This document shows positions 1 through 64,000 of a DNA stretch of 64,000 nucleotides, in pieces. The position numbers and the translations under genes were made by a program. The stretch is from the IMG/VR virus record IMGVR_UViG_3300020172_001416, positions 1 to 64,000 of that record; one strand, written 5' to 3'. The stretch is from a virus. The notes under the pieces are model-generated. The model was not told the DNA's origin and ran no database searches. It saw nothing but the letters and a program-made list of their open reading frames with translations. The first letter of the stretch is position 1, and each line of letters opens with the position of its first letter.

Positions 1-69
1 ACATAGCTCAGTTGGTAGAGCACCACTTTGGTAAAGTGGAGGTCACCAGTTCAATCCTGGTTGTCAGCT
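1..69 (+). tRNA. tRNA-Thr(GGT), 5' end cut by window edge
   Basis: The window opens about four bases inside the acceptor stem. The D arm, the anticodon stem CCACT/AGTGG with loop TTGGTAA (anticodon GGT), the T arm around TTCAATC and the 3' acceptor strand TGTCAGC plus discriminator T are all present. No CCA is encoded, as in the other tRNAs of this window. Anticodon GGT reads ACC/ACU (Thr). Confidence 0.88.
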
Positions 70-78
70 CTTAGGCAC

Positions 79-108
79 TTGACTTAAACTATACCGATGT
101 ATTATATT
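79..108 (+). promoter_or_regulatory. sigma70-like promoter upstream of tRNA-Pro
   Basis: TTGACT at 79-84 and TATATT at 103-108 are separated by 18 nt, in the gap between tRNA-Thr and tRNA-Pro. It resembles the other TTGACA/TATATT promoters in this window but has a weaker -35. Confidence 0.5.
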
Positions 109-118
109 TGAATTGTTA

Positions 119-191
119 CGGGGAGTAGCTCAGTTGGTAGAGTACACGCTTTGGGAGCGTGGTGTCGCAGGTTCGAGTCCTGTCTCCCCGA
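119..191 (+). tRNA. tRNA-Pro(TGG)
   Basis: Full cloverleaf: acceptor CGGGGAG/CTCCCCG, anticodon stem CACGC/GCGTG with loop TTTGGGA (anticodon TGG), T loop TTCGAGT and discriminator A191. It reads CCA and other Pro codons. The first base is a C rather than the usual G. Confidence 0.92.
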
Positions 192-202
192 TAGGAGGAA
201 AT

Positions 203-352
203 ATGGAAAAAGAAGATAAACTACCAAAAATTATTGCCACTATAGCAACTATACTTTTTTTAATCTTTATATTTTCTATCACTCCGTCACGTGAAGAAAT
301 GCAAGGATTGGAAGGTGGTAATATCCAACACGCGATAGATACCAAGCAATAA
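203..352 (+). CDS. small single-span membrane protein
   Basis: 49 residues. The start at 203 is chosen because AGGAGG lies 6-11 bases upstream; the longer frame beginning inside tRNA-Pro is not credible. A charged N-terminus (MEKEDKLPK) precedes one hydrophobic segment (about residues 10-27) and a polar tail, so it is probably an inner-membrane protein. It sits between tRNA-Pro and tRNA-Cys with only 3 bases to the latter, like small cargo genes in phage tRNA clusters. I do not recognise the family. Confidence 0.6.
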   Translation: MEKEDKLPKIIATIATILFLIFIFSITPSREEMQGLEGGNIQHAIDTKQ

Positions 353-355
353 ATT

Positions 356-430
356 GGGCGGGTGGCAGAGAGGCCCAATGCAAGAGTCTGCAAAACTCTA
401 AAGCCGCCGGTTCGAATCCGGCCTCGCCCT
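356..430 (+). tRNA. tRNA-Cys(GCA)
   Basis: Acceptor GGGCGGG/CTCGCCC (one G.T pair), anticodon stem AGAGT/ACTCT with loop CTGCAAA (anticodon GCA), T arm CCGG/CCGG around TTCGAAT and discriminator T430. It reads UGC/UGU. Confidence 0.92.
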
Positions 431-451
431 TACCATACACAAGAGGTTATT

Positions 452-706
452 ATGAATTTGACACCGAACGATAAGTTAAAGTTAGAAGGCGCATTGAAGG
501 ATATGAGTACCTCAATGACCCGTGTAGAAGCAGAACGTGACCTACAGAAGAATCTTATTGGGGACATCTGTGAAGAACTGGACCTGAATAAGAAGGTCTT
601 CCGTAAGTTGGCAAAAGTCTACCATAAGCAGAACTTTGACCAAGAAGTAACGACACATCAGGAATTTGAGCAGTTGTACGAAGCGGTTACTGCGAAGAAG
701 CCGTAA
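452..706 (+). CDS. DsbA-like dsDNA-binding protein (T4 family, tentative)
   Basis: 84 residues, start ATG at 452 behind AGAGG. It is almost all alpha-helical and charged. The C-terminal part (LNKKVFRKLAKVYHKQ... EFEQLYEAV) has the length and sequence feel of the T4 DsbA family, a small double-stranded DNA-binding protein linked to late-promoter transcription. That assignment rests on memory of the family pattern, not a search. Its TAA overlaps the next ATG by one base, so the two genes are probably translationally coupled. Confidence 0.5.
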   Translation: MNLTPNDKLKLEGALKDMSTSMTRVEAERDLQKNLIGDICEELDLNKKVFRKLAKVYHKQNFDQEVTTHQEFEQLYEAVTAKKP

Positions 707-1005
707 TGGCAAAAATCATCCACCCAGAAACCATCACGGTTACCCGTGAAAAGGAAATGGGAATAGAATGTGATATGTGCCACACACGTACAACAATACG
801 AGATAACTATCCGACTGTAACGGATAATTGGTCTACAGAGAAGGGTAAGTATAATCAAGGATGTGTGGTGTCAACCTATCACGGGTACTTTATGGATATG
901 ATTGGACCCACCATACGAGAGTCAGAACTCTGCACCGATTGTGCTACAAAGGTACTGGATTGGATTGAATCGCAAGGTGGAACCACCGTTACCACCCATA
1001 GATAA
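706..1005 (+). CDS. zinc-ribbon-like protein of unknown function
   Basis: 99 residues. Two CxxC knuckles are visible, CDMC near residues 23-26 and CTDC near 77-80, separated by about 50 residues, as in a treble-clef or zinc-ribbon fold. No catalytic motif is seen. It overlaps the DsbA-like gene by one base, so they form a two-gene unit within the tRNA cluster. It could be a small nucleic-acid-binding or transcription-modulating protein; the function is unknown. Confidence 0.65.
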   Translation: MAKIIHPETITVTREKEMGIECDMCHTRTTIRDNYPTVTDNWSTEKGKYNQGCVVSTYHGYFMDMIGPTIRESELCTDCATKVLDWIESQGGTTVTTHR

Positions 1006-1014
1006 TGTTGTAAA

Positions 1015-1098
1015 GGAAGGTTCGCATAACGGTAGTGCACCGGTCTACTAAACCGACGACCTTAATCGGTCATGTGGGTTCGAATCCCTCACCTTCCG
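1015..1098 (+). tRNA. tRNA-Ser with apparent anticodon ACT
   Basis: 84 nt, type II: acceptor GGAAGGT/ACCTTCC, D arm GCAT/GTGC, long variable arm (GACC...GGTC), T loop TTCGAAT and discriminator G1098, typical of tRNA-Ser. The anticodon stem CCGGT/ACCGA has one C-A mismatch, and the loop CTACTAA gives anticodon ACT, which would read AGU. A34 is unusual for this codon box, where GCT is normal, so either A34 is edited or the gene is diverging. Confidence 0.75.
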
Positions 1099-1110
1099 TA
1101 AATAGTTAAA

Positions 1111-1141
1111 ACCACCGTGAGTTCGAATCTCACCGCTTCCG
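1111..1141 (+). pseudogene. tRNA 3'-half remnant
   Basis: A perfect T arm (GTGAG, TTCGAAT, CTCAC) is followed by a seven-base acceptor strand CGCTTCC and a G discriminator. No matching GGAAGCG 5' half lies upstream. It sits 12 bases after tRNA-Ser and looks like the 3' end of a deleted tRNA, probably also Ser-like from the G discriminator. Confidence 0.6.
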
Positions 1142-1174
1142 TTGGTGTCAATGATATATCAAAATACTATATTA

Positions 1175-1204
1175 TTGACATAAAACCCAGTTAAATACTA
1201 TATA
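1175..1204 (+). promoter_or_regulatory. sigma70-like promoter, upstream member of a tandem pair
   Basis: TTGACA at 1175-1180 and TATATA at 1199-1204, spacer 18. A second, better promoter follows at 1217-1245. Confidence 0.5.
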
Positions 1205-1216
1205 TTAAGGTGGGAC

Positions 1217-1245
1217 TTGACAAACAAGCTCACCTTATGTATATT
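1217..1245 (+). promoter_or_regulatory. consensus-type sigma70 promoter for orphan RNA
   Basis: TTGACA 1217-1222, a 17-nt spacer and TATATT 1240-1245, followed by TTAAGG. Transcription would start near 1252. There is no open reading frame before the terminator at 1445-1473, so the transcript is a short RNA. Confidence 0.72.
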
Positions 1246-1251
1246 TAAGGT

Positions 1252-1473
1252 GTTGAGTGATTGAAAGGTGAAGGGAAGTAGTTGCGGGACTATCCGGGGT
1301 TGGATTGGTGTATACCGCCCCCGCTCCTTTTGAACCCTCGTTGTGAGATGCCACCGTAACGGCACAGGGGAAGTTTCCGACGAGATGAGCGTCAAATGAA
1401 GAGATAAACTTGGTTGAGGATGACAATCAAGATGATAGATAGGTTCCTCCCTACCCCAATGGGAGGATTTTTT
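1252..1473 (+). ncRNA. orphan structured non-coding RNA of about 220 nt
   Basis: This segment fills most of a gene-free stretch (1142-1541). It has a consensus promoter immediately upstream and an intrinsic terminator at its end. ATG codons inside it are followed within a few codons by stops. Local helices are visible: GCGG near 1284 with CCGC near 1315, enclosing ATCC/GGAT; CTCGT near 1338 with ACGAG near 1381, enclosing TGCC/GGCA. The middle part faintly resembles the P9-P10 region of bacterial RNase P RNA, but I cannot find the universally conserved RNase P core elements, so no family is assigned. The 5' boundary is inferred from the promoter. Confidence 0.6.
1445..1473 (+). terminator. 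intrinsic terminator of the orphan RNA
   Basis: Stem TCCTCCC (1445-1451) with GGGAGGA (1461-1467), nine-base loop, then six T residues (1468-1473). Confidence 0.85.
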
Positions 1474-1487
1474 ATCCGAAAGCAGTG

Positions 1488-1531
1488 TTTTTGGTATACA
1501 CAATACTATTTATAGTTGTGTATACCAAAAA
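1488..1531 (+). repeat. perfect 16-bp inverted repeat ahead of HNH gene, CTATTTATA in loop
   Basis: Left arm 1488-1503 and right arm 1516-1531 are exact reverse complements. The 12-base loop contains CTATTTATA (1506-1514), the motif seen upstream of structural operons. The arm carries GGTATACACAA, identical over 11 bases to the D-arm region of the downstream tRNA-Leu (2142-2152). It ends just before the HNH ribosome-binding site. It may act as terminator, promoter and antisense element. Confidence 0.8.
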
Positions 1532-1541
1532 GGAGAACGAT

Positions 1542-2165
1542 ATGTTGTGTGATTATGGATGTGGTAAAGAAGCAACGTCGCAATTAAAAAATAAAAAGTG
1601 GTGTTGCGAAGTAAGTGCAAACAAATGTCCAATAAACAAAAAGAAAAACTCAACTGCTTTACGAGAAGCTGTAAAATCTGGTAAAATAAATCATTCCGAG
1701 AGATATAAAAATTTATCAGATGAAGTAAAAGCAAAAATGAATTGGAACAAAGGTAATTATTCAAATACTAAGTTTGAGTATGGTGGTACTGGAAGCCATA
1801 AAGAAGTACTAATCTCTGAACGTGGTCATAAATGCGAATCTTGTAATAAAAAAACTTGGTTAGGAGAAAAAATTACTTTAGAATTAGAACATAAAGATGG
1901 AGATAGAAAAAATAATACTAGGGAAAATCTTCAATTATTATGTCCTAATTGCCATTCAATGACCAAAACGTGGAGAGGAAGAAACGTAAACTCTGGAAAA
2001 ATAAAAGTTGACGACCAAACCCTCTTGACAGCACTACAAACTGAAGTTAGTATTAGAGTAGCACTGAATAAAGTAGGATTGACTCCAAAAGGAGGAAACT
2101 ACCAAAGATGTTATAAGTTGTTAAGCTCCTGTGGTGGAATCGGTATACACAACAGACTTAGATAA
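1542..2165 (+). CDS. HNH endonuclease, free-standing homing type
   Basis: 207 residues. Start 1542 is chosen for AGGAGA seven bases upstream; an in-frame ATG at 1485 lies inside the inverted repeat. N-terminal cysteines (CDYGCG, then CC and C near residues 20-30) suggest a small zinc module. The HNH core follows: CESC, then ELEHKDGDRKNN and LLCPNCHS, giving the paired CxxC and catalytic His. A helix-turn-helix-like tail (TLLTALQTEVSIRVALNKVGL) could contact DNA. The last 13 codons are encoded by the 5' exon and first intron bases of tRNA-Leu, and the stop is inside the intron. Such proteins usually drive mobility of themselves or a nearby intron. Confidence 0.9.
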   Translation: MLCDYGCGKEATSQLKNKKWCCEVSANKCPINKKKNSTALREAVKSGKINHSERYKNLSDEVKAKMNWNKGNYSNTKFEYGGTGSHKEVLISERGHKCESCNKKTWLGEKITLELEHKDGDRKNNTRENLQLLCPNCHSMTKTWRGRNVNSGKIKVDDQTLLTALQTEVSIRVALNKVGLTPKGGNYQRCYKLLSSCGGIGIHNRLR

Positions 2166-2404
2166 TTGAGTGCTCTATCGGAAACGGTAGAAGTAGAATG
2201 TGTCAAATTCGGGGAAAGCTTAACTGCCAATCCCGAGCCAAGCCCCAACGGGGAAGGTGTAGAGACTAGACGGCACACACCTAAAGTAGAAATACTATGG
2301 TGAAGGGATAGTCCAGACCACAAACGGTAACGGTAGCGAAAGCTATAGTGGTAAGAAAATCTGTCACCTGAACAGGTTTGCGAGTTCGAGTCTCGCCGGG
2401 AGCA
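2125..2404 (+). tRNA. tRNA-Leu(TAA) interrupted by a group I intron
   Basis: The 5' exon (2125-2159) has acceptor GCTCCTG, D arm GTG/CAC and anticodon strand ACAGA, ending CTT. The 3' exon (2356-2404) begins AAAATCTGT and carries variable arm CCTG/CAGG, T stem GCGAG/CTCGC, acceptor CGGGAGC and discriminator A. Joined, they form a perfect anticodon stem ACAGA/TCTGT and loop CTTAAAA with anticodon TAA. The intron lies after U34, exactly the site used in cyanobacterial and plastid trnL(UAA). Mature tRNA length is 84 nt. Confidence 0.93.
2160..2355 (+). ncRNA. group I intron in tRNA-Leu(UAA), 196 nt, no internal ORF
   Basis: The 5' exon end ACTT pairs with GAGT (2168-2171) to form P1 with the U.G pair at the splice site. 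A P2-like hairpin CTATCG/CGGTAG with GAAA loop follows. The core elements are P (AAATTCGGGGAAA, 2205-2217), Q (CAATCCCGAGCCAAGCC, 2228-2244), R (GTGTAGAGACTAGACGG, about 2257-2273) and S (AAGGGATAGTCCAGACC, 2303-2319). A GAAA-capped P9-type hairpin follows, and the intron ends in G2355. This matches the small trnL intron layout. The neighbouring HNH gene lies outside the intron. Confidence 0.93.
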
Positions 2405-2427
2405 TGGTTATATAGGAGAGAGTTCCA

Positions 2428-2523
2428 ATGTGTCCTACGCATCATCAGTATATGCATAGTAAATACAAAGGGCTTATTCTAGAAACTGTTGAAGAGTATA
2501 TTAGAAGTAAATTTGGGCGGTGA
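2428..2523 (+). CDS. small ORF between tRNA-Leu and tRNA-Ala
   Basis: 31 residues beginning MCPTHHQYMHSK, with AGGAGAG eight to fourteen bases upstream. It fills the gap between two tRNAs, and its stop lies eight bases inside tRNA-Ala. There is no recognisable motif beyond Cys and His residues near the start. Coding status rests on the ribosome-binding site and exact fit to the gap. Confidence 0.42.
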   Translation: MCPTHHQYMHSKYKGLILETVEEYIRSKFGR

Positions 2524-2585
2524 GATGTAATGGGTGCATGATTCCTTTGCACGGAATTCGAGGGGTTCGATTCCCACACTGTCCA
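2515..2585 (+). tRNA. tRNA-Ala(TGC)
   Basis: Acceptor GGGCGGT/ACTGTCC contains the G3.U70 wobble that identifies alanine tRNAs. Anticodon stem ATTCC/GGAAT with loop TTTGCAC gives anticodon TGC. The T loop is TTCGATT, but the T stem has two mismatches, and the D stem is only three pairs. It is probably functional but diverged. It overlaps the end of the 31-residue ORF. Confidence 0.75.
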
Positions 2586-2589
2586 CTTA

Positions 2590-2697
2590 GTCGGTCACTG
2601 AGGGTGTCACACAAAATTCCAAAATCTACGCCGCGAAACGGGAAACCGAGTTGGTGGAATATGAAATGTAGATTGTGACAAGCGACCTGAGCCGACA
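2590..2697 (+). ncRNA. strongly structured RNA element of unknown class
   Basis: Nested complementary segments run across the interval: GTCGG (about 2590) with CCGAC (about 2692), AGG with CCT, TGTCACA (about 2606) with TGTGACA (about 2675), and ATCTAC (about 2625) with GTAGAT (about 2669). An ATTCC/GGAAT pair inside could form an alternative helix. The apical region carries GCGAAACGGGAAACC. It lies between tRNA-Ala and the tRNA-Lys promoter. I tested hammerhead and tRNA models by eye and neither fits. Confidence 0.55.
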
Positions 2698-2703
2698 CTC
2701 CAC

Positions 2704-2732
2704 TTGACAAACATCCCATAATGTAGTATACT
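2704..2732 (+). promoter_or_regulatory. sigma70-like promoter for tRNA-Lys/tRNA-Ile
   Basis: TTGACA 2704-2709, 17-nt spacer, TATACT 2727-2732, ten bases before the tRNA-Lys gene. Confidence 0.72.
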
Positions 2733-2742
2733 TAAGAAGTAC

Positions 2743-2815
2743 GCACCCCTAGCTCAATTGGCAGAGCACTCGGCTTTTAACCGATAGGTTGTGGGATCGT
2801 TGCCCACGGGGTGCA
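2743..2815 (+). tRNA. tRNA-Lys(TTT)
   Basis: Acceptor GCACCCC/GGGGTGC, anticodon loop CTTTTAA (anticodon TTT), discriminator A2815. The T loop reads ATCGTTG instead of the usual TTCRANN form, which is unusual, but the T stem GTGGG/CCCAC is perfect. Confidence 0.88.
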
Positions 2816-2827
2816 TCGCAGTATAAC

Positions 2828-2901
2828 CCGCGAGTAGCTAAATGGTGAAGGCAGCCGCCTTATATGCGGAAGATATGGGGGTTCAAGTCCCTCCTCGCGG
2901 A
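2828..2901 (+). tRNA. tRNA-Ile(TAT)
   Basis: Acceptor CCGCGAG/CTCGCGG, anticodon stem GCCGC/GCGGA (outer pair open) with loop CTTATAT (anticodon TAT), T loop TTCAAGT, discriminator A2901. It reads the rare AUA codon directly without lysidine. Such a tRNA is a common phage supplement when the phage uses AUA more than its host. Confidence 0.82.
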
Positions 2902-2924
2902 CTCTCCAATTTTACTGTAAATTT

Positions 2925-3482
2925 ATGTCAAACAAAAATCAGTTATTTGTGATGCGTGATGAATTATATTCTAGGGGACTAGAAGATTTAATTCGTTACG
3001 TTAATTCATTTGCCAATACAAAAGAAATGGATATGGTAGAGATAGGTTCTTATGCGGGAGAATCTACGGTAATCTTTGCTAAACATTTTAGACGAGTAAT
3101 TGCAATTGACCCGTATTTAAATGACTACGATGTAAACGACATCACATGCCAGTTTATGGATTTAGCGGACGTATACTCTGTGTTTGTCAAGAATATCACG
3201 CCATACAACAATATAGAACTCATAAAGAAACTATCAGACTTTGCGATTCGAGATTTGATTACGCAAAAGTTTGATTTTATTTATATAGACGGATTACATA
3301 CGTATGACCAGATTAAAAAAGATATAAAAAATTACTACCCTTTGATAAAGTCTGGTGGGTTTATAGCGGGACACGATTACCATCCGGTATATCAAGGGGT
3401 GATGGACGGCATAATAGAAACTATAGGATATCCAGACCAAACGTTTGTGGATACTAGTTGGATTAAGAGGGTTACACTATGA
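2925..3482 (+). CDS. class I SAM-dependent methyltransferase (Methyltransf_24-like)
   Basis: 185 residues. Motif I is VEIGSYAGEST (about residues 38-48), followed by an acidic strand-2 end (IAIDPY) and a motif III-type FDFIYIDGLHTYDQIKKD then GGFIAGHDY. This is the pattern of the Methyltransf_24 family, which methylates sugars or small molecules. The start ATG at 2925 has only a weak ribosome-binding site. It overlaps the following glycosyltransferase by four bases, so both probably modify the same glycan, on the virion, the host surface or DNA. The substrate cannot be read from sequence. Confidence 0.8.
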   Translation: MSNKNQLFVMRDELYSRGLEDLIRYVNSFANTKEMDMVEIGSYAGESTVIFAKHFRRVIAIDPYLNDYDVNDITCQFMDLADVYSVFVKNITPYNNIELIKKLSDFAIRDLITQKFDFIYIDGLHTYDQIKKDIKNYYPLIKSGGFIAGHDYHPVYQGVMDGIIETIGYPDQTFVDTSWIKRVTL

Positions 3483-4513
3483 GTACATTCGCCATCGGTA
3501 CACTGACCCATGACGCAGATAATAGAGATAAATTTTTACGATTGACCATAAATACATTTATGGAACATACAGCCGTTGCTCAAGGAACTAAGTGGTATAT
3601 CTACCACAATGGTCCTAGCGGTGGTCCAAACGATGTAGTGTTCTATGAAATGAAAGAAAAATGGGGACACATTATTGATTTCGAATTACATCACACTGGA
3701 AAAAATCTTGGTGTGGGATACGGAATCAACGCTCTTAATAAGCATCTAAAAAATTATGACTACTCCTTATTTTTGGAAGGAGATTGGGTAACACTACCAA
3801 AGTCCATCAGCGGGTTTGGTACCGAATGGTTGATGGACTGTATACAGTTATTGGACGAAGATACCTCTATTGACCAGATACAACTACGCCGGTATCAGCA
3901 TGATATTGATGACCGCCAATATGGTTACGGATATTGGATACGTCGGGACAATATTAAAAAAGAAACTGAAAAGTTTTTATATTTAAACAAACGGGAGTAT
4001 GGTAATAATCCGACCGTCCGTAGAAATCAAACACACTATGATGTAGGGATTTTCCCGCTTGGTGAATTTATAGATGAAAATAATGAACCGCAAGAACTAA
4101 AAGGAAATCCACTGTGGGGACAAGCAGAAATAGCCGCGTCGGGCCTAGGTCATAGGTTGGGAACCGCCACCTTGAAATTTGGAAACTTTGTTCATTGTGA
4201 CCACTGGATATATGGTGATAATTTTGAATTGGCCATAAAAAATATTAAAGGCTGCGGGTATAAGACAGACTCGCCGACGATAAACTGTAAATATGGATTT
4301 GTGTTTCCTAGAGAAGAATTCTGTTTGGCGTGTAGAAAGTCGATGGATTTTACTGATTTAGAAGAACATAACAAATTTTTCGAAGAAAAAGTCCACAGGG
4401 TTGTCTGGGAAAACCAACCCAAGGATGTAATACGGGAAATTGTTTTAACTAACATCGATTTACCACCTGTAGATATTGATACCTACATTGGTTTGTCTTT
4501 GAAACTTCGGTAA
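3479..4513 (+). CDS. glycosyltransferase-like protein (GT-A type)
   Basis: 344 residues. The N-terminal half has the GT-A nucleotide-sugar fold pattern: an early beta strand (TFAIGTLTHD), a helix, a NLGVGYGIN segment and an acidic YSLFLEGDWV motif near residue 100 in place of a DxD. The C-terminal half is Cys- and His-rich (HCDHW, CLACRKS near 280), possibly a metal site. Overlap ATGA with the methyltransferase indicates coupling. It ends 28 bases before a terminator, closing this two-gene unit. Confidence 0.68.
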   Translation: MSTFAIGTLTHDADNRDKFLRLTINTFMEHTAVAQGTKWYIYHNGPSGGPNDVVFYEMKEKWGHIIDFELHHTGKNLGVGYGINALNKHLKNYDYSLFLEGDWVTLPKSISGFGTEWLMDCIQLLDEDTSIDQIQLRRYQHDIDDRQYGYGYWIRRDNIKKETEKFLYLNKREYGNNPTVRRNQTHYDVGIFPLGEFIDENNEPQELKGNPLWGQAEIAASGLGHRLGTATLKFGNFVHCDHWIYGDNFELAIKNIKGCGYKTDSPTINCKYGFVFPREEFCLACRKSMDFTDLEEHNKFFEEKVHRVVWENQPKDVIREIVLTNIDLPPVDIDTYIGLSLKLR

Positions 4514-4540
4514 ATAGTATATTATAATTGATTTTAATGT

Positions 4541-4579
4541 ATTCCAACGTGATATTTATGTTTACGTTGGAATATTTTT
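4541..4579 (+). terminator. intrinsic terminator after glycosyltransferase
   Basis: A perfect 10-bp stem, ATTCCAACGT (4541-4550) with ACGTTGGAAT (4564-4573), is followed by an AT-rich tract containing TTTTT. Confidence 0.82.
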
Positions 4580-4629
4580 ATTAAATAGGTTCTTTATCTA
4601 ATTGTCTACTTTACATTTGGAGACATTTT

Positions 4630-5115
4630 ATGAAGAACCATTTTTATGCCGCCTGGGGTGCTTTTTGGTTATTAACCACCCCCGCTTATGCACAAGAAAA
4701 AGAAATATTTGTTGAAAAAGTGACCAATTCTGTCGTGATTGGTCCAGTAGCAGGAAATCGTGGTCTTGAATTTGGTGTAAAAAATATCCTTGAAGAATTC
4801 TTGTTGGAAAAGGAATATAACTTAAATCCAAAATCACCAGCAAGACTTCAAGTTGAAATTATATTCTTGGATGTACTGACCACCAAGAAGAATGTCTCCG
4901 TGTTCCATTCAAACGCAGAAACGGTTGTGATACGGTTGCGTGGAACAATGGTTGTTAATGGTAAGAAGGGGAAACCCGTGGTTGTTGAGGAAAGTTCCTC
5001 GGAAATTTCTATGTCTACTTTGTTAATTGACGAAGGCGGCAAATTCAACCAAACAAGTCTCTCAAACGCCTTGAAGAAATCTTGTGAGAGCTTGATTAAC
5101 AAACTATCGGAGTAA
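4630..5115 (+). CDS. exported protein of unknown function
   Basis: 161 residues. A signal peptide (MKNHFYAAW... TTPAYAQ) has a clear AYA-Q type I cleavage site near residue 22. The mature part alternates beta strands and helices (FGVKNILEEF, ARLQVEIIFLDV, VVIRLRGTMVV), reminiscent of small periplasmic lipoprotein-like or CsgG/LpoB-type folds, but I cannot assign it. It is the first gene of the exported-protein module. The next gene starts one base after its stop codon. Confidence 0.7.
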   Translation: MKNHFYAAWGAFWLLTTPAYAQEKEIFVEKVTNSVVIGPVAGNRGLEFGVKNILEEFLLEKEYNLNPKSPARLQVEIIFLDVLTTKKNVSVFHSNAETVVIRLRGTMVVNGKKGKPVVVEESSSEISMSTLLIDEGGKFNQTSLSNALKKSCESLINKLSE

Positions 5116-5116
5116 T

Positions 5117-7162
5117 ATGAAAAACATTTTAATGGCAGTTCTTCTACTTCTGCCATTCGTCAAAGTAGAAGCGCAACCCGCACTTTGGTGGGGCGCAAAC
5201 ACCATCAGTACCAATACTAATGGTGGTCCAATTGTAAAAAATGATACGATTTCTTTGGAAGTGAAGTTGAACCCAAACTTCTCCACGATTCGTTCGGTGT
5301 TCTTTGATTTTCAACATCAGAAGGATGCCATCACATTGTTGGATGTACAACCAGGTGCAGGTATTCCGCAAGGAGCCAATTTTACCTACACCAACTACTA
5401 TTATCCAAATTGTAAGTTCAACAGAACAGCACAAAACACGACAACAAATGGTTGGAACAATTACGCAAACGCACAATACACCTGTAATCAAACTACAGTT
5501 CCGTATCATGCTATCAATCGTATTCAAGTGAATGTGTCCAGTGCCGCCAACATGGAACACGCCACATACATCAAACTCCGTTTCAGAATCACCAAGACGG
5601 ATGCGGGGTTTCCATACGATTCAGTATACATGAACTTTGCCATTGGATATGATGTGAATGGTCAAACCATGACCAATACAGAAAATGTTGGAGCCAAGGG
5701 TGTCTGGATTAATTTAGCACCAAACGCAAATAATTTGATTGTTGGTGAAGTAAAACATAGTGCAAATACTACCGCAGGATTGAAAAATTTGATGCGGTTG
5801 TCTATTACTGATACATTGGTACAACCCACAGAAGTTGCTAATGCAGCAGTGGGTGGAAACGGACAGTTTGCTTTTGCACAACAATTGCAAGTGAACTCAC
5901 CATACAAGTTCCGATTAGTATTACCAGCAGATAGTTTGGCACCCTTGAGTTTGGCAGCAACCACTATCTCTGACTTTACCGCAGCACAACAAGAATGGAT
6001 TACCCAAAATCTTGACCGTACATTTAAGAACAACAACATCAACAAGGGTATGAAGTATTGGGCAGCAGATGTCAATAATGATGGTGTATTTGATGGTGGG
6101 GATGTTCAAGTGTTATTCAACGCCGTAACTGGATTGGATACCATTATGGCACCACCAGCAGGATGTGCAGCAAACTGTAGTATCAGTATTCCATTGTTCC
6201 ACGGAGCAGATTACGACAACACACCATTGACCAACTGGAATGATTTGATGACAGGCAAGACCATTGATATCATTCCAGGTCAAACAGAATATGCCATCAT
6301 CAATCTCAATGGATATGGTGCAGGTCAAACCAGATTCTATGTGGACATGCGTGAGTTCCCAGCAGGTGTCACACCTTCATCTGTGAAGTGGATGAATATT
6401 CTTGATGTGTATAACGGACCTGTCACCTTTATGTCAAGTGATGCAAGTTGGGCATTCTATAAGATTGCGTCAAGTTTCACCAAAGCAACAAATGGCACAT
6501 CAGCATTCAATAATAATATTAGAAATGTCAATAATCAAAATGTAGATTACGCACTTCGCATCAATGCAAAGTTCAGTAATAAAACATCAGGATACGTTCA
6601 CGCACGAACCACTACAAGTGAACAAACCCTTGACCTTCGTTACGCATTGAAGGGTGATGTGAACCTATCACATTCTTCATTGGTCACAGAACAACAAGCA
6701 GCGATTTACGGTTGGGGTAATTTGGTGGTTCCAAGTGGTCAAAGTATTGATACAAAGGTCAACAACGTAGTAGTTACAGGTGATACTATTAACATTCCTT
6801 TCAATGTAGATACAAAGGGTATCGTATTATCTGGTTTACAATATGAAGTCAAGTATGACCCAACATTGGTGAAGTTTGTGAAAATGAATATTAATACTCC
6901 AAGTTGGGTATCGTTCGTTCATCCAATGGTGGACGGAACTGTTCGTTTTGGTGCAGTTGATAAAGATTTAAAGAACCCATTAACAGGAGCAAATCTCACC
7001 CCATTCAAGTTACAACTCGTAGCATTGAAGGCTGGTGTAGACCTAAACACCTCTGTGGTTTTGACACAGGTTATGGACGCAGCAGACAATAAAGGTAATC
7101 AGGTTGGTATTAACCTTTCCTCTACTGTAATCCGTTTGGTCGGTATCAGTAACTTTCGATAA
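5117..7162 (+). CDS. large secreted protein with dockerin-like and cohesin-like segments
   Basis: 681 residues. The signal peptide (MKNILMAVLLLLPFVKVEAQ) cleaves near residue 19. The mature protein is Asn/Thr-rich and beta-strand rich. A calcium-loop repeat AADVNNDGVFDGGDVQVLF (about 314-332) matches the dockerin/EF-hand pattern. The last 130 residues (about 550-675: GDTINIPFNVDTKGIVLSG, QYEVKYDPTLVKFV) resemble a cohesin-type beta sandwich. Calcium-dependent assembly or display outside the cell is the likely role. The next gene encodes a lipoprotein with a related adhesive tail domain. No enzyme motif is seen. Confidence 0.7.
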   Translation: MKNILMAVLLLLPFVKVEAQPALWWGANTISTNTNGGPIVKNDTISLEVKLNPNFSTIRSVFFDFQHQKDAITLLDVQPGAGIPQGANFTYTNYYYPNCKFNRTAQNTTTNGWNNYANAQYTCNQTTVPYHAINRIQVNVSSAANMEHATYIKLRFRITKTDAGFPYDSVYMNFAIGYDVNGQTMTNTENVGAKGVWINLAPNANNLIVGEVKHSANTTAGLKNLMRLSITDTLVQPTEVANAAVGGNGQFAFAQQLQVNSPYKFRLVLPADSLAPLSLAATTISDFTAAQQEWITQNLDRTFKNNNINKGMKYWAADVNNDGVFDGGDVQVLFNAVTGLDTIMAPPAGCAANCSISIPLFHGADYDNTPLTNWNDLMTGKTIDIIPGQTEYAIINLNGYGAGQTRFYVDMREFPAGVTPSSVKWMNILDVYNGPVTFMSSDASWAFYKIASSFTKATNGTSAFNNNIRNVNNQNVDYALRINAKFSNKTSGYVHARTTTSEQTLDLRYALKGDVNLSHSSLVTEQQAAIYGWGNLVVPSGQSIDTKVNNVVVTGDTINIPFNVDTKGIVLSGLQYEVKYDPTLVKFVKMNINTPSWVSFVHPMVDGTVRFGAVDKDLKNPLTGANLTPFKLQLVALKAGVDLNTSVVLTQVMDAADNKGNQVGINLSSTVIRLVGISNFR

Positions 7163-7170
7163 GGAGCAAT

Positions 7171-7548
7171 ATGAAAAACTATTTACGATACGGGATAATT
7201 TCCCTTTTGGTAATTGGTTGCTACGACAATAATATTTTTAATCCAGATATGAGTAAACCACTTGATTTGGGAGTGACATCAACCTCCACTAAGTTTAGAA
7301 CACAAAAAGTTACGACTACGAATGGTCACGCATCGGTATTAGTTGAAGTCACACCAGGTGCGTTGTATAGTCTACAACTTACCAGTATTGATGGTAGGGT
7401 ATTAGCAATTGAAGGATTTACTGCAGATAAAGTAAATCAAGTAATTGACCTTGATTACACCAAGATTAAAAATGGTTCTTATGACTTAAACCTACTGGAT
7501 GTCTCTGGCAACGTTGTCAAGATTCCAGTAATCATCAACAAACAATAG
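7171..7548 (+). CDS. lipoprotein with a type IX secretion (Por) tail-like beta domain
   Basis: 125 residues. The signal peptide ends in the lipobox LVIGC (Cys near residue 17), so the protein is probably lipid-anchored. The C-terminal 70 residues (YSLQLTSIDGRVLA, then IKNGSYDLNLLDVSGN and a final KIPVIINK) follow the pattern of Por secretion system sorting domains: DGRVL, then GxYxL, then a terminal basic strand. In Bacteroidota that domain targets proteins to the type IX secretion system. A lipoprotein carrying one is odd, and the resemblance is by eye only. Confidence 0.62.
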   Translation: MKNYLRYGIISLLVIGCYDNNIFNPDMSKPLDLGVTSTSTKFRTQKVTTTNGHASVLVEVTPGALYSLQLTSIDGRVLAIEGFTADKVNQVIDLDYTKIKNGSYDLNLLDVSGNVVKIPVIINKQ

Positions 7549-7557
7549 GAGAACGTT

Positions 7558-7827
7558 ATGTCAGAAGAAAGTTCAGGCGGTGGATTAAAGAACGCAATCA
7601 TTGGTTTAGTAACCATTATTGTGACCGCAATCGCAGGTGTAGTTGGTAAGCAATTAATGGGTGGCGATGAAGCAGCAACAACCCCACCACCGGCAGCTGC
7701 ACCAGTAGTTATCAACCTTGAAAATAACAACACAGTCAAGGGTGGTTCAGGCGGTGGTGCAGCAGCACCGGCGGCAAAGCCAGCACCAAAGAAGGACGAT
7801 TGGACAAAAGCAGAACCAAAGTGGTAA
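7558..7827 (+). CDS. small membrane protein with Ala/Pro-rich tail
   Basis: 89 residues with good ribosome-binding site AGGAGAACGTT. One hydrophobic helix (about 11-32: AIIGLVTIIVTAIAGVVGKQ) is followed by a flexible Pro/Ala/Gly-rich region and a charged C-terminus with two Trp. Together with the next two genes it makes a run of three small membrane proteins just before the CsgG-like gene. A holin-accessory or spanin-type role is possible but not shown. Confidence 0.6.
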   Translation: MSEESSGGGLKNAIIGLVTIIVTAIAGVVGKQLMGGDEAATTPPPAAAPVVINLENNNTVKGGSGGGAAAPAAKPAPKKDDWTKAEPKW

Positions 7828-7833
7828 TAAATT

Positions 7834-8235
7834 ATGTCTAGATACGAAGAAGAAGTTACAGAACCAACTGAATCATCGGTTTTAGATGATACCCCAATTG
7901 AGGAAACACCAATGACTACAATAGAAAAGCCAGCATCACAAGAAAGTAAGTTCCAAGAAATGTTGTTCAAGATGATGGCCCGTCGTTGGAACATCACCGC
8001 AATTGTTCTTATCACCTTTATGTTAATCGTCGGTGGTATCACCATGGCAGTATACAATCAAACCGCAATTGACGGAGAATGGAAAGAACTTCTCCTCCTT
8101 ATGTTAGGTGCCTTTATCGGTTCCTATGGTAAAATTATCGATTACTGGTTCTCGGACACCGATAAGGACAAGATGTTAGTACAAAAGATGGATGAAGAAG
8201 ATGGTCAATCCTTCTCAAATACACTAGGAGGTTAA
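7834..8235 (+). CDS. membrane protein, holin-like candidate
   Basis: 133 residues. A Glu/Thr-rich cytoplasmic-type N-terminus (about 45 residues) is followed by two predicted transmembrane helices (IVLITFMLIVGGITMAV, about 54-71, and LLLLMLGAFIGSYGKIIDYW, about 86-105) and a charged tail. The hairpin topology with polar ends fits holins. The next gene has a similar two-helix layout. The sequence alone does not prove the function. Confidence 0.5.
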   Translation: MSRYEEEVTEPTESSVLDDTPIEETPMTTIEKPASQESKFQEMLFKMMARRWNITAIVLITFMLIVGGITMAVYNQTAIDGEWKELLLLMLGAFIGSYGKIIDYWFSDTDKDKMLVQKMDEEDGQSFSNTLGG

Positions 8236-8236
8236 T

Positions 8237-8527
8237 ATGGACGCAAAGAAAGTGCAAGAAACTATGTTAGCAAGATTTTCGCAAATCTTCAAAGATAATA
8301 ATGAATATAATGAAAAAACAGTAATTGGTTTCTTGTCTTTCGCAGTTATGACGTTGTATTCAATTGTAGATATCGTAACTGGTGTTATGGGTATGCCATT
8401 AGAAATTCACGAATTTGTGTATAACTCATTTATGATTATTACACTTGGTTCGTTTGGTATTGCTGGCTTAGAAAAGTTTTCACCAACCGCAGTCAAGCAA
8501 GCAAAGGCTGGTGAAGGGGAAGAATAA
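8237..8527 (+). CDS. small two-helix membrane protein, holin-like candidate
   Basis: 96 residues with AGGAGG directly upstream. A charged N-terminal helix precedes two hydrophobic segments (VIGFLSFAVMTLYSIVDIVTG, about 28-48, and NSFMIITLGSFGIAGL, about 63-79) and an acidic tail. The size and topology match class II holins. The stop overlaps the next start (TAATGA), so it is coupled to the CsgG-like gene. Confidence 0.5.
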   Translation: MDAKKVQETMLARFSQIFKDNNEYNEKTVIGFLSFAVMTLYSIVDIVTGVMGMPLEIHEFVYNSFMIITLGSFGIAGLEKFSPTAVKQAKAGEGEE

Positions 8528-9237
8528 TGAAAAAATTATTAATACTACTATTAGTCCCAACACTTCTTTCGGCACAAGTAGTTGGTTCAACCAAGACCGA
8601 AGAGTATCGTGCATCATTTGAAAAAAAAGTTAATATTGATTCATTGATGGATTATGATGGACCAAAGATTCCTGTTCAATTATTGAACATCGGTATCAAC
8701 GAAGAAGTGTTCGCAATGTATCCAGAACTCAAAGACAAACGTGTTGGTCTTGGGGTTACCAATATCGTTGTAGAATACTTGGAAGAAACAAATCGTTTTA
8801 CCTTTACAGAAGATAAGACAGAAATCAAGAACAGAATGGTAAAGCAATTCCAGGCATCACAATCTGGTATTACAGAAAATAAGTTAGATGGTCGTGGAAA
8901 GATTAAGTTGGCAGAATATTTTGTATATATTGAAGTGTATGATTTCTCAGTTAGTGAAGATGAGACTATTAACTTAAAAGATGGTGTTAAGAATAAGGTA
9001 GTCACCCGTTTAGGTTTACAAGTCAAGTTTGTTGATGCAGAAACTGGTGAATACTTTACGGGTTCTGGGTTGGGTGAAGCAAAGACCGTTCGTGAATTAA
9101 CCCTTATGAATGATGATAACTTTGGTGAAATCAAATTTAATCAAAGTACGATTGGTACAACAACAAAGAAAGCATTGGAAGATGCCTCCGCAAAGATTGT
9201 TACCAGAATGGTTCGTAAGGGAATTTTTAAATCATAA
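8527..9237 (+). CDS. CsgG-like exported protein
   Basis: 236 residues. The signal peptide is MKKLLILLLVPTLLSAQ. The mature protein shows the CsgG/HfaB-type pattern: VGLGVTNIVVEYLEETNRFTF, then a helix with FQASQSG and GRGKIKLAEYFVYIEVYDF, then RLGLQVKFVDAETGEYFTG and a C-terminal helix (KKALEDASAKIVTRMV). CsgG forms the nonameric outer-membrane channel that exports curli subunits. Homologues without a curli operon occur in some phages. It lacks a lipobox Cys, which true CsgG has. It probably acts in the envelope with the neighbouring exported proteins. Confidence 0.65.
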   Translation: MKKLLILLLVPTLLSAQVVGSTKTEEYRASFEKKVNIDSLMDYDGPKIPVQLLNIGINEEVFAMYPELKDKRVGLGVTNIVVEYLEETNRFTFTEDKTEIKNRMVKQFQASQSGITENKLDGRGKIKLAEYFVYIEVYDFSVSEDETINLKDGVKNKVVTRLGLQVKFVDAETGEYFTGSGLGEAKTVRELTLMNDDNFGEIKFNQSTIGTTTKKALEDASAKIVTRMVRKGIFKS

Positions 9238-9271
9238 TTGTTACGTATTTTTTAACCTTTAAGGAGTTTTT

Positions 9272-9538
9272 ATGACTACAATTTTTGTTTTGTTATTACT
9301 TGCAGCAGCAGTTGCCTTTGTTCTAACCAGAAAAGCAAACCAACCAATTACACCACTTGTGGGAAATGTTAAGAAGGTTGAAGCAGCAGTTGCTAAAGTA
9401 GGTGAAGTTGCTGTAAATGCACTCGACGTTAACAACGATGGTAAGGTTGACCTTAAGGATGTTAAGGTAGCTGCCGAAGCGGTGAAGAAGGTTCGTAAGC
9501 CACGTGCAAAGAAGGCAACAGGAAAAAAGAAAGACTAA
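9272..9538 (+). CDS. membrane-anchored protein with one dockerin-like calcium loop
   Basis: 88 residues. The N-terminal hydrophobic helix (TIFVLLLLAAAVAFVLTR) is an uncleaved anchor. The middle has an EF-hand/dockerin loop ALDVNNDGKVDLKDVKVAAE (about 49-68). The C-terminus is Lys/Arg-rich (RKPRAKKATGKKKD), able to bind nucleic acid or phospholipid. A dockerin-like loop next to the large protein with a cohesin-like domain hints at a pair. The stop overlaps the next start by one base. Confidence 0.62.
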   Translation: MTTIFVLLLLAAAVAFVLTRKANQPITPLVGNVKKVEAAVAKVGEVAVNALDVNNDGKVDLKDVKVAAEAVKKVRKPRAKKATGKKKD

Positions 9539-10152
9539 TGAAAAAACTACTATTATTAGTTCTTTTTGCACTCCCACTCCAAGCACAAGATGAAGTTACT
9601 TTAAAACACAAGAATTATACTACGGTGTTTTCGAAAAGTAAAAAGTATCCAGTGCAGGTGGAGTGGTGGGTGACAAAAGATGGATTAGAATGTGTAAATC
9701 CAGTAGCACGAAAAGACAAGTTTATTCCAGACCCACTACTTAAAAAAGAAAGTGATGTTGCAGATGATTATGTGGGTTCTGGGTTTGACCGTGGACATTT
9801 AGCACCAGCAGCAGATAACCGTTGTAAGGGTGCTGATGTGATGGAAGAAAGTTTCTTCTTTACTAATATGGCTCCACAATACCCAGGTCTCAACCGTGGT
9901 CAATGGAAAAACCTTGAAGAATGGACTCGTGAATTAGCAAAAATGCACGATTCTGTTCAAGTCAAGGCAGGTTGTGTTGGGGAAGCAAAAAAGGTTAAGC
10001 AATTATCTATTCCAACCCACTGTTGGAAAGTTATTTATGTTAAGAAGTTGAATGAAACCACCGCATACGTCTTCCCAAATGTACCAGAAAAGAGTGTATC
10101 TTTTGAAATGCATATGGTTAAGTTAGACAGTATTGCTAAACTTAAGAAATGA
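9538..10152 (+). CDS. exported DNA/RNA non-specific endonuclease (NUC family)
   Basis: 204 residues. The signal peptide is MKKLLLLVLFALPLQAQ. The NUC/beta-beta-alpha-metal signature DRGHLAPAADNR (about 84-95) supplies the catalytic His, and NMAPQYPGLNRGQWKNLE (about 110-127) supplies the metal-binding Asn. The length is near that of minimal NUC nucleases. A secreted version would act in the periplasm or after lysis, for example on host or competitor nucleic acid, or to reduce viscosity. It is coupled to both neighbours by overlaps (ATGA at 10149). Confidence 0.9.
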   Translation: MKKLLLLVLFALPLQAQDEVTLKHKNYTTVFSKSKKYPVQVEWWVTKDGLECVNPVARKDKFIPDPLLKKESDVADDYVGSGFDRGHLAPAADNRCKGADVMEESFFFTNMAPQYPGLNRGQWKNLEEWTRELAKMHDSVQVKAGCVGEAKKVKQLSIPTHCWKVIYVKKLNETTAYVFPNVPEKSVSFEMHMVKLDSIAKLKK

Positions 10153-11567
10153 AACAATTGAGACTACTTATCGCCCTCGCTATGATTTTCATAGCATCCA
10201 GTTGTGGTAAAGCTCAAGTCGTAGTACAAACTTGGGTTGACCCGTGTACAAATACAGTCCAGACCGCCACATTTCCTATTAATGGGCCTGGAGTACTGAT
10301 TTCGTATCGTGGTCAATCCAAAATTTTTACTGCGGCACAAGCACAAGCAGGTGAATTATTAGTGTGGATTAACCAAGTCACGGTTAATGTTCCATGTCCC
10401 ACCGTTAATAATCCTGTAGTTACCCAAACTGTTACACAAACTGCAACCCAAGCAGCAACCCAAGCAGCTGCGGCAGCAGCGTCAGCGGCAGCTAGTGCAG
10501 CAGCATCGTCTGCCGCTTCTTCCGCAGCAAGTTCGGCAGCAAGTAGCGCAGCATCTTCTGCGGCAACTTCAGCCGCGGCGTCGGTACCAGTTCCATCTAC
10601 ACCACCACCGACACCAACCCCCGCTGCTCCTGCAGCACCTGCGGCACCAGCAGCACCCGCACCATCTAGTAGTTCGTCCTCTACTCCTGCTCCTTCTAGT
10701 TCATCGTCAGAACCAGCACCCACATCAAGTGGTGGTGGAGAACCCGCGGCAGAATCTAAACCAGCAGAAGCTAAAGCCGAGGCTAAGTCAGAATCTTCAT
10801 CGGAATCTAAATCAGAATCAAAGTCAGAAGAAAGTAAATCTGAATCTAAGTCTGAAGAAAAGTCTGAAGAGAAGAAGGACGAAAAGAAAGAAGAAAAGAA
10901 AAAGGGTGGTGAAAATGTTAATCCTTTATTGGTAGCATCCGATTTAACAACCGGTCAAAATCCAGATGGTAGTTTGACCGCAATGTTGACCACGGGTGTT
11001 TCTCAATCTTCATTAGCAGGTGATAAGAGTTATGGGGTCACTGGTATTCTTTGGTTGACATTTGACCAAGGAGCTATCAACGCATCATATTCTAAGATGA
11101 AGTTTGAGAAAGGTAAACTAAAACATATTATGTCTTATGCCAACACCACTGCATATCTCAAAGGGACATGGATGAATATGGCAGGTGCAACGTGGGTTAA
11201 ACCCGACCCAAAATGGGGTGTGGTTGGAGTAAGTGGTAACGTCATTATTTTAGCAATTCCCGACAAAATGGAAAAGAAAACCGCAATCAGTTATGCAACA
11301 TCACTTGCGGCATTTTGGATGCACAATCCAATTCAATTAAACGAACGAGCAACACTTTCGCCACAAGTATTTTTACTGGGTGCACCAGTCTCATATAACG
11401 AGATGACAAAGTTTACCTTTAGTGACCAACTCAGTGCAATGATTGGTAACTCAGTAGACTATAAGATTACCAAGCGATTTGGTATGACTGGGGCACACAG
11501 AGTAATGGTTCCGTCAACAGGAAAACCTCTACACTTTTTACTCATCGGTTCTCGGGTAACACTATAA
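10149..11567 (+). CDS. lipoprotein with long low-complexity linker
   Basis: 472 residues. The signal peptide ends in lipobox ASSCG (Cys near residue 19). After about 100 residues comes a biased linker: Ala/Ser-rich, then Pro/Ala-rich, Ser-rich, and finally a Lys/Glu/Ser charged stretch to about residue 255. The C-terminal 210 residues are globular, beta-rich and end in an aromatic-poor strand (GSRVTL), compatible with a small outer-membrane or surface domain. The linker could span the periplasm. No known family is recognised. Confidence 0.65.
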   Translation: MKQLRLLIALAMIFIASSCGKAQVVVQTWVDPCTNTVQTATFPINGPGVLISYRGQSKIFTAAQAQAGELLVWINQVTVNVPCPTVNNPVVTQTVTQTATQAATQAAAAAASAAASAAASSAASSAASSAASSAASSAATSAAASVPVPSTPPPTPTPAAPAAPAAPAAPAPSSSSSSTPAPSSSSSEPAPTSSGGGEPAAESKPAEAKAEAKSESSSESKSESKSEESKSESKSEEKSEEKKDEKKEEKKKGGENVNPLLVASDLTTGQNPDGSLTAMLTTGVSQSSLAGDKSYGVTGILWLTFDQGAINASYSKMKFEKGKLKHIMSYANTTAYLKGTWMNMAGATWVKPDPKWGVVGVSGNVIILAIPDKMEKKTAISYATSLAAFWMHNPIQLNERATLSPQVFLLGAPVSYNEMTKFTFSDQLSAMIGNSVDYKITKRFGMTGAHRVMVPSTGKPLHFLLIGSRVTL

Positions 11568-11576
11568 GGAGTTATT

Positions 11577-12356
11577 ATGATTAAAGATTTACCGTTTTCA
11601 GAACAAAGCGCATTATTTGCAAGACTCAGTAACTTAGCATATCAAAAACCAGAAGACGCAAAAAAGTTATTTAAGAAAGCAGGATTTACTGAAATCACAT
11701 ATTATGGGAATGATGGTAGTAACGCATACGTAATTGAGAGCGATGTAGATATTGTTATAGTCTGTCGTGGTACTGAAGTCAAAGAACGGAATGATATTAA
11801 AGCCGATTTAAACATTGACCGCGTACCATCCAGAACAGGCATCGGATTGGTTCATCGTGGATTCAGAAACTATACTGATAAGATTTGGGAACCAATCAAG
11901 AGTCATATTAAAGAAACAAAAGAGAAGACTTTATGGATGACGGGACATAGTTTAGGCGCTGCTATGGCAACCTTGATGGCTCGTCGTTGTGTCCTTGATA
12001 TTTCTATGAAAGTTCCAACATTATTTACGTATGGTAGTCCACGTGTTGGCAATCGTGTGTATATTGATGAATTTAATACTCAATTGGTACATCATCGTTG
12101 GGTTAATGACGGTGACATTGTAACAAAAGTACCATTCTCACCATTTTATTATCACTGTGGTATCATGCATCATATTAGTAGTGCTGGAAAGGTTACGGTT
12201 GAATATGATAGAAAAATTAGTTGGACTCGCATCTTATCTTTGTTAATGCCACATGGCATTTTCAAGTTAATTATGGGAGACACACAAGACCATTCCTCAG
12301 AACTCTATACCCAAAAGTTGATGTTCTGGGCGTTGAATGATGTATCACAATCTTAA
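11577..12356 (+). CDS. lipase class 3 family alpha/beta hydrolase
   Basis: 259 residues. Nucleophile elbow GHSLG (about 123-127) is preceded by WMT. The catalytic Asp is probably in VNDGDIVTKVP (about 179-189), and a His follows in the YHCG/HH segment (about 195-205). The oxyanion-side VCRGTEV (about 62-68) fits Lipase_3 (PF01764). No signal peptide is present, so it would need the lysis proteins or a leaderless route to reach the membrane. Placed directly before the endolysin, it may attack host lipids during lysis. Confidence 0.87.
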   Translation: MIKDLPFSEQSALFARLSNLAYQKPEDAKKLFKKAGFTEITYYGNDGSNAYVIESDVDIVIVCRGTEVKERNDIKADLNIDRVPSRTGIGLVHRGFRNYTDKIWEPIKSHIKETKEKTLWMTGHSLGAAMATLMARRCVLDISMKVPTLFTYGSPRVGNRVYIDEFNTQLVHHRWVNDGDIVTKVPFSPFYYHCGIMHHISSAGKVTVEYDRKISWTRILSLLMPHGIFKLIMGDTQDHSSELYTQKLMFWALNDVSQS

Positions 12357-12373
12357 CCAATTAGGAGAAACGT

Positions 12374-12973
12374 ATGGACATCAGTAAGCTCAAAGGTCAC
12401 GTTCCAGACGCAGTTATTGCTCAAATTCCAGAAGTAATGGACAAGTTTCAAATCAACACTCCACTTCGTCTCTGTCATTTCCTCGCACAATGCGGTCACG
12501 AATCTGGTAACTTCAAGGCAGTGAATGAAAACTTGAACTATGGGGCAAAGGGACTTCGTGGTATCTTCCCAAAGTATTTTCCAACCGATGCACTCGCAGC
12601 AGAATACGAACGTAAGCCAGAAAAGATTGCAAACAAGATTTATGGCGGACGTATGGGTAACGGTCCAGAAGCAAGTGGTGAAGGTTACAAGTTCCGTGGT
12701 CGTGGATATATTCAATTAACTGGGAAGGACAACTATTCAGCATTTGATAAGGTGGTCGCAGAAGATATCACCGCAAATCCAGACCTCGTAGCAACCAAGT
12801 ATCCACTTCTTTCAGCAGCATGGTTCTGGAACTCACGTAAGTTAAATGAAATTGCAGATAAGGGAGCAACCGACGTAGAAGTGACCGCAATTACCAAGAA
12901 GGTAAACGGTGGAACAATCGGACTTGATGACCGTATCAAGCACTTTAAGGAATTCTATAATTTAGTAAAGTAA
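12374..12973 (+). CDS. GH19 chitinase-like endolysin
   Basis: 199 residues. The GH19 core is clear: LCHFLAQCGHESGNF with catalytic Glu near 42, then GEGYKFRGRGYIQLTGKDNY (about 96-115), then WFWNSRKLNEIAD and a C-terminal VNGGTIGLDDR motif. The family hydrolyses N-acetylglucosamine links in chitin or peptidoglycan, and in phages it is the usual endolysin. It has no signal peptide, so release should depend on a holin, candidates for which lie upstream. Confidence 0.93.
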   Translation: MDISKLKGHVPDAVIAQIPEVMDKFQINTPLRLCHFLAQCGHESGNFKAVNENLNYGAKGLRGIFPKYFPTDALAAEYERKPEKIANKIYGGRMGNGPEASGEGYKFRGRGYIQLTGKDNYSAFDKVVAEDITANPDLVATKYPLLSAAWFWNSRKLNEIADKGATDVEVTAITKKVNGGTIGLDDRIKHFKEFYNLVK

Positions 12974-13006
12974 TTTCTTTTTAAAAGATAGTTATATAGG
13001 TGGGGG

Positions 13007-13036
13007 TTGACAATCTGTTAATCCCCATTTTATATT
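13007..13036 (+). promoter_or_regulatory. sigma70-like promoter for amidase/PurA-type genes
   Basis: TTGACA 13007-13012; TATATT 13031-13036 with an 18-nt spacer (or TTATAT with 17). The amidase ribosome-binding site follows at once, so the leader is very short. Confidence 0.6.
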
Positions 13037-13049
13037 TATGGAGGTTCTT

Positions 13050-13553
13050 ATGTATAAAATTTTACTATTTGCACTAGCATTACAGGCAGTGCCTATCGCA
13101 AAATTACCACTTCCATCAAAAACATTACGAGATACAACAAATAACGTAATTGTTATACATAATGACGGTGGAAATATGGATGCAAGAACGACACACCAAG
13201 TTCTTCGTCGTCGTAGATTGTCTTATCATTATTTTATAGACAAAAGTGGAAAGATATATCAATTTGTTGACCCAAAATATGTTGCAAAACATGCGGGAAT
13301 TTCTTGGTTTGATGGGTTGGTCAATTGGAATAATTTTAGTATCGGTATTTGTTTGCAAGGTAGAAATACTACTCCATACACCGATAAACAATACGCAAGT
13401 TTACAATCGTTGATTACAATGTTACACCAACGATATCCAGATAGTCGTGGAAAGCCACTGTATACGCATGCACAAGTCGCGTTTCCACGACCACGGAAGA
13501 AAGATCCTGGTGACTTGTTTGATATGACACGAATTAAAGTAGATAGTATCTAA
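13050..13553 (+). CDS. exported N-acetylmuramoyl-L-alanine amidase (Amidase_2-like)
   Basis: 167 residues from ATG 13050, chosen because GGAGG lies seven bases upstream; an ATG at 13038 overlaps that site. A hydrophobic N-terminus (YKILLFALALQAVPIA) is a signal peptide or anchor. Amidase_2 motifs are VIVIHNDGG (first zinc His), SYHYFIDKSGKIYQFVD, a conserved KHAG and HAQVAFPRPRKKDPGDLF with the second His and final Asp/Lys region. It cleaves the amide between muramic acid and the stem peptide. As a secreted enzyme it could act without a holin, complementing the GH19 endolysin. Confidence 0.87.
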   Translation: MYKILLFALALQAVPIAKLPLPSKTLRDTTNNVIVIHNDGGNMDARTTHQVLRRRRLSYHYFIDKSGKIYQFVDPKYVAKHAGISWFDGLVNWNNFSIGICLQGRNTTPYTDKQYASLQSLITMLHQRYPDSRGKPLYTHAQVAFPRPRKKDPGDLFDMTRIKVDSI

Positions 13554-13568
13554 TAGAGGATAAAGGTT

Positions 13569-14585
13569 ATGATTCAATACGCTGATGTAATCGTAGATTT
13601 ACAAGCAGGTGATACGGGAAAGGGTAAAGTTGCTCACGCACTTGCCAACAATTATGACCTGATGATTCGGTATAACGGTGGAGCAAATGCAGGTCATACC
13701 GTATACCACAATGGACAAAAAGTCGTCACACATCAAGTTCCGATTGGTGTACTGTTTGGTATTCCAAGTATTATTGGACTAGGGTGTGTTGTTAATATTC
13801 CAAAATTAATTGATGAGGTTCGTCAACTAAAATCTCAAGGTATTTATACTGACGGATTGATAATGGTTGACAAACGTGCACATGTCGTATTTGGTTATCA
13901 CATAGAGGAAGATGGTCTTGATTTGAAGATTGGTACAACTCGTCAAGGTATCGGCCCCGCATATCGTGACAAGTATGCACGTAAAGGAACTCGTATAGGT
14001 GACATTAATACATCAATGTACAACGATTTTAGAGTAGTTGACATTTATGATGTACTATATGTGAATCGGGTACCCCGTCGTATTCTCTGTGAAGGAGCTC
14101 AAGGATTTCAGATTGACATCGATTGGGGCGATTATCCTTATGTTACAAGTTCTCATTGTACGGTGGGTTCCGCAATATTAAATGGGATTCAACCACAAAA
14201 ACTTCGTAAAGTCATCGGAATTATGAAGGCATATGAAACATATTCTGGATTTAAGACTACGTTCCAAGACGAGAATGATACCGACCTTCAACGGATTCAG
14301 GAAGTTGGTGGTGAATTCGGTGCCACCACGGGACGTAAGCGTAAGGTTCGGTGGTTAAATTTAGACGGTGTTATCAAAGCAATTAACATCAACGGCGTTA
14401 CTGAGCTTATTATCAATAAGCTGGATATAATGGATGAAGTCGGTGTATTTAAAATGGTTAAAAACGGCAATTTGTGTAAATATGAAACTATGGAAAAGTT
14501 TAAAGCCGAAGTGGAAAGTACTATATATTTGCATACTACGTCGGTACAAAAGATTTTATGGTCTATGACTCCGAACGGAATCTGA
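13569..14585 (+). CDS. short adenylosuccinate synthetase homologue (PurA/PurZ type)
   Basis: 338 residues, versus about 430 for bacterial PurA. Conserved blocks are the P-loop-like GDTGKGK (14-20; PurA has GDEGKGK), NGGANAGHTV, TTRQGIGPAYRDKYAR, CEGAQGFQIDIDWGDYPYVTSS, GIMKAYETYSG and GEFGATTGRKRKVRWLN. The C-terminal nucleotide-binding part of PurA is missing. Phage PurZ enzymes have this shorter length and make the 2-aminoadenine precursor from dGMP. The Glu-to-Thr change and truncation point that way, but the Asp is kept, so PurA activity is not excluded. Expression is probably from the promoter at 13007. Confidence 0.85.
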   Translation: MIQYADVIVDLQAGDTGKGKVAHALANNYDLMIRYNGGANAGHTVYHNGQKVVTHQVPIGVLFGIPSIIGLGCVVNIPKLIDEVRQLKSQGIYTDGLIMVDKRAHVVFGYHIEEDGLDLKIGTTRQGIGPAYRDKYARKGTRIGDINTSMYNDFRVVDIYDVLYVNRVPRRILCEGAQGFQIDIDWGDYPYVTSSHCTVGSAILNGIQPQKLRKVIGIMKAYETYSGFKTTFQDENDTDLQRIQEVGGEFGATTGRKRKVRWLNLDGVIKAININGVTELIINKLDIMDEVGVFKMVKNGNLCKYETMEKFKAEVESTIYLHTTSVQKILWSMTPNGI

Positions 14586-14594
14586 TAATATAAC

Positions 14595-14603
14595 CTATTT
14601 ATA
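14595..14603 (+). promoter_or_regulatory. CTATTTATA motif (putative late promoter element)
   Basis: One of five exact copies of CTATTTATA in the window. This copy lies ten bases after the PurA-type gene and just before a TTGACA promoter. Confidence 0.35.
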
Positions 14604-14611
14604 TAGACCCC

Positions 14612-14640
14612 TTGACAATTGAGCCGGACCGGTATATATT
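14612..14640 (+). promoter_or_regulatory. sigma70-like promoter upstream of HNH/tRNA-Val
   Basis: TTGACA 14612-14617, 17-nt spacer, TATATT 14635-14640, then TAAGG. It is almost the same as the promoter at 1217-1245. Confidence 0.75.
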
Positions 14641-14668
14641 TAAGGTATAGTTCAAGCAGTGATGTTTT

Positions 14669-14708
14669 CAAGTTATACCCACTATTTATAAGTAGAAGGT
14701 CTAACTTG
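14669..14708 (+). promoter_or_regulatory. inverted repeat enclosing CTATTTATA before HNH gene
   Basis: CAAGTTA (14669-14675) pairs with TAACTTG (14702-14708). CTATTTATA (14682-14690) lies inside, 27 bases before the HNH start. It mirrors the arrangement ahead of the other HNH gene. Confidence 0.5.
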
Positions 14709-14716
14709 GAGATTTT

Positions 14717-15139
14717 ATGAAAGGAAAGTGTTTGCAGTGTGAAGTAGAATTTAGTTATTCACCATCACAAAGCACTGGAAAGTATTGTAGTAACGCATGT
14801 CAAGGGTTGTATAAGGTATACAACGATACTATGCCAAAAGTAGAACGTGGAGAAGTAAGACAAACAAATACTTTAAGACGTTATCTAAAAGAAACCAAAG
14901 GATATGTGTGTACAGAATGTGGTATATCGGATACCTACAATGGTAAAGCACTAACACTACAAGTTGACCATATAGACGGCAATTCCGATAATAATTTTCC
15001 AAACAATTTACGTTTATTGTGTCCGAACTGCCATTCTCAAACAGAAACTTGGGTTACAAGAAATAAAAAAACTACAAAAAGAAATAGCTATTTACAAAAG
15101 TATAAGTCTGGTAGATACAAAAACGGACGAGTCGCATAG
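14717..15139 (+). CDS. HNH endonuclease, free-standing homing type
   Basis: 140 residues, ribosome-binding site TTGGAG. An N-terminal zinc module (CLQC...YCSNAC) is followed by the HNH core: CTECGI, LQVDHIDGNSDNN and LLCPNCHSQT, then a basic tail. It shares organisation with the HNH protein at 1542, including a 3' end that enters a tRNA: the last 4 codons and the TAG stop lie inside tRNA-Val, so the stop is supplied by the D arm. It probably targets the tRNA-Val locus of phages lacking it. Confidence 0.9.
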   Translation: MKGKCLQCEVEFSYSPSQSTGKYCSNACQGLYKVYNDTMPKVERGEVRQTNTLRRYLKETKGYVCTECGISDTYNGKALTLQVDHIDGNSDNNFPNNLRLLCPNCHSQTETWVTRNKKTTKRNSYLQKYKSGRYKNGRVA

Positions 15140-15199
15140 TGGCCTAGTGCACCGCTTTTACACAGCGGCTTTTCGGGGGTTCGAATCCCTCCTCGTCCA
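15125..15199 (+). tRNA. tRNA-Val(TAC)
   Basis: Acceptor GGACGAG/CTCGTCC, D stem GCAT/GTGC, anticodon stem CCGCT/AGCGG with loop TTTACAC (anticodon TAC), T loop TTCGAAT, discriminator A15199. The first 15 bases double as coding sequence for the HNH protein C-terminus. Confidence 0.93.
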
Positions 15200-15205
15200 T
15201 AAATT

Positions 15206-15278
15206 GCGGGTGTAACTCAATTGGCAGAGTTCCAGCCTTCCAAGCTGGATGTTGTGGGTTCGAGCCCCATCGCCCGCT
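15206..15278 (+). tRNA. tRNA-Gly(TCC)
   Basis: Acceptor GCGGGTG/CGCCCGC, anticodon stem CCAGC/GCTGG with loop CTTCCAA (anticodon TCC), T loop TTCGAGC, discriminator T15278. Confidence 0.93.
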
Positions 15279-15282
15279 CTTC

Positions 15283-15362
15283 GCTCTTGTGGTGGAATTG
15301 GCAGACACACTGGCTTCAAACTCCAGCGCTACGGCATGAGGGTTCGACTCCCTCCGAGAGCA
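15283..15362 (+). tRNA. tRNA-Leu(CAA)
   Basis: Type II tRNA: acceptor GCTCTTG/CGAGAGC, D arm GTG/CAC, anticodon loop TTCAAAC (anticodon CAA) on stem CTGGC/TCCAG with one C-T mismatch next to the loop, T loop TTCGACT, discriminator A15362. It is uninterrupted, in contrast to the intron-bearing tRNA-Leu(TAA). Confidence 0.88.
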
Positions 15363-15368
15363 TAGGAC

Positions 15369-15397
15369 TTGACAAATAGAAGTAGATGTATTAGTAT
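15369..15397 (+). promoter_or_regulatory. sigma70-like promoter for tRNA-Glu and downstream
   Basis: TTGACA 15369-15374, 17-nt spacer, TAGTAT 15392-15397. Confidence 0.62.
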
Positions 15398-15407
15398 TAA
15401 TTCATAC

Positions 15408-15432
15408 GCCGCGTTCGTCTATCGGCTAGAAT
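15408..15432 (+). pseudogene. tRNA-Glu 5'-fragment remnant
   Basis: The segment GCCGCGTTCGTCTATCGG (15408-15425) repeats the acceptor and D-arm start of tRNA-Glu, which begins 27 bases later. It stops before any anticodon arm. It is probably the scar of a tandem duplication or of recombination at the tRNA. Confidence 0.65.
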
Positions 15433-15434
15433 AT

Positions 15435-15506
15435 GCCGCCATCGTCTATCGGCTAGGACAATGCCCTTTCAAGGCATGAAGAGGGGTTCGATTCCCCTTG
15501 GCGGTA
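15435..15506 (+). tRNA. tRNA-Glu(TTC)
   Basis: Acceptor GCCGCCA/TGGCGGT (terminal G.U), anticodon stem ATGCC/GGCAT with loop CTTTCAA (anticodon TTC), T stem GGGG/CCCC around TTCGATT, discriminator A15506. Confidence 0.92.
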
Positions 15507-15527
15507 TGAACGTTCAAGGAGTTACAT

Positions 15528-15620
15528 ATGCCACATCCAAAAAAATGCGGTAAGGGTCGTCGTAAGATTGGCTCAAAGAAACGAAACAATCGTTGGAAAA
15601 ACAGAAAACGTAAGCATTAG
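15528..15620 (+). CDS. very small, highly basic protein
   Basis: 30 residues with about half Lys or Arg (MPHPKKCGKGRRKIGSKK then NNRWKNRKRKH), behind AAGGAG. It lies between tRNA-Glu and a terminator. The composition resembles tiny ribosome-associated or nucleic-acid-binding peptides, such as L41- or mS38-like tails, and would fit the translation-related neighbourhood. No family can be assigned. Confidence 0.6.
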   Translation: MPHPKKCGKGRRKIGSKKRNNRWKNRKRKH

Positions 15621-15701
15621 TTCTATCCGAGGCCGTTTCCCTACCTTTCACCTCGTAAATAGCCTTCGGGCGAATGGAAAGACTTTAAAATGATAGGGCG
15701 G

Positions 15702-15733
15702 GTTCTATTGACGTTAAGAATAGACGCTTTTTT
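15702..15733 (+). terminator. intrinsic terminator before tRNA-Gln region
   Basis: TCTATT (about 15704) pairs with AATAGA (about 15719), followed by CGC and six T residues (15728-15733). The preceding 80 bases hold a GCC-TTCG-GGC hairpin and no gene. Confidence 0.6.
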
Positions 15734-15847
15734 GCTCGTTTAGCGCATGGATAAACAAGCAGGCGGTTGGGGAAGCTTGACGAAGTGGTGTGTCCGCCTA
15801 TATATTGTTGACAAGAAAGCTGATATCTTTCAACACATCCCCCGTAT

Positions 15848-15918
15848 TGCCCTCTCGTTCAATGGCAGGACTGCGGACTTTGGATCCGCTAATCGTGGTT
15901 CGAATCCACGGGGGGCAA
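15848..15918 (+). tRNA. tRNA-Gln(TTG)
   Basis: Acceptor TGCCCTC/GGGGGCA (U1-A72 as in many Gln tRNAs), anticodon stem GCGGA/TCCGC with loop CTTTGGA (anticodon TTG), T stem CGTGG/CCACG around TTCGAAT, discriminator A15918. Open frames crossing this gene on the + strand are not real genes. Confidence 0.92.
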
Positions 15919-15958
15919 CTCGAAGTAGGTTACATTAACTTTTTATGGAGCGTACACA

Positions 15959-16147
15959 ATGTACAAGTTCATTCTCGCAGTCGCAGTAATCAGTCTTTCA
16001 GCATGTGCAGCAAAGGAAACACAAGGCGAAGTTGCAGCAGATAGCACTGCCGCACCGATTGTAATTACCGATTCGACTGCAAAGCTTGACACCGATTCAA
16101 TCAAGTCAGCAGAAGTAAAGCCAGCAGAAGGCGAAGCAGCTAAGTAA
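15959..16147 (+). CDS. small lipoprotein
   Basis: 62 residues. The signal peptide (MYKFILAVAVISLSAC) ends in lipobox LSAC with Cys near residue 16. The mature part is acidic, Ala/Thr/Asp/Glu-rich and probably disordered, ending EGEAAK. This layout suits an outer spanin or a small surface lipoprotein. No inner-membrane partner lies next to it, so a spanin role is only a possibility. Confidence 0.72.
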   Translation: MYKFILAVAVISLSACAAKETQGEVAADSTAAPIVITDSTAKLDTDSIKSAEVKPAEGEAAK

Positions 16148-16231
16148 TTTTTTAAGGTTTCCCACGGCGAATCTAGAAAACGGGGAAATTAAAATGGGAC
16201 ATACTCTTGAACGCCGGTCCCTACCTTTTTT

Positions 16232-16302
16232 GCGGTTCTAGTGTAATAGATAGCACGGTAGGCGTCCAGCTTACAGGTCCGGTGCAACTCCGTGGAACCG
16301 CT
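16232..16302 (+). tRNA. tRNA-like gene, apparent anticodon TCC, aberrant loop
   Basis: Acceptor GCGGTTC/GAACCGC and D stem GTG/CAC are perfect. The anticodon stem GTAGG/CTTAC closes loop CGTCCAG, giving anticodon TCC (Gly) but G instead of the universal U33. The T loop is TGCAACT (G where T55 is expected) and the T stem has one mismatch. It may be a degenerate tRNA-Gly or a tRNA-like RNA not used in decoding. A terminator follows directly. Confidence 0.5.
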
Positions 16303-16306
16303 CTTC

Positions 16307-16341
16307 AAGGGGATTCTGTCGTTAGATGGAGTCCCCTTTTT
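16307..16341 (+). terminator. intrinsic terminator after tRNA-like gene
   Basis: AAGGGGA (16307-16313) pairs with TCCCCTT (about 16332-16338), running into a T tract. Confidence 0.75.
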
Positions 16342-16359
16342 ACCTAAAAGGAGGTTATT

Positions 16360-16491
16360 ATGCATCCGAACGAATTAAATGTATTAGTACAAACAGAAGA
16401 TTTTATGAAGGAAGCTGAAGCACTTGGTCAACGCTATGTAGATGCGTTGAAGGAACAAATTTCCCGTCAAAAGGAAGGAAAACGGAAGTAA
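16360..16491 (+). CDS. small hypothetical protein
   Basis: 43 residues (MHPNELNVLVQTEDFMKE... ending EGKRK) with strong AGGAGG eight to thirteen bases upstream. It is predicted to be one long amphipathic helix with a basic C-terminus. It lies between a terminator and the peptidase gene. The family is not recognised. Confidence 0.6.
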   Translation: MHPNELNVLVQTEDFMKEAEALGQRYVDALKEQISRQKEGKRK

Positions 16492-16537
16492 ACCTTATAT
16501 ATTTGATATTTAAATATACGTCTATTGTGGAGCGGTT

Positions 16538-16984
16538 ATGGAGAAACCAACGAAATACGTAAAAGCAACGTTGACAAATAGTTGTGTCCCTGCGTGTCTC
16601 GCTATGGTCACAGGCAAAACTCTCCAACGAGTCATCAAAGAAATATACGAACATTGGGAAAATGAAGGTCGATATCAAGGCGTAGAAGATGGTATCGTTG
16701 ACCAGTACCTATCAAAAAATGGATATGCAATACAACGAATCAGTCACGAATACGAACCTAATAAGTTGTTAATTCCGAAGTGGCCCGTCAACCCATTCGC
16801 TCCAATTCACATAGTAGATGTATGGTCAAGCAATCCGCCTGGAATGCATGCAGTTGTGATGTTAAAAGACGGAACAGTATACGACCCATCTAATAGACGA
16901 ATTAAAGATATCTCAATGTATCAACGAGTGTTCGGCATAACAGGAATATGGAAGGTAACTGACAAAGTATTTGATGTAAAATAG
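16538..16984 (+). CDS. papain-like (C39-type) cysteine peptidase-like protein
   Basis: 148 residues. NSCVPACLAMVTG (about 14-26) gives a catalytic-type Cys at the start of a helix. GMHAVVMLKDGTVYDPS (about 107-123) supplies the His and Asp expected of C39/papain-fold peptidases. There is no transport domain or signal peptide. The role could be cleavage of a phage or host protein. Its stop codon shares a base with the first nucleotide of the tmRNA gene. Confidence 0.68.
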   Translation: MEKPTKYVKATLTNSCVPACLAMVTGKTLQRVIKEIYEHWENEGRYQGVEDGIVDQYLSKNGYAIQRISHEYEPNKLLIPKWPVNPFAPIHIVDVWSSNPPGMHAVVMLKDGTVYDPSNRRIKDISMYQRVFGITGIWKVTDKVFDVK

Positions 16985-17317
16985 GGCCTGACCGGTTTCG
17001 ACGGGATGTAGAGGCTTAAATCTTGTACCCAGTTTGGTAAGACTGGTAAAACAGACCGAAATTTTCAACTGGCAATCAATTAGCCCTCGCTGCGTAAGCA
17101 GCCTGACGAAGTAATCTGACCCACATAGGGTTACTATCGTTCATAGATGTGGTGTAGTGTTGGTGACGGCTGGTAACTAACATCAAACGGAACGTAGCCT
17201 AAGTCAACCTTACGTTTGTTCTTTGTCGAGAGGGGGACGAAAATATACAAAGAACTACGTACATAAAAGTTTAGGAAGAAGCAGTCTCGGACCAGGGTTC
17301 GACTCCCTGCAGGTCCA
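16984..17317 (+). ncRNA. ssrA: transfer-messenger RNA (tmRNA)
   Basis: The 5' end GGGCCTGACCGGTTTCGACG matches the conserved tmRNA start and pairs with 3' CAGGTCC, with G3.U70 alanine identity. The 3' end has T arm CAGGG-TTCGACT-CCCTG and discriminator A. A tag-reading frame ends in codons for N-Q-L-A-L-A-A then TAA (near 17076-17099), like the ALAA ending of bacterial ssrA tags; the resume codon is unclear. Pseudoknot-type helices follow. tmRNA rescues stalled ribosomes and tags nascent chains for proteolysis. No CCA is encoded. No SmpB gene is visible here, so host SmpB would be used. Confidence 0.93.
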
Positions 17318-17356
17318 CTCTAATAGTTACGAATCACAATTTTTTTGGAGTAGCCT

Positions 17357-17644
17357 ATGTACAAAAAAATTCTTGGACAGATTCGTAAACTTTTTTTCAA
17401 GGAAGAGCGATATGATACGTCACTTCGTCGGCAATGTATCCTTGAAGAATATAAAGTTATATTTGAACAAGTAAGAAATGCTAACGACTTGACAAAGCTT
17501 TTGGAAGCACGTAAACTTATAAGAGACTTCCAACAAGGTATAATAGATGTTGGGGAAGATTCGTGGTCACGCCCCTATCTGATGGACTTACATCGGGTAT
17601 GGACAATCAAGTACAAATACTGGAAACGTCACAGAGGTAGATAA
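17357..17644 (+). CDS. hypothetical helical basic protein
   Basis: 95 residues, start 17357 behind TGGAG. It is mostly charged amphipathic helices (ILEEYKVIFEQVRNANDLTKLLEARKLI) with a basic, aromatic C-terminus (WTIKYKYWKRHRGR). It begins a three-gene overlapping set (TAATG overlap with the next gene). An open frame starting at 17223 inside the tmRNA is spurious. The function is unknown. Confidence 0.68.
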   Translation: MYKKILGQIRKLFFKEERYDTSLRRQCILEEYKVIFEQVRNANDLTKLLEARKLIRDFQQGIIDVGEDSWSRPYLMDLHRVWTIKYKYWKRHRGR

Positions 17645-18015
17645 TGCTAAAGAAAAAGGTTACAAAGTTCACAGGCGGTAAGTTACACGTAATGGAACGT
17701 AAAGCTCTGGTATGTCAGGGATGTAATCTTGTTACTGTGTCGGTGGCAAGCGATATTAGAGCAGTTACCTGTGCATATTGTGTACAGAAACAAGTCGCTC
17801 CGCCAGAAGGTATTAAACCCAAGTCAGTCGGTGAAAAGTTTCCCCGTGGTTGGGCATTGAAGGCTCGGTACGTTCATACAGACGGTCGAGTATTTATAAA
17901 GGGAAAGGACACCGGGGAAATAGTTACCCCAGAAGCTCCTAAACCCAAGAAAGAAAAAAAAGTTACAACAAAGAAGAAGGTAGTAAAAAAGAAGAGTCCT
18001 AAGCGGAGAAAGTGA
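17644..18015 (+). CDS. zinc-ribbon protein with long basic tail
   Basis: 123 residues. CQGC (about 24-27) and CAYC (about 43-46) form a zinc ribbon. A middle segment (FPRGWALKARYVHTDGRVFIKGKDTGE) reads as a small beta domain. The last 30 residues are almost all Lys/Pro/Arg. This suggests a nucleic-acid-binding structural or regulatory protein of the T4-like group. It overlaps its neighbours at both ends. Confidence 0.7.
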   Translation: MLKKKVTKFTGGKLHVMERKALVCQGCNLVTVSVASDIRAVTCAYCVQKQVAPPEGIKPKSVGEKFPRGWALKARYVHTDGRVFIKGKDTGEIVTPEAPKPKKEKKVTTKKKVVKKKSPKRRK

Positions 18016-18329
18016 TGTTAAAATTACCAACCAAGTCGTTTCCCGTCATTCAACAATTTTTAAAGGACAACGAGATTTTGGTATATCGCTACATGGTATT
18101 GAGTATTTCCAGCGCGATAAAGAACAATAAGGACAAGACAGAATTGTTCTCATTTGGCGGAAACAATGAAAACGTAGCGATGGTTCGTAAAGCGGATTAT
18201 GCAAAGGTTATTGAAGATGCGATTGGGCATTTCTCGAAAGCAGAAGAATATGAATACGCCGCATTCGCACGTGATTTGTTAAAGAAGTGGAAGATTGAAC
18301 AAGTAATAAACGAAAAACCTACGGAGTAG
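18015..18329 (+). CDS. hypothetical protein, conserved-phage type
   Basis: 104 residues. ATG 18015 is preferred to GTG 18012 because GGAG lies seven bases upstream. It is a soluble, alpha-helical protein (FPVIQQFLKDNEILVYRYMVL; AKVIEDAIGHFSKAEEYEYAAFARDLLKKW). No motif suggests an enzyme. It overlaps the zinc-ribbon gene and is two bases from the HNH gene, so it is part of the same transcript. Confidence 0.68.
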   Translation: MLKLPTKSFPVIQQFLKDNEILVYRYMVLSISSAIKNNKDKTELFSFGGNNENVAMVRKADYAKVIEDAIGHFSKAEEYEYAAFARDLLKKWKIEQVINEKPTE

Positions 18330-18331
18330 TT

Positions 18332-18847
18332 ATGGGATTTGAATCTGCGCGATGCGTAGTTCTAAATGCCACATACGAACCGATTACAATTGTATCATCC
18401 AAACGAGCACTCATTCTTTATCTTGAAGGTAAAGCACTGATTGTCGAAGAACATCCAGAGTTGGTGGTGCGGTCACCGAGTCAGACGTTTCCTGTTCCTA
18501 CGAGCATTGTGTTAAAGCAATTCGTAAAGGGTCGTATGGTATTTCGGACTAAAGCACTATTGACACAACGAAATCTATTTATTCGTGACCAGTACACTTG
18601 CCAGTACTGCGGTCGAAATAAGCAACAAATGCGGTCTGCCGAATTCTTGACCCGTGACCACGTACTCCCGCGTCACATCGGTGGTCGGGATATTTGGGAA
18701 AACGTAGTCACGTGCTGTAATTCGTGCAATAACAAGAAGGCATATCATCTATTAGAAGATATTAATATGACCCTCTTGAAAATTCCGACAGCACCTACTA
18801 TATTTGAATTGTGGACTAGGCAACAGAAACGCCAATATCAAAATTAA
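18332..18847 (+). CDS. HNH endonuclease (McrA-like bacterial family)
   Basis: 171 residues. The first 80 residues form a family-typical N-terminal domain (VLNATYEPITIVSSKRAL). The HNH motif follows: CQYCG (about 91-95), LTRDHVLPRHIGG (about 107-119) with the catalytic His, NVVTCCNSCNNKK (about 126-138). This differs from the two tRNA-linked HNH proteins and belongs to a widespread non-homing HNH family. It could process DNA ends or degrade host DNA. Confidence 0.88.
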   Translation: MGFESARCVVLNATYEPITIVSSKRALILYLEGKALIVEEHPELVVRSPSQTFPVPTSIVLKQFVKGRMVFRTKALLTQRNLFIRDQYTCQYCGRNKQQMRSAEFLTRDHVLPRHIGGRDIWENVVTCCNSCNNKKAYHLLEDINMTLLKIPTAPTIFELWTRQQKRQYQN

Positions 18848-18862
18848 ACAAGGATACACACA

Positions 18863-19486
18863 ATGGTTACGGAAGAACAGCTCGCAGAAAAGTACGAAAA
18901 GTTTATGGAGTATATCAAGGCTGATTCCCGTGCGGAAAAGCTCTTGGTAATGTATGAAGATTTTAACGGTGAGTTGTCAACCGCTCCCGCTTCTGGTAAG
19001 ACGTATTTCCATAATGCGTTTCCCGGCGGATATCTTGACCACGTACTTCGAGTTACGGAAACAGCGCTACATCTCTCTTCCGTATACAAGAAGATTGGTG
19101 GTGATGTAGACTTCACCAAGCAGGAACTTATTTTCGCCGCAATCCATCACGATTTGGGTAAGCTTGGAAATCCCAACGAAGGTCCGTACTATGTTGACCA
19201 AGATTCTGATTGGCATCGGAAACGCGGTGAACTCTACAAGCAGAATGATAATCTTCAATATATGAAGGTTCCCGACCGCGCATTGTTCCTCTTGCAAAAG
19301 TATGGAATTGAAATCACACAAAAGGAATGGTTGGGTATTAAGTTATCTGACGGATTATATGATGATGGTTCAAAAGCATACTTAGTCAACTACGCCCCGT
19401 ACGCGATGAAAACGAATCTTCCACGTATTATTCATTGGGCTGACCATATGTCCAGTCAATGTGAAAACGATAATTCACGATTCTAA
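18863..19486 (+). CDS. HD-domain phosphohydrolase
   Basis: 207 residues. Metal ligands are H60 (GGYLDHVLRV), H95-H96-D97 (AIHHDLGK) and a distal Asp in IHWADHMSS (about 191). The YhaM-like spacing and HHDLGK motif suggest a nuclease or nucleotide phosphohydrolase. Similar HD proteins occur in T4-like phages. It is larger than, and unlike, the compact DatZ dATPase of aminoadenine phages, so it should not be taken as evidence for that pathway. A strong hairpin follows the gene. Confidence 0.82.
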   Translation: MVTEEQLAEKYEKFMEYIKADSRAEKLLVMYEDFNGELSTAPASGKTYFHNAFPGGYLDHVLRVTETALHLSSVYKKIGGDVDFTKQELIFAAIHHDLGKLGNPNEGPYYVDQDSDWHRKRGELYKQNDNLQYMKVPDRALFLLQKYGIEITQKEWLGIKLSDGLYDDGSKAYLVNYAPYAMKTNLPRIIHWADHMSSQCENDNSRF

Positions 19487-19498
19487 AAATTAACATAT

Positions 19499-19540
19499 AA
19501 TATAACCGTTCAAAATGACTTGGACGGTTATATTTATATT
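19499..19540 (+). terminator. hairpin terminator after HD hydrolase
   Basis: A 13-bp stem, AATATAACCGTTC (19499-19511) with GGACGGTTATATT (19522-19534), one wobble, then an AT-rich tract. Confidence 0.65.
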
Positions 19541-19543
19541 AGA

Positions 19544-19596
19544 CCTGCGCACAATGCGGGGTCAATAAACCGTACCGCTCAATAGTGAGGGTACAT
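19544..19596 (+). promoter_or_regulatory. structured leader of the Hsp20 gene
   Basis: Two consecutive hairpins precede the ribosome-binding site: GACC/GGTC with inner CGC/GCG (about 19542-19564), and GTACC/GGTAC (about 19572-19593) with inner CTC/GAG. This could be an RNA thermometer, as common for hsp20 genes, although the GGAGGT itself is not visibly paired. Confidence 0.35.
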
Positions 19597-19614
19597 AACA
19601 TTGGAGGTCATTTT

Positions 19615-20094
19615 ATGACTCATTTAGTATTTCGCCCATTCGGGTCAACGGTTTTGAACAATCGGGACAACTTCATCAGCACGTTTGACAAGATGTTTGA
19701 TGAATTCGCTCGGAGAGATTTCCCCGAACTCTTTCAACATTTTGGGGCAGAACCTTTTGGAAAGTCTGCATATCCAAAGGTCAATGTTATTACGAACGAC
19801 GAAGCTGTAGTTATTGAAGCGGAACTCGCTGGTTACAAAAAGGATGAAATTGATATTGAAGTCAAGGAAGGCGTCTTGACTATTTCAGGTGGTGCATCAC
19901 AATTGAACGAGCAAACTGATAAATCCGTTTATCTGCTTCGTGAACTCAAGCGTAGTTCGTTCAGTCGTTCATTTAAGCTCGGTGACCAATTGGATGCCTC
20001 AGCAGTCGGTGCAAAGTTTGATAATGGGTTATTGACAATTACTATCCAAAAATTGACAAAGGAGCCAGAAAGTACAAAGGTTACAATTAAGTAA
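19615..20094 (+). CDS. small heat-shock protein Hsp20
   Basis: 159 residues. The start at 19615 is chosen for GGAGGT upstream; an earlier frame start lies in the structured leader. A short N-terminal region is followed by the alpha-crystallin domain (about 55-145): YPKVNVITNDEAVVIEAELAG, GYKKDEIDIEVKEGVLTISG and a conserved AKFDNGLLTITI with the GLL signature. Hsp20 holdases are frequent in T4-like cyanophages and related marine phages, where they may protect capsid assembly. Confidence 0.93.
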   Translation: MTHLVFRPFGSTVLNNRDNFISTFDKMFDEFARRDFPELFQHFGAEPFGKSAYPKVNVITNDEAVVIEAELAGYKKDEIDIEVKEGVLTISGGASQLNEQTDKSVYLLRELKRSSFSRSFKLGDQLDASAVGAKFDNGLLTITIQKLTKEPESTKVTIK

Positions 20095-20117
20095 TTCACC
20101 ATCAACCGGAGGTATGT

Positions 20118-20177
20118 ATGTGCAGTTGTTCCGCAGGTTGTACGTGTAGTTGCTGTGTAAACCACATAACCGATTAA
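20118..20177 (+). CDS. 19-residue cysteine-rich micropeptide
   Basis: The frame encodes MCSCSAGCTCSCCVNHITD, with six Cys in the first 13 residues in CxC and CC spacing, like a metallothionein finger. GGAGG lies upstream (20108-20112). A competing ATG at 20114 gives a 12-codon frame without pattern. Its last codons form the left arm of an 11-bp hairpin, and its stop lies in the loop. Metal binding is an inference from Cys spacing. Confidence 0.5.
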   Translation: MCSCSAGCTCSCCVNHITD

Positions 20178-20204
20178 TTAGGAGGTGATCGACATCGGTT
20201 ATGT
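20164..20204 (+). promoter_or_regulatory. 11-bp hairpin presenting an extended Shine-Dalgarno sequence in its loop
   Basis: ACATAACCGAT (20164-20174) pairs exactly with ATCGGTTATGT (20194-20204). The 19-base loop contains AGGAGGTGATC, complementary to 11 consecutive bases at the 16S rRNA 3' end. The only downstream ORF is six codons (20201-20221). An intrinsic terminator follows at 20246. Confidence 0.65.
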
Positions 20205-20245
20205 CTGGTACAAACCTTTAAGATTTAGGAGACATTGAAAATATA

Positions 20246-20279
20246 ACGGGTCGGCACCCACAAAGTCCGGCCCGTTTTT
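20246..20279 (+). terminator. intrinsic terminator before membrane coiled-coil gene
   Basis: ACGGGTCGG (20246-20254) pairs with CCGGCCCGT (20267-20275), one T.G wobble, followed by five T residues. Confidence 0.85.
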
Positions 20280-20292
20280 CGTTGGAGAATAT

Positions 20293-21291
20293 ATGAATAA
20301 GATTTTTAATTTTAAAACACTAGTTTCATTCTCTGCATTAGCAATTGCAGGATGCGCGGCATTATTCTCGGTAACGGGTATTGGTACTCTGTTTGCTGGA
20401 GCAGCCGTCTCTGCGATGGTAATGGCCAGTGCTTTGGAATTAGGTAAGTTAGTTGGTGTTTCATTCCTCTATCGTTATTGGTCTGAAATACCAAAAGCAT
20501 TAAAAAGTTATATGCTGGTCGCAAGTATTACACTAATCGGTATCACTTCGGCGGGTATCTACGGATACTTGTCCTCAGCATATGCAAAGGTTGCAGCAGA
20601 ACCATTAAAGATGAATGCTGATATTCAAATTTATAATTCACAAGCACAAACACTTGATGAAGAAATTAAACGTAAGACTGCACGATTGGACCAAATCATT
20701 TCACTCCGTGGTCAACAAGAAAATCGTATTGATAATCTCATCAGTAAAAGCACCACGGGGTCAAGTTCAGCAGTTCGGTCAGCACAAAATAGTTTGAATG
20801 AATTAAATAGAACCGCTACGGCATTACAAAAAGAAATCAACCAAACATCCGCTCAACGTGATAGTTTGAAAGCACGTAGTTTAACAAAGGAAGTGGAAAT
20901 CAACACTAACTCTGATATCGGAACATTTGTATACATTTCCAAAGCAATCGGAGTGGAACTTGATACTGTAGTCAAATGGTTCATCTTAATTATTGTATTG
21001 GTATTCGACCCACTTTCTATTTGTTTAGTACTAGCATACAATTTCTTAACCAAACGAGAAGAAAAGAAGTATCAGATATACGGGGAACCCCAACGTACTC
21101 AGCCGCTAGAAAACGAGAAACGACCAGAAGAACCTACAGTAGTAAATCAAACACCAGAAGATTTATTGGCTAGATTGAATAGCGATGACCCGTTTCCGCA
21201 GTATATGACGAAAGAGGAAACTGAGAACGTATTAGATACATTTTGGAAGAAAAAGACTATTAGTAAGCACAAAGATATTAACTTATTTTAA
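20293..21291 (+). CDS. membrane protein with central coiled coil
   Basis: 332 residues. Two or three N-terminal transmembrane helices (about 11-35, 38-58 and 76-97) are followed by a coiled coil (about 110-205, heptad-like KTARLDQIISLRGQQENRIDNL), another transmembrane helix (about 228-250: VVKWFILIIVLVFDPLSICLVLA) and a charged cytoplasmic tail. This arrangement is known from conserved but uncharacterised proteins in T4-like marine phages. A role in membrane remodelling or superinfection exclusion is speculation. Confidence 0.7.
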   Translation: MNKIFNFKTLVSFSALAIAGCAALFSVTGIGTLFAGAAVSAMVMASALELGKLVGVSFLYRYWSEIPKALKSYMLVASITLIGITSAGIYGYLSSAYAKVAAEPLKMNADIQIYNSQAQTLDEEIKRKTARLDQIISLRGQQENRIDNLISKSTTGSSSAVRSAQNSLNELNRTATALQKEINQTSAQRDSLKARSLTKEVEINTNSDIGTFVYISKAIGVELDTVVKWFILIIVLVFDPLSICLVLAYNFLTKREEKKYQIYGEPQRTQPLENEKRPEEPTVVNQTPEDLLARLNSDDPFPQYMTKEETENVLDTFWKKKTISKHKDINLF

Positions 21292-21297
21292 TACCCC

Positions 21298-21326
21298 TTG
21301 ACAACTGCCCCAAAATTGAGTATATT
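21298..21326 (+). promoter_or_regulatory. sigma70-like promoter for UV endonuclease
   Basis: TTGACA 21298-21303, 17-nt spacer, TATATT 21321-21326, 27 bases before the GTG start. Confidence 0.75.
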
Positions 21327-21352
21327 TACTATACTCTCTACTTGGAGGCTCT

Positions 21353-22252
21353 GTGCCTATTAATGTTGGTTATTGTTGTATTAATACATTATTAAATGAC
21401 AAGGGTATTACCACGGGCCGCGCCATGCGAAAGGCTACGTTCGAGGCTAAAGGTCTAAAGTACGCCTCTGAACTTGCGCTAGCTAACACTAAAGACCTTC
21501 TAACAATCCTCAAATGGAACGCCGAAAACGGTGTGACCGTATTTCGTATGGGGTCTGGTATTTTTCCGTGGGGCACTGAATACAAGGCGACGAGTCTCCC
21601 CGACTACTTTGCTATTGTTAGTACACTTAAAGCAGCTGGTGACTATGCCAAGCAGACTGGTCAGCGTATCACCGCACACCCAGACCACTTTGTAAAGTTG
21701 GGGTCAGCTAATCCAAAAGCCGTTGAGAACTCTATCAAAGACTTGGAACTGCATTCCGAAGTATTTGACTATATGGGATTGGAAACTAGTCCGTACAATG
21801 CAATCAACATTCACGTTGGCATGAACTTCTCCGAAGAGACTGCACAACGGTGGATTGATAATTTCCGTAGGTTGTCACCGAACCTTCAAGCACGTATGGT
21901 GGTCGAGAATGACGACAAGGAAAATGCATTCTCTATCATTCAACTGTTTACCTATCTTCATGCAGAATTGGGTATCCCACTTACGTTTGACTATTTCCAT
22001 CACCAGTTTCACCCCGATGGACTGACCACCCAAGAAGCAGCAGAACTTGCCGCTGGTACGTGGCCGGAAGGTATTACTCCACTCTTTCACTATAGCGAGA
22101 GTAAAAATGTTAATGAGAACGTTACGGGCAACCCTCGCGCTCACGCTGATTATGTGTTTTCTCGTATTGACGATTTTGGACTCACGTTGGATGTTGACCT
22201 CGAAGCAAAAGCAAAAGAACTAGCACTATTCAAATATCGGGAGTTGGTATGA
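21353..22252 (+). CDS. UV-damage endonuclease (UvdE)
   Basis: 299 residues starting at GTG 21353 behind GGAGG. The UvdE TIM-barrel pattern is clear: INVGYCCINTLL at the N-terminus, TTGRAMRKATF, FRMGSGIFPWGTE, RITAHPDHFVKLGS, NIHVG, VVENDDKENAFS, LTFDYFHHQFHPDG and FHYSES. The Glu, Asp and His residues in these blocks bind three metal ions. The enzyme nicks DNA 5' of cyclobutane dimers and 6-4 photoproducts. Its own promoter suggests early expression. The stop overlaps the next small gene (ATGA). Confidence 0.93.
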   Translation: MPINVGYCCINTLLNDKGITTGRAMRKATFEAKGLKYASELALANTKDLLTILKWNAENGVTVFRMGSGIFPWGTEYKATSLPDYFAIVSTLKAAGDYAKQTGQRITAHPDHFVKLGSANPKAVENSIKDLELHSEVFDYMGLETSPYNAINIHVGMNFSEETAQRWIDNFRRLSPNLQARMVVENDDKENAFSIIQLFTYLHAELGIPLTFDYFHHQFHPDGLTTQEAAELAAGTWPEGITPLFHYSESKNVNENVTGNPRAHADYVFSRIDDFGLTLDVDLEAKAKELALFKYRELV

Positions 22253-22398
22253 CAGAAAAGATAACTTCATTTTTCGACGATGTAGTACAGTTTTTGTTTT
22301 TTCTATTGACAACAATGACAATTTCGTTTATATATGGTCTATATGGTATTTTTTTAGTCGTTCGTGAAATTAAGAATTTTCTAACACGGAAGGTATAA
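22249..22398 (+). CDS. small single-span membrane protein
   Basis: 49 residues, MTEKITSFFDDVVQ then a hydrophobic span (FLFFLLTTMTISFIYGLYGIF) and a basic tail (REIKNFLTRKV). It overlaps UvdE by four bases and the next gene by one (TAATG), so it is translated as part of the same unit despite weak ribosome-binding signals. The function is unknown. Confidence 0.65.
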   Translation: MTEKITSFFDDVVQFLFFLLTTMTISFIYGLYGIFLVVREIKNFLTRKV

Positions 22399-23036
22399 TG
22401 ACGCCGTTGATTTCCTTTGCAATCACTACACATAATGAAGGAGAATATATTCGTGACCTCCTCGACCAGCTGATTCCACATTGTGAACAAACTGGTGATG
22501 AGATTGTGGTTGTGGATGATAATTCTACCGACCCATTCACTTCGTCTATGTTATACGATTATGCAGACAAGGATAAGATTGGGCTATATCAGCATGAACT
22601 GAATCACGACTTTGCCGCACATAAAAACTTTTTAAATAGTAAGTGTAATGGAGAATATATTTTCCAAGTGGATGCAGATGAGAAGTTTAACGGCAATCTA
22701 TTAACCTATCTGCACGATATTGTAGACAATAACAAAAATATAGATGTGTTTCTTATTCCACGCGTCAACGTTGTTAGTGGATTAACTGACGACGATATTA
22801 GACGATGGGGATGGCGAATTAACGAGAAGGGTTGGGTAATGTTCCCCGACTATCAGACTCGTCTGTATCGGAACGCAGAATATATCAAGTGGGAAGGAAA
22901 GGTGCATGAAAGGATTGTAGGATACCAGACCCACGCACCACTTCCAGCAGAAGAAGAGTGGAGTCTGTATCACATCAAGGATATAGTTAGACAAAGACAG
23001 CAAAATAATTTTTACGAAACTTTAGTAGAACGGTAA
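22398..23036 (+). CDS. family 2 glycosyltransferase
   Basis: 212 residues. The GT2 fold pattern is clear: ISFAITTHNEGEYIRDLLDQL at the N-terminus, EIVVVDDNSTDP, then HKNFLNSKCNGEYIFQVDADE with the DxD motif (about 95-97). The C-terminal WEGKVHERI resembles the acceptor loop of lipid-sugar-type GT2 enzymes. It probably decorates a phage or host glycan. The next ORF is a homing endonuclease inserted between this gene and the IMPDH-like gene. Confidence 0.88.
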   Translation: MTPLISFAITTHNEGEYIRDLLDQLIPHCEQTGDEIVVVDDNSTDPFTSSMLYDYADKDKIGLYQHELNHDFAAHKNFLNSKCNGEYIFQVDADEKFNGNLLTYLHDIVDNNKNIDVFLIPRVNVVSGLTDDDIRRWGWRINEKGWVMFPDYQTRLYRNAEYIKWEGKVHERIVGYQTHAPLPAEEEWSLYHIKDIVRQRQQNNFYETLVER

Positions 23037-23084
23037 GAAACACAAAATGAATGATATGTATATATGTACCAAATGGAGAACTAT

Positions 23085-23900
23085 ATGCAATATCAACGAA
23101 TTTGTCCTAGCTGTAACAAAATAGTATATTCTAATACTAAACGAGTAATTGATGAAGCTATAAAAAAAGGAAGATTATGTTTTCAATGCGCAAAAGTAAA
23201 ATATAATACAGAAGAAGAAAAAAGAATAGCTTCAAACAATCGCAGAACAAAATGTGTTAGTAAAAAAGTTGGAGTATTCACTAGAAATTGTCCAACGTGT
23301 GGTATTAGTATGAAATACTCTACCATATACGAAGTAAATCGGCATAACAAAAATGAGACAAAATGTGTATCCTGTGCAGCAAAAAATAAAAAGTTTTCCG
23401 AAGAACATAGAAAAAATTTATCAAAAGCAAATACAGGAAAACATCATTCGGAAGAAACACGAACCAAACTAAGTATCCTTAATAAAGGAAAAAAACTTTC
23501 TGAAGAAACAAAGAAAAAAATAGCAGAAAGCAATCGTGGTAAGTCTCATACAAATGAAGCTATACAAAAAATGCGCGTGTCTACATTAAACCGACTGGAA
23601 AAAACAATAGGACAAGTATCACCTAGATACAATCCCGAAGCTTGTAAAGCCATTGACGAATATGGTAGATTGTATGGTTATAATTTCCAACATGCAGAAA
23701 ATGGCGGAGAGTTCTATATTAAAGAACTTGGATACTGGGTTGACGGATACGATAAAGAACAAAATGTCGTGATTGAATATTACGAAAATTTTCATAATAG
23801 ACAAAAGAAAAAAGATTTACGTAGACAAAAAGAAATAGTAGAACATCTAAAATGTAACTTTATCATATTAAAGGACGGTTATGACATCACTACACGGTAA
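23085..23900 (+). CDS. homing endonuclease with zinc modules and NUMOD3 repeats
   Basis: 271 residues from ATG 23085 (GGAGAA upstream). Two zinc knuckle pairs (CPSC/CFQC and CPTC/CVSC) precede NUMOD3-type DNA-binding repeats (SEEHRKNLSKANTGKHHS, SEETRTKLSILNKGKKLS, SEETKKKIAESNRGKSHT). The C-terminal domain (GYWVDGYDKEQNVVIEYYE, then a Lys-rich helix) looks like a Vsr/PD-(D/E)XK nuclease. Codon use is more AT-rich than in neighbours, indicating insertion. Its last 20 bases overlap the start of the IMPDH-like gene. Confidence 0.83.
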   Translation: MQYQRICPSCNKIVYSNTKRVIDEAIKKGRLCFQCAKVKYNTEEEKRIASNNRRTKCVSKKVGVFTRNCPTCGISMKYSTIYEVNRHNKNETKCVSCAAKNKKFSEEHRKNLSKANTGKHHSEETRTKLSILNKGKKLSEETKKKIAESNRGKSHTNEAIQKMRVSTLNRLEKTIGQVSPRYNPEACKAIDEYGRLYGYNFQHAENGGEFYIKELGYWVDGYDKEQNVVIEYYENFHNRQKKKDLRRQKEIVEHLKCNFIILKDGYDITTR

Positions 23901-24981
23901 ACAAGCTCTCACCTACGACGATATCCAACTTATCCCTGCGTTTTCGGATATTGAATCTCGTCAGAATATTGACCTCACAACTAAACTAACAACTAATTAT
24001 AGTATTAGGGTTCCATTCGTCGCATCTCCTATGGACACGGTTTGTGATAGTGAAATGGCAATCGCAATGGCAGAACTAGGTGGAGTGGGTATCATTCACC
24101 GGTTTATGACGATTGAAGAACAAGGTGCACAAGTACATCGTGTAAAGATGGCTGTTGATGCCGGTATTGCGGTGACCTATTTTGCAAACATAGATAATAT
24201 GAGTGGTCTTGAAGAAATGGAGGCACAATATAGAAGAAGGCGGCAAGTTCCAATCGCCGCAGCAATCGGTGCAAACGGTGACTATTTTGAACGAGCATTT
24301 GAGTTGGTTACTAAGGGTGCGAATATTATCTTGATTGACGTAGCACACGGATATCACACGTTTGTTCGTGATGCGTTAATGAGACTAAAAAAAGAACTTC
24401 CGTCTAACGTTGATATTATCGCAGGAAATGTTGCTACTGGTAAGGCAGCACTAGCACTTCAAGATTGGGGAGCCGACGCAGTTCGTGTTGGAATCGGCGG
24501 TGGCTCACTTTGTACGACTCGTATCAAGACGGGGTTCGGTGTTCCGAATGTAACATCACTTGAAGATTGCGCTCGTCAACTCACCGTTCCAGTTCTTGCC
24601 TGTGGCGGAATCAGAAATAGTGGTGACATTGCAAAGGCACTTGGTCTTGGAGCGAGTTCGGTGATTCTCGGGTCACTTCTAGCAGGAACAAAAGAAGCAC
24701 CGGGTGCTATAATTGAAAAGTCAACTGGACTATATAAGCGGTATCGTGGAGCCGCCTCGTTGGAAACGAAGAGTGTTCACGGGCAAGCAAAGAGAAATGT
24801 GGAAGGAGAATCAACTATCGTACCTTTCAAGGGTAAGGTAAAGTTCGTTGTGGATGGACTAACAGATGGATTACGTTCTGCTCTGTCGTATGCTGGAGCA
24901 CGAAATCTTGAAGAGTTTATCCCAGAATATGTGGTGGTCACCAATGCAGGTATGGCAGAGGCAAAACCACACTTACTATAA
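23881..24981 (+). CDS. IMP dehydrogenase/GMP reductase family protein, no CBS domains
   Basis: 366 residues. The TIM barrel begins [15 protein letters not shown], followed by [39 protein letters not shown] and the catalytic loop [19 protein letters not shown] with Cys near 211 (usual form GIGPGS). Phosphate-binding segments are [20 protein letters not shown] and YKRYRGAAS, where IMPDH has YRGMGS. There is no CBS insertion, so it is compact like GMP reductase. IMPDH makes XMP for guanine nucleotides; GMP reductase does the reverse. The choice cannot be settled by eye. It may serve the PurA/PurZ-type enzyme. Confidence 0.87.
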
Positions 24982-24993
24982 CCGGAGGAACCT

Positions 24994-25521
24994 ATGAAAT
25001 ACCTCTCTGTGGTAGTAATAGCATTAATGGTTATAGCAGCCGGTACAGCAAAGACAGTATATGTTCCCGATGGTGTAGTGCGGTCAGAACCGACTGAATT
25101 GGAAAAGTTTCTTGACCACATGGCTCAACGGGAAAGTGACAATACCCCAAATGTAGTCAATAAGTTTGGGATGATGGGTAAATACCAATTTGACCCAAGA
25201 ACAGTTAAGGTCTTGGGGTTTCGGGTGTCAAAGAATCAATTCCTGCGTAATCCTCAATTACAGGACAGCGTAATGGTAAGCTATATGAGAGCAAATAACT
25301 CTCTACTGGACCGTATTATCGAAAATTACGAAGGTCGGAAGTTTAAGGGTATCAAAATCACCCGTTCTGGTGTTCTGGCTGCCGCTCATTTGGCTGGTGC
25401 TGGTAATGTTAAAAAGTATTTTACGGACGGGGACATGCACGGTAGGACGGATGCAAATGGTACGTCAATACGGGACTACTTGCAGGAATTCAACAAGTAT
25501 AAACTAAGGGAAACTTTCTAA
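24994..25521 (+). CDS. exported lysozyme/transglycosylase-like protein
   Basis: 175 residues. The signal peptide is MKYLSVVVIALMVIAAGTA. A lysozyme-like fold is suggested by FLDHMAQRESDNTPNVVNKF with a candidate catalytic Glu (about 47), GMMGKYQFDPRTVKVLGF and GVLAAAHLAGAGNVKKYF. That set resembles SLT-type peptidoglycan hydrolases in phages. It is the third exported or endolysin-type wall enzyme here, with GH19 and amidase. It is coupled to the next gene (TAATG). Confidence 0.68.
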   Translation: MKYLSVVVIALMVIAAGTAKTVYVPDGVVRSEPTELEKFLDHMAQRESDNTPNVVNKFGMMGKYQFDPRTVKVLGFRVSKNQFLRNPQLQDSVMVSYMRANNSLLDRIIENYEGRKFKGIKITRSGVLAAAHLAGAGNVKKYFTDGDMHGRTDANGTSIRDYLQEFNKYKLRETF

Positions 25522-25814
25522 TGTTAATTTTTTTGGTCGTGATCTTGACAATTCTTGTCACAGCGTTATCTTTCGCAACATATAACTTGTTAAAGAAAAA
25601 CGAAAGGATGGAAGACGCAATTAATCAGTTTTACGGTCGCACAAATGCTACCGTAAGACTGATGCGTAGTTTAGATAGTCGTCAAATGTTTGAACAAGAC
25701 GACGAAGTAGGAGCCGTTTTTAAACAATTGGTAGAATGCACAGATTTACTTTATGCATTCGTTACGGAGATACGTAATGGCAACAGTAACATCAACGAAG
25801 AAGAAGAGCGATAA
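25521..25814 (+). CDS. small membrane protein preceding late sigma factor
   Basis: 97 residues. The N-terminal transmembrane helix (MLIFLVVILTILVTALSFATYNLL) is followed by a helical acidic region and an EEEER end. It overlaps the late sigma gene by 38 bases. Small membrane proteins of this type precede gp55 in several T4-like marine phages, to my knowledge. The function is unknown. Confidence 0.68.
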   Translation: MLIFLVVILTILVTALSFATYNLLKKNERMEDAINQFYGRTNATVRLMRSLDSRQMFEQDDEVGAVFKQLVECTDLLYAFVTEIRNGNSNINEEEER

Positions 25815-26523
25815 GGTATATTTTACAGAAGATACTGAAAAGGCGATAATCGCATACAACAAGTCTACAGATTTAGACGAACGAGAACAAATATTTAGAA
25901 GTAAAATTCAAAGACCGCTTGATAAACTAGCAGAGAATGTTATCAATCGGTTCAAATTTCCATATATGGAGGGTACCTTCGACGAAATTAAGGCGCAGGT
26001 AGTCTCCTTTCTGGTTATCAATTTACATAAATTTACCGAAGATAAGGGTAAAGCGTTCTCATACTTCAGTGTAATCGCAAAAAATTATCTTATATTACAT
26101 AACAATAACTCATATAAGGAAGAAAAGCGAGTATTGTACTTCTCAGACCAAACTGAAGAGTCGTTTACTTTGGAGGAAATGCTAATAGTAGAGCCGGAAA
26201 CCCGTGACTCTACGGTAGATATGAAAGAATTTCTCCGTCTTTTGGTAGACTATTGGGAATTCAACACAACAAAGATATTCAAGAAAAAGCGTGACATAGA
26301 AATTGCTTCTGCTATCGTAAAACTTATCGAACGTATTGATAATATCGATAATTTTAACAAGAAAGCTCTTTATTTGATGGTTCGGGAGATGACTAATTAT
26401 AAAACTGCTCACATTACCAAGGTCATCAATAAGATGCGTCCGCATATTATTAGAATGTTGGGAGAATTTAGACGCAACGGACATTTATCAGACCCATCCC
26501 ACTATTTCTCGTATAAAAAGTAA
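25777..26523 (+). CDS. late-transcription sigma factor (T4 gp55-like)
   Basis: 248 residues from ATG 25777 (GGAG nine bases upstream); an earlier in-frame ATG lies deep in the preceding gene. The region IIAYNKSTDLDEREQIFRSK through RPLDKLAENVINRFKFPYM, followed by FSYFSVIAKNYLILHNN, matches the gp55/sigma region 2 pattern of T4-like phages. The C-terminal part (NFNKKALYLMVREMTNYKTAHITKVINKM) is helical and recalls the sigma-like DNA-binding end. In T4, gp55 with gp33 and gp45 directs polymerase to late promoters. Its target here may be the CTATTTATA motif. Confidence 0.85.
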   Translation: MATVTSTKKKSDKVYFTEDTEKAIIAYNKSTDLDEREQIFRSKIQRPLDKLAENVINRFKFPYMEGTFDEIKAQVVSFLVINLHKFTEDKGKAFSYFSVIAKNYLILHNNNSYKEEKRVLYFSDQTEESFTLEEMLIVEPETRDSTVDMKEFLRLLVDYWEFNTTKIFKKKRDIEIASAIVKLIERIDNIDNFNKKALYLMVREMTNYKTAHITKVINKMRPHIIRMLGEFRRNGHLSDPSHYFSYKK

Positions 26524-26550
26524 ATCCTATCTATTTATAATATAGGATTT
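26522..26550 (+). promoter_or_regulatory. hairpin with CTATTTATA in loop, ahead of baseplate operon
   Basis: AAATCCTAT (26522-26530) and ATAGGATTT (26542-26550) are exact complements. The loop contains CTATTTATA (26531-26539), 24 bases before the next ATG. It may be both terminator and late promoter. Confidence 0.6.
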
Positions 26551-26562
26551 TAGGGGGTCTTT

Positions 26563-26949
26563 ATGGATATCAATTCCGAACTGTATGATGGGAAAAGTCT
26601 AGCCGACATTTTCTCAGAAATTCACAAAAATACCGACAGTAAACGGGCACAAATCAACTCGTTTATCATGAAAATGGTCCAACTCATCCGTACTCCAGAA
26701 GATGCGGCTGTGATTGGACCAATTGTGCAGGGATTCTTAGAAGTGAATGTCAAGAACGATGAACACTTGGTCCGTGTTGCACAAATTGCCCAACGCATCG
26801 TATCGGTTGGCGTCAAGTCTAATGCTTCTCTAGACGGATTATTGTCAGAAGAAGAAAAGAATGCACTGTTAAAGGATATCAACGTCGAAATCCAAGGACT
26901 TCAAGAAGATGTGAAGGACTTGGATGATGTGTTTGCAGAGAAGAGCTAA
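26563..26949 (+). CDS. conserved phage structural-operon protein
   Basis: 128 residues behind GGGGG. All-helical: LADIFSEIHKNTDSKRAQINSFI and PEDAAVIGPIVQGFLEVNVKNDEHLVRVAQIAQRIV, then an acidic tail. It is the first gene of the baseplate operon, so a chaperone, assembly or minor structural role is likely. The next ATG overlaps its stop (TAATG). I recognise the type from T4-like marine phages but not a function. Confidence 0.68.
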   Translation: MDINSELYDGKSLADIFSEIHKNTDSKRAQINSFIMKMVQLIRTPEDAAVIGPIVQGFLEVNVKNDEHLVRVAQIAQRIVSVGVKSNASLDGLLSEEEKNALLKDINVEIQGLQEDVKDLDDVFAEKS

Positions 26950-28325
26950 TGTCATCATTTGGACCGATATCGTACAATATTGATATCAACCAACTGGGAG
27001 CTTCACAGTTCCCACGGTTTTCTATCACACAACCAACACCGTATCAAGATGGCTTGGTAGAAGATGTGATTTTAAACGAACTACACCCACAGTATGCGGC
27101 AGACGGTAGTAATGTTGGTATGGTTCAAGTTAGATTTATTCCTAGTGATAGAGGCGTGCCGAAGGAAAAATTAAACTGGGCGGCTCCGATTGATTCTAGT
27201 ATACGTGAATATCCCTTAAAAAATGAACTGGTATTGGTATTTTATTCCCTCGGTCGTTTATTCTATACTCGCAGAATTAATTCAACTAATAAAATTACTG
27301 AAAGTTCTTGGCCTGGATTAAGTCAACGGTTTTCGCCCACCGAACCAAGTCAAAATCAGAGTGATGCGGCCCAGTTAGCGGCTCAAGGTGGAACCGCATA
27401 CAGACCGTGGGGAAGTCAGCAACAGTTTAGTTTGGGTGATGAATTTAGCGAAAATCCAACAGTTCGTATGGTTCGACCGAACGAGGGTGATTTAATTGTA
27501 CAAGGTAGATTTGGTAATATTATTAGATTTGGTTCAAGTCTATTTAGTAACCCAAACACTAACACTCCACAGCCAAATATACTGTTAACCGTTGGGCAGA
27601 GTCCAAATAAAATTACATCGATAGACATTAATAGAGACGGTACGCAAGAAACCGTAGTAGGTGGGACGTATGGATTAACCTACGAGGATATTAATAAGGA
27701 TAAAAGCACTATTTGGATGGTTACCGATGAGCAGGTGGGATTTGCGGCCGCAACGTTGGATAGTCCGGCCCATCTTAGGTCATCAGAAAACCAAAATTCA
27801 AACGTTTATACCGGAGCACAGGTATTCATAAACTCCGATAGATTAGTTCTAAACAGTAAAATTAATGAAATTTCCCTATTTTCTAAGGCAGAAATCAACC
27901 TTAGTGCAGTAAAGTCGATAACACTAGATTCTCAAGAATCGGTAAGAATGACGACAGATAGAGATATTAAGCTACAGGCATATAACGACGTGTTGATTAA
28001 AGGACGTACGGTATCTGTTGTGGCGTCAAACGATATATCCTACGGAACGTCAGGAAACTACATAATATCGGGTAAAAAGATATTTATAGGTTCGGGGCAA
28101 GACGAAACACAACCAATGGTTTTGGGCGGACAGTTATCTGTGTTTTTAAAGAACGTGGTATCTGCCTTACGAGATATAAGTATTTCATTTGTACCATCAC
28201 CAACCGCCGCGGCGTCTGCTACAAGATTGGCAACAACATTAGTACAGCTGACAGCGGACATCTCGTTAGGTAAGGGAGCGTCTTTTAATAGTACAAGTAA
28301 TTTTACTTCAAAAACCAATGACTGA
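26949..28325 (+). CDS. baseplate hub/spike-like protein (gp5-type OB domain)
   Basis: 458 residues. The N-terminal 110 residues contain an OB-fold-type segment (GMVQVRFIPSDRG, LVLVFYSLGRLFYTRR). The middle has FSENPTVRMVRPNEGDLIVQGRFGNIIRFGSS. The C-terminal part is repetitive beta (DSQESVRMTTDRDIKLQAYNDV), like the beta-helix needle of gp5 or VgrG. No lysozyme domain is present. It is probably the central spike of the baseplate. Confidence 0.7.
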   Translation: MSSFGPISYNIDINQLGASQFPRFSITQPTPYQDGLVEDVILNELHPQYAADGSNVGMVQVRFIPSDRGVPKEKLNWAAPIDSSIREYPLKNELVLVFYSLGRLFYTRRINSTNKITESSWPGLSQRFSPTEPSQNQSDAAQLAAQGGTAYRPWGSQQQFSLGDEFSENPTVRMVRPNEGDLIVQGRFGNIIRFGSSLFSNPNTNTPQPNILLTVGQSPNKITSIDINRDGTQETVVGGTYGLTYEDINKDKSTIWMVTDEQVGFAAATLDSPAHLRSSENQNSNVYTGAQVFINSDRLVLNSKINEISLFSKAEINLSAVKSITLDSQESVRMTTDRDIKLQAYNDVLIKGRTVSVVASNDISYGTSGNYIISGKKIFIGSGQDETQPMVLGGQLSVFLKNVVSALRDISISFVPSPTAAASATRLATTLVQLTADISLGKGASFNSTSNFTSKTND

Positions 28326-28327
28326 TT

Positions 28328-28780
28328 ATGGCAATACCAAGTAATTTTTTACCAAACAATGCAGTCAGTTTACAAAATACGTCTGCGTCGGCAGCAGAAA
28401 TTAGATTAGGTTTTCAACCTGTGCTTGATAATATTGTACCACCAAGTACATTTGTAAGTGGAAGTTTGGACGAAGCAAGAACTAAAGCACTAAACGCGGC
28501 TCAGATATATACGAATTCGCTACCTACAGCCCCAACGATTCCATCGTTTCCACTAAGTACTCCAGCGTTTCCTCCAAAACGGCCGTCGTTCGCAGAAATT
28601 AAAAATTATGTTGAAACAAGAATAGAAAGTATAAACATTAAACGACAACAAGAGTCGGTAACTGCACATAAGGAAACGCTTAAAGCACAAGAAAATCCAT
28701 TTACCTATAGACAATCACTTAAAACTACAAAACAATCTACGATGGAAAATGTGGTTCTCGGAAGATTTAATACCAAATAG
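28328..28780 (+). CDS. hypothetical baseplate-operon protein
   Basis: 150 residues. An Asn/Ala/Ser-rich N-terminus and a Pro-rich centre (PTAPTIPSFPLSTPAFPPKR) precede a helical charged C-terminus (FAEIKNYVETRIESINIKRQ). This resembles a flexible linker or tip-binding protein. Placed between spike-like and gp25-like genes, it is probably a minor baseplate component. No motif is known. Confidence 0.62.
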   Translation: MAIPSNFLPNNAVSLQNTSASAAEIRLGFQPVLDNIVPPSTFVSGSLDEARTKALNAAQIYTNSLPTAPTIPSFPLSTPAFPPKRPSFAEIKNYVETRIESINIKRQQESVTAHKETLKAQENPFTYRQSLKTTKQSTMENVVLGRFNTK

Positions 28781-28790
28781 AGGATAATAT

Positions 28791-29120
28791 ATGGACAAAG
28801 CATTATTTCGGGCATATGTCAAAGAACTTGTAAAGGAAGCTGTGGAAGATGAAGTAAAGAAGGTTCTTCCTAAGTTATTAGAAGAAGCTGTTGCCGAAGT
28901 AAAAACTTTACAAGAAACAGCATCGCCATCACAAAAGTCAAAGTTCTCACGCTCTCAATTAGCTGAAATGATGGGATTAGAACGTAACGGAGATACTATT
29001 GTGGCAAAAACTGGTAAAATAATGCCAGTTCCTCCTGGCATGACAGAAGACAATCCAGCAGTTCAAGCAATTAACAAAGATTATTCCCAAGTTATGAAGG
29101 CTATGGGGTTGAGTAAGTAA
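28791..29120 (+). CDS. hypothetical baseplate-operon protein
   Basis: 109 residues. A charged helical N-terminus (FRAYVKELVKEAVEDEVKKVLPKLLEEA) is followed by SQLAEMMGLERNGDTI and GKIMPVPPGMTEDNPAVQAIN. It may be an assembly factor. Immediate spacing to the gp25-like gene (one base) indicates one operon. Confidence 0.62.
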   Translation: MDKALFRAYVKELVKEAVEDEVKKVLPKLLEEAVAEVKTLQETASPSQKSKFSRSQLAEMMGLERNGDTIVAKTGKIMPVPPGMTEDNPAVQAINKDYSQVMKAMGLSK

Positions 29121-29121
29121 T

Positions 29122-29583
29122 ATGGCACAAAAGTTCATTGGTGTAACTCTTCCGTTACGGCTTGGCCAAACAGGAATGTTTGAACAATCCACATCCGTTA
29201 TCCAACAAGTACGGGCAAATTTTAAAAATTTGATTCTTACTAAAAAAGGAGAACGGTTGGGACATCCTGATTTGGGATGCGATTTATGGAAAATTTTGTT
29301 TGAACCAATGACTGATGATACGTTAGAACGTGCTAGACTGGCTGTGGTAGAGGCTGTAGATCGTTGGTTACCATTCATTGAACTCACGGATTTTCAAATC
29401 ACTAAATCAGATGCGGAAAATTCTTTAAATATAAATTGTATATATAGATTTAGAAGTAATCCAAATGTGACGGACCAGGTAGCAATATCCACGGCAGCAT
29501 TAGGTGCACCGGCAGTTGCGTTTCCATTTGAACCAAGTTCTGTAGTACGTACGACCACACCAAGAAATAGAAACAGATTATAA
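29122..29583 (+). CDS. baseplate wedge protein gp25-like
   Basis: 153 residues. The gp25/W family pattern is visible: an N-terminal strand then VIQQVRANFKNLILTKKGERLGHPDLGCDLW, ILFEPMTDDTLERARLAVVEAVDRWLPFIEL and a final beta region with IYRFR. In T4, gp25 nucleates sheath polymerisation with gp6 and gp53. The next gene encodes gp6, as in T4-like phages. Confidence 0.9.
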   Translation: MAQKFIGVTLPLRLGQTGMFEQSTSVIQQVRANFKNLILTKKGERLGHPDLGCDLWKILFEPMTDDTLERARLAVVEAVDRWLPFIELTDFQITKSDAENSLNINCIYRFRSNPNVTDQVAISTAALGAPAVAFPFEPSSVVRTTTPRNRNRL

Positions 29584-29607
29584 GATAGACCTACTTTGGA
29601 GTTTTAA

Positions 29608-31530
29608 ATGTCAAGTAATCAACCGGTAGTTATACAACCTCGTCCGAATGTCAAGCAGATTAATTACATCTCAAAGACATTTACTGACTTTCGGCAAAAC
29701 TTAATAGAGTTTGCAAAGGCATATTATCCAAATACGTACTCCGACTTCAATGAAACATCGCCTGGTATGATGTTTATTGAAATGGCTTCGTATGTGGGTG
29801 ACGTATTGTCATTTTATATTGACAACCAATTTAAGGAAAATCTATTAACATACGCAGAACAACCAGAAAACGTGGTGTCTATCGCACAATTCTTGGGATA
29901 CAAGCCAAAGTTAATTTATCCAGCAAGTGTCGTTACAACATTATACCAATTAGCACCAGCGGTCTTGCAAAACGGAGTATATGTTCCCGACCCAAAATAT
30001 CTCCTAAAAGTTGCAAGAGGTAGTGCGTTTACAACCTCGGGACAATCATCAATTCAATTTAGATTGGTTGAAGATGTCAACTTTACTGACATCACTAGTG
30101 AAAATTACATTGTTAATACGTTTAGTGGTGGAAATCCATCAACATTCATTGTAAGTAAGACGGCAAAACTCGTAGCAGCAACAGAAAAGACCACACAGTT
30201 TACCTTTGGAACGGCTCAAAAGTTCACATCGGTATTGATGCCAGATGAAAATGTTATTGGAATAGAAAGTGTGGTCGATTCCGATAATAATACGTGGTAT
30301 GAAGTCGATTATCTTGCACAAGACGTTATTATGAGTGACGTAGAAGTAACTGCAAACAGTGAAACTGGTGCATTACCATCTGCTAAGTTGCGCTTAAAGA
30401 AAGTTCCGCGGAGATTTGTAACCAGAGTTAATAGAGAGTTCCGTATGGAATTATCATTTGGTTCTGGCACAGACGATGCCGCAGAGTTAGATTTAACTCT
30501 TGATTCTCGTCAAGTGGCAACTTCTCAATACGGGACAACTATTGAAAGTGCGCTGGGTAACGTTGCAATCAACAATGTAAATTTCTTGACAAGTAATGCA
30601 TACGGAATATCACCAGCAAATACAACATTAACTGTGACATATTTGGTTGGTGGTGGTGTGGAAAGTAATACTCCATCAAATACAATTAATGTTGTGTCTG
30701 AGCTAATTACCTTAAACGATACAACAGACTATTCTACCGCTGAACTTAGTGCATTTAACGCAGCAGTGCAAACAGTAACTATTACAAATGATTTACCTGC
30801 GACTGGTGGTGGAGACGGTGAATCGTTAGACGAAATTCGACAAAATGCACTAGCGTTCTTCAACGCACAAAATCGTGCAGTTACCGCAGAAGATTACGCA
30901 GTACGAGCATACTCATTACCAGCAAAATATGGCCGTATTGCAAAGGCATATGCGATTCGTGATGAACAAATTAATAGAATTTTAGCAGCAAATAATGAAA
31001 GAACATATGTAGAAAACCCAGTAAAGCCCAACTCTATCAACTTATACACGTTGGGGTACGATACAAACGGTAATTTTGCAACACTGAATACTGTAACAAA
31101 AGATAATTTGGCCCGATATTTAGAACAATTTAGATTATTAACAGACGATGTTAACATTCTTGATGCGTTCGTAATTAATATTGGGGTACAATTTGACATA
31201 TCTGTTCTTAGAAACTACAATGTAAACGATGTTTTAGCACGCAGTATTGGCACGGTACAAGAATTCTTTAATATTGATAGATGGAATATAAACCAACCAA
31301 TTGTTTTAGCTGATATCTCATATGCTATTGGGTTAGTAGATGGAGTACAATCGGTTCGTGGTGTTAGAATCTTCAACAAGTATCAATTTAGAGATGGTGC
31401 AAACTATCAAAACTATCGATATGACATTGATGAAGCCACGATTAACGGAGTTATCTACCCAAGTCTTGACCCAAGTATATTTGAGTTGAAGTATCCACAA
31501 ACTGACATTATAGGGAACGCAACACAATGA
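29608..31530 (+). CDS. baseplate wedge protein gp6-like
   Basis: 640 residues. The N-terminus matches gp6/BaseplateJ-type proteins: INYISKTFTDFRQNLIEFAKAYYPNTY, DFNETSPGMMFIEMASYVGDVLSFYIDNQ, then VVSIAQFLGYKP. The middle contains GGGDGESLDEIRQNALAFFNAQNRAVTAEDYAVRA, the typical BaseplateJ segment. gp6 dimers form the inner wedge ring. ATGA overlap with the next gene. Confidence 0.9.
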   Translation: MSSNQPVVIQPRPNVKQINYISKTFTDFRQNLIEFAKAYYPNTYSDFNETSPGMMFIEMASYVGDVLSFYIDNQFKENLLTYAEQPENVVSIAQFLGYKPKLIYPASVVTTLYQLAPAVLQNGVYVPDPKYLLKVARGSAFTTSGQSSIQFRLVEDVNFTDITSENYIVNTFSGGNPSTFIVSKTAKLVAATEKTTQFTFGTAQKFTSVLMPDENVIGIESVVDSDNNTWYEVDYLAQDVIMSDVEVTANSETGALPSAKLRLKKVPRRFVTRVNREFRMELSFGSGTDDAAELDLTLDSRQVATSQYGTTIESALGNVAINNVNFLTSNAYGISPANTTLTVTYLVGGGVESNTPSNTINVVSELITLNDTTDYSTAELSAFNAAVQTVTITNDLPATGGGDGESLDEIRQNALAFFNAQNRAVTAEDYAVRAYSLPAKYGRIAKAYAIRDEQINRILAANNERTYVENPVKPNSINLYTLGYDTNGNFATLNTVTKDNLARYLEQFRLLTDDVNILDAFVINIGVQFDISVLRNYNVNDVLARSIGTVQEFFNIDRWNINQPIVLADISYAIGLVDGVQSVRGVRIFNKYQFRDGANYQNYRYDIDEATINGVIYPSLDPSIFELKYPQTDIIGNATQ

Positions 31531-32573
31531 GAAAAATATTAACTGCCAGTAAGGACACGACTCTTTATCAAGCATATCCAACGAATAATGCTGGGTTAGA
31601 TGAAATTTTAGAAATTGGTAAAGTTATCAACACTAGTGTAGACTTTACTAGTTCTACCGCATATGCTACTGGGTCGGCGCGTTCCTTAATTTATTTTGAT
31701 TTACCAACTACACAAACGGTACCATCTACCGCTAATTTCTTTTTAAATTTAAAACTAGCAAATGCTAACAATGTAAAAAGAAATCAAAAAATTATCATTT
31801 ATAAGGTATCTCGATCGTGGGACGAAGGTAGTGGATTTTTCTATCAAAATGTAGAAAATGTAAATGATGGTGCAACATGGAGACAACTTGGTACTGCAAC
31901 GTCATGGAGTTTAGCAGGAGGTGACTTCCTAACAACCTCTACTTCAGCAAGCTTAACGTTGTCAACATATCCATTACAAGACATTCGACTTGACGTTACA
32001 AGTATCCTCCAACCAATCGTCAGTCAATCTCTCCAAAACACATTTTATGGATTGGCTTTACAATTTCCGACAACGGATGAACAAGATACTACAAACAAGG
32101 GAAATATTAAAATATTCTCTACCCAAACACACACGATTCACCAACCTACATTGGAAGTAGCATGGGATAATCAAAGTTTTGTTACTGGAAGTTTAGCAGC
32201 TATTCCGTCTACTTTAAATGTTAAAATAGCTCCAACAAACTTAAAAGAAACATACACCAAGGGTGATATTACTAAAATAAATCTTGTCGTTCGTGATGAA
32301 TATCCATTACGTTCATTTGATAGTACTTTGCGATACAAAAACAAATATTATCTTCCAACATCATCGTACTACTCCATCGTGGATACACAAAGTAATACTA
32401 CTGTTATCGGATTCGACGACTACAGCAAGATTAGTACCGATGCAACGGGGTCTTATATCGTACTTGATACCACTCCATTATACTCTGGTAGATTCTATAC
32501 ATTAAAATTAAAGATTAACTCTGGGGATTATTCAAGAGTAATTGACACAGAAACACTATTTAAAGTTGAATAG
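31527..32573 (+). CDS. baseplate/tail protein with DNRLRE-like beta domain
   Basis: 348 residues. The N-terminal 210 residues follow a DNRLRE pattern (TASKDTTLYQAYPTNNAGLDEILEIG, RSLIYFDLPTTQ, KIIIYKVSRSWDEGSGF, YGLALQFPT). A second beta region follows (VVRDEYPLRSFDSTLRYKNKYYLP). It is probably a wedge-attached or fibre-anchoring component. It is coupled to the gp6-like gene. Confidence 0.65.
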   Translation: MRKILTASKDTTLYQAYPTNNAGLDEILEIGKVINTSVDFTSSTAYATGSARSLIYFDLPTTQTVPSTANFFLNLKLANANNVKRNQKIIIYKVSRSWDEGSGFFYQNVENVNDGATWRQLGTATSWSLAGGDFLTTSTSASLTLSTYPLQDIRLDVTSILQPIVSQSLQNTFYGLALQFPTTDEQDTTNKGNIKIFSTQTHTIHQPTLEVAWDNQSFVTGSLAAIPSTLNVKIAPTNLKETYTKGDITKINLVVRDEYPLRSFDSTLRYKNKYYLPTSSYYSIVDTQSNTTVIGFDDYSKISTDATGSYIVLDTTPLYSGRFYTLKLKINSGDYSRVIDTETLFKVE

Positions 32574-32576
32574 TTT

Positions 32577-32846
32577 ATGACCATCTCAATCGTAAATACA
32601 CCAAATCCAGATAGCTCTAGTATCTCAAACAAAGAAATTATAGATTTGTCTATATCTTTGTTTGATGTGTCCGCGTCTGGACATAGTGGGTCGGTAGTGA
32701 CTAACTACTCCTCCACTGGTCAAGTTGTGGTCGTTGGTAGTTCAAATCCAACGGGTAGTACCTACTATACCCCAATATACAAAGAAAAGTTGGATTATAA
32801 TGTATGGGCTAGTAGAATTAATAAAAATTTCCAAGAGCTTAACTAA
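32577..32846 (+). CDS. small tail-operon protein
   Basis: 89 residues, Ser/Thr/Asn-rich N-terminal two-thirds, ending LDYNVWASRINKNFQELN. It looks like a small structural or adaptor protein. It overlaps the next gene by one base. Confidence 0.6.
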   Translation: MTISIVNTPNPDSSSISNKEIIDLSISLFDVSASGHSGSVVTNYSSTGQVVVVGSSNPTGSTYYTPIYKEKLDYNVWASRINKNFQELN

Positions 32847-33718
32847 TGGCAAATCAAAAGAATTTTAAGACTAATATCAACCAAGTATTGCAACAGTATA
32901 GCAAATATACTGTTTCTCGTGTTATTGGTAACAAGGCAGATGACTTGTTGGATATGGAAGTTCCCGCAGATTTTTCAGAAGCTTTATTAGAAAATAATAT
33001 TGAAATTAACGTATATAGTTTGGCAGATAATAGTCTAATATTTTCTGACTTTATCCCAAACAACAGTCAAGCAATTCGTACAGAAACATTACAATATCCA
33101 GACAATACAAAACGTAACCTACTGTACATAGACTTTTCAAAACTACCAGAGTTACTTCTACCAGTTGGGCAGTATGAAGTTACACTAAACTTTTTTGCAA
33201 ATGAAGTCGGTACATATGATGACCGAATTTTAAAAATAAATAAAATTTCACCATCAAGAAAAGAAGTAGAATTAAAACTTACTGACTTAACTAAGCAATC
33301 AACGCTAGAACAGTTTGCTATTCCACGTATCAGCGTAACTTGGATAGAACCAGTATTGAAGCAAATCTTTAATCAACCAAATTCGGACGGACTTAATGTA
33401 CCGGCAAGCTCTGTTAAAATTGATAGTTCTACTATCTATAAAAACTTTGACAGTGGGTCCGGACAACGGCTAGTTCAGTATGGGTTTGATGAGGACAGTG
33501 GCACACAAATAGGCATCAATACGATTGCACAAAATGTATTAAACAACGCATATCCACTGGCATTGAAATCAGTTCAAACTTTAATTTCTTCGGGAAGTAC
33601 ATCATTTACAGAAACACAATTAGATACTATTGTGATTGAAGCTATTGATATAGCATACGACAGCGCATTAGAAGATGAAAAGAATAATCCACAACGTTAC
33701 CGGTTTGATTTAATATGA
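32846..33718 (+). CDS. tail/baseplate structural protein
   Basis: 290 residues. A helical N-terminus (NINQVLQQYSKYTVSRVIGNKADDLLD), a beta-rich middle (IDFSKLPELLLPVGQYEVTLNFF, a domain seen in host-facing tail proteins) and a helical C-terminus. No enzyme motif. ATGA overlap with the following gene. The assignment is by position in the baseplate/fibre operon. Confidence 0.65.
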   Translation: MANQKNFKTNINQVLQQYSKYTVSRVIGNKADDLLDMEVPADFSEALLENNIEINVYSLADNSLIFSDFIPNNSQAIRTETLQYPDNTKRNLLYIDFSKLPELLLPVGQYEVTLNFFANEVGTYDDRILKINKISPSRKEVELKLTDLTKQSTLEQFAIPRISVTWIEPVLKQIFNQPNSDGLNVPASSVKIDSSTIYKNFDSGSGQRLVQYGFDEDSGTQIGINTIAQNVLNNAYPLALKSVQTLISSGSTSFTETQLDTIVIEAIDIAYDSALEDEKNNPQRYRFDLI

Positions 33719-34437
33719 GTGCGTATAATATCCGTGAAAAGTTTTCTTATGCAATCGCATCAAGTAGTATAGATTACATCAGAAACTATAACTTTAATTC
33801 TGCGACGGTATCAGATATTCCGTTGTCTATGGTAAATTCTGATAGTGAAATACCAATTACTGTTAATATGACTGCCACCGTACCGTGGATACGTATTGTA
33901 GACCCAAATACGGGTAACAATTTACGCTATCCAAATGGGAATGTTGTCTTACAACCAAGTAGTAGTGCGGTTGTATTAGTCAAGTTAGACTTACCTTCTG
34001 ACATAGAAAATACACCAGAATCTATTTTATATCCAAATATTAATCTAGAAATTAAGTCTGGAAGCTTTCCTATTATTTTACCAAGTTCTACCGCACTTCC
34101 TAAGAATGTAATAGTTACACAAAACGATATTTATACCATAGACGTAGGTGAGCGAGTAGAAGTAAATATCTGTGTTTACGATATCGACGGTAACCAAGAT
34201 ACATCTGCGATAGTGGAGTGGAATTCAAATAATATGAGTATTGTGCAAGTAGAACCACCACAAAATACTCAAGTTGATTATAATCCATATACTCCAAGAA
34301 TTGTTCGTGGAATTTCGCCGGGACAAACTACTGTGGTTGTTGACGCTGGAGATAGTAGAACAACTACTATTAGGTTTACAGTTAGAGAACCGTTCTCTGA
34401 TGGTAGTAACAACACCGATACAACTTCTCAACCCTAA
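33715..34437 (+). CDS. tail protein with Ig-like (BIG2-type) C-terminus
   Basis: 240 residues. N-terminal beta regions are followed by a BIG2-like domain (about 135-225: NDIYTIDVGERVEVNICVYDIDGNQ, IVEWNSNNMSIVQVEPP, RIVRGISPGQTTVVVDAGD). Such domains are common on phage fibres and mediate surface contacts. It lies directly before the giant 1629-residue protein. Confidence 0.68.
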   Translation: MSAYNIREKFSYAIASSSIDYIRNYNFNSATVSDIPLSMVNSDSEIPITVNMTATVPWIRIVDPNTGNNLRYPNGNVVLQPSSSAVVLVKLDLPSDIENTPESILYPNINLEIKSGSFPIILPSSTALPKNVIVTQNDIYTIDVGERVEVNICVYDIDGNQDTSAIVEWNSNNMSIVQVEPPQNTQVDYNPYTPRIVRGISPGQTTVVVDAGDSRTTTIRFTVREPFSDGSNNTDTTSQP

Positions 34438-34442
34438 TTCAT

Positions 34443-37400
34443 ATGTCCAGAATATTTGTTAACACTCAAAATGAAGCATATAAAAGAGTAACCCAAAATG
34501 CACAAGGTGTGCAGTTTGGGCTAGGGGTTCCTACGGAATTAAGTCCAACGGAAATAGATGAGTTAGGACAAAAGTTTAACGAAATATTCTTTAATTCGGC
34601 TGACTTGCTCGAAACGAAACGCAAAATACAGATTATATTTGACAGTTTTACTGACCCAAAATTCTTTGGCGATGGTGCAGTTAAAATTGACAAAGTACAA
34701 AAATATATTGGTGAACTAGAATTAGAAGCTCAGCGTATACAAAATGATACAGTTACAAACGCTTTAAATTTTGCAAATGCAGCAGGAGGGGCTGTTGGGG
34801 CTGGGTTTGCTGTACAAGCGGCACAAGCGGCCTACGCATTACAAAATTTTAATAATGGACTAGTAGGATTAAACGTAGCAAATGCAAACCTTGTCGGCGG
34901 TTCTGCATTACAAGCCGGACTTTCTACTTTAGCAAAATATTCGTCATATCTAGCGGTAATAGTAGCTGGAGTCAAGTTAGCTGCTCAACGTAGACAACAG
35001 GGTAGAGAAGACAACTCTGCTCCGTGGAAAATGACCCGGGCAGATTTTCCAAATATCACTTCACAAGCGATTGCAGGAAATAGTAATAGACGTTCTATCG
35101 AAAGATTGTATGATTCTAGAAAAGAAACAGACTTAGCACTAAAGAGAAATCAAGTATCCACGGAAGAAGCTATTGCACTTCTTGTACGTGAAACTTTAGC
35201 TGACGCATTGTTCTGCATTTCAAACCCATCTGGCAATGCAATTACCCCGCCGGAACATCCTGGTCCTGGCGGCAATGGTACAGAAAGACCAAGCTGGGTA
35301 AATAAAGATGCGCTAATAAATCATTTTCCATTTAAGCACGTAACCACGGGATCAGATAAAGTAGAAAGAACTTATGTAAATGCATTAATATATCTCAAAA
35401 ATTATATTGATTTAATTGATGCTATCGTAAATGTACAAAACCAATCATTGTCCCGTTCTCCGGACGTAAATCAGGCAACCATCAATATCCCACTTCGCAT
35501 TACGTTATCAACTGCAAATGTACAGTTGTTTGATGCGATGGCAAATGCCGCTCGTGAAGTAATTCGAGAAAAAGTACTAACATTCTTTGATGAAAATAGA
35601 GAATACAAGACATTACTTAATCTTGGAAATGATAGACAATATGTAGCAGAATCGTGGCGTCTTGCCCCAACAATAAGTGGGTCTGTACAATTAAAGTTAT
35701 TAACTCCACTTGACCAAACGGTTACGGTAGAAACGCGGGCATTTATTAGTAGAGAATTAGCAGAATCCGTTGTAGATATTGTAGATTTTGATGCGGGTCC
35801 AGCATTAGATAATACTCCATATTTACGTCCATTTAATATGGATTCTAGAAACTTTGTAGATAACAAGATGGCAGCTGCAAATGTTTCTCTTACTACGTTG
35901 GGACTTGCAACGGGGTCCGCTGGTACAATTATTAACGGCACTACGATTAGCTATGGCGACGATGTATTCCGACGGTGGTTTACCGGCGACTTTAAGTCAT
36001 CTGAATTGAATATTGATTTTACTGATTATAACAATTTCATACATTTCGGTTCTGCATATAACAGACTTGACGCATTTAAGCAAAAGCTTTTAAAAATTGA
36101 GGAGCTAACTTCTGCTAGTATTTCATCAAGTGTATCAAGTAGTACTATCAGTTTGATGTTGAAGGCAAAGGAAAAAGAAAACATTATCAGAAACTTTGAT
36201 GCTTATGAACAATTCCTTTACTACGCAAGTCAATCCATAGCATATTCAGCTAGTGCATATTATGTAAGCTCGGAAGTTGAATATAATGTTACTGGGTCGT
36301 GGCCAAAACAATCAGATGGAACGGTCCATAGCCCAAATAGTACCGTAGCTATAAATTGGCTAACAATGCAGCAAGGCATTGCTGAACGATATGATGACAA
36401 TAATCCAAATTATTTAATAAAGAGTTTACCGAATCACATTCAAGAAGATGCGGAATCGGATGAATTCTTGATGTTTTTTGCGATGGTCGGTCACTTGATG
36501 GATAATATCAAGGTATACATTGACCAGTTCCATAATATCTATTCAACTAAGATAGACCCGTTGCAAGAACTAACGATGGACCAAGTGTATGAAGTGGCAC
36601 AATCATTTGGTTTAAAGTTACCTAATGTGTATGCGCTTGAAAATCTACAAACATTCAATGCACAATTTACCGGTGAAACCGGTTCACGTGCATATGTAGC
36701 AGAAACGTGGAAGCGGTTCTTGCACAGTATGGTTTACTTCAATAAAACCAAGGGGTCACGTACATCATTTGATGCATTATTAAATACGTACGGGATTAGT
36801 TCACCCGTTCTACAAATTAAAGAAACTACATATCCCGTAGCAGGTAATTATATTAAGTCCGATGAACTAACGTATGGGCTACAATTTACCGCGTCGGTCG
36901 ATAACTTCGTCAGAGTTCCGTTCGTTTCTTCTTCTATAACTGCGTCAACCCTACAACTACGATTTGTACCAAATAGAGTACAAAGCAGTTCTCTTGTTAC
37001 GAGTGATACTTGGGCAATTGATTTAATTCCACATCCATCTGCGTCAAAAACAGAATATGGTAAAATTCACGTAGTAAGTGGGTCTGGAAGAACTATTATC
37101 GCAACCAGTAGTTATTTCCCATTGTTCAGTGATGACTACACAAACATTATGTTACGTAGTCAATCTGGAGATATTACCATCGTACAAACGGACGGTGACC
37201 AAATATTATTCCAAGAATCCGCATCAGTAAATCTTTCTTCGTTATGGAACAGTACCACATATGCTTATGTTGGTGGGTCTGGTTCTATTAAGCTTAGTGG
37301 TAAATTTGACGGTATTATAGATGAAATTAGAGTTTGGGGAGAAAATATCTCAGATGACGATTTTATCTCACAAGCATACGATCCGGGTTCGTATTACGGA

Positions 37401-39332
37401 AATAGTTATACTTCGTCATACGCAACATTATTTGTACACGTACCATTCAGTCAACCGCTATCATCAATCACTGCATCTGTAACTAACGAAAGTCCGTATC
37501 AAAATGTATCTATTGTATCTACATTACCTGCTACTGGATTTACAACCGCATCCTTCAAGAGAATTTCTCGTACGGTTAAGCAATTTACCCCAATTGTCGG
37601 TTCTACCTCATATACCAACAATAAGGTTGTTGTCGCGCCGGCACCAGTATTCAGTAAGCAATTTATTGATGAAAGTGGAAGTAAAGTACTTAGTTCAAAG
37701 GTCAGTATAAAACAAATTGAAGACAAGCAATATATTGGTGGACAAAATATAGTTGCATTTAATATCTCACCAGTAGATTTTATTAATCAAAATATTATGC
37801 GGTCGATGGGCGTGGTGGACGTTAACAACATCATCGGTAGTCCTCGCTACACCACGGGGTCTGTATACAGTAGCCTCGACATTTTACAACGGCAATATAA
37901 GAAATATTTTAATAAAACTGTAAATCCAAACGAATATACTAGATTCTTTAAGGATTTGGTACAAGGTCCGAGTGAATTGGCTGATGATATGGCGCCTGCC
38001 CGTGCTAAGTTGCTAGATGGAATAGTAATTGAATCATCTATCCTATCACGTAACAAGGATACATTAGTTCGCTCAACCAGAGTCGATGGTAGTAATACAA
38101 GAGACTTTGACGCATATGTGTCTGGGTCTGGTTCCAGTGCGGTTGGGGCATATGACTTCTCTGCAAACTTTGCAAAGTTTAGTTTATTACCATCTGCAAG
38201 TTCCTACACATTACCAATTGATGGGATATTGCCGGTAACTGATACGGTCAATGTGGTTGACAGTACGCTTTCGTCAAAGTTACCACCATTCCGAAAAGTA
38301 AAACAAGTTATCGGTAATTCAAACGTTACATCATCCTTATTAGACAATAATAGCTCGTTCAGTTCCATAGAAGCACTTACAATAGATACAAGTGTCGGAA
38401 CTAATACACTTTCCGCTGGTTATGCTCGCAACCCATATCTTGGAATTGCATCACGGTTAGGCGGTGAAGATAATACACTTACACCATTCTACAACATTCC
38501 ACCACGGTCAGACTTGACAGAAGTTGGAACAACCAGTTATTTTCATAAAGAAAGTGGAAAATATTATTACGATATTTATACACCATACAGACAATTATAC
38601 ACTGTTCGATTAGACACCAGAACCGATTCACCGATAGACAGAGTGTATGCAAAGGTAACATTACTTCCATCAAGTTCTATTGCATTAGAATATGGAAGAA
38701 ATATCACCAAAATAGCACAGACTACATACGAATCGGGTTCTTCTGCTCAAGGAACAACTGGTGTAATTAAGATAGCTAATATATTCAGTCTTTATGGGGT
38801 ATCGGGTGCGCCGGGATTGAGAGTCCGCATGTACGCCTCGGATGTAGATAGAGGTGCAGATATCTCACGTGATTTTACTACACTTCCGAGTGGAAGTTCT
38901 GGAGTTCTATTTGATGGTTTACTTGAAGAAATACCGGCTGTATTTCCGTATGTATTGATGCAAACTCAAGGGTCTAATATCTATTATACCATTAATAATC
39001 AAACCGGTGCATCAATAACGTCTGAAATTGAATTTGATTATTTTGCATACGAACCGGATAATCTATCACCAATGGGGTACCTCCCCCGCCATTACAAGTT
39101 CAGTAGAGACAATAATACTGCACTAAAGCGTAGAAATTATCTAGGATGTCGAGATACCAATAGTACGTTTGACAATAAGCCACCATTTAGTGTATCAATT
39201 TCTAGTGAATTTAATGTGGTGGTAAACACAAACACCACACAAACTACCTCTGGAGCCGGCGGTACCGTCCAGATTCCAGAACAAATGGACACCATTACGT
39301 TTGGCGGCGGTGGTCAGTTAGACGTAAAATAA
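34443..39332 (+). CDS. giant baseplate/tail protein (possible gp7 counterpart)
   Basis: 1629 residues, the largest gene in the window. An N-terminal Ala-rich helical part (about 90-190) is followed by a long mixed region. A segment DEFLMFFAMVGHLMDNIKVY through a conserved KRFLHSMVYFNKTKGSRTSFDALLNTYG (about 665-790) recurs in large wedge proteins of T4-like marine phages. A LamG/concanavalin-like beta sandwich follows (about 800-1000). The C-terminal third is Ser/Thr-rich beta structure. By size and position it may replace gp7 and carry fibre-like domains. Confidence 0.68.
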   Translation: MSRIFVNTQNEAYKRVTQNAQGVQFGLGVPTELSPTEIDELGQKFNEIFFNSADLLETKRKIQIIFDSFTDPKFFGDGAVKIDKVQKYIGELELEAQRIQNDTVTNALNFANAAGGAVGAGFAVQAAQAAYALQNFNNGLVGLNVANANLVGGSALQAGLSTLAKYSSYLAVIVAGVKLAAQRRQQGREDNSAPWKMTRADFPNITSQAIAGNSNRRSIERLYDSRKETDLALKRNQVSTEEAIALLVRETLADALFCISNPSGNAITPPEHPGPGGNGTERPSWVNKDALINHFPFKHVTTGSDKVERTYVNALIYLKNYIDLIDAIVNVQNQSLSRSPDVNQATINIPLRITLSTANVQLFDAMANAAREVIREKVLTFFDENREYKTLLNLGNDRQYVAESWRLAPTISGSVQLKLLTPLDQTVTVETRAFISRELAESVVDIVDFDAGPALDNTPYLRPFNMDSRNFVDNKMAAANVSLTTLGLATGSAGTIINGTTISYGDDVFRRWFTGDFKSSELNIDFTDYNNFIHFGSAYNRLDAFKQKLLKIEELTSASISSSVSSSTISLMLKAKEKENIIRNFDAYEQFLYYASQSIAYSASAYYVSSEVEYNVTGSWPKQSDGTVHSPNSTVAINWLTMQQGIAERYDDNNPNYLIKSLPNHIQEDAESDEFLMFFAMVGHLMDNIKVYIDQFHNIYSTKIDPLQELTMDQVYEVAQSFGLKLPNVYALENLQTFNAQFTGETGSRAYVAETWKRFLHSMVYFNKTKGSRTSFDALLNTYGISSPVLQIKETTYPVAGNYIKSDELTYGLQFTASVDNFVRVPFVSSSITASTLQLRFVPNRVQSSSLVTSDTWAIDLIPHPSASKTEYGKIHVVSGSGRTIIATSSYFPLFSDDYTNIMLRSQSGDITIVQTDGDQILFQESASVNLSSLWNSTTYAYVGGSGSIKLSGKFDGIIDEIRVWGENISDDDFISQAYDPGSYYGNSYTSSYATLFVHVPFSQPLSSITASVTNESPYQNVSIVSTLPATGFTTASFKRISRTVKQFTPIVGSTSYTNNKVVVAPAPVFSKQFIDESGSKVLSSKVSIKQIEDKQYIGGQNIVAFNISPVDFINQNIMRSMGVVDVNNIIGSPRYTTGSVYSSLDILQRQYKKYFNKTVNPNEYTRFFKDLVQGPSELADDMAPARAKLLDGIVIESSILSRNKDTLVRSTRVDGSNTRDFDAYVSGSGSSAVGAYDFSANFAKFSLLPSASSYTLPIDGILPVTDTVNVVDSTLSSKLPPFRKVKQVIGNSNVTSSLLDNNSSFSSIEALTIDTSVGTNTLSAGYARNPYLGIASRLGGEDNTLTPFYNIPPRSDLTEVGTTSYFHKESGKYYYDIYTPYRQLYTVRLDTRTDSPIDRVYAKVTLLPSSSIALEYGRNITKIAQTTYESGSSAQGTTGVIKIANIFSLYGVSGAPGLRVRMYASDVDRGADISRDFTTLPSGSSGVLFDGLLEEIPAVFPYVLMQTQGSNIYYTINNQTGASITSEIEFDYFAYEPDNLSPMGYLPRHYKFSRDNNTALKRRNYLGCRDTNSTFDNKPPFSVSISSEFNVVVNTNTTQTTSGAGGTVQIPEQMDTITFGGGGQLDVK

Positions 39333-39349
39333 TTGACTTAAATTAAATT

Positions 39350-39367
39350 ACTTTATACTTATAGTAG
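39350..39367 (+). promoter_or_regulatory. putative late promoter region before 39396
   Basis: TTTATACTTATA (39353-39364), closely related to CTTATACTTATA at 54347-54358, is flanked by TACT and AGTA. It lies 32 bases before the next start codon. Confidence 0.42.
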
Positions 39368-39395
39368 ATGTACCTTACTCAGGAGATTAAGAAAT

Positions 39396-40052
39396 ATGGG
39401 ATACCTAGATAAATCCACAATTACCGTGGACGCTATTTTAACCAATCGTGGACGGGAACTCTTGTCGCAAGGGACCGGCACGGGTAATTTCCAAATTACC
39501 AAGTTCGCAGTCGCAGACGACGAAGTGGATTACGGTCTTTATAATACCGCTCACCCACTAGGGTCAAACTATTACGGTGCAATTATTGAAAACATGCCCG
39601 TATTAGAGGCAACTCCTGATGAAACGCAAATCATGCGGTATAAGTTGGTAACGATTACTCAACCTGAATTATCGCAAACTGCAGGAACGCCAATCATTCC
39701 TCAAATTGAAATTCAAGGAACATCAATCCCAACAAGCGGTACACTTACTATCTATAGAACCGGTACATCGGGAACCACCAATATTACCGTTACACCTATT
39801 ACTACATACACCTCTACTTCTCCTTCAAAAGCTGAGACTAGTTATACAATTCTTTTGGCAGATAGTTCATTAGCAGAAGTACAAATAGTAACACCGAATA
39901 CAGGAATAGTTCCTGCAAATAGTAGAGGGTCAATCGTTGCCAATGGGCTATCATTTAAGATTAGTTCTAAAACAAAGACCGGATCAACCTCTGTTTCAAT
40001 CTTTGGTGCAGAATCCGGTGCCGTATATAATTTTACGTTAACAATCGCATAA
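39396..40052 (+). CDS. baseplate-associated structural protein
   Basis: 218 residues behind AGGAGA. The N-terminus (MGYLDKSTITVDAILTNRGR, ELLSQGTGTFQITKFAVADDE-type) is conserved among T4-like phages of marine bacteria, to my knowledge. The rest is Ser/Thr-rich beta structure ending YNFTLTIA. It is probably a fibre- or wedge-tip protein, and opens a separate fibre operon. Confidence 0.68.
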   Translation: MGYLDKSTITVDAILTNRGRELLSQGTGTGNFQITKFAVADDEVDYGLYNTAHPLGSNYYGAIIENMPVLEATPDETQIMRYKLVTITQPELSQTAGTPIIPQIEIQGTSIPTSGTLTIYRTGTSGTTNITVTPITTYTSTSPSKAETSYTILLADSSLAEVQIVTPNTGIVPANSRGSIVANGLSFKISSKTKTGSTSVSIFGAESGAVYNFTLTIA

Positions 40053-40064
40053 TAGGAATATCAC

Positions 40065-41123
40065 ATGCCATATAGTATTTTTACAACCTTAGATACCGGC
40101 AGTGACATAACATCATTACGTAGTAATGAAGTAACTACGGGGATGTGGTCAGGAGACACGGGAAGTCTTTCAGCAATATACACTTCAAGTGTACAATTTG
40201 CAAATTCTGGTGAGTTTTATTATGACCTCTATAACGGGGTAGATACCACTGCGTCTGACATTCAATTCTCTGTAGCATACGGACACGTAAGTGGAGCGGG
40301 TTCTCCTCCGCTTACTTCATTAAATACATCAACATTGCCTACACAAGTTACGTACGCTCAGTATCGTAATATTTTGTTGAGTAAAGACGTTTCCTTATTC
40401 TCATTTAACGAAGTAGATTCGGAAGATATTTACGTCATCAACGTACAACGTTCACGTTTAAAGCAAGCAATTGACCCAGGCAACTGGCAATTAGGATTGT
40501 CGGGATCACGCGGCATCCGTACCTTTATTGACGATAGTGGTCTTGGAACCGCTGTTGTTGGAAACCTTGTTGCAAATAATGTGTACAATATTCGCTCTGG
40601 CACACTTGATGCGGGGATTGCAACGAGTGACAGTACAGTATATGGATTAGTATTCCCAGACTACGGTGTTATCGTACTACGTCCTTCCGTGGTCAGTTCG
40701 TCGGTTGGGTTTATTACTCCTTCAAACAACATTAGAACCTCTACCTCTCGCCCATTTGCGCCATATACGGGTAGTAGTATTACTACTTATCAGTACCAAC
40801 ACGAAGGTTTAGTTCGTTCAATCTCTTCTTCTATGGCAGCGGGCTCACCATTCATCGCACGTTCCGCAGAAAAGATTACATCAAATAACTACTTCATACG
40901 TTTGAAGAACGGAAACTATAACTACTCCAATAATCCAACATACTATAGTGGGTCAAATCCACAAACGCCACTCACACCGTTCCTTGATAATCCAATCACA
41001 TATCCAACCACAATTGGACTATACAACGACGCAAATGAATTATTGGCAGTAGCAAAACTCAGTAGACCAATCCAAAAGAGTACAGATAAAGAAGCATTGA
41101 TTCGCGTTCGCTTAGACTACTAA
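40065..41123 (+). CDS. tail structural protein, paralogue of next gene at C-terminus
   Basis: 352 residues, beta-rich and Ser/Thr/Asn-rich. The last 40 residues (PTTIGLYNDANELLAVAKLS then RPIQKSTDKEALIRVRLDY) closely match the end of the next protein (SIGLYNQDHELVAVAKLSNP). That shared tail is a likely assembly or docking module. No enzyme motif. Confidence 0.68.
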   Translation: MPYSIFTTLDTGSDITSLRSNEVTTGMWSGDTGSLSAIYTSSVQFANSGEFYYDLYNGVDTTASDIQFSVAYGHVSGAGSPPLTSLNTSTLPTQVTYAQYRNILLSKDVSLFSFNEVDSEDIYVINVQRSRLKQAIDPGNWQLGLSGSRGIRTFIDDSGLGTAVVGNLVANNVYNIRSGTLDAGIATSDSTVYGLVFPDYGVIVLRPSVVSSSVGFITPSNNIRTSTSRPFAPYTGSSITTYQYQHEGLVRSISSSMAAGSPFIARSAEKITSNNYFIRLKNGNYNYSNNPTYYSGSNPQTPLTPFLDNPITYPTTIGLYNDANELLAVAKLSRPIQKSTDKEALIRVRLDY

Positions 41124-41145
41124 ACCGCTTTTCGGGTGGACAATT

Positions 41146-41967
41146 ATGACTCTTCCTGTTACTGCGTTTAAGTCTCTTGCTCCTACTGAGTACACTGTAA
41201 CACCATTTCGAACATATGCCCAACATAGCTACACGCATGTTTCCGGGTCTACATCAAATTCTATTGATGTAAAAGTTCTATTTGGTAAGCAGTATGTAAC
41301 TGGAAGCGGGTTACGTGTACAAAACGATGAGCATGAATTATATGATTCTATAGTTCAATCGTTTTACTCACCGATTCCATATACATCATATGGAATTCAA
41401 TCTTCTTCGTACTCACCATCGGGGTCGGTGTTTGTAGTAAGTGCAACACAAGACCTTGTTGGAGAAGAAATAAAACCTGGTACATTTACTATTTCTATTG
41501 GTACATCGTCATCATATGATGATTCTACTGGAAATATATTTATATCACAGTCGGGTGTTGGATATAATATTGGCAGAATCTTTTACGATAAAGGTATAGC
41601 AGTTATTAAGCCACTCATCGGAGTCTCGGGTAAAATTACAAGTGGTGGAATGTGTATCGTCAGCGGAACCAACGTAAACATACAGTTCACATCCTCGGTA
41701 AAATTGTTTGAACATTCTGTTAAAGTTAAGCTAAACCCAACAGACTTTCTATACTCGGTATATAATCCATCTGCCACAAAAAAGATGATTACCGGGTCAA
41801 CCGAAACACCGTTAGTATTGATGGCTTCTCAAAGTTTATATCCATATGTCACTTCAATCGGGTTATATAATCAAGATCATGAATTGGTGGCGGTAGCTAA
41901 ACTGTCGAACCCAATCCAACGCACAGATTACAGCACGCAAACGTTTGTTGTTAAATTTGATACCTGA
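41146..41967 (+). CDS. tail structural protein, paralogue of preceding gene
   Basis: 273 residues. It shares the IGLYN..ELxAVAKLSxPIQ C-terminal module with the preceding gene and otherwise diverges (GTFTISIGTSSSYDDSTGNIFISQSG). Probably derived by duplication. A 22-base gap with no visible strong ribosome-binding site separates them. Confidence 0.68.
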   Translation: MTLPVTAFKSLAPTEYTVTPFRTYAQHSYTHVSGSTSNSIDVKVLFGKQYVTGSGLRVQNDEHELYDSIVQSFYSPIPYTSYGIQSSSYSPSGSVFVVSATQDLVGEEIKPGTFTISIGTSSSYDDSTGNIFISQSGVGYNIGRIFYDKGIAVIKPLIGVSGKITSGGMCIVSGTNVNIQFTSSVKLFEHSVKVKLNPTDFLYSVYNPSATKKMITGSTETPLVLMASQSLYPYVTSIGLYNQDHELVAVAKLSNPIQRTDYSTQTFVVKFDT

Positions 41968-41975
41968 GGATTTTT

Positions 41976-42350
41976 ATGTCATTACTAGACTTATACAACA
42001 ATTGGAATTTTAAAAACGGAAATACTTTAGGTACCAATAAAACACCTAGAGAACAAACCGAAGGTAAAGTTGCGGCAGACTTTTTACCAAACACGTATCA
42101 ATCAGAAGTTAGAAATCGTGACCCACACAACAAGACGGTTACACAAGCGGCAGCTGATGATGCAACTAATGGAACATTCAACACTACCTCGGCATTCAAA
42201 TATTATAGTACTTTAATTAACAGTCCGTTAAAAACATTTAAGTCTAAAGTAGTACACTTATACAACGCACAAGGAACCGATTCTACTAAATACGCAACTT
42301 CAAACGAAATTAGAAACACACCAGGCGCATTATATAATACAAACAGTTAA
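41976..42350 (+). CDS. small structural-operon protein
   Basis: 124 residues behind GAGG. It is soluble, Asn/Thr-rich and without hydrophobic segments (MSLLDLYNNWNFKNGNTLG). It follows the paired fibre-like genes and is probably a minor virion protein. The function is unknown. Confidence 0.62.
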   Translation: MSLLDLYNNWNFKNGNTLGTNKTPREQTEGKVAADFLPNTYQSEVRNRDPHNKTVTQAAADDATNGTFNTTSAFKYYSTLINSPLKTFKSKVVHLYNAQGTDSTKYATSNEIRNTPGALYNTNS

Positions 42351-42367
42351 TGTTATAAGAGGTTACG

Positions 42368-42718
42368 ATGAAACCACGTAGTGCAAAAAATAAAGGTAAG
42401 CGGTTACAAAACGCAGTACGAGATATGATTTTAGAAAACTTCACACAATTGGAACCAGATGATGTGGTTTCAACCTTGATGGGTGATAGTGGAACAGATA
42501 TTAAGTTGTCACCTGCGGCGCGGAAGGTATTTCCCTACTCTCCAGAATGTAAGAACCAAGAAAAGATGAACATCTGGGCTTCTCTGGAACAAGCAGAAGG
42601 GAATACGAAAGAAGGAACGACTCCCGTTCTCTTCTTTAAGAGAAATAATACACCAGTGTACGCGGTTATTCCCGCAGAGCACTTCTTTCAACTGGTTAAT
42701 AAAAAAGAAGTTGAATAA
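42368..42718 (+). CDS. PD-(D/E)XK-type nuclease/resolvase-like protein
   Basis: 116 residues. An N-terminal basic helix (MKPRSAKNKGKRLQNAVRD) precedes GDSGTDIKLS with Asp near 44 and SPECKNQE with Glu-x-Lys near 60-62, then FFKRNNTPVYAVIPAEHF. This is the arrangement of small PD-(D/E)XK endonucleases such as Holliday-junction resolvase-like proteins. It lies just before primase and the recombination nuclease, so a role in DNA processing is likely. Confidence 0.72.
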   Translation: MKPRSAKNKGKRLQNAVRDMILENFTQLEPDDVVSTLMGDSGTDIKLSPAARKVFPYSPECKNQEKMNIWASLEQAEGNTKEGTTPVLFFKRNNTPVYAVIPAEHFFQLVNKKEVE

Positions 42719-42724
42719 GAAAAC

Positions 42725-42753
42725 TTGACAATTTATAGAAGAGAGGTTAGATT
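42725..42753 (+). promoter_or_regulatory. sigma70-like promoter for primase
   Basis: TTGACA 42725-42730, 17-nt spacer, TAGATT 42748-42753. The start codon is only seven bases further, so the transcript would be nearly leaderless or start at the ATG. Confidence 0.55.
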
Positions 42754-42759
42754 TCTATT

Positions 42760-43671
42760 ATGAATCTAATCTCTCTTTTGTCGCAAATATTAGGTGATTT
42801 TAAACAGTTTGGAAATGGTGAGCACTATTTCCAATGTCCTTTTTGCCATAATCATAAGAGAAAATTCGCTGTCAATTTGTTAAAAAATGTTTTTCATTGT
42901 TGGCATTGTGGGGCTAAAGGACGTTCTTTAATAACACTATTTAAGAGACTGGATGTATCTCCTTCCCAAATGAAGGAGCTAAAGTCGCTTCTGTCCGATG
43001 ACCAAGTACGGAACTATGTAGAAACAGCGGACGAAGTTACTGACCTTTATCTCCCGCCTGGTTTCAAGCCATTGTGGATTCCATCAAAAAATCTTCACTA
43101 TAAGCACGCTGTTCGGTATATGAAGAACAGAGGAATTACGGGATACGATATTATCAGATATCAGATGGGATACACAGTTGATGGTCCGTATGCGAATCGT
43201 ATTATTATCCCGTCGTACGATACAAATAACAAGCTAAATTATTTTATCGCCCGCAGTTTCTATGATGGCGGGATGAAATATAAGAACCCACCTGTCTCAA
43301 AAAATGTGGTGATGTTCGAGAATCAAATTAATTGGAAGATGCCGTTGGTGCTGTGTGAAGGTGTGTTCGATGCTATCGCCATTCGTCGAAACGCCGTGCC
43401 ACTTTTGGGTAAGTTCGTACCTAAAAAGCTATTGAAGCAAATGGTGAAGAACAAAGTCAAAGATGTCTATGTCGTACTGGATGATGATGCATTAAACGAT
43501 GCACGTGAAATCGAACAAACGTTAAATACATATGAGATGAATGTAAGGCTGGTAAACCTTGACAAGAAAGACCCTTCGGAGTTAGGTTTCAAGGATACGT
43601 GGGAATGCATCGAACGTGGGTCTGCAACAACATTTAAAGACTATATTGGTGGCAGGTTACAGAATATATGA
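42760..43671 (+). CDS. DNA primase (DnaG/T4 gp61-like)
   Basis: 303 residues. The zinc-binding domain has Cys pairs CPFC (26-29) and CWHC (47-50). A linker and a Toprim domain follow, with LVLCEGVFDAIAI (Glu near 201) and VYVVLDDDALNDAREIEQ (DxD near 240). Primase makes RNA primers for lagging-strand replication with a gp41-type helicase, which is not in this window. ATGA overlap with the recombination nuclease gene. Confidence 0.92.
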   Translation: MNLISLLSQILGDFKQFGNGEHYFQCPFCHNHKRKFAVNLLKNVFHCWHCGAKGRSLITLFKRLDVSPSQMKELKSLLSDDQVRNYVETADEVTDLYLPPGFKPLWIPSKNLHYKHAVRYMKNRGITGYDIIRYQMGYTVDGPYANRIIIPSYDTNNKLNYFIARSFYDGGMKYKNPPVSKNVVMFENQINWKMPLVLCEGVFDAIAIRRNAVPLLGKFVPKKLLKQMVKNKVKDVYVVLDDDALNDAREIEQTLNTYEMNVRLVNLDKKDPSELGFKDTWECIERGSATTFKDYIGGRLQNI

Positions 43672-46600
43672 GAATTGACGTACCATTTAAGAAGTTACGA
43701 ACAATCGCACATACCGCAGATATTCACATCCGTCTTTTCAAGCGTCACGAAGAATATCGGGAAGCATTTAATACATTCTACCAGCAACTCCGTCAGACAG
43801 ATTTAACTGACGGGGTTATCCTTGTTGCTGGTGATATACTTCATGCTAAGACGGATATGAGTCCAGAGATGGTGGAACTCGCGTCAGAATTTCTCCGTAA
43901 TCTTGCGGACATTGCTCCAACTTTCATCATCGCAGGCAATCACGACCTCAATCTGTCCAATATGAATCGGTTGGATAGTTTGACGCCGATTATTAAGAAT
44001 CTGAACCATCCGAATCTCCATTACTTCAAACACTCCGATATCTACCAAGTTGCTGACGTAGATTTCGCAGTATTTTCTATATTAGATGACCGTGACCAAT
44101 GGCCGGTTGTCGAAGATTGTCGTAAGAATGTACGAAAGATTGCATTATACCACGGACCAGTTCACGGCGCACAAACCGATGTCAAGTACGTCATCACCAA
44201 TCGTCACGTAGATGTGACCACATTCGAGGGATATGACGCCGTACTTCTTGGTGATATTCACAAGTATCAAGTATTGCAGGAAAGTAATCCCGTCATCGTG
44301 TACTCATCGTCGCTTATCCAACAGAACCACGGAGAAACGGTTACTGGTCACGGCTGGTGTCTCTGGAATGTTGAAGAGTGTACACACGTATTTAAGGAAC
44401 TTCCGAACGCATATGGATATTACACACTGGAGTTAGTCGAAGGTAAGATTAACTTTCCAATCGATATGCCGAAGAATGTCCGACTTCGGTTGTTCACGGG
44501 AAACGCTGATACATCACTCATTAAGAAAACGACAGCGGCACTTCGGAAGCGTTACAATGTGATTGAATTGAGCATCAACAAGAATCGGTTCAATAATTCA
44601 TCCCCGTCGTATCGTAAAGGAACGCATATCACGACCGATGTAACTAATGTGAACACGCAGAATTCGTTGATTCAAGATTGGATTGAACGGAATCACGAAA
44701 CCGTTGATGATGAATTGATGAAAAAGGTTGTATCCGTCAACAATAAGTTGAACGCCCAAATAAGTCATGAGGACCACTCACGAAATATCCATTGGCGTCC
44801 GTTGAAGTTCACGTTCTCCAATATGTTCTCGTATGGTGAGAATAACGAGATTGATTTTGAGAATATGCATGGGATTCACGGTATCTTTGCTCAGAATGCA
44901 TCTGGGAAGAGTTCATCGATGGATGCTCTTATCTTCTGTCTCTACGACAAGACTCCTCGTGCGTTCCGCGGTGACCATATTATGAACAATCGGAAAGATA
45001 CGTTTGAATGTGAGTTGAAGTTTGAGATTGACCAAGAAACTTATTTCATCCGTCGAACAGGTACACGGAAAAAGACAGGCGATGTCAAGGTGGACGTTTC
45101 GTTCTGGAAGGAACATTCTGATGGAACGCATACTTCGTTGAACGGTGAAGACCGCCGGGATACAAACGCCAATATCCGTAACTATGTAGGCAGTTATGAG
45201 GACTTCGTATTGACCACGTTGAGTAGTCAGACGGCAAACGCCCTATTCATTGACAAGTCACATTCGGAACGGAAGGACTTACTTATCCAATTTATGGGAT
45301 TGAATATCTTTGATAAGTTATTTGATACCGCAAACGAGGAGAGTAAGGAAATCTCTGGTGCACTCAAAAAGTTTAAGAAGATTGATTTCGACCAAACCCT
45401 ATCGGATACCCAAACCAAGTTAGAAAATGCAAAGGTACAACACGAAATGGTAGAAACTACTATCACGGAAATCAAGGGCGAACGTGAGGTGTTAGATGGG
45501 AAACTTCGTGATTGGCAGACCCAAAAGAAACCCGTCCCGAATATTGAACTAAATTTGGATAAACTGCAACAGAAGTTGGTTGAGACTAATAAATTAATTA
45601 CGCAACATACCGAAAGTAGAGCTGACGCCGAAACCAGACTCCAAGAACTTCACTCAACGATTACCGAAAAGACGCAGCAGGTTGTGGATGCGAACGTCCC
45701 AGAACTTCGTCAATCGGTAGAAGAATATAACAGATTGTCTGCTTTATTCAATAAGGGGACTGCCGCATTAAAGCTGACTACATCAAAGGTAACGGAGAAG
45801 GAAAAGTTCAAGACCAAGTTGGAAAGTTACAAGTATAATCCAGATTGTAATGTCTGCGTAGAAAACAACAAGTCTATCATTGAAGATATGGAGTCTGTCA
45901 CTCACGAACTTGTTGACTTGTATGAACTTCAGACTAAACAAGAAGATGCAGTAAACGAAATCAAACAGCAGATGGAACCGTTGGTCGATAAGGTTAATCT
46001 CTGTGCATACTACGAGAAGATACAGAGTGAAGTCCAACAACTCCAGAAGAAGGCAAGTGGATTAGAACTGGATATTCAGAAGTTGATTACCAGTATTGAA
46101 AAGTGTGACCGTAATCGGGAACAGATTGAGAAGGACATTGAATTACATAAGGTGAACGAAGAAAACATCAAGCACAACAAGACGGTTGACGAACATATCA
46201 GTCACGTTGAATACGATATTAGTGTCAACAAAAAGACGATGGACAAGTTGGAGAAGCAACTTCGGGAACTTCACGGTGAAATTAAGGTATTAGAGGCTAC
46301 TAAAACTGATATCCTTAACCAAATCAAGGAAGCAGAAGAACTTGAAGATACTTACGAAGCCTACAAGTATTATATGGAAGCCGTGGGTCGTGACGGGGTA
46401 CCATACGAACTGATGTCACGGGCAATCCCGGCGATTGAGTCTGAAATAAATAATATTTTAACACAGATTGTCGAGTTCACCATTTCTCTCGAAGTGGATG
46501 GGAAGAACATTCTTGGGAAGCTTAACTACGACCACGAACGTATTTGGCCGTTGGAAAACTCGTCGGGTATGGAACGATTCATCAGCAGTCTCGCCATTCG

Positions 46601-46832
46601 GGTGGCTCTGTTAAACGCATCCAATCTCCCAAAACCGAACTTTATGATTATTGACGAAGGATTGGGAACACTTGACCCAGAAAACCTCAGTGCGATGGGA
46701 ACAATGATGGGTATCCTAAAGTCACAATTCGATTTCCTTATCCTCATCAGTCACTTGGATACCGCTCGGGATATGGTGGATAAGGTAATTGAAATCAAAC
46801 GGGAGGACGGTTTCTCGTATATTAATGTCTAA
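43668..46832 (+). CDS. single-chain gp47-gp46 (Mre11-Rad50/SbcD-SbcC-like) recombination nuclease
   Basis: 1054 residues, one uninterrupted frame. The N-terminal metallophosphoesterase domain has D18-x-H20, GD near 56, GNHD 90-93 and later GDIHKYQVL. The Rad50-like part begins near 370: Walker A FAQNASGKSS (about 406-415), Q-loop region TLSSQTANAL, a coiled coil with zinc hook CNVC (about 727-730), signature region ENSSGMERFISSLAIR (about 963-978) and Walker B NFMIIDEGLGTLD (about 990-1002). In T4 these are two genes, 47 and 46. A fused enzyme would process DNA ends for recombination-dependent replication and host DNA degradation. Confidence 0.93.
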   Translation: MRIDVPFKKLRTIAHTADIHIRLFKRHEEYREAFNTFYQQLRQTDLTDGVILVAGDILHAKTDMSPEMVELASEFLRNLADIAPTFIIAGNHDLNLSNMNRLDSLTPIIKNLNHPNLHYFKHSDIYQVADVDFAVFSILDDRDQWPVVEDCRKNVRKIALYHGPVHGAQTDVKYVITNRHVDVTTFEGYDAVLLGDIHKYQVLQESNPVIVYSSSLIQQNHGETVTGHGWCLWNVEECTHVFKELPNAYGYYTLELVEGKINFPIDMPKNVRLRLFTGNADTSLIKKTTAALRKRYNVIELSINKNRFNNSSPSYRKGTHITTDVTNVNTQNSLIQDWIERNHETVDDELMKKVVSVNNKLNAQISHEDHSRNIHWRPLKFTFSNMFSYGENNEIDFENMHGIHGIFAQNASGKSSSMDALIFCLYDKTPRAFRGDHIMNNRKDTFECELKFEIDQETYFIRRTGTRKKTGDVKVDVSFWKEHSDGTHTSLNGEDRRDTNANIRNYVGSYEDFVLTTLSSQTANALFIDKSHSERKDLLIQFMGLNIFDKLFDTANEESKEISGALKKFKKIDFDQTLSDTQTKLENAKVQHEMVETTITEIKGEREVLDGKLRDWQTQKKPVPNIELNLDKLQQKLVETNKLITQHTESRADAETRLQELHSTITEKTQQVVDANVPELRQSVEEYNRLSALFNKGTAALKLTTSKVTEKEKFKTKLESYKYNPDCNVCVENNKSIIEDMESVTHELVDLYELQTKQEDAVNEIKQQMEPLVDKVNLCAYYEKIQSEVQQLQKKASGLELDIQKLITSIEKCDRNREQIEKDIELHKVNEENIKHNKTVDEHISHVEYDISVNKKTMDKLEKQLRELHGEIKVLEATKTDILNQIKEAEELEDTYEAYKYYMEAVGRDGVPYELMSRAIPAIESEINNILTQIVEFTISLEVDGKNILGKLNYDHERIWPLENSSGMERFISSLAIRVALLNASNLPKPNFMIIDEGLGTLDPENLSAMGTMMGILKSQFDFLILISHLDTARDMVDKVIEIKREDGFSYINV

Positions 46833-46848
46833 ATATACTATTTATATT
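46832..46848 (+). promoter_or_regulatory. CTATTTATA in small inverted repeat before fibre gene
   Basis: AATATA (46832-46837) pairs with TATATT (46843-46848); CTATTTATA spans 46838-46846. The next ATG is at 46869. Consistent with a late promoter separating an early replication gene from a structural gene. Confidence 0.5.
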
Positions 46849-46868
46849 GAGACTCTAGCCAGAAACCT

Positions 46869-48677
46869 ATGCCAAAGACTAGAAAGACGTTACAATTAAA
46901 AAACTTAGCAAAATACGATGTGTTGGTTGAAGATAGGTCAGCCACCTCATCGTATTTTCAAGTAAACCTACCGCAGACTTTTAGTGGTGGTAGAAATTCG
47001 TTTTTATTAGCGGGTTCTCCATTTCTAAAAGCTGGGTCTAGTATTCAAATAGAAATTTTGGATGCGAAAGGACAAACTATATTTCAGAACCCAGTTCAAA
47101 AGTATATACAAGGCAATTCCAGATTGATATCTGTAGAAATTACAGAAAAAACAGCTCCTGGATTTGCTACAGTTATTATTATGGGAATAGCCTCTAAGTT
47201 GACAACCGGAGAAGCTATACCTTCTAACTGGGAAAAGTCGTATAATGTTCGCTGGTCAACTAGAATTTTGGTTGAACCCAACGCGAGAAACACTTCCCCA
47301 CTTGTATTTTTAAATACACCAGTTGTGTTTTCGGAAGAAAAGAGGTTGTATAGTGTGGCAACCTCGTCGTATGTATCCGCGAGTACGCAGTTCACGGCAA
47401 GCTTAACTCCGGTAAAATATTCTAGTTTTCAAATTGGTTATTTGATTAAGGCAGAAGCACCTACGTCATTTTCCGCAGACTATATTGGCGGGTACATCAC
47501 GGGGTCGTTGTTGATAAACGGGGTAAGCGCAAGCTTGTATGTACCCATCAATGAAATTTTAAACGATACGACGGCGTTTAGTACAGGTGAACTTATCAAA
47601 ACCTCAAACGGTGAAGTTATAGAATCACTATATTTGACAAGTGGTAGCTACTCATCATCAATATTAGGAGCATCGGTGAAAGTGTCATCGTCTGCCAAGT
47701 TGGTATATAGTAAACTAAGTACCACCGAAGTGAACATACCAATTTCATACGCCAAGCTAAGAATTATTAATCTTAATACGGTTAGTGGCGAACCATTCAA
47801 GTTTAAAGTATCAAGTAGAGTTTCAACGAACATATCCGATTATAAATTCGTTGCAGATACTCCAGTAACTACTAATGATTTATTAGTAACCAGTTCGATT
47901 CGTGGTGATTTATCTATCGGAGACTTTTATACAACACCAACGGCATCAAAAAACTGGTATGCGGATTCGCTACTATCCAGTAGTAATCCGATATACACAG
48001 TGTCGGGGTCAAAACCGTATTATAATTCATCACTTACGTCTACACCTTTCACACTATCTGTAACTGATGATGTGTTACTACGGTCAATTCGGGCAGATGT
48101 TCCAACATATAATGACCAAGTATTTTCCGGAAGTGTGTCTGCTAGCGGATATTTTATTGGAAATAAAGAATCTATTACATTATTCCCAACAACAGAATAT
48201 ACTCTCCAACTTGATGCATTTTACAAAAATTATTCAGGATCAGTAAATTTAACTGGTGTAGACCCGAAGATAGATATTTATATGGTAGGAGTTAATAACA
48301 CACTGGTTATTGATAATAATCCACTAGGACAAAAAATAGGTACATTATCTGTAGTAACTGGAGCGGCGTCTCAACGATTCCAACAAAAACAATTTAACTT
48401 CACGCCGGCTATTTCCATAGGAAGTTCGGTTGGTATTCGGTTTGTAGTAAGTAATGGATTTTGGTATTTGTCTAATATTTCATTAAAACCAGCCTCAGAT
48501 AAGTTATTTTCTCCAGATGAAGCACAAGTATTAGTACCAAATACTGAATATTTTAATGAGTTATTAGAGCATAAAGTAGAATTCTTTGATATTAACAATA
48601 ATTCAACAGATGTCGCTGTTTCTTCGATACCAACTTTCTTTACTGGTTCGAATATCGACTTGGGTACTCTTCCATGA
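46869..48677 (+). CDS. tail fibre/virion structural protein
   Basis: 602 residues. Ser/Thr/Tyr-rich and beta-strand-rich throughout (for example SSYFQVNLPQTFSGGRNSFL, GGYITGSLLINGVSASLYVP). Amino-acid composition matches the other fibre and baseplate proteins of the window and differs from the preceding nuclease. No cleavage or enzymatic motif. It is coupled to the next gene by ATGA overlap. Confidence 0.65.
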   Translation: MPKTRKTLQLKNLAKYDVLVEDRSATSSYFQVNLPQTFSGGRNSFLLAGSPFLKAGSSIQIEILDAKGQTIFQNPVQKYIQGNSRLISVEITEKTAPGFATVIIMGIASKLTTGEAIPSNWEKSYNVRWSTRILVEPNARNTSPLVFLNTPVVFSEEKRLYSVATSSYVSASTQFTASLTPVKYSSFQIGYLIKAEAPTSFSADYIGGYITGSLLINGVSASLYVPINEILNDTTAFSTGELIKTSNGEVIESLYLTSGSYSSSILGASVKVSSSAKLVYSKLSTTEVNIPISYAKLRIINLNTVSGEPFKFKVSSRVSTNISDYKFVADTPVTTNDLLVTSSIRGDLSIGDFYTTPTASKNWYADSLLSSSNPIYTVSGSKPYYNSSLTSTPFTLSVTDDVLLRSIRADVPTYNDQVFSGSVSASGYFIGNKESITLFPTTEYTLQLDAFYKNYSGSVNLTGVDPKIDIYMVGVNNTLVIDNNPLGQKIGTLSVVTGAASQRFQQKQFNFTPAISIGSSVGIRFVVSNGFWYLSNISLKPASDKLFSPDEAQVLVPNTEYFNELLEHKVEFFDINNNSTDVAVSSIPTFFTGSNIDLGTLP

Positions 48678-51487
48678 AATCAGCAATAGATATTTTATTT
48701 GAACAAGCTCAATCTGAACAGTTTCATATAAACGAGTTCAATCGGATGCTTCATGCGTTAGATGAAAAGAAACGAAAGAAGTGTACCATCTATCCGACTG
48801 ATTCTGGAAATCAAATACGTAAAAAGTGTAAGCAAGCCAAGGTGTGGGGATTACACTACGCTCCGGTTTGGGATAAGTATATGAAGGACAACCCGCCTGC
48901 AGAAATTCCAACAAGTACAGATGGTGGAGTAGACGCAGGGGATGCTGGAGACGCCGGAGATGCAGCAGGCGGAGACGGAGCCGGAGTTGGTGAAATGAAA
49001 GGTCTAGCTGGGTCAAAATTCACATATCCGATGTCAAGCGGTCCAGACGATGACTATCAACTTAAACCAAAAAACGAAGCAGGTTCCAGCACAGAACGTG
49101 TTCGTCGGTATTATCGCCGTCATCCAGAAAAAGTTCGTGCATATCTAAAAAAGACACAAGATGATCGTGTTGCTCGTAATCGTGACAGACGTAAGGCAGT
49201 TAAAAAACACGGCAAAGCTAAGATGAAAAATCACGATGTGCATCATCCAAACGGTGCACAAAATGGTAATTGGAAATTAGCAAAGAAAGACCACGGCCGG
49301 GATAAGAAGAACGAAAATATTGAATACGTCTATCTGTCAGAATTAGCAGAGGGGCTTGTACCAAATGGTAGTTGGACACTCATTTACGAAGGTGGTGCCG
49401 CAGGACATATGGCGCACCCATACGAAGATGATTCACTTTCATTTACAGACGTAAAAGATATGGTTACCCGTGGATTGGTTGGTGATTTGGGAGCAGAAGA
49501 ACCCGTCACTGAAAAACTTGACGGTCAAAATATTATGTTCACCGTGCGCGACGGTCGTGTTTATTTCGCTCGTAATAAGGGACAAGTCAAGAACAAAGGT
49601 AAGAACGCATTAGATACCGCCGGCATTCGTCAAATGTTTGCTGGCCGTGGGGATATTGAAAAGGCATTTACTGGGGCAGCAGAAGATTTACAAAGTGCAA
49701 TTGATGCACTCCCAGAAGATGAACGAAGTAAGATGTTTGCCGACGGGTCGAAGTTTATGAATGTTGAAATCGTTTTTCCAGACACTAAGAATGTTATCCC
49801 GTATGACAAGTCAGTATTGGTGTTTCACGGAACCGTTGAATATGACGACGAAGGTAACGAAATCAAGCGGTCAGTCGAAGATGGCCGTGAATTATCTGAC
49901 CAACTTACTAAGGTTAATGCGCAAAAGCAAAAAACATTTGGTATCTCTGGTCCAAAGACAATCAGTTTCAGCGATGCACAGACAGTAGAAAATAAAAATG
50001 CATTGAAGAAAATCGGTGCACGTATTTCTCAATTACAGAAAGAATATGGATTGGACGATAAGTCCACTATTGAAGATTATAAGACAAAGTGGTGGGAAGA
50101 TAAACTTATTCAAATTTCCCAAGAAAATGGTTTGGAATTTACTAAACAAGAATTTGAAGGTATGACTCGTCGCTGGGCATTGGGTGATAAGAAGTTCAAA
50201 GTCTCCGACATTGAAGACCCAGAAAAGAAAAAGTGGTTCCGTCAATTTGAAGGAAGTGAATTAAAAGCCGCACAACGCGAAGCAGTACGTCCGCTGGAAA
50301 GTGTATTCTTGCAAGTGGGTGCTATGTCACTTAAGCGGGTTACTGATTTCTTATCAGCAAATAATCCAGAACTTGCGAAGAAGTTGAAGGCAGAAGTGTT
50401 AGATACAATTAAGCAAATTCAGCAAACGGGTGATGCAAACAAATTAGCTGCGTTACAAATTCAATTGGAACGCTTGCAAGATATCGGAATGGATAATATT
50501 GTTCCAACCGAAGGTATGGTCTTTATGTACAAGGGCAAGCCATACAAGTTCACCGGAACATTCGCTCCAGTAAATCAAATTTTAGGTACGTTGAAGTTTG
50601 ATAAGGGCGAAGCAAAGTTAGTTGATGAACCAAAAGAAACACCAAAAACAGAACCAACCACAAAACCAGCTCAAGGGGAACAACGTACTGTCGCTATCTT
50701 TACCGGACGTTTCCAACCATTCCACGCTGGTCACTATAGTATCTACAAGTCAATGGTGGATAAGTTTGGTAAGGAAAACGTATACATCGCAACAAGTGAC
50801 AAGACCGAAGCTGGGAAGTCTCCATTCAGATTCAACGATAAGAAGCAGATTATGACCCAGATGTTTGATATTCCAGAAGATATGGTGGTTCAAGTCAAGA
50901 ATCCATACGCACCAAAAGAAATTCTTGAAAAATTACCACCAGAAACCGTATACGTTACTGCCGTCAGTCAAAAGGACGCGGAGCGTTTAGGTGGAAAGTA
51001 TTTCCAACCATACGATGAAAAGGGTCCAAAGAAAGGATTTGCCGACCAAGGATATTTTATGGTCGCTCCAGAATTGAAGGTTGATATTGATGGGAAGAAT
51101 ATTAGTGGAACACAACTTCGAGCAATTTTTGGTAATCCAAATATCACCGATGAAGTCAAGCAAGAAATCTTCGCAAAGGTATACGGTAAGTTTGACCAAG
51201 ATATCTTCGATAAGGTTATAAAAACCACAACCAAATCAGAAGAAGAATTGAAAATTACCAACAAGTTTACAGAACCAACAAAAGGAAAAGTAATGCCGGT
51301 AACTCCAGCACAAAAGCAACCAAAGGACAAGCCAAATGTAGATACTAATACAAGTAATGACGCATCTCAATACCAACCAGGCGAAACGTGGCAAACCGCC
51401 GGTGGTAACTTTGGCGGTAAAAATAAGAAGGGTCAAATTAAGTACTTCGGTACAGAAGACAAGGCACAGATATTCGCAACCAAGTGA
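48674..51487 (+). CDS. multidomain HNH-like / polynucleotide-ligase-like / NMN-adenylyltransferase-like protein
   Basis: 937 residues. After a charged N-terminus and an acidic Gly/Ala linker (about 80-110), an HNH-like patch appears (DVHHPNGAQNGNW, about 187-199). A nucleotidyltransferase domain has motif I EKLDGQN with Lys near 281 and a downstream MFADGSKFMNVEIVFPDTKN, as in RNA/DNA ligases. The C-terminal 260 residues are an HxGH cytidylyltransferase fold: FTGRFQPFHAGHYSIY (about 675-690) and ISGTQLR (about 810-816), as in NMNAT/NadR. Roles in nick sealing, NAD metabolism or NAD-linked RNA modification are possible. It lies among virion genes. Confidence 0.8.
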   Translation: MKSAIDILFEQAQSEQFHINEFNRMLHALDEKKRKKCTIYPTDSGNQIRKKCKQAKVWGLHYAPVWDKYMKDNPPAEIPTSTDGGVDAGDAGDAGDAAGGDGAGVGEMKGLAGSKFTYPMSSGPDDDYQLKPKNEAGSSTERVRRYYRRHPEKVRAYLKKTQDDRVARNRDRRKAVKKHGKAKMKNHDVHHPNGAQNGNWKLAKKDHGRDKKNENIEYVYLSELAEGLVPNGSWTLIYEGGAAGHMAHPYEDDSLSFTDVKDMVTRGLVGDLGAEEPVTEKLDGQNIMFTVRDGRVYFARNKGQVKNKGKNALDTAGIRQMFAGRGDIEKAFTGAAEDLQSAIDALPEDERSKMFADGSKFMNVEIVFPDTKNVIPYDKSVLVFHGTVEYDDEGNEIKRSVEDGRELSDQLTKVNAQKQKTFGISGPKTISFSDAQTVENKNALKKIGARISQLQKEYGLDDKSTIEDYKTKWWEDKLIQISQENGLEFTKQEFEGMTRRWALGDKKFKVSDIEDPEKKKWFRQFEGSELKAAQREAVRPLESVFLQVGAMSLKRVTDFLSANNPELAKKLKAEVLDTIKQIQQTGDANKLAALQIQLERLQDIGMDNIVPTEGMVFMYKGKPYKFTGTFAPVNQILGTLKFDKGEAKLVDEPKETPKTEPTTKPAQGEQRTVAIFTGRFQPFHAGHYSIYKSMVDKFGKENVYIATSDKTEAGKSPFRFNDKKQIMTQMFDIPEDMVVQVKNPYAPKEILEKLPPETVYVTAVSQKDAERLGGKYFQPYDEKGPKKGFADQGYFMVAPELKVDIDGKNISGTQLRAIFGNPNITDEVKQEIFAKVYGKFDQDIFDKVIKTTTKSEEELKITNKFTEPTKGKVMPVTPAQKQPKDKPNVDTNTSNDASQYQPGETWQTAGGNFGGKNKKGQIKYFGTEDKAQIFATK

Positions 51488-51493
51488 GGTTAT

Positions 51494-52132
51494 ATGTTTA
51501 AAAATGAAGAAGCATTAAATGATGTTCGTAGAAAAGTTGCAGAAAAAATGAAGAAGGATGGTGACAAGTTAATATTTGGATGGCGAGGAGAGCCAGAACC
51601 CACTAGAAAGGAAGGCGATGAGTGGGTAGATGTTAATGGAAAGAAATGGACAATCAAGGGTGGTATCCGCCAATCCGTTACAAAGTTGGATTCTGCAAAG
51701 ACTCCCTATTGGTGTCCAAAGTGCAGTAAGCCAATGAATCATAGATTTGATATTAAATTTTGGAGAATCCGTGGTCATTGCTTTGATTGTAACATTAAAG
51801 CTGAAACGGAACTTCGTCGTCAAGGAAAATGGCAAGAATTTGAACACAAGACATTACTGAGAAATTACATAGCTAAACTCAGAGACACTATTGCAGAACT
51901 TCAAGACTATCACGATACCGTCACCAAACCAGAATTCGTGAACGCTGACGAAACAAAAATTTTGATGATTGAAAAGTGGGACGTTGATATTGAAAAAGTA
52001 AAGTCTGACCTTCGGGCAGATATTGCGAATTTGCAAAAAATGTTAGATGATACAATTACAGAATTTGGTACTGGAGAAGATAATGAAACGAAAAACGAAG
52101 TCGTTACTGGAACGGACGAAGTTAATAGCTGA
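51494..52132 (+). CDS. zinc-ribbon phage protein
   Basis: 212 residues. CPKC (about 74-77) and CFDC (about 95-98) form a zinc ribbon in the middle, after EWVDVNGKKWTIKGGIRQ. A helical C-terminal half (LLRNYIAKLRDTIAELQDY) ends in an acidic tail. It is known to me as a conserved uncharacterised protein in T4-like marine phages. The last 50 bases overlap the next gene. Confidence 0.68.
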   Translation: MFKNEEALNDVRRKVAEKMKKDGDKLIFGWRGEPEPTRKEGDEWVDVNGKKWTIKGGIRQSVTKLDSAKTPYWCPKCSKPMNHRFDIKFWRIRGHCFDCNIKAETELRRQGKWQEFEHKTLLRNYIAKLRDTIAELQDYHDTVTKPEFVNADETKILMIEKWDVDIEKVKSDLRADIANLQKMLDDTITEFGTGEDNETKNEVVTGTDEVNS

Positions 52133-52751
52133 AACTATCACGGCGGTACTGCCACTCGCTAAAATTGCATTAGTAGCGGCCGGTGTATTGTCATTAGTAA
52201 TGATGTTCAAGGTTAATAAGACCGAAGATGAAATGGACAAATATATTGCCGAATACAAGGTATTTCAAGCAAAGGCTGAACAAGCGACAGAACTAGCCGA
52301 TAGTTTGTCACAAGAAATTGTTATTGCCGACAATGAGTCCCGAGCAGCTGAAGGTCGTGCCAAAGTATTAAGTCGTCAAGTCAGTGTACTACAGAACGAA
52401 ACATTAAGTATGGAAGAACGGGCGGAAGTGATGAAAGAAACATTACTTGACACGTTAGAATTAGCTCGTCAAATCTTACCACTTAAAGATTCTATTATCG
52501 CAAAACAAAAAGAAACCATTGCCACACAAGGTACCCAAGTAACAGAACTTGAAGGTGCATTGTTAAGCAAAGATAATGCATTGCGTATGGCGATGATGCG
52601 GGGTGATAGTCTCCAAGCAGTTATCAATCTTATCCCACCTGCCCCAAAGAATCCTAACCGTATGTTTGGAATCAAGTTACCAAGTCGAAAGGCATCCTTT
52701 GCGGTTGGATTAGCAATGGGTATCGGAGCAGGAGTCCTTGTAATCAAGTAG
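52083..52751 (+). CDS. membrane-associated coiled-coil protein
   Basis: 222 residues from ATG 52083 (GGAGAAG upstream). N-terminal basic stretch, a transmembrane helix (about 25-43: LAKIALVAAGVLSLVMMF), a long coiled coil (about 55-165) and a hydrophobic C-terminal end (FAVGLAMGIGAGVLVI). It might be an inner-membrane spanin or a head-assembly membrane anchor; it lies just before terminase. The function is unknown. Confidence 0.65.
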   Translation: MKRKTKSLLERTKLIAETITAVLPLAKIALVAAGVLSLVMMFKVNKTEDEMDKYIAEYKVFQAKAEQATELADSLSQEIVIADNESRAAEGRAKVLSRQVSVLQNETLSMEERAEVMKETLLDTLELARQILPLKDSIIAKQKETIATQGTQVTELEGALLSKDNALRMAMMRGDSLQAVINLIPPAPKNPNRMFGIKLPSRKASFAVGLAMGIGAGVLVIK

Positions 52752-52758
52752 AGGTTTT

Positions 52759-54342
52759 ATGAACGCGACAGCACAACAGTTACGTGAAAAAATTAAAGAA
52801 GAATTTAAGAAATGTGCAGTAGACCCCGCATACTTCTTATCACGATACTCATACATTCAACACCCGATTCGTGGTCGGGTGTTGTTTGATTTATACAAAT
52901 ATCAAGAAAACGCATTAACTGACTTTGAACAGAATGATTATAATATCGTTCTCAAAGGTCGTCAGATTGGTATTTCCACGTTAGTCGCGGGATACTCTCT
53001 GTGGTTAATGTTATTTCACAAAGATAAAAATATCCTCGTTATCGCAACCAAACAAGAAACCGCAAAGAACTTGGTCACTAAGGTAAAGTTCATGCATCAA
53101 AATCTTCCAGTTTGGTTACGGGGACAGGTCACGACAGATAATAAACTTTCTTTACAATTCTCCAACGGGTCACAGATTAAGGCAGTTGCGTCAAGTCCAG
53201 ATGCAGGTCGTTCTGAAGCACTTTCTCTGTTGATTCTGGACGAATGTGCGTTCATCGATGACGCAGATATCATCTGGACCGCAGCATCCAGTACGTTATC
53301 TACGGGTGGTAAAGCAATCCTATTATCCACTCCAAACGGCGTTGGTAACTTCTTCCATAAGATGTGGCAGCAAGCAGAGGCCAAGACCAACGGATTTAAT
53401 ACTATATTATTAGATTGGAGAGTTCATCCAGAACGTGACCAAGCATGGCGTGACCGTCAGACAGAATTGATGGGCGAAATGCAATCGGCACAAGAACACG
53501 ATGCATCATTCATTTTTTCGGGTAATACTGTAGTTCCGCCGGAAATCCTTGAATTCTATAAAAAGACGTATGTTCAAGAGCCGATGGAAAAGACAGGGTT
53601 TGATGGAAACTTCTGGATTTGGGAATATCCACATCCATCCAAGTCATATATTGTCGCCGCTGACGTTTCCCGCGGCGACGGCGAGGACTATTCAACCTTT
53701 CACGTAATTGATGTAGAATCGTCCACCCAAGTTGCGGAATATAAGGGGAAAATTGAAACGAAGGCATTCGGAAATATGTTGGTGTCAATTGCCACGCAAT
53801 ATAATGACGCCCTCCTTATTCCGGACAACAGTAGTATTGGGTGGAACGCTATCCAGCAAATTATCGACCGTGGGTACAAAAATCTCTTTTATATGTCCAG
53901 AGATTTACAATATGTGGACGTAGAACACCAAATATCTGGAAAATATTATAAAGAAGAAAAGAGCATGGTACCTGGATTTATGATTTCGCAACGGACTCGT
54001 CCATTGATTATCGCCAGATTAAAGGAATATATGTTGGAAACCTCATTCACCATTCGTTCCCCACGTATGATTGCAGAACTGGAAACGTTTATTTGGAAGA
54101 ATGGTCGGCCGGAAGCGTTGTCGGGGTACAACGACGACTTAGTGTTAGCGCTTTGTATCGGATTATGGGTACGTGACACCGCTCTCAGATTACGTCAAGA
54201 AGGGATAGAGTTGACCAAAATAGCGATTGATAAAGCAAAATATCAACTCGGAACCATGGTGTATAGTTCCAATAATATGAACCAGAACCCGTATGAGATG
54301 CAAATTGGTCAAGAAAAGGAAAATTTACGGTGGTTACTATAA
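52759..54342 (+). CDS. terminase large subunit (gp17-like)
   Basis: 527 residues. The ATPase domain has Walker A-type KGRQIGIST (66-74), Walker B LLILDE (157-162) and a coupling motif ALLLSTPNG-type (AILLSTPNGVGNF). The nuclease domain has VAADVSRGDGEDYSTF with its first catalytic Asp near 302, then LIPDNSSIGW and a C-terminal Asp-rich YNDDLVLAL. It packages DNA through the portal. The small terminase subunit is not recognised in the window. Confidence 0.95.
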   Translation: MNATAQQLREKIKEEFKKCAVDPAYFLSRYSYIQHPIRGRVLFDLYKYQENALTDFEQNDYNIVLKGRQIGISTLVAGYSLWLMLFHKDKNILVIATKQETAKNLVTKVKFMHQNLPVWLRGQVTTDNKLSLQFSNGSQIKAVASSPDAGRSEALSLLILDECAFIDDADIIWTAASSTLSTGGKAILLSTPNGVGNFFHKMWQQAEAKTNGFNTILLDWRVHPERDQAWRDRQTELMGEMQSAQEHDASFIFSGNTVVPPEILEFYKKTYVQEPMEKTGFDGNFWIWEYPHPSKSYIVAADVSRGDGEDYSTFHVIDVESSTQVAEYKGKIETKAFGNMLVSIATQYNDALLIPDNSSIGWNAIQQIIDRGYKNLFYMSRDLQYVDVEHQISGKYYKEEKSMVPGFMISQRTRPLIIARLKEYMLETSFTIRSPRMIAELETFIWKNGRPEALSGYNDDLVLALCIGLWVRDTALRLRQEGIELTKIAIDKAKYQLGTMVYSSNNMNQNPYEMQIGQEKENLRWLL

Positions 54343-54363
54343 TTGTCTTATACTTATATAGTA
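54335..54363 (+). promoter_or_regulatory. inverted repeat with CTTATACTTATA, putative late promoter
   Basis: TACTATA (54335-54341) pairs with TATAGTA (54357-54363). The loop carries CTTATACTT. The left arm overlaps the terminase stop codon. The next start is at 54398. Confidence 0.5.
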
Positions 54364-54397
54364 GTGTCATTTTATACAATATTTTTCGAGAATTCCT

Positions 54398-54730
54398 ATG
54401 AAGGCAGAAGATATTCGTCGTATAATTCGTGAAGAATTAGAAGCAGCAATCAAATCACGAATGGAAAAAGAAGAAATCTGTGAAGGTGAGGGATGTTTAG
54501 ACGAAAAGTCCGTCCCACAACCGTATAATCGTAAGACTGCTCGTAAAATGAGTAAGTCTCAAGTTGACCTTCGTAAGAAGATTGGTCAAGCTATGATGCG
54601 TGACGAAAAGAAAGTCAGTAAGTTCAGAAAGAAGTATGGTGATGAATGGAAAGATTATCTTTGGGCAGCAGCATCCTCGGCCGCATTCAGACAAAGTGGT
54701 TCTACGAAGAGCGACGACAAACGGAAGTAA
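54398..54730 (+). CDS. small head-module protein
   Basis: 110 residues. A charged helical N-terminus (IRRIIREELEAAIKSRMEKEE) is followed by a basic domain (VDLRKKIGQAMMRDEKKVSKFRKKY, then DEWKDYLWAAASSAAFR). Such short proteins with an IRRIIREEL start recur in head operons of T4-like marine phages. It could be a scaffold or DNA-binding internal protein. No clear ribosome-binding site is seen. Confidence 0.65.
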   Translation: MKAEDIRRIIREELEAAIKSRMEKEEICEGEGCLDEKSVPQPYNRKTARKMSKSQVDLRKKIGQAMMRDEKKVSKFRKKYGDEWKDYLWAAASSAAFRQSGSTKSDDKRK

Positions 54731-54732
54731 TA

Positions 54733-55623
54733 ATGCAATATAAGTTATTTTTTAATTTTGAGCAATATAAGCATTCACATAAGCGTCACGATCCACCTGG
54801 GTCAGAAGATGCGGATGTAAACAATGATGGTAAGATTGATAAAAATGACAAGTATATAATGGCAAAACGAAGACTGTATAAGCAATATCAATCGGCACAA
54901 AAGAGTAACAAAGAAACAGACTTTTCTACACCGAAGTTGGAGACTGATATGATTAGATTAATGGGGCTTGTTGAAGTACCGTCCATAACACCACTTAAAG
55001 AAGAATCACACGAAGAACCAACACCAGCTCCAACTGCAGCTGTTGATAAAAAGTCGTTGGTTGGAATGAAATTAAAGAAGCTCAAGGGAATGCAAATGAC
55101 CCCAGACCAAGAAAAGAAGGTTGATGAGCTTTTGGTTCAAATGGAAGAATTAACTGCTGGTCAGAAGAAACTTGACGTTGATGGAGACGGCAAGATTGAA
55201 GGTGATGACTTAGCAAAACTTCGTGCTGGTAAGAAAGCTGATGAAGCAGTTGGGGAAGATCATGAAGTATCAATGGGAATTAAGACCCTCGACTCTATCA
55301 TCAAACACGCAACTGAATTAAAGGGTAAGCTTGGAATGGAAGAAAAGGACATTCCAGCATGGATTCAAGACCATATCGCTGTTGCTGAAAACAATCTTGA
55401 CCAAGCAAATACTGGATATCACGAATACGGCGAAGAAGAAAAGACCGACGCCCCAGTAGACCAAGATATGGCAGCAATGAAGGAAGAAGTCAGTGAAGCA
55501 GCTCCAGAAGGTTGGGAAAAAACTGTTCTCGCTATGAAGAAGCATAAGGAAATTGATAATCCTTGGGCACTTGCACATTGGATGAAGAAGAAAGGATATC
55601 ACTCACAAAAAAAGGAAGAATAA
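54733..55623 (+). CDS. acidic head-module protein with two EF-hand-like loops
   Basis: 296 residues from ATG 54733, two bases after the previous stop; a longer frame would overlap it heavily. Two calcium-loop motifs are seen: DADVNNDGKIDKNDK (about 26-40) and DVDGDGKIEGDDLAKL (about 146-161). The C-terminus ends WALAHWMKKKGYHSQKK, a motif of phage/plant-type small domains. Most of the chain is acidic and helical. It may be an internal head or scaffold protein; the loops suggest calcium-dependent stability. Confidence 0.65.
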   Translation: MQYKLFFNFEQYKHSHKRHDPPGSEDADVNNDGKIDKNDKYIMAKRRLYKQYQSAQKSNKETDFSTPKLETDMIRLMGLVEVPSITPLKEESHEEPTPAPTAAVDKKSLVGMKLKKLKGMQMTPDQEKKVDELLVQMEELTAGQKKLDVDGDGKIEGDDLAKLRAGKKADEAVGEDHEVSMGIKTLDSIIKHATELKGKLGMEEKDIPAWIQDHIAVAENNLDQANTGYHEYGEEEKTDAPVDQDMAAMKEEVSEAAPEGWEKTVLAMKKHKEIDNPWALAHWMKKKGYHSQKKEE

Positions 55624-55985
55624 TGGAATCCGTCGCAAAATTCATTTCAGTGCTTCTCGCTAGCCGGGAACAAGCACATATCTTCCATCTTCAAACCCAA
55701 TCATATGCCCAACATAAGGCATTACAAGGGTATTATGAAGGTATCGTGGACTTAATTGACACTTATGTAGAATCATATCAAGGTCGGTATGGTATTTTGA
55801 AGGGATATAAGCCAACTACCCAAATCTTTGAAGATGATTCAACCCTTCGATATTTTGCAGGTTTATTGTCATATGTGGATAACGCTCGTAAAGATTTACC
55901 ACAAGACGGTGAACTTAATAACACGATTGATGAAATTTCAGGGTTAATTTCCAGTACACATTACAAGCTTAAATTTTTAAAGTAA
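55623..55985 (+). CDS. DUF-type helical protein (Dps/ferritin-like shape)
   Basis: 120 residues from ATG 55623 (TAATGG overlap with the preceding stop). Helical: VAKFISVLLASREQAHIFHLQTQSYAQHKALQGYYEGIVDLIDTYVESYQG, reminiscent of small phage proteins (DUF5856-type) with a four-helix bundle. His and Glu are frequent but do not form a clear di-iron site. The role is unknown. Length and position fit a minor head-operon protein. Confidence 0.68.
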   Translation: MESVAKFISVLLASREQAHIFHLQTQSYAQHKALQGYYEGIVDLIDTYVESYQGRYGILKGYKPTTQIFEDDSTLRYFAGLLSYVDNARKDLPQDGELNNTIDEISGLISSTHYKLKFLK

Positions 55986-55987
55986 AA

Positions 55988-56296
55988 ATGAGATACAGAG
56001 ACTTTTTTCCAGAAGGATATTCCGATGGGGCGGTATTCAACCAAACCAAAGGAGATTTTGGTCAAGAACAACCAGAAGAAATGCCTTCCACTGACCCAAA
56101 AGATTTAGCAATCCGTACCGCACGTATCAGTGATATCTTAGAACGGAATATCCCAACTAGCCCAGACAAGTGGGCAAAGGCTAAGGCAGCAGCACGTTCA
56201 AAGTTCAAGGTCTATCCATCTGCATACGCTAACTTATGGGCAGCAAAGAAATATAAGAGTATGGGTGGTGGTTGGAAGAAGGGAAAAAATGATTAA
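55988..56296 (+). CDS. small head-module protein
   Basis: 102 residues. An acidic first half is followed by a conserved-looking basic C-terminus (DKWAKAKAAARSKFKVYPSAYANLWAAKKYKSMGGGWKK). That motif recurs in small proteins of T4-like marine phage head operons, to my knowledge. The next gene starts inside its 3' end (overlap eight bases). Confidence 0.66.
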   Translation: MRYRDFFPEGYSDGAVFNQTKGDFGQEQPEEMPSTDPKDLAIRTARISDILERNIPTSPDKWAKAKAAARSKFKVYPSAYANLWAAKKYKSMGGGWKKGKND

Positions 56297-56624
56297 GTTA
56301 ATGGATATCTTACTTGAAGAAGAACAACCTCATCAAAAAGAGATGATTGACGGGGTTGTTGATATGCTTAATCAAGTAAAAGATATCGATAATAGAAAAG
56401 AAATGGCAATGGATAGATTAAAAGATTTTAAACAAAGTAAAATTGAAATCAATCCAAAAGAGTTTATGGCAAGAGTTGGGTTAGATTCCATAGATGAAAA
56501 GTGGACAAAGAAATATAAGAAGTCTATCGATTGTAGTAATCCAAAAGGTTTTAGTCAACGAGCACATTGTGCTGGTCGCAAAAAGCGAAAAAGTGGCGGC
56601 ATAACTAAATCAAAACCAGTATGA
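56289..56624 (+). CDS. small head-module protein with Cys/His motif
   Basis: 111 residues from ATG 56289. The C-terminal motif KSIDCSNPKGFSQRAHCAGR followed by KKR resembles small conserved domains of head-operon proteins; the Cys, His and Cys could bind zinc. The N-terminus is helical and acidic. It overlaps the next gene by four bases. Confidence 0.66.
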   Translation: MIKLMDILLEEEQPHQKEMIDGVVDMLNQVKDIDNRKEMAMDRLKDFKQSKIEINPKEFMARVGLDSIDEKWTKKYKKSIDCSNPKGFSQRAHCAGRKKRKSGGITKSKPV

Positions 56625-56956
56625 CACGACTTTCCGACTTATTAGTTGAAGTATCTATTGACCTTGACGAAAAGTATAAAACCAAGGGAAGTCTTGGTAA
56701 GTGGCTTCGTCAAAAGTGGGTTGATATTTCTCGTAAAGACCCAAAGACCGGCAAGCATCCACCGTGTGGAGCTTCTGCTGGTAAGGGAGAACGTGGTTCA
56801 TCTGGGTCACGTAAATATCCAAAGTGTCGTCCAGCACGTTCTGCGGCAGCAATGAGTAAGGGTGAAAAGCGGTCAGCAGTCACTCGTAAACGTAAAGCAG
56901 GAAATCCGGGTGGGAAACCAACAATGGTATCCACGCTTAAGAAGGAAGAAGAATAA
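56621..56956 (+). CDS. small basic protein, DUF5872-like
   Basis: 111 residues. The pattern KWVDISRKDPKTGKHPPCG, then SGSRKYPKCRPARSA and AMSKGEKRSAVTRKR is that of the DUF5872-type family found in large phages and giant viruses. Two Cys (CG and KCRP) may hold a metal. The C-terminus is Gly/Pro/Lys-rich. Its function is not known. It shares a base with the next start. Confidence 0.72.
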   Translation: MTRLSDLLVEVSIDLDEKYKTKGSLGKWLRQKWVDISRKDPKTGKHPPCGASAGKGERGSSGSRKYPKCRPARSAAAMSKGEKRSAVTRKRKAGNPGGKPTMVSTLKKEEE

Positions 56957-57372
56957 TGGAAAATATTACTGAAGCCTGTTGGGAAGGATATAAGCAAGTT
57001 GGGATGAAAGACAAAAGTGGCAAAATGGTCCCAAACTGCGTTCCTATCAATGAAGACGATATTATTGAAGATTATTGTCCACGGTGCTTGGCAATGCAAA
57101 TTTTACGGTCGGCTACAGAACCTCTTGAAGAGGCCGAATACCACGGTCGTAAAGTTCCTCTTGGAAAACCAATGCGGGGTGACGTTAAAAAGTTCAAAGT
57201 ATTCGTAAAAGACCCAAGCACTGGTAACGTTAAGAAGGTCAACTTTGGTGACAAGACGATGAGAATTAAGAAGTCTAATCCAGCTCGTCGTAAGTCATTC
57301 CGTGCAAGACACAACTGCGCAAACCCAGGTCCACGTACTAAGGCAAGATACTGGTCTTGCCGGAAGTGGTAA
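56956..57372 (+). CDS. conserved head-module protein with Cys-rich C-terminus
   Basis: 138 residues. An N-terminal CWEGYKQVGMKDKSGKMVPNC motif (Cys pair), CPRC in the middle, then HGRKVPLGKPMRGDVKKFKV, KKSNPARRKSFRARHNCANP and a closing ARYWSCRKW. These blocks are strongly conserved in head operons of T4-like marine phages, as I recall. A zinc-stabilised structural role is likely but not proven. Confidence 0.72.
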   Translation: MENITEACWEGYKQVGMKDKSGKMVPNCVPINEDDIIEDYCPRCLAMQILRSATEPLEEAEYHGRKVPLGKPMRGDVKKFKVFVKDPSTGNVKKVNFGDKTMRIKKSNPARRKSFRARHNCANPGPRTKARYWSCRKW

Positions 57373-57373
57373 T

Positions 57374-57589
57374 ATGAAAGAAAAAGTCTCACGGAAGATT
57401 TCCGACGCTGTATTAAAGAAAATGGGTTATACATTCGACCCTAAAGAATTTCATATGGGAATGAATGTAGAAATGGAACATAAAGATGTTACGAATGGAA
57501 ACGTGGTAATGACGGCAAAAATTGCCGCGGCCCACTTGACAGAGAACCCAAAATATTATACATTACTTAAGAAGTATGTGGAGAAATAA
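57374..57589 (+). CDS. DUF5661-like small protein
   Basis: 71 residues from ATG 57374 (an earlier in-frame ATG lies in the preceding gene). The pattern EFHMGMNVEMEHKDVTNGN, then AKIAAAHLTENPKYYTLLKK matches DUF5661, a small helical domain of unknown function common in phages. Single base gap to the next gene. Confidence 0.72.
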   Translation: MKEKVSRKISDAVLKKMGYTFDPKEFHMGMNVEMEHKDVTNGNVVMTAKIAAAHLTENPKYYTLLKKYVEK

Positions 57590-57590
57590 A

Positions 57591-57926
57591 ATGAGTACAA
57601 AGTTAAAGGACTTATTGTCAGAAAACGTAGAAAATCGCGTTAGTTTAACGCGTATTGAAGCTATTTTAGAAAATTTGGCACCACAATTAAGTGAAGCCGA
57701 ACAAAACAAATTGGCTGGCGCCTATGTTGAATTAAAGACATTAGCAACAGCACTAAACGAAACTCCATATACTATCTTCAATCACGACCACTGGAAGTTA
57801 TTAAAGATGGTATTGGTAGGCAAGGTCGCTGAATTACGACTTGTTCTTGAAGATATCGCAGAAGATAATAAAGAAATCGACTTCTTCCCAATTATGAAGG
57901 CGGTCGATTTAATTCTTACTTACTAA
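57591..57926 (+). CDS. small helical head-module protein
   Basis: 111 residues from ATG 57591; an upstream in-frame ATG overlaps the preceding gene. Helical and acidic (RIEAILENLAPQLSEAEQNKLAGAYVELKTLATAL). It directly precedes the portal gene. It may assist portal or prohead assembly. No family is recognised. Confidence 0.65.
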   Translation: MSTKLKDLLSENVENRVSLTRIEAILENLAPQLSEAEQNKLAGAYVELKTLATALNETPYTIFNHDHWKLLKMVLVGKVAELRLVLEDIAEDNKEIDFFPIMKAVDLILTY

Positions 57927-57936
57927 GTGAGGGGTT

Positions 57937-59805
57937 ATGGCAGATACTAGTGTGTTTGGTCGCCTACGGAAACTGTTTTCAACAAATACAGTTGTCCGTA
58001 ATGTAGGCGGTAAAAGATTAAAAGTCGCTGACACCGACAATATCCAGTCGTTTATCAATAGACGCGGTATTGATAGATACCACCGCGTCTATTCATCAAT
58101 GACGGGAGGATATGGTGCAGCTGGTGGTCGTTACGAATCGTCAGCAGCATTCCAAGGGTCACGCCTTCAATTGTTCCGTGACTATGATATGATGGATAAT
58201 GACCCTATCATTTCATCGGTTATGGACATTTACGCCGACGAATCAACTGTAAAAGATGAATTCGGACAAGTACTTAGTATCCGTTCAAAAAACCAACAAA
58301 TTCAAGATATTCTCCATAACTTATTCTATGATGTATTGAATGTTGAATTCAATCTCTGGCCATGGGTCAGAAATATGGCTAAGTATGGAGATTTCTTTTT
58401 ATTCCTTGACATCGATGAAAAGTACGGTGTGGTAAACGCTATTCCACTTTCCATCTATGAAACCATCCGTGTAGAAGGTCAAGACCCAGGCAATCCATTC
58501 TCAGTCAAGTTCAAGATTGAAAATGACTTCTTAGCACTAGGTAAAAAGGAATTTGATAATTACGAAATCGCACACTTCCGTCTCCTTTCTGATACGAACT
58601 TCCTTCCATACGGAAAGGCGATGATTGAAGGCGGCCGCCGTATTTGGAAGCAACTTCAATTGATGGAAGACGCGATGTTGATTCATCGTATTATGAGAGC
58701 ACCAGACAAGCGTAAGGTCTTGGTGGATATCGGTAATATTCCACCAGCTGAAATTGATACGCATATGCAACGTATCATTGACCGCATGAAGAAAGTACCA
58801 TTAGTGGACCCAAAGACGGGTGACTACAATCTTCGTTACAATATGATGAACATCACGGAAGATTTCTATCTTCCAGTTCGTGGTAAGGATTCTGGAACAG
58901 ATATTACCAATCTCCCAGGTCTCCAATTCAACGCTATTGAAGATATCGAATATCTCCGTAATAAGTTGATGGCAGCCTTCAAGGTACCGAAGTCATTCTT
59001 GGGGTACGAAGAAGATAATAGTGGTAAGGCATCATTGGCAGCACAAGACGTTCGGTTCGCTCGTACCATCGAACGCATTCAACGTATTGTCGTATCAGAA
59101 CTCACCAAGATTGCAATTATTCACTTATATGTTCAAGGATTTACCGACGAAGAATTGATTGACTTTGAGCTTGAAATGACTTCACCATCGGTCATTTACG
59201 AACAAGAAAAGTTAAACTTGTGGAAGGAAAAAGTCTCCTTAGCAGAACAAATTGCTAATAGTAAGTTCCTTTCCCGTGATTGGGTATATCATAATATTCT
59301 TCAAATCGCTCAAGATGATGCGAAGGAAGAACAAAAGAAAGTTGAACAAGATATGCAAATGTTGGCAAAGTTAGACGCAGCTCAACAACAACCAACGCAA
59401 CCAGAACAACCAACACAATCAGCAGAAACTCCGGCCGCAGAAGAACCTGCTCCAGAAGACCAAAAGATTGATAGTGTAGCTGATGTTTTGGCTTCATTGG
59501 AAGATATCCCAACTGAAGATGAAGGTGGTGACGACTCTGAATTAGAAGAAGCCAAGATAGGTCGTCCAAAAGAAGGTCAAAAGTATGGTCAAGATAGTCA
59601 CCCACGGGGACGCGACCCACTTGGGCATAAGGAAAACTTGGGAGCTTTACGAGTAGGACAATTACGTAAGCCAACCAAAAAGTCACCACTATCCTTAGAA
59701 AATCACGAAGTTTTTAACCTCATTAAACAACTAAACGCACATAAATCTGGTACAGCACAACCTAGTATCTTAAGTGAAGATAACATTTTAGACATAGAAA
59801 ACTAA
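57937..59805 (+). CDS. portal protein (gp20-like)
   Basis: 622 residues. The gp20 pattern includes a conserved YDMMDNDPIISSVMDIYADEST, NLWPWVRNMAKYGDFFLFLDI, IAHFRLLSDTNFLPYGKAMIEGGRRIWKQLQLMEDAMLIHRIMRAPDKR and the NKLMAAFKVPKSFLGYEED loop near the channel. The C-terminal 120 residues are Gln/Pro/Glu-rich and probably disordered. The portal forms the dodecameric DNA gate and starts prohead assembly. A hairpin with CTATTTAA follows the gene. Confidence 0.95.
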   Translation: MADTSVFGRLRKLFSTNTVVRNVGGKRLKVADTDNIQSFINRRGIDRYHRVYSSMTGGYGAAGGRYESSAAFQGSRLQLFRDYDMMDNDPIISSVMDIYADESTVKDEFGQVLSIRSKNQQIQDILHNLFYDVLNVEFNLWPWVRNMAKYGDFFLFLDIDEKYGVVNAIPLSIYETIRVEGQDPGNPFSVKFKIENDFLALGKKEFDNYEIAHFRLLSDTNFLPYGKAMIEGGRRIWKQLQLMEDAMLIHRIMRAPDKRKVLVDIGNIPPAEIDTHMQRIIDRMKKVPLVDPKTGDYNLRYNMMNITEDFYLPVRGKDSGTDITNLPGLQFNAIEDIEYLRNKLMAAFKVPKSFLGYEEDNSGKASLAAQDVRFARTIERIQRIVVSELTKIAIIHLYVQGFTDEELIDFELEMTSPSVIYEQEKLNLWKEKVSLAEQIANSKFLSRDWVYHNILQIAQDDAKEEQKKVEQDMQMLAKLDAAQQQPTQPEQPTQSAETPAAEEPAPEDQKIDSVADVLASLEDIPTEDEGGDDSELEEAKIGRPKEGQKYGQDSHPRGRDPLGHKENLGALRVGQLRKPTKKSPLSLENHEVFNLIKQLNAHKSGTAQPSILSEDNILDIEN

Positions 59806-59817
59806 CGAACTAGGAAA

Positions 59818-59841
59818 TATCATACTATTTAATATATGATA
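59818..59841 (+). promoter_or_regulatory. hairpin with CTATTTAATA loop, putative late promoter
   Basis: TATCATA (59818-59824) and TATGATA (59835-59841) are exact complements; the loop is CTATTTAATA. The next start is at 59858. Confidence 0.55.
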
Positions 59842-59857
59842 AGGTATTTATTCACTT

Positions 59858-60745
59858 ATGGCGGATTATCTTATGAAATCTAGTATCAAACACAATAAGT
59901 TGAGAAACACCGGCATTTTGTTTGAACTTCTAGTACGTCAAATTACAGCTGACGTAATGGAAAACAAACAAAACGGAGTAGCCGTCAAGTTAATGCGTGA
60001 ATTCTTCAATTCTAAGAAGGAACTAGGAAAGGAATTGATGTTGTATCGCGCATTCTTTAATGTTCAAAACTTATCTGAACAGAAGGCATTTCAATTATTG
60101 AAGCTAGTCAGTGAACAACGAAAGAATCTTGACCAACATACGTTAGATACACAAAAATACCTTTTAATTAAAGAAATTAAAAAGAATTTTGATTTGAAAG
60201 AATTTTTCGCAGCTCGCGTTCCATCATATAAAATTTACGCATCAATCTATAAGAATTTTGATGCAGCGGTCAATGGCGTCGGTGATGTCACAACGATTGA
60301 AGAATTAGCAAATAGCCAATTTACCATTGTAGAACATTTGTCTGGCAAGGCTGTCACAAAAGAAATCAAAGAACACAATGAACTGGCATCTATCATCCGT
60401 AGTCAAGACGATGATATTCGCTTCCTTTCTTACAGAATCTTAATTGAACGTTTTAACGAAAAGTATAAGGGATTAGACGAAGCGCAAAAGAAGCTTCTCC
60501 AAGAATATATCTATAATATTTCTAATACTGGTAATTTAAAGAAGTACACAATGTCAGAAAGTCGTAGATTGGTAAAAGAAATTTCAGAACGTGCTAAGAA
60601 AGTCTCCGATAAGGTCGTTCGTATTAAATTAGCAGAAGTTGTTACACAATTACAACGTATCCAACACGCGACAACCATCAAAGAAAATCATATGACGGCT
60701 ATGTTAATTGGATACGAAATCCTTAAGGAGCTCACGTCCCTATGA
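59858..60745 (+). CDS. conserved head-module protein
   Basis: 295 residues, almost entirely helical and charged (LFELLVRQITADVMENKQNG, LREFFNSKKELGKELMLYRAFF-type). Such a protein lies between portal and protease in T4-like marine phages and is not obviously related to T4 gp67/gp68, but may play a similar prohead-core role. ATGA-type overlap with the next gene (four bases). Confidence 0.68.
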   Translation: MADYLMKSSIKHNKLRNTGILFELLVRQITADVMENKQNGVAVKLMREFFNSKKELGKELMLYRAFFNVQNLSEQKAFQLLKLVSEQRKNLDQHTLDTQKYLLIKEIKKNFDLKEFFAARVPSYKIYASIYKNFDAAVNGVGDVTTIEELANSQFTIVEHLSGKAVTKEIKEHNELASIIRSQDDDIRFLSYRILIERFNEKYKGLDEAQKKLLQEYIYNISNTGNLKKYTMSESRRLVKEISERAKKVSDKVVRIKLAEVVTQLQRIQHATTIKENHMTAMLIGYEILKELTSL

Positions 60746-61245
60746 CCAACGAAGAAAAGCTCAGAGCATATATCCGTAAGCTTATTGAAGAAGAATTAAA
60801 TGAAATTAGTACTTCTGCAGGAGCTGGAGCTTATTTAACAGCAAAAGCATTTCGTGGAAATATTAAACAAAATATTGCAAAGATGAAGAATGTTGCTACT
60901 CAATTGGGATATACGTTGTCACATCGTGGGGAAGAAGAATTAAAGAGTAGAGCAGACACGATGGAACAATTGCAAAAAGAAAACCTCGCAGAAGCAAAGA
61001 TGCGGTATCACGAATATAAGAAAGATGAAAGTGCGACTCCACATCAAAAGATTGCAAAGGCCATCTCAGAAGTCAATAAGAATCTTCAAGAAGTTGAACG
61101 GATGATTAAAATGAACGCCCGTTTACAAAGTGAGTCTGGAATTGCCAGTGAGGCATTATATCGCCGGACCCAACAAGGATTATTAAAGTTGGAAGCTCGG
61201 TTGATTCATCTAGCCGGCAAAGTCCGTGACATCAGAGGAAAGTAA
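60742..61245 (+). CDS. prohead-core-like helical protein
   Basis: 167 residues. It begins MTNEEKLRAYIRKLIEEELNE, an amphipathic start shared with other head-operon proteins here, then a long coiled region (AKAISEVNKNLQEVERMIKM). By position next to the prohead protease it may be a gp67/gp68-type core component. Composition supports a scaffold or internal protein. No direct homology can be shown by eye. Confidence 0.65.
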   Translation: MTNEEKLRAYIRKLIEEELNEISTSAGAGAYLTAKAFRGNIKQNIAKMKNVATQLGYTLSHRGEEELKSRADTMEQLQKENLAEAKMRYHEYKKDESATPHQKIAKAISEVNKNLQEVERMIKMNARLQSESGIASEALYRRTQQGLLKLEARLIHLAGKVRDIRGK

Positions 61246-61246
61246 T

Positions 61247-61834
61247 ATGAAGAACCTATTAGTTGAATACAACGTTATCGAATACGGTAAAGACCTTCTA
61301 GTTGAAGCAGCCGATGTTACTAAGCCATTAATGTTAAAGAATGTACTTCTTCAACGTGCTGAAGCAAAGAATCAAAATGGGCGTATTTATCCTCGGGAAA
61401 TTCTTTCGAGAGAAGCAGGACTATACAAAGAAAATTTCGTTGTACAACGCCGAGCACTTGGGGAACTCGACCATCCAGAAAGTCCAGTTGTTAACTTAAA
61501 GAATGTATGCTGTAACGTCACCGACCTTTGGTTTGAAGGTCAAGACGTTCGCGGAAATATCGAAATCCTTTCAACCCCATCTGGCAATATCGTTCGTGAA
61601 CTTATCAAGAACAATATTCGTCTCGGTGTCTCATCACGTGGTATGGGGTCAGTTCGTCAAATGGGCGAAAGTACGGTAGAAGTACAAGACGATTTCAGTC
61701 TCATCTGTTTCGATATCGTCAGTAACCCAAGTACTCACGGCGCTTTCATCAATGAAAACACTAAGAGTCAAATCATTACCCCATATTCACGTATCGATTC
61801 ACTTGTATACGATTTCTTAAGTGAAGTAAAATGA
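61247..61834 (+). CDS. prohead protease (gp21-like)
   Basis: 195 residues from ATG 61247. Catalytic His in LGELDHPE (H76) and Ser in GVSSRGMGS (S129 or S130) match the herpes-type/T4 gp21 (S77) fold. NGRIYPREIL near 44-53 is also typical. The enzyme cleaves scaffold, core and capsid precursors during head maturation. It overlaps the metallopeptidase gene by four bases. Confidence 0.92.
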   Translation: MKNLLVEYNVIEYGKDLLVEAADVTKPLMLKNVLLQRAEAKNQNGRIYPREILSREAGLYKENFVVQRRALGELDHPESPVVNLKNVCCNVTDLWFEGQDVRGNIEILSTPSGNIVRELIKNNIRLGVSSRGMGSVRQMGESTVEVQDDFSLICFDIVSNPSTHGAFINENTKSQIITPYSRIDSLVYDFLSEVK

Positions 61835-62397
61835 AATTAGCGAAGGAATTTGTTAAATTTACTGTAAAAGAATTAGGATTAAAATCACTACCTAAGAGTA
61901 TCAAATTCGAAGGTGATAATTATTCTGCTCAGTATTTAACATTTGGTACATACAACCCTTCTACCGATGAAGTTGTTGTTGTTAAGGGGCAACGACATCC
62001 CGTCGATGTTCTTCGTACATTAGCACATGAATTAGTTCATCACAAGCAACGTGAAGATGGTCAAGAATTAAATGGTGAAGATGGGTCAAATATTGAAAAT
62101 GAAGCAAACGCAAAGGCTGGTGAATTGATGAGAAAGTTTAGAACAGTTCGCCCAGAAATATTTAATGTTGGTCCTTGGGGATTTCATACAAATATGGAAA
62201 ACAATAAGATTGAGAAGATTTTACACGTTGCTAAGACGGGTGAACCAGAAAAGATTGATGAACAGTACGTTGATGGGTTTACCGCAAAATTATTGGTGAC
62301 GGTGGCTCACAAACTTTCCCCAGAAAATAGAAAGAAGTTTTATAATGAATCGATTGGTGATATGGTCACCCTCGCATATAAATTAGTTACTCGGTAA
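61831..62397 (+). CDS. zinc metallopeptidase-like protein in head module
   Basis: 188 residues. HELVH (66-70) followed by a Glu-rich helix (IENEANAKAGEL, with a candidate third ligand E89 or E91) gives an HExxH...E gluzincin-like site. The N-terminus has a beta region with the FGTYNP motif. No signal peptide. Coupled to gp21, it may act in head maturation or on host proteins. T4 has no equivalent at this site. Confidence 0.75.
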   Translation: MKLAKEFVKFTVKELGLKSLPKSIKFEGDNYSAQYLTFGTYNPSTDEVVVVKGQRHPVDVLRTLAHELVHHKQREDGQELNGEDGSNIENEANAKAGELMRKFRTVRPEIFNVGPWGFHTNMENNKIEKILHVAKTGEPEKIDEQYVDGFTAKLLVTVAHKLSPENRKKFYNESIGDMVTLAYKLVTR

Positions 62398-62409
62398 AAC
62401 GGAGGCAGT

Positions 62410-62625
62410 ATGTACGTTGAAGTAAAAGGCGATAAGCAGTCTGATTTAGAACGGGCCCTCCAACAATTCGTCAAGCAAGTTAAGCGGGCTGAATTAATGG
62501 AAGATTTAAAGAAGAAAGAGTTCTACTTAAAGAAATCTAAAAGACTTGAAAAGAAGAGTCAAGACGCGTTCCGTAGACGGAAACGGGAAGAGAGTAAGGC
62601 CCAGAAGAAGAATAATACATTCTAA
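62410..62625 (+). CDS. rpsU: ribosomal protein bS21 homologue
   Basis: 71 residues behind GGAGG. The bS21 pattern is clear: an N-terminal strand (MYVEVKGDKQSDLERALQQF), then KQVKRAELMEDLKKKEFYLK and a basic helical tail (SKRLEKKSQDAFRRRKREESK). bS21 binds near the anti-Shine-Dalgarno region of 16S rRNA and affects translation initiation. Phage copies are thought to replace the host protein and bias initiation. Placement between protease and scaffold indicates late expression. Confidence 0.9.
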   Translation: MYVEVKGDKQSDLERALQQFVKQVKRAELMEDLKKKEFYLKKSKRLEKKSQDAFRRRKREESKAQKKNNTF

Positions 62626-62670
62626 CTAAAAAATGATGTTTTTAAGAAAACGTTAATATATATTTAAAGT

Positions 62671-62700
62671 ACACCTCATTTGGGGTGTGATTTTGTTGTA
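62671..62700 (+). terminator. intrinsic terminator after bS21 gene
   Basis: ACACCTC (62671-62677) pairs with GGGGTGT (62682-62688), loop ATTT, followed by a T-rich tract. The remaining gap to 62759 is AT-rich with GGAGAG before the scaffold start. Confidence 0.72.
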
Positions 62701-62758
62701 TATATTACTTTGTAATGGCTCTGAATAGTCATTTTTATTCTCATAGGAGAGCACTTTT

Positions 62759-63970
62759 ATGGCAGAGTTCGAATTCACGAACAAGCTTTTAAGAGAAGCT
62801 ATCGCAGACGCAGAAGCAGTTCGTCAAACTGCTATTGAAAATGCAAAGCTTTCATTAGAAGAAACGTTCACACCCCAAATTAAGTCTATGATTTCTCGTA
62901 GACTTCGTGCCGAAGCAGAAGGCATGGAAGAACCAGAAGAAGAAAAAGAAGCACCAGAAGCAGAAAAGGAAGCTCCAAAGATGGCAGCTACCGCCGAACC
63001 AAAGATGGAAACTGCTAAGGAAATGGACGCACACGAAGCAGAACCAACTGGTAAGTCTGATATGCACCTCGCTACATCAGATATCGGCGCTTCTGACAAC
63101 AAGGAACCTTCAGCAGCAGCATTTGATTCCGCAGAAGATGACCAAAGTGGTGAAGATGCAGGTGAAGGTGAAACCGATTGGTACGAAGATTGGACAGAAG
63201 CTGACTTCGACCTTGACGAAGTAATCAAGGAACTCGAAGAAGACATGAAGAAGATGTCAGGCGAAGAAGAAGACGAAGAAGATAAGGAAGAAGAAATGGC
63301 TGACGAAGCATATCCAGCAGAAGACCCAGAAGCTGGTGTTGAAAAGCCTGAAATTCCAGCAAAGACATCACATATCGGAACCGCAGAAGGCGCAGAAGAT
63401 GCAGCCAATGTAAATACTTTCGTAACCGAACCATCAGATGTAAATAAGATGGAAGGTGAAGAAGGCGAAGAAATGAAAGGTCACGAAGAAGAAGGCGAAG
63501 AAGAAGAATTGGATTTAGAAGCAATCCTCAAGGAACTCGAAGCCGAAGATGAAATGGAAAAGAAATCATCTGAAAAAATGGCTTCCCTTGAAAAAGAACT
63601 TGCAGAATATCGTCAGGCTGTAAAGCTCCTACGAGGCAAGCTACATGAAGTAAATCTTCTCAACGCAAAACTCTTATATACCAACAAAATCTTCCGTAAG
63701 GAAGGTTTGACCACCGAACAAAAGGTGTCAGTCATTGAAAACTTTGACCGTGCAACCTCAGTTCGTGAAGTCAAGATGGTATACACAGTTCTTGTTGAAA
63801 CATTAACTTCAACAGCAAAAACAATTAAGTCTACAAAGGCAACAAAGGTCGTTGCAGAAGGATTTGCAAGTAAGGCAACCCCAAGCACCGCACCAAAGGC
63901 AGCAGCAATGGAAGTAATCTCAGAAAACTCCGTTGCAAAGCGCTTACAACAATTAGCAGGTCTTATCTAA
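62759..63970 (+). CDS. prohead scaffold protein (gp22-like)
   Basis: 403 residues. A helical N-terminus (FTNKLLREAIADAEAVRQTAIENAKLS) is followed by a very acidic low-complexity middle (about 58-260, long runs of Glu with Asp/Ala) and a coiled-coil C-terminus (SLEKELAEYRQAVKLLRGKLHEVN, then VIENFDRATSVREV) typical of gp22 and related cores. It lies after the protease and before the major capsid gene, as in T4. It is expected to be cleaved by the gp21-like protease. Confidence 0.85.
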   Translation: MAEFEFTNKLLREAIADAEAVRQTAIENAKLSLEETFTPQIKSMISRRLRAEAEGMEEPEEEKEAPEAEKEAPKMAATAEPKMETAKEMDAHEAEPTGKSDMHLATSDIGASDNKEPSAAAFDSAEDDQSGEDAGEGETDWYEDWTEADFDLDEVIKELEEDMKKMSGEEEDEEDKEEEMADEAYPAEDPEAGVEKPEIPAKTSHIGTAEGAEDAANVNTFVTEPSDVNKMEGEEGEEMKGHEEEGEEEELDLEAILKELEAEDEMEKKSSEKMASLEKELAEYRQAVKLLRGKLHEVNLLNAKLLYTNKIFRKEGLTTEQKVSVIENFDRATSVREVKMVYTVLVETLTSTAKTIKSTKATKVVAEGFASKATPSTAPKAAAMEVISENSVAKRLQQLAGLI

Positions 63971-63989
63971 CCTCATAGGAGAATAACCA

Positions 63990-64000
63990 ATGTCCGACGT
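63990..64000 (+). CDS. start of next gene, probably major capsid protein gp23 (cut by window edge)
   Basis: AGGAGAATAACCA precedes ATG 63990; only M-S-D and part of the next codon are visible. T4-like gene order after gp22 predicts gp23. Nothing in the visible sequence confirms it. Confidence 0.5.

Follow-up and report, generated by a model that had tools for sequence, protein, structure and literature searches.

The window, a 64,000-nucleotide stretch within a 98,787-base viral record, contains a structured RNA at positions 1251-1473 of the plus strand. It belongs to a genuine RNA family that is apparently uncatalogued and whose pseudoknotted fold is well supported. Related phages keep this fold while its letters change, indicating that the RNA itself matters. 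The family, its conserved fold, its location within phage tRNA transcription units and its absence from Rfam are established here. An earlier note on this DNA had read the segment as a new phage RNA that has a promoter and a terminator of its own; that reading is supported and is strengthened by covariation, with expression being predicted. A literature search found no description of this RNA.

Locus and homologue family

PHROGs matches to the large terminase, a portal protein and a baseplate wedge protein mark the source as a T4-like contractile-tailed phage. Among annotated phage records its terminase comes closest to those of Flavobacterium phage immuto and 'Microcystis' phage Mel-JY01, at only ~53% identity, and a terminase query found no relative among genome contigs. 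The RNA stretch is flanked by tRNA-Ser (1015-1098) and the exons of tRNA-Leu(UAA). Directly 3' of tRNA-Ser, positions 1099-1141 hold a second T-arm and an acceptor-like 3' half of a tRNA, an apparent tRNA remnant. An HNH endonuclease gene (1485-2165), missing in the related records L002 and L003, separates the RNA from tRNA-Leu; ahead of it lies a long inverted repeat, TTTTTGGTATACACAA...TTGTGTATACCAAAAA (1487-1532), one arm of which, GGTATACACAA, is found again in the tRNA-Leu 5' exon and is possibly the HNH target or a target remnant. The tRNA-Leu(UAA) gene itself is split by a group I intron at 2125-2404 (Rfam RF00028, 60.1 bits, 2150-2336), an arrangement that resembles the cyanobacterial one; L002 carries the same intron, and tRNA-Leu is intron-less in L003 and L105. 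Elsewhere in the window, two ORFs (13569-14585 and 23881-24981) look by eye like adenylosuccinate synthetase and IMP dehydrogenase and may serve purine metabolism in the phage.

The upstream side of the RNA carries a sigma-70-type promoter, TTGACA-17-TATATT, at 1217-1245 of the plus strand (TTGACA 1217-1222, 17-nt spacer, TATATT 1240-1245), which is near-consensus as the earlier note had read it (11/12 matches) and is conserved in L002 and L003. The RNA was delimited with covariance models R1/R3 and its homologues, its 5' end being placed by the promoter and by the point where homology begins with a group of sequences that directly follow tRNA-Lys. At the downstream side lies hairpin H7 (TCCTCCC/GGGAGGA, 1445-1451/1461-1467), which in the window's group is made terminator-like by a run of six T (1468-1473). 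It was not called by the terminator scan because its 9-nt loop exceeds the 8-nt limit of that scan. The claim of a strong terminator thus stands as far as the hairpin and T6 (1445-1473) are concerned, but more diverged relatives keep H7 without the T-run, so that H7 also belongs to the fold. As claimed, the segment is free of ORFs: no plus-strand ORF of at least 30 aa lies wholly inside it, one 33-aa TTG ORF only overlaps it from 1414, and the two minus-strand ORFs were called mechanical. Nor was a consistently conserved ORF found across the homologue alignment.

Homologues were collected with an exact 37-mer, the neighbouring gene, a covariance model and degenerate patterns. They are present in 14 other viral records, giving in total 10 distinct full-length sequences and one internally deleted sequence; together with its place in a tRNA transcription unit, this removes the label 'orphan' that the RNA had been given. 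L002 is 97% identical to the window over 296 bases and L003 83%. A second, far more diverged group comprises L092/L095/L099, L096/L100/L102, L098, L101, L103, L106 and L093=L208. Model R3 scores all ten full-length members at 174-238 bits, nine of them being the sequences from which it was built. In L105 (614-736), ~100 nt of the RNA core is deleted between two GGTTG repeats, with promoter and H7 retained, which suggests either that L105 can do without the RNA or that the assembly is wrong at this point.

No relative was found in the phage record collection, where one search returned only tRNA matches and another none, and the conserved core pattern gave a single hit, without model support, in a one-per-species genome collection of 84,980 species. 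Viral pattern hits L008, L094, L097, L104, L107-L110 and L222-L235 were likewise rejected for want of model support. As judged from these sequence searches, the family is restricted to this phage group and missing from the cultured phages searched.

Pseudoknotted fold and covariation

The fold is organized around a pseudoknot, PK1, and a long-range helix, PL. The 5' strand of PK1, GUUGCGG (1281-1287), covaries with 1354-1360, and its 7 bp occur across homologues as GUUGCGG:CCGUAAC, GUUAUGG:CCAUAAC and GUUGUAG:CUACAAC. PL joins GGACUAUC (1287-1294) to GAUAGGUUC (1438-1446) through 8-10 pairs with two double-sided changes, or ten pairs with three such changes if it is extended by one, and it shares two bases with H7. 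Hairpin H2 (1295-1299/1319-1323) varies as CGGGG/CCCCG, CGCGG/CCGCG and CGUGG/CCACG, and helix H4 (1337-1343/1378-1384) is CUCGUUG/CGACGAG in some members and CUUACG/CGUAAG in others. Above H4, hairpin H5 (1349-1364) presents the 3' strand of PK1 in its 8-nt loop; its stem is UGCC/GGCA, CACC/GGUG or UAUC/GAUA, with double-sided changes in three of four pairs. Between H5 and the 3' strand of H4 lies a purine-rich internal loop, CAGGGGAAGNNUC (1365-1377), opposite UGAGA (1344-1348), which is near-invariant in homologues. Hairpin H6 (1409-1431), with double-sided changes in four of its seven pairs, carries the loop AGGAUGR (1417-1423) and is flanked by GAYAAAC and GAURAUAG. We model these elements as a compact core of PK1, PL, H2 and H4/H5 on which the unpaired AGGAUGR loop, the CAGGGGAAG internal loop and the GAYAAAC/GAURAUAG joints would be displayed.

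A second tertiary contact, PK2, is possible. Its candidate tail, YAUCY (1473-1477), is complementary to GGAUG of the H6 loop and occurs in 11 of 11 homologous tails, where window density predicts ~0.1 per tail. The evidence for PK2 is weaker than for the helices because the H6 loop is invariant, so that it consists of complementarity with wobble changes and not of covariation.

The single sequence did not prove structure, since free folding of the window segment is not unusually stable (z = -0.20), and it is the comparison of homologues that supports the fold. Alignment A4, with nine members, supports PK1, PL, H2, H4, H5, H6 and H7: 96.4% of cells pair, against 38-56% in slid controls, and 14 pairs show double-sided changes, against 7.9 +/- 1.6 in shuffles, with none of 500 shuffles reaching 14; independent events are fewer than cells because two clades give most of the contrast. 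A model-fitted alignment to which the tenth member was added gave the same picture. A structure-blind scan of all column pairs, on an alignment hand-edited at H2 and H4, ranked the same helices top and yielded six covarying helices, PK1 and PL among them (each of at least 4 pairs and at least 2 double-sided changes); 60 column shuffles averaged 0.7 such helices and never gave more than 3. The ten full-length members thus describe a conserved structured RNA, with covariation above both shuffled and slid controls. The nested helices of the earlier note are only partly right: the supported core is built on the pseudoknot and the long-range helix, both of which compete with the local hairpin that the single sequence suggests and take the place of the nested helices.

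That local hairpin (1279-1294), which RNAfold and RNAalifold predict, was rejected since it is mismatched in homologues and displaced by PK1 and PL. Several other pairings were discarded as well: the 5' leader/tail pairing UGUUG/CAACA is not kept in L092, L098, L106 and L208, the GAURA/YAUC pairing 3' of H6 meets A-C clashes in three sequences, and the pairing of UCCUC with the H6 loop is confined to one subclade. A box C/D-like reading of GAUGAUAG is not kept either.

Comparison with known RNA classes

Searches of the window and two homologues against Rfam gave no credible match to a known class at E<=10, 6S and RNase P included; the hits were at chance level or neighbouring tRNAs. RNase P had been pursued first because of a P9-like string and the tRNA context. 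That string, GAUGCCACCGUAACGGCACAGGGGAA, bears what we take to be a superficial likeness to the P9-P10 region of E. coli RNase P RNA. The RNase P models (RF00010 and relatives) did not match the window segment or the two homologues at E<=10, in a search that was positive in 11 of 14 control genomes. Whereas P4 hardly varies in RNase P, the candidate P4 strands (CRI/CRV) vary with compensation among homologues (GGACUAUC, GAGCUUAUC, GAAUUUACC). RNase P RNA was thus rejected both for its model scores and because the PL strands vary; the tRNA-maturation context and a short P9-like sequence are what the two RNAs have in common, and the conserved catalytic core was not found. The earlier note was right that this core is not recognisable, as no near-invariant P4 could be recognised, and its suggested RNase P likeness did not hold up. 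Its suggestion of a 6S-like or polymerase-binding RNA gained no support, the fold being a pseudoknotted multi-helix core.

tmRNA is also phage-encoded in these genomes, but the window RNA lacks both a tmRNA-model match and a tRNA-like domain. The window's own tmRNA (16984-17320; RF00023, 114.6 bits), whose reading frame ends in LALAA, was missed by ARAGORN, and a tmRNA is also encoded in G017, G021, G026, G071 and G072.

By position, the best analogues are T4 RNA C and RNA D (species 1 and 2 RNAs), small stable RNAs of 139 and 119 nt that lie in the tRNA cluster of a T4-like myophage and are annotated without function. They differ from the window RNA in sequence and length, and R3, run with filters off on AF158101 69000-73500, found no match at either the RNA C or the RNA D gene. 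ROOL and GOLLD are structured phage and prophage RNAs, often near tRNA islands, with pseudoknots, kissing loops and unknown function (PMC12286853). They share location and pseudoknots with the window RNA, but not sequence, size or model: their Rfam models gave no match here, the window RNA at ~220 nt is much smaller (many GOLLD exceed 800 nt), and ROOL and GOLLD assemble into multimeric cages. As a structured, presumably expressed non-coding RNA inside a phage tRNA cluster, the window RNA falls within the loose kind of tRNA-island phage RNAs; T4 RNA C/D, GOLLD and ROOL are its closest kind, with no detectable homology.

Role within the tRNA array

Every full-length member lies inside a phage tRNA cluster, immediately 5' of tRNA-Leu(UAA). 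In the first group the RNA has its own TTGACA-17-TATATT promoter, and the window differs from L002 and L003 in the ~600-base HNH gene insertion between RNA and tRNA-Leu. Second-group members start at the tRNA-Lys 3' end, and 20-25 nt without a T-run separate them from tRNA-Leu. The promoter of tRNA-Lys in L091 would serve both tRNA-Lys and the RNA; the matching site in L101 is TTGACA-17-TAGATT. All five long RNA-bearing records scanned contain 21-30 tRNAs, and the window and four of these five encode a tmRNA, while the RNA is found in none of the seven tRNA-free relatives scanned. It is dispensable, as three relatives with 21-22 tRNAs (G034, G057 and G061) have no RNA and L105 lost the core.

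We lean, if modestly, towards a stable, trans-acting pseudoknotted phage RNA of ~220 nt that would be produced together with the phage tRNAs and have a translation-related partner. In the window's group, transcription would start at the RNA's own promoter and would stop at H7 or continue past it. Sister-group transcription would start from the promoter upstream of tRNA-Lys, and tRNA maturation enzymes would cut the RNA out between tRNA-Lys and tRNA-Leu. The RNA would then most likely be a stable, trans-acting partner of the phage tRNA or translation equipment; ribosomes, tRNAs or a tRNA-targeting host enzyme may be named as examples, the target being a guess. As a broad direction, the tRNA-array context favours association with ribosomes or translation. 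More tentatively, and with clearly less confidence, we suggest a new functional class of phage RNA that is co-delivered with tRNAs, freed by tRNA processing and directed in trans at the host's translation apparatus or at a tRNA-targeting defence.

Besides the dispensability of the RNA, one feature counts against action in trans: tRNA-Leu follows the RNA so closely in L002, L003 and the second group that a further promoter would not fit between them, a position that suits a cis-acting leader too. The main rival, which we consider rather unlikely, is indeed that the RNA controls how the downstream tRNA-Leu(UAA) (and tRNA-Ala) is transcribed or processed, with H7 as a conditional terminator. The T-run of L003 ends only ~10 nt before tRNA-Leu, and tRNA-Leu in L002 and L003 must rely on read-through, since no promoter-like site was found between T-run and tRNA-Leu in either; the overlap between PL and H7 and the complementarity of the H6 loop to the tail ahead of tRNA-Leu in all homologues would also fit such a leader. 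However, H7 in the second group (seven distinct sequences) has no T-run, so termination is not the common function, and no switch is evident between H7 and the large PK1/PL core. The missing T-run and the size of this conserved core disfavour simple attenuation, and in the window the HNH gene parts the RNA from the tRNA.

Other readings are less probable still. The compact pseudoknotted fold between two tRNAs in the second group might point to a self-cleaving or otherwise catalytic RNA that aids release of the adjoining tRNAs, but this is improbable given that no Rfam ribozyme matches, that the window's group has no upstream tRNA after the promoter and that tRNAs are normally matured by host enzymes. 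We regard a highly reduced RNase P RNA as very improbable: the GAUGCCACCGUAACGGCACAGGGGAA likeness to P9-P10 of the E. coli sequence and the tRNA context speak for it, whereas the model searches and the changing would-be P4 strands speak against it, and the likeness includes the loop that is paired in PK1. It is just as doubtful that the RNA is a small mRNA for a 13-aa ORF starting at the ATG of the H6 loop. A MAPTMIDKFFSIK-like frame is open in several homologues, yet it has no Shine-Dalgarno spacing, L101 and the window's group have lost its stop, and where the ORF stretch changes, the opposite helix strand changes to match.

Small stable RNAs of tRNA clusters, such as T4 RNA C/D, GOLLD and ROOL, are documented without known function. 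The family described here is small and combines a well-supported pseudoknot fold with near-invariant loops and one fixed place, so that its role is accessible to mutational, pull-down and structural work, and it shows that large phage tRNA arrays can carry structured RNAs that are missing from Rfam.

Follow-up and report, generated by a model that had tools for sequence, protein, structure and literature searches.

A group I intron in a phage tRNA-Leu(UAA) gene whose 5′ exon is overlapped by an HNH endonuclease gene

The DNA analyzed here, hereafter the window, comprises 64,000 nucleotides, positions 1–64000 of the virus record IMGVR_UViG_3300020172_001416, whose total length is 98,787 bases. 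The window encodes a portal of the T4 type along with a baseplate wedge protein, which supports the T4-like context proposed in an initial annotation of this DNA. The portals closest to that of the window phage belong to Flavobacterium phages and to one Microcystis phage. A search with the first 24 kb of the window gave no direct DNA match to named phages; thus, a close named relative is absent. The features under study are collected in Table 1.

Table 1. Positions of the tRNA gene, the intron helices, the HNH gene and the L443-variable block in the window.
Feature	Position	Strand	Size, evidence or remark
HNH endonuclease gene, GGAG ahead, ATG at 1542	1542–2165	+	207 aa; PHROG 14736 (E 3e-26); reading frame
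tRNA-Leu(UAA) 5′ exon, last base U34	2125–2159	+	35 nt; ARAGORN intron mode, sequence
Group I intron, ORF-less, terminal G at 2355	2160–2355	+	196 nt; Rfam RF00028, covariation
tRNA-Leu(UAA) 3′ exon, begins AAAATCTGT, then variable arm, T arm, acceptor	2356–2404	+	49 nt; ARAGORN, sequence
P1, exon 2156–2159 (ACUU) with guide 2168–2171 (GAGU)	2156–2171	+	U34-G wobble at 5′ splice site
P2 hairpin, GAAA tetraloop	2172–2194	+	two-sided changes in 7 of 9 pairs
P3 (2199–2204/2272–2277), encloses P4, P5, P6, P6a	2199–2277	+	100% paired; 6 of 6 pairs covary
P4	2209–2214/2231–2236	+	inside P3
P7 (2264–2268/2309–2313), guanosine-site helix	2264–2313	+	100% paired; one pair AU/UA
P8	2278–2302	+	sits between P7 strands
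P9 domain, GNRA-capped hairpins (UAGC-GAAA-GCUA at 2334–2345)	2317–2352	+	covariation alignment
Block missing or replaced in L443 (HNH, intron, divergent tRNA-Leu/Ala/Lys)	1477–2827	+	alignment to L443

The stretch from 2125 to 2404 is a phage tRNA-Leu(UAA) gene interrupted by a genuine group I intron. With introns allowed, ARAGORN reports a tRNA-Leu(taa) of 84 bases, interrupted between gactt and aaaat by an intron of 196 nt, and the joined exons form a good cloverleaf; without the intron option, the program misses the gene. The insertion point lies between U34 and A35. The Rfam model Intron_gpI (RF00028) matches positions 2150–2336 over its full length with 60.1 bits (E 9.8e-13), above the curated cut-off of 50 bits. 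The initial annotation, which had read this gene as a tRNA-Leu(UAA) carrying a 196-nt group I intron after U34, was therefore exact in coordinates and length and correct in the class of the insert. Its further statement that the insert has a P1 and a terminal G is borne out as well, in that the fold from P1 to P9 covaries among relatives and a G stands at 2355.

Covariation was tested for P1, P2, P3, P4, P5, P6/P6a, P7, P8 and P9 on 40 diverse phage and cellular relatives. Paired cells amount to 95.9%, compared with 77.9% in column-shuffled alignments and at most 41% with slid partners, a control that is somewhat biased in favour of the fold, since the latter was drawn from the window sequence itself. 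Two-sided changes number 443, whereas shuffling the columns leaves 127 and sliding the partners leaves 76 at most; the 443 changes fall on 37 of the 59 base pairs of the fold. The covariation score is 0.498 versus 0.159 for shuffled columns. All 40 relatives retain the U34-G wobble in P1; P3 and P7 form a pseudoknotted core; every core helix is paired in the window intron; and each of the 92 distinct viral tRNA-Leu introns among the matches listed ends in G. P5 consists of 2 bp and a 6-nt loop, and P5abc is absent; introns of group IC3 lack P5a–d (PMC11835236). Other features of IC3 tRNA introns, namely insertion in the anticodon loop and compact size, accompany this missing P5 extension. The window intron is small, ORF-less and IC3-like, and is predicted to act as a group I ribozyme.

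An HNH gene that extends over the 5′ exon escaped the initial annotation. Its frame spans this exon entirely, and its stop codon, TAA, is formed by nucleotides 4–6 of the intron. The protein has an HNH motif and a family match in PHROG, while the Pfam HNH model gives 19.7–20 bits, under its cut-off of 21.4 bits; no convincing relative was found in the PDB. That a protein-coding frame reads through the exon could suggest a dead gene, in which splicing has been lost and only the decaying remains of a tRNA are left. We find this hardly credible, given the good cloverleaf of the joined exons, an intact core with all helices paired, the conservation of P1 and the terminal G, and the fact that TTA is the commonest leucine codon (33%) in long frames.

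The overlap recurs in other phages. An independent 159-kb phage contig, L358, has a 55% identical HNH protein in the same location, with the stop codon within the D-arm of the exon, and HNH–exon overlaps are also present in L150, L189, L195, L219 and L221. The same HNH family is found at other loci inside the intron (in introns of 691–756 nt), just upstream or just downstream; one class of the upstream genes has its stop codon within exon 1. The window HNH protein and the intron-encoded one of L068 have the catalytic part in common (41% over 76 aa), and both carry a GGNY-type motif, which sits at the C-terminus of one protein and at the N-terminus of its counterpart.

Introns of this kind are frequent in phages. 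Scans that combined a Q/R-region pattern with an AAAATC pattern for the 3′ exon, followed by refinement of the splice sites, found tRNA-Leu(UAA) introns after U34 in at least 116 viral records, representing at least 92 distinct introns, and, with the same pattern, in at least 100 bacterial genomes. At several loci, isotypes given by ARAGORN, such as Tyr(ata) or Ser(aga), resulted from misplaced splice sites, and the corrected reading is Leu(UAA). The cellular carriers listed belong to the Pseudomonadota, Bacteroidota, Cyanobacteriota, Acidobacteriota, Planctomycetota, Chloroflexota, Bacillota and others. Many of the viral carriers are large (L209, 379 kb; L196, 301 kb; L191, 257 kb), and those from GenBank include the 735-kb LR756501 and the 595-kb LR756511. 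The isolated Agrobacterium phage Atu_ph07 also carries a tRNA-Leu(UAA) intron, of 278 nt, in a gene that lacks a tRNA annotation in its record. Because tRNA searches that do not allow introns miss such genes, phage tRNA inventories are probably incomplete.

A review of 2014 stated that all phage introns known to that date lay in protein genes, despite the many phage tRNA genes (PMC3984707). Our search of the open-access literature found no later report of group I introns in phage tRNAs. The Gordonia phage Daredevil (L004) has, at about 2900–3200, an unannotated 238-nt group I intron in a tRNA-Lys(UUU) gene near an integrase gene, and phage tRNAs of other isotypes (Lys CUU, Arg UCU, Asn and Gln) seem to bear group I introns too.

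How closely is the HNH gene tied to the intron? Of the 92 listed distinct phage introns, 40 contain an open reading frame of the HNH family or have one no more than 1 kb away; for distinct intronless phage tRNA-Leu(UAA) loci, the figure is 2 of 105 (Fisher p ~1e-13, odds ratio ~40). Since the HNH queries were derived from the intron-bearing set, a control was run with the plain HNH motif, which gave 28 of 92 listed introns versus 2 of 105 (p 8e-9, odds ratio 23); the phages share kinship, so the p values of both comparisons overstate independence. When introns with internal frames are excluded, the motif remains at 21 of 84 listed phage loci; it is found near 3 of 100 listed cellular introns. 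In a distance scan, 34 HNH frames lay inside the introns or no farther than 1 kb from them, whereas the flanks between 1 and 5 kb, about 415 kb in total, contained 3. The linkage could stem from common ancestry among the phages. More than half of the listed phage introns have no HNH of the window family nearby; thus, the pairing of intron and HNH gene is not obligatory.

A phage with an empty site was found by using the neighbouring protein encoded at 3479–4510 as bait. This 70.7-kb contig, L443, is 95% identical to the window over positions 1–681 and 92% over 2828–8000. Its tRNA-Leu(UAA) gene is intact and free of an intron, and the HNH gene is missing. The tRNA-Leu exons of the two phages agree at 73 of 89 aligned positions, a divergence greater than that of the flanks, which is what exon co-conversion would give. 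A second comparison involves a cyanophage-like contig, L042, with an intron and a downstream HNH gene; in the isolated Synechococcus phage S-SRM01, the tRNA-Leu is intronless and the HNH gene is absent at the corresponding place. Endonuclease gene and intron are therefore jointly absent at the homologous loci of both comparisons. Intronless tRNA-Leu(UAA) genes are also present in G011 and G017, which are related more distantly. Most of the portal-based relatives (G001–G019), to which these two belong, need not extend to the tRNA region, so that the missing intron in this set is mostly uninformative.

These data can be read in another way, in which the intron is passive though competent for splicing, the HNH protein is an ordinary free-standing homing endonuclease that became established in the tRNA cluster and has some other target, and general recombination alone moves both. 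The many HNH-free phage introns would fit such a reading, as would T4 SegB, which illustrates that free-standing endonucleases occur in tRNA clusters (PMC2988022). The block exchanged with L443 exceeds the HNH gene and the intron; it includes tRNA-Ala and tRNA-Lys, so the difference from L443 could have arisen by general recombination within the tRNA cluster. We nevertheless regard such independence as unlikely. It would have to accommodate the enrichment of HNH genes at intron-bearing over intronless tRNA-Leu genes, which persists in the motif control, the intron-internal position of the same HNH family in other phages, and the joint absence of both elements at the two empty sites. Judging by these arrangements, the mobility partner of the intron is most likely the exon-overlapping HNH gene.

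We consider it probable that the IC3-like ribozyme and the exon-overlapping HNH gene make up a collaborative homing unit aimed at the anticodon of phage tRNA-Leu(UAA) genes. Exogenous G would attack after U34 of the pre-tRNA, the exons would join U34 to A35, and the intron would be released with its terminal G. In mixed infections of phages, the HNH protein would cut or nick tRNA-Leu genes that lack the intron, either in the anticodon arm or close to it, and their repair with the donor as template would copy the HNH gene, the 5′ exon and the intron together. Splicing in vivo, cleavage of the intronless tRNA gene by the HNH protein and co-homing are inferred steps.

Collaborative, or trans, homing has a precedent in T4-like phages, where mobE adjoins the group I intron of nrdB and has been proposed as its mobiliser (PMC2988022). 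The window resembles this pair in having a free-standing HNH gene beside a group I intron, and differs from it in its presumed target, the anticodon arm of a tRNA, and in an HNH frame that enters the tRNA exon and the intron. T4 SegB, a GIY-YIG enzyme encoded in a tRNA cluster, cuts intergenic DNA between tRNA genes and is intron-free (PMC2988022, PMC13096335); in both cases, phage tRNA genes have a homing endonuclease gene in their midst, but that of the window is of the HNH type and is accompanied by an intron. The phage group I introns of td, nrdB, nrdD, DNA polymerase and terminase genes have HNH or GIY-YIG partners, as in the window, yet they interrupt protein genes, whereas the window intron interrupts a tRNA gene. 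As judged from the open-access literature, what appears new here is the phage tRNA setting together with the exon-overlapping HNH partner, the intron type itself being already known.

Introns of group IC3 were reportedly described in the trnL(UAA) genes of cyanobacteria and plastids by Xu and by Kuhsel in 1990. The trnL(UAA) intron is a textbook “ancient” intron, and it is widely used as a marker in plants and cyanobacteria. The window intron and these introns interrupt the same tRNA at the identical site after U34, have a U-G pair in P1, a P3–P9 core and a terminal G, and fall in the same class of about 200–300 nt. The window copy differs in residing in a phage, in its sequence and clade, and in the exon-overlapping HNH gene. 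Among the matches listed, its identity reaches 84% with other phage introns, 78% with tRNA-Leu introns of Bacteroidales and alphaproteobacteria, and no more than 66% with cyanobacterial trnL introns; these values do not support cyanobacterial descent. Furthermore, the cyanobacterial trnL introns form a single clade that excludes the window (support 100/100), and the best five matches to the window intron in 194 cyanobacterial genomes are all tRNA-fMet introns, with no trnL intron among them. The initial annotation was thus right about the canonical trnL(UAA) position, but the tie to the cyanobacterial and plastid lineage that it implied is weak.

In the trees, the window intron grouped with eight Bacteroidales copies in three subset analyses (93–98 bootstrap, 95–97 SH-aLRT), and this set was unsupported in a quick tree of 193 rows. 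Two of the Bacteroidales copies adjoin rodA or mrdA and are, therefore, chromosomal. The trees rest on 208 columns, which offer little resolution, and cover viral and bacterial copies, cyanobacterial ones included. AU tests of three arrangements (the window with cyanobacteria, all viruses as one clade, and a core virus clade without Bacteroidales) were non-significant, with p of 0.14–0.30, so that no firm direction of transfer is claimed. An inheritance from the cyanobacterial or plastid trnL(UAA) lineage, for example through pickup of a tRNA by a cyanobacterial phage, would account for the shared insertion site and U34-G logic of P1, for the Microcystis phage among the closest portals, and for the AU test that joined the window with cyanobacterial copies without rejection (p ~0.2). 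In view of the identities, the separate clade and the fMet matches, it appears very improbable to us: descent from cyanobacteria lacks support, even if the tree tests give no formal exclusion.

The compact IC3-type core is also found in the tRNA introns of Azoarcus and other proteobacteria, and in the tRNA-Leu and tRNA-fMet introns of alphaproteobacteria and Bacteroidota. The window is closer to the alphaproteobacterial and Bacteroidota introns (among the matches listed, 78% for Leu and about 75% over part of the length for fMet). The proteobacterial and Bacteroidota introns differ from it in being chromosomal and in rarely having an HNH gene near them. In a sample of Bacteroidota, 23 of 395 genomes match the window intron somewhere, and the genomes L578–L587 have group I introns of 266–311 nt in tRNA-fMet. 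In one Bacteroidia genome (L347, 2377–4122), an integrase gene lies directly downstream of the intron-bearing tRNA-Leu, which suggests an integrative element at that gene.

The initial annotation had left the phage copy as either a vector for the spread of the intron or an independent acquisition. This alternative is still unsettled, but it has become sharper: phage tRNA-Leu introns look mobile, are common at the trnL site, have HNH genes linked to them in three positions and matched empty sites, and have relatives in Bacteroidales. We raise, tentatively and with some doubt, the possibility that phages act as one of the chief reservoirs and carriers of tRNA-Leu(UAA) introns. HNH endonucleases directed at the anticodon arm would drive the intron from phage to phage and occasionally into bacterial chromosomes, such as those of the Bacteroidales whose copies group with the window phage intron. 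Repeated invasion of this one site might then explain the scattered occurrence of these introns, possibly including the “ancient” cyanobacterial one, beyond what vertical descent alone would explain. An intron whose presence in cyanobacteria and chloroplasts is usually put down to ancient inheritance may, accordingly, be spread by phages, and the choice between vertical descent and mobile invasion at the trnL(UAA) site becomes directly testable.

Several other elements lie in or near the tRNA cluster of the window. A frame of 99 aa with CxxC pairs (706–1005), for which no family match was found, is absent between the corresponding genes of L443. The segment 1191–1476, non-coding and amid tRNA genes, is 84% conserved in L443 and ends in a terminator-like hairpin with a T-run; it has no match in Rfam or named phages, and its folding energy is unexceptional (z −1.0). 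It is a possible phage ncRNA. Positions 2516–2584 hold a tRNA-Ala(UGC)-like gene that was missed by ARAGORN and scores 28.6 bits with Rfam, just under the cut-off; at the matching position, L443 has a normal tRNA-Ala(UGC). A long imperfect hairpin at 2586–2705 (z −2.0) separates two tRNA genes, and the L443 sequence differs there. Finally, farther along the window, the phage encodes a tmRNA (16984–17320; Rfam 114.6 bits), whose tag end, as read by eye, is GNQLALAA.
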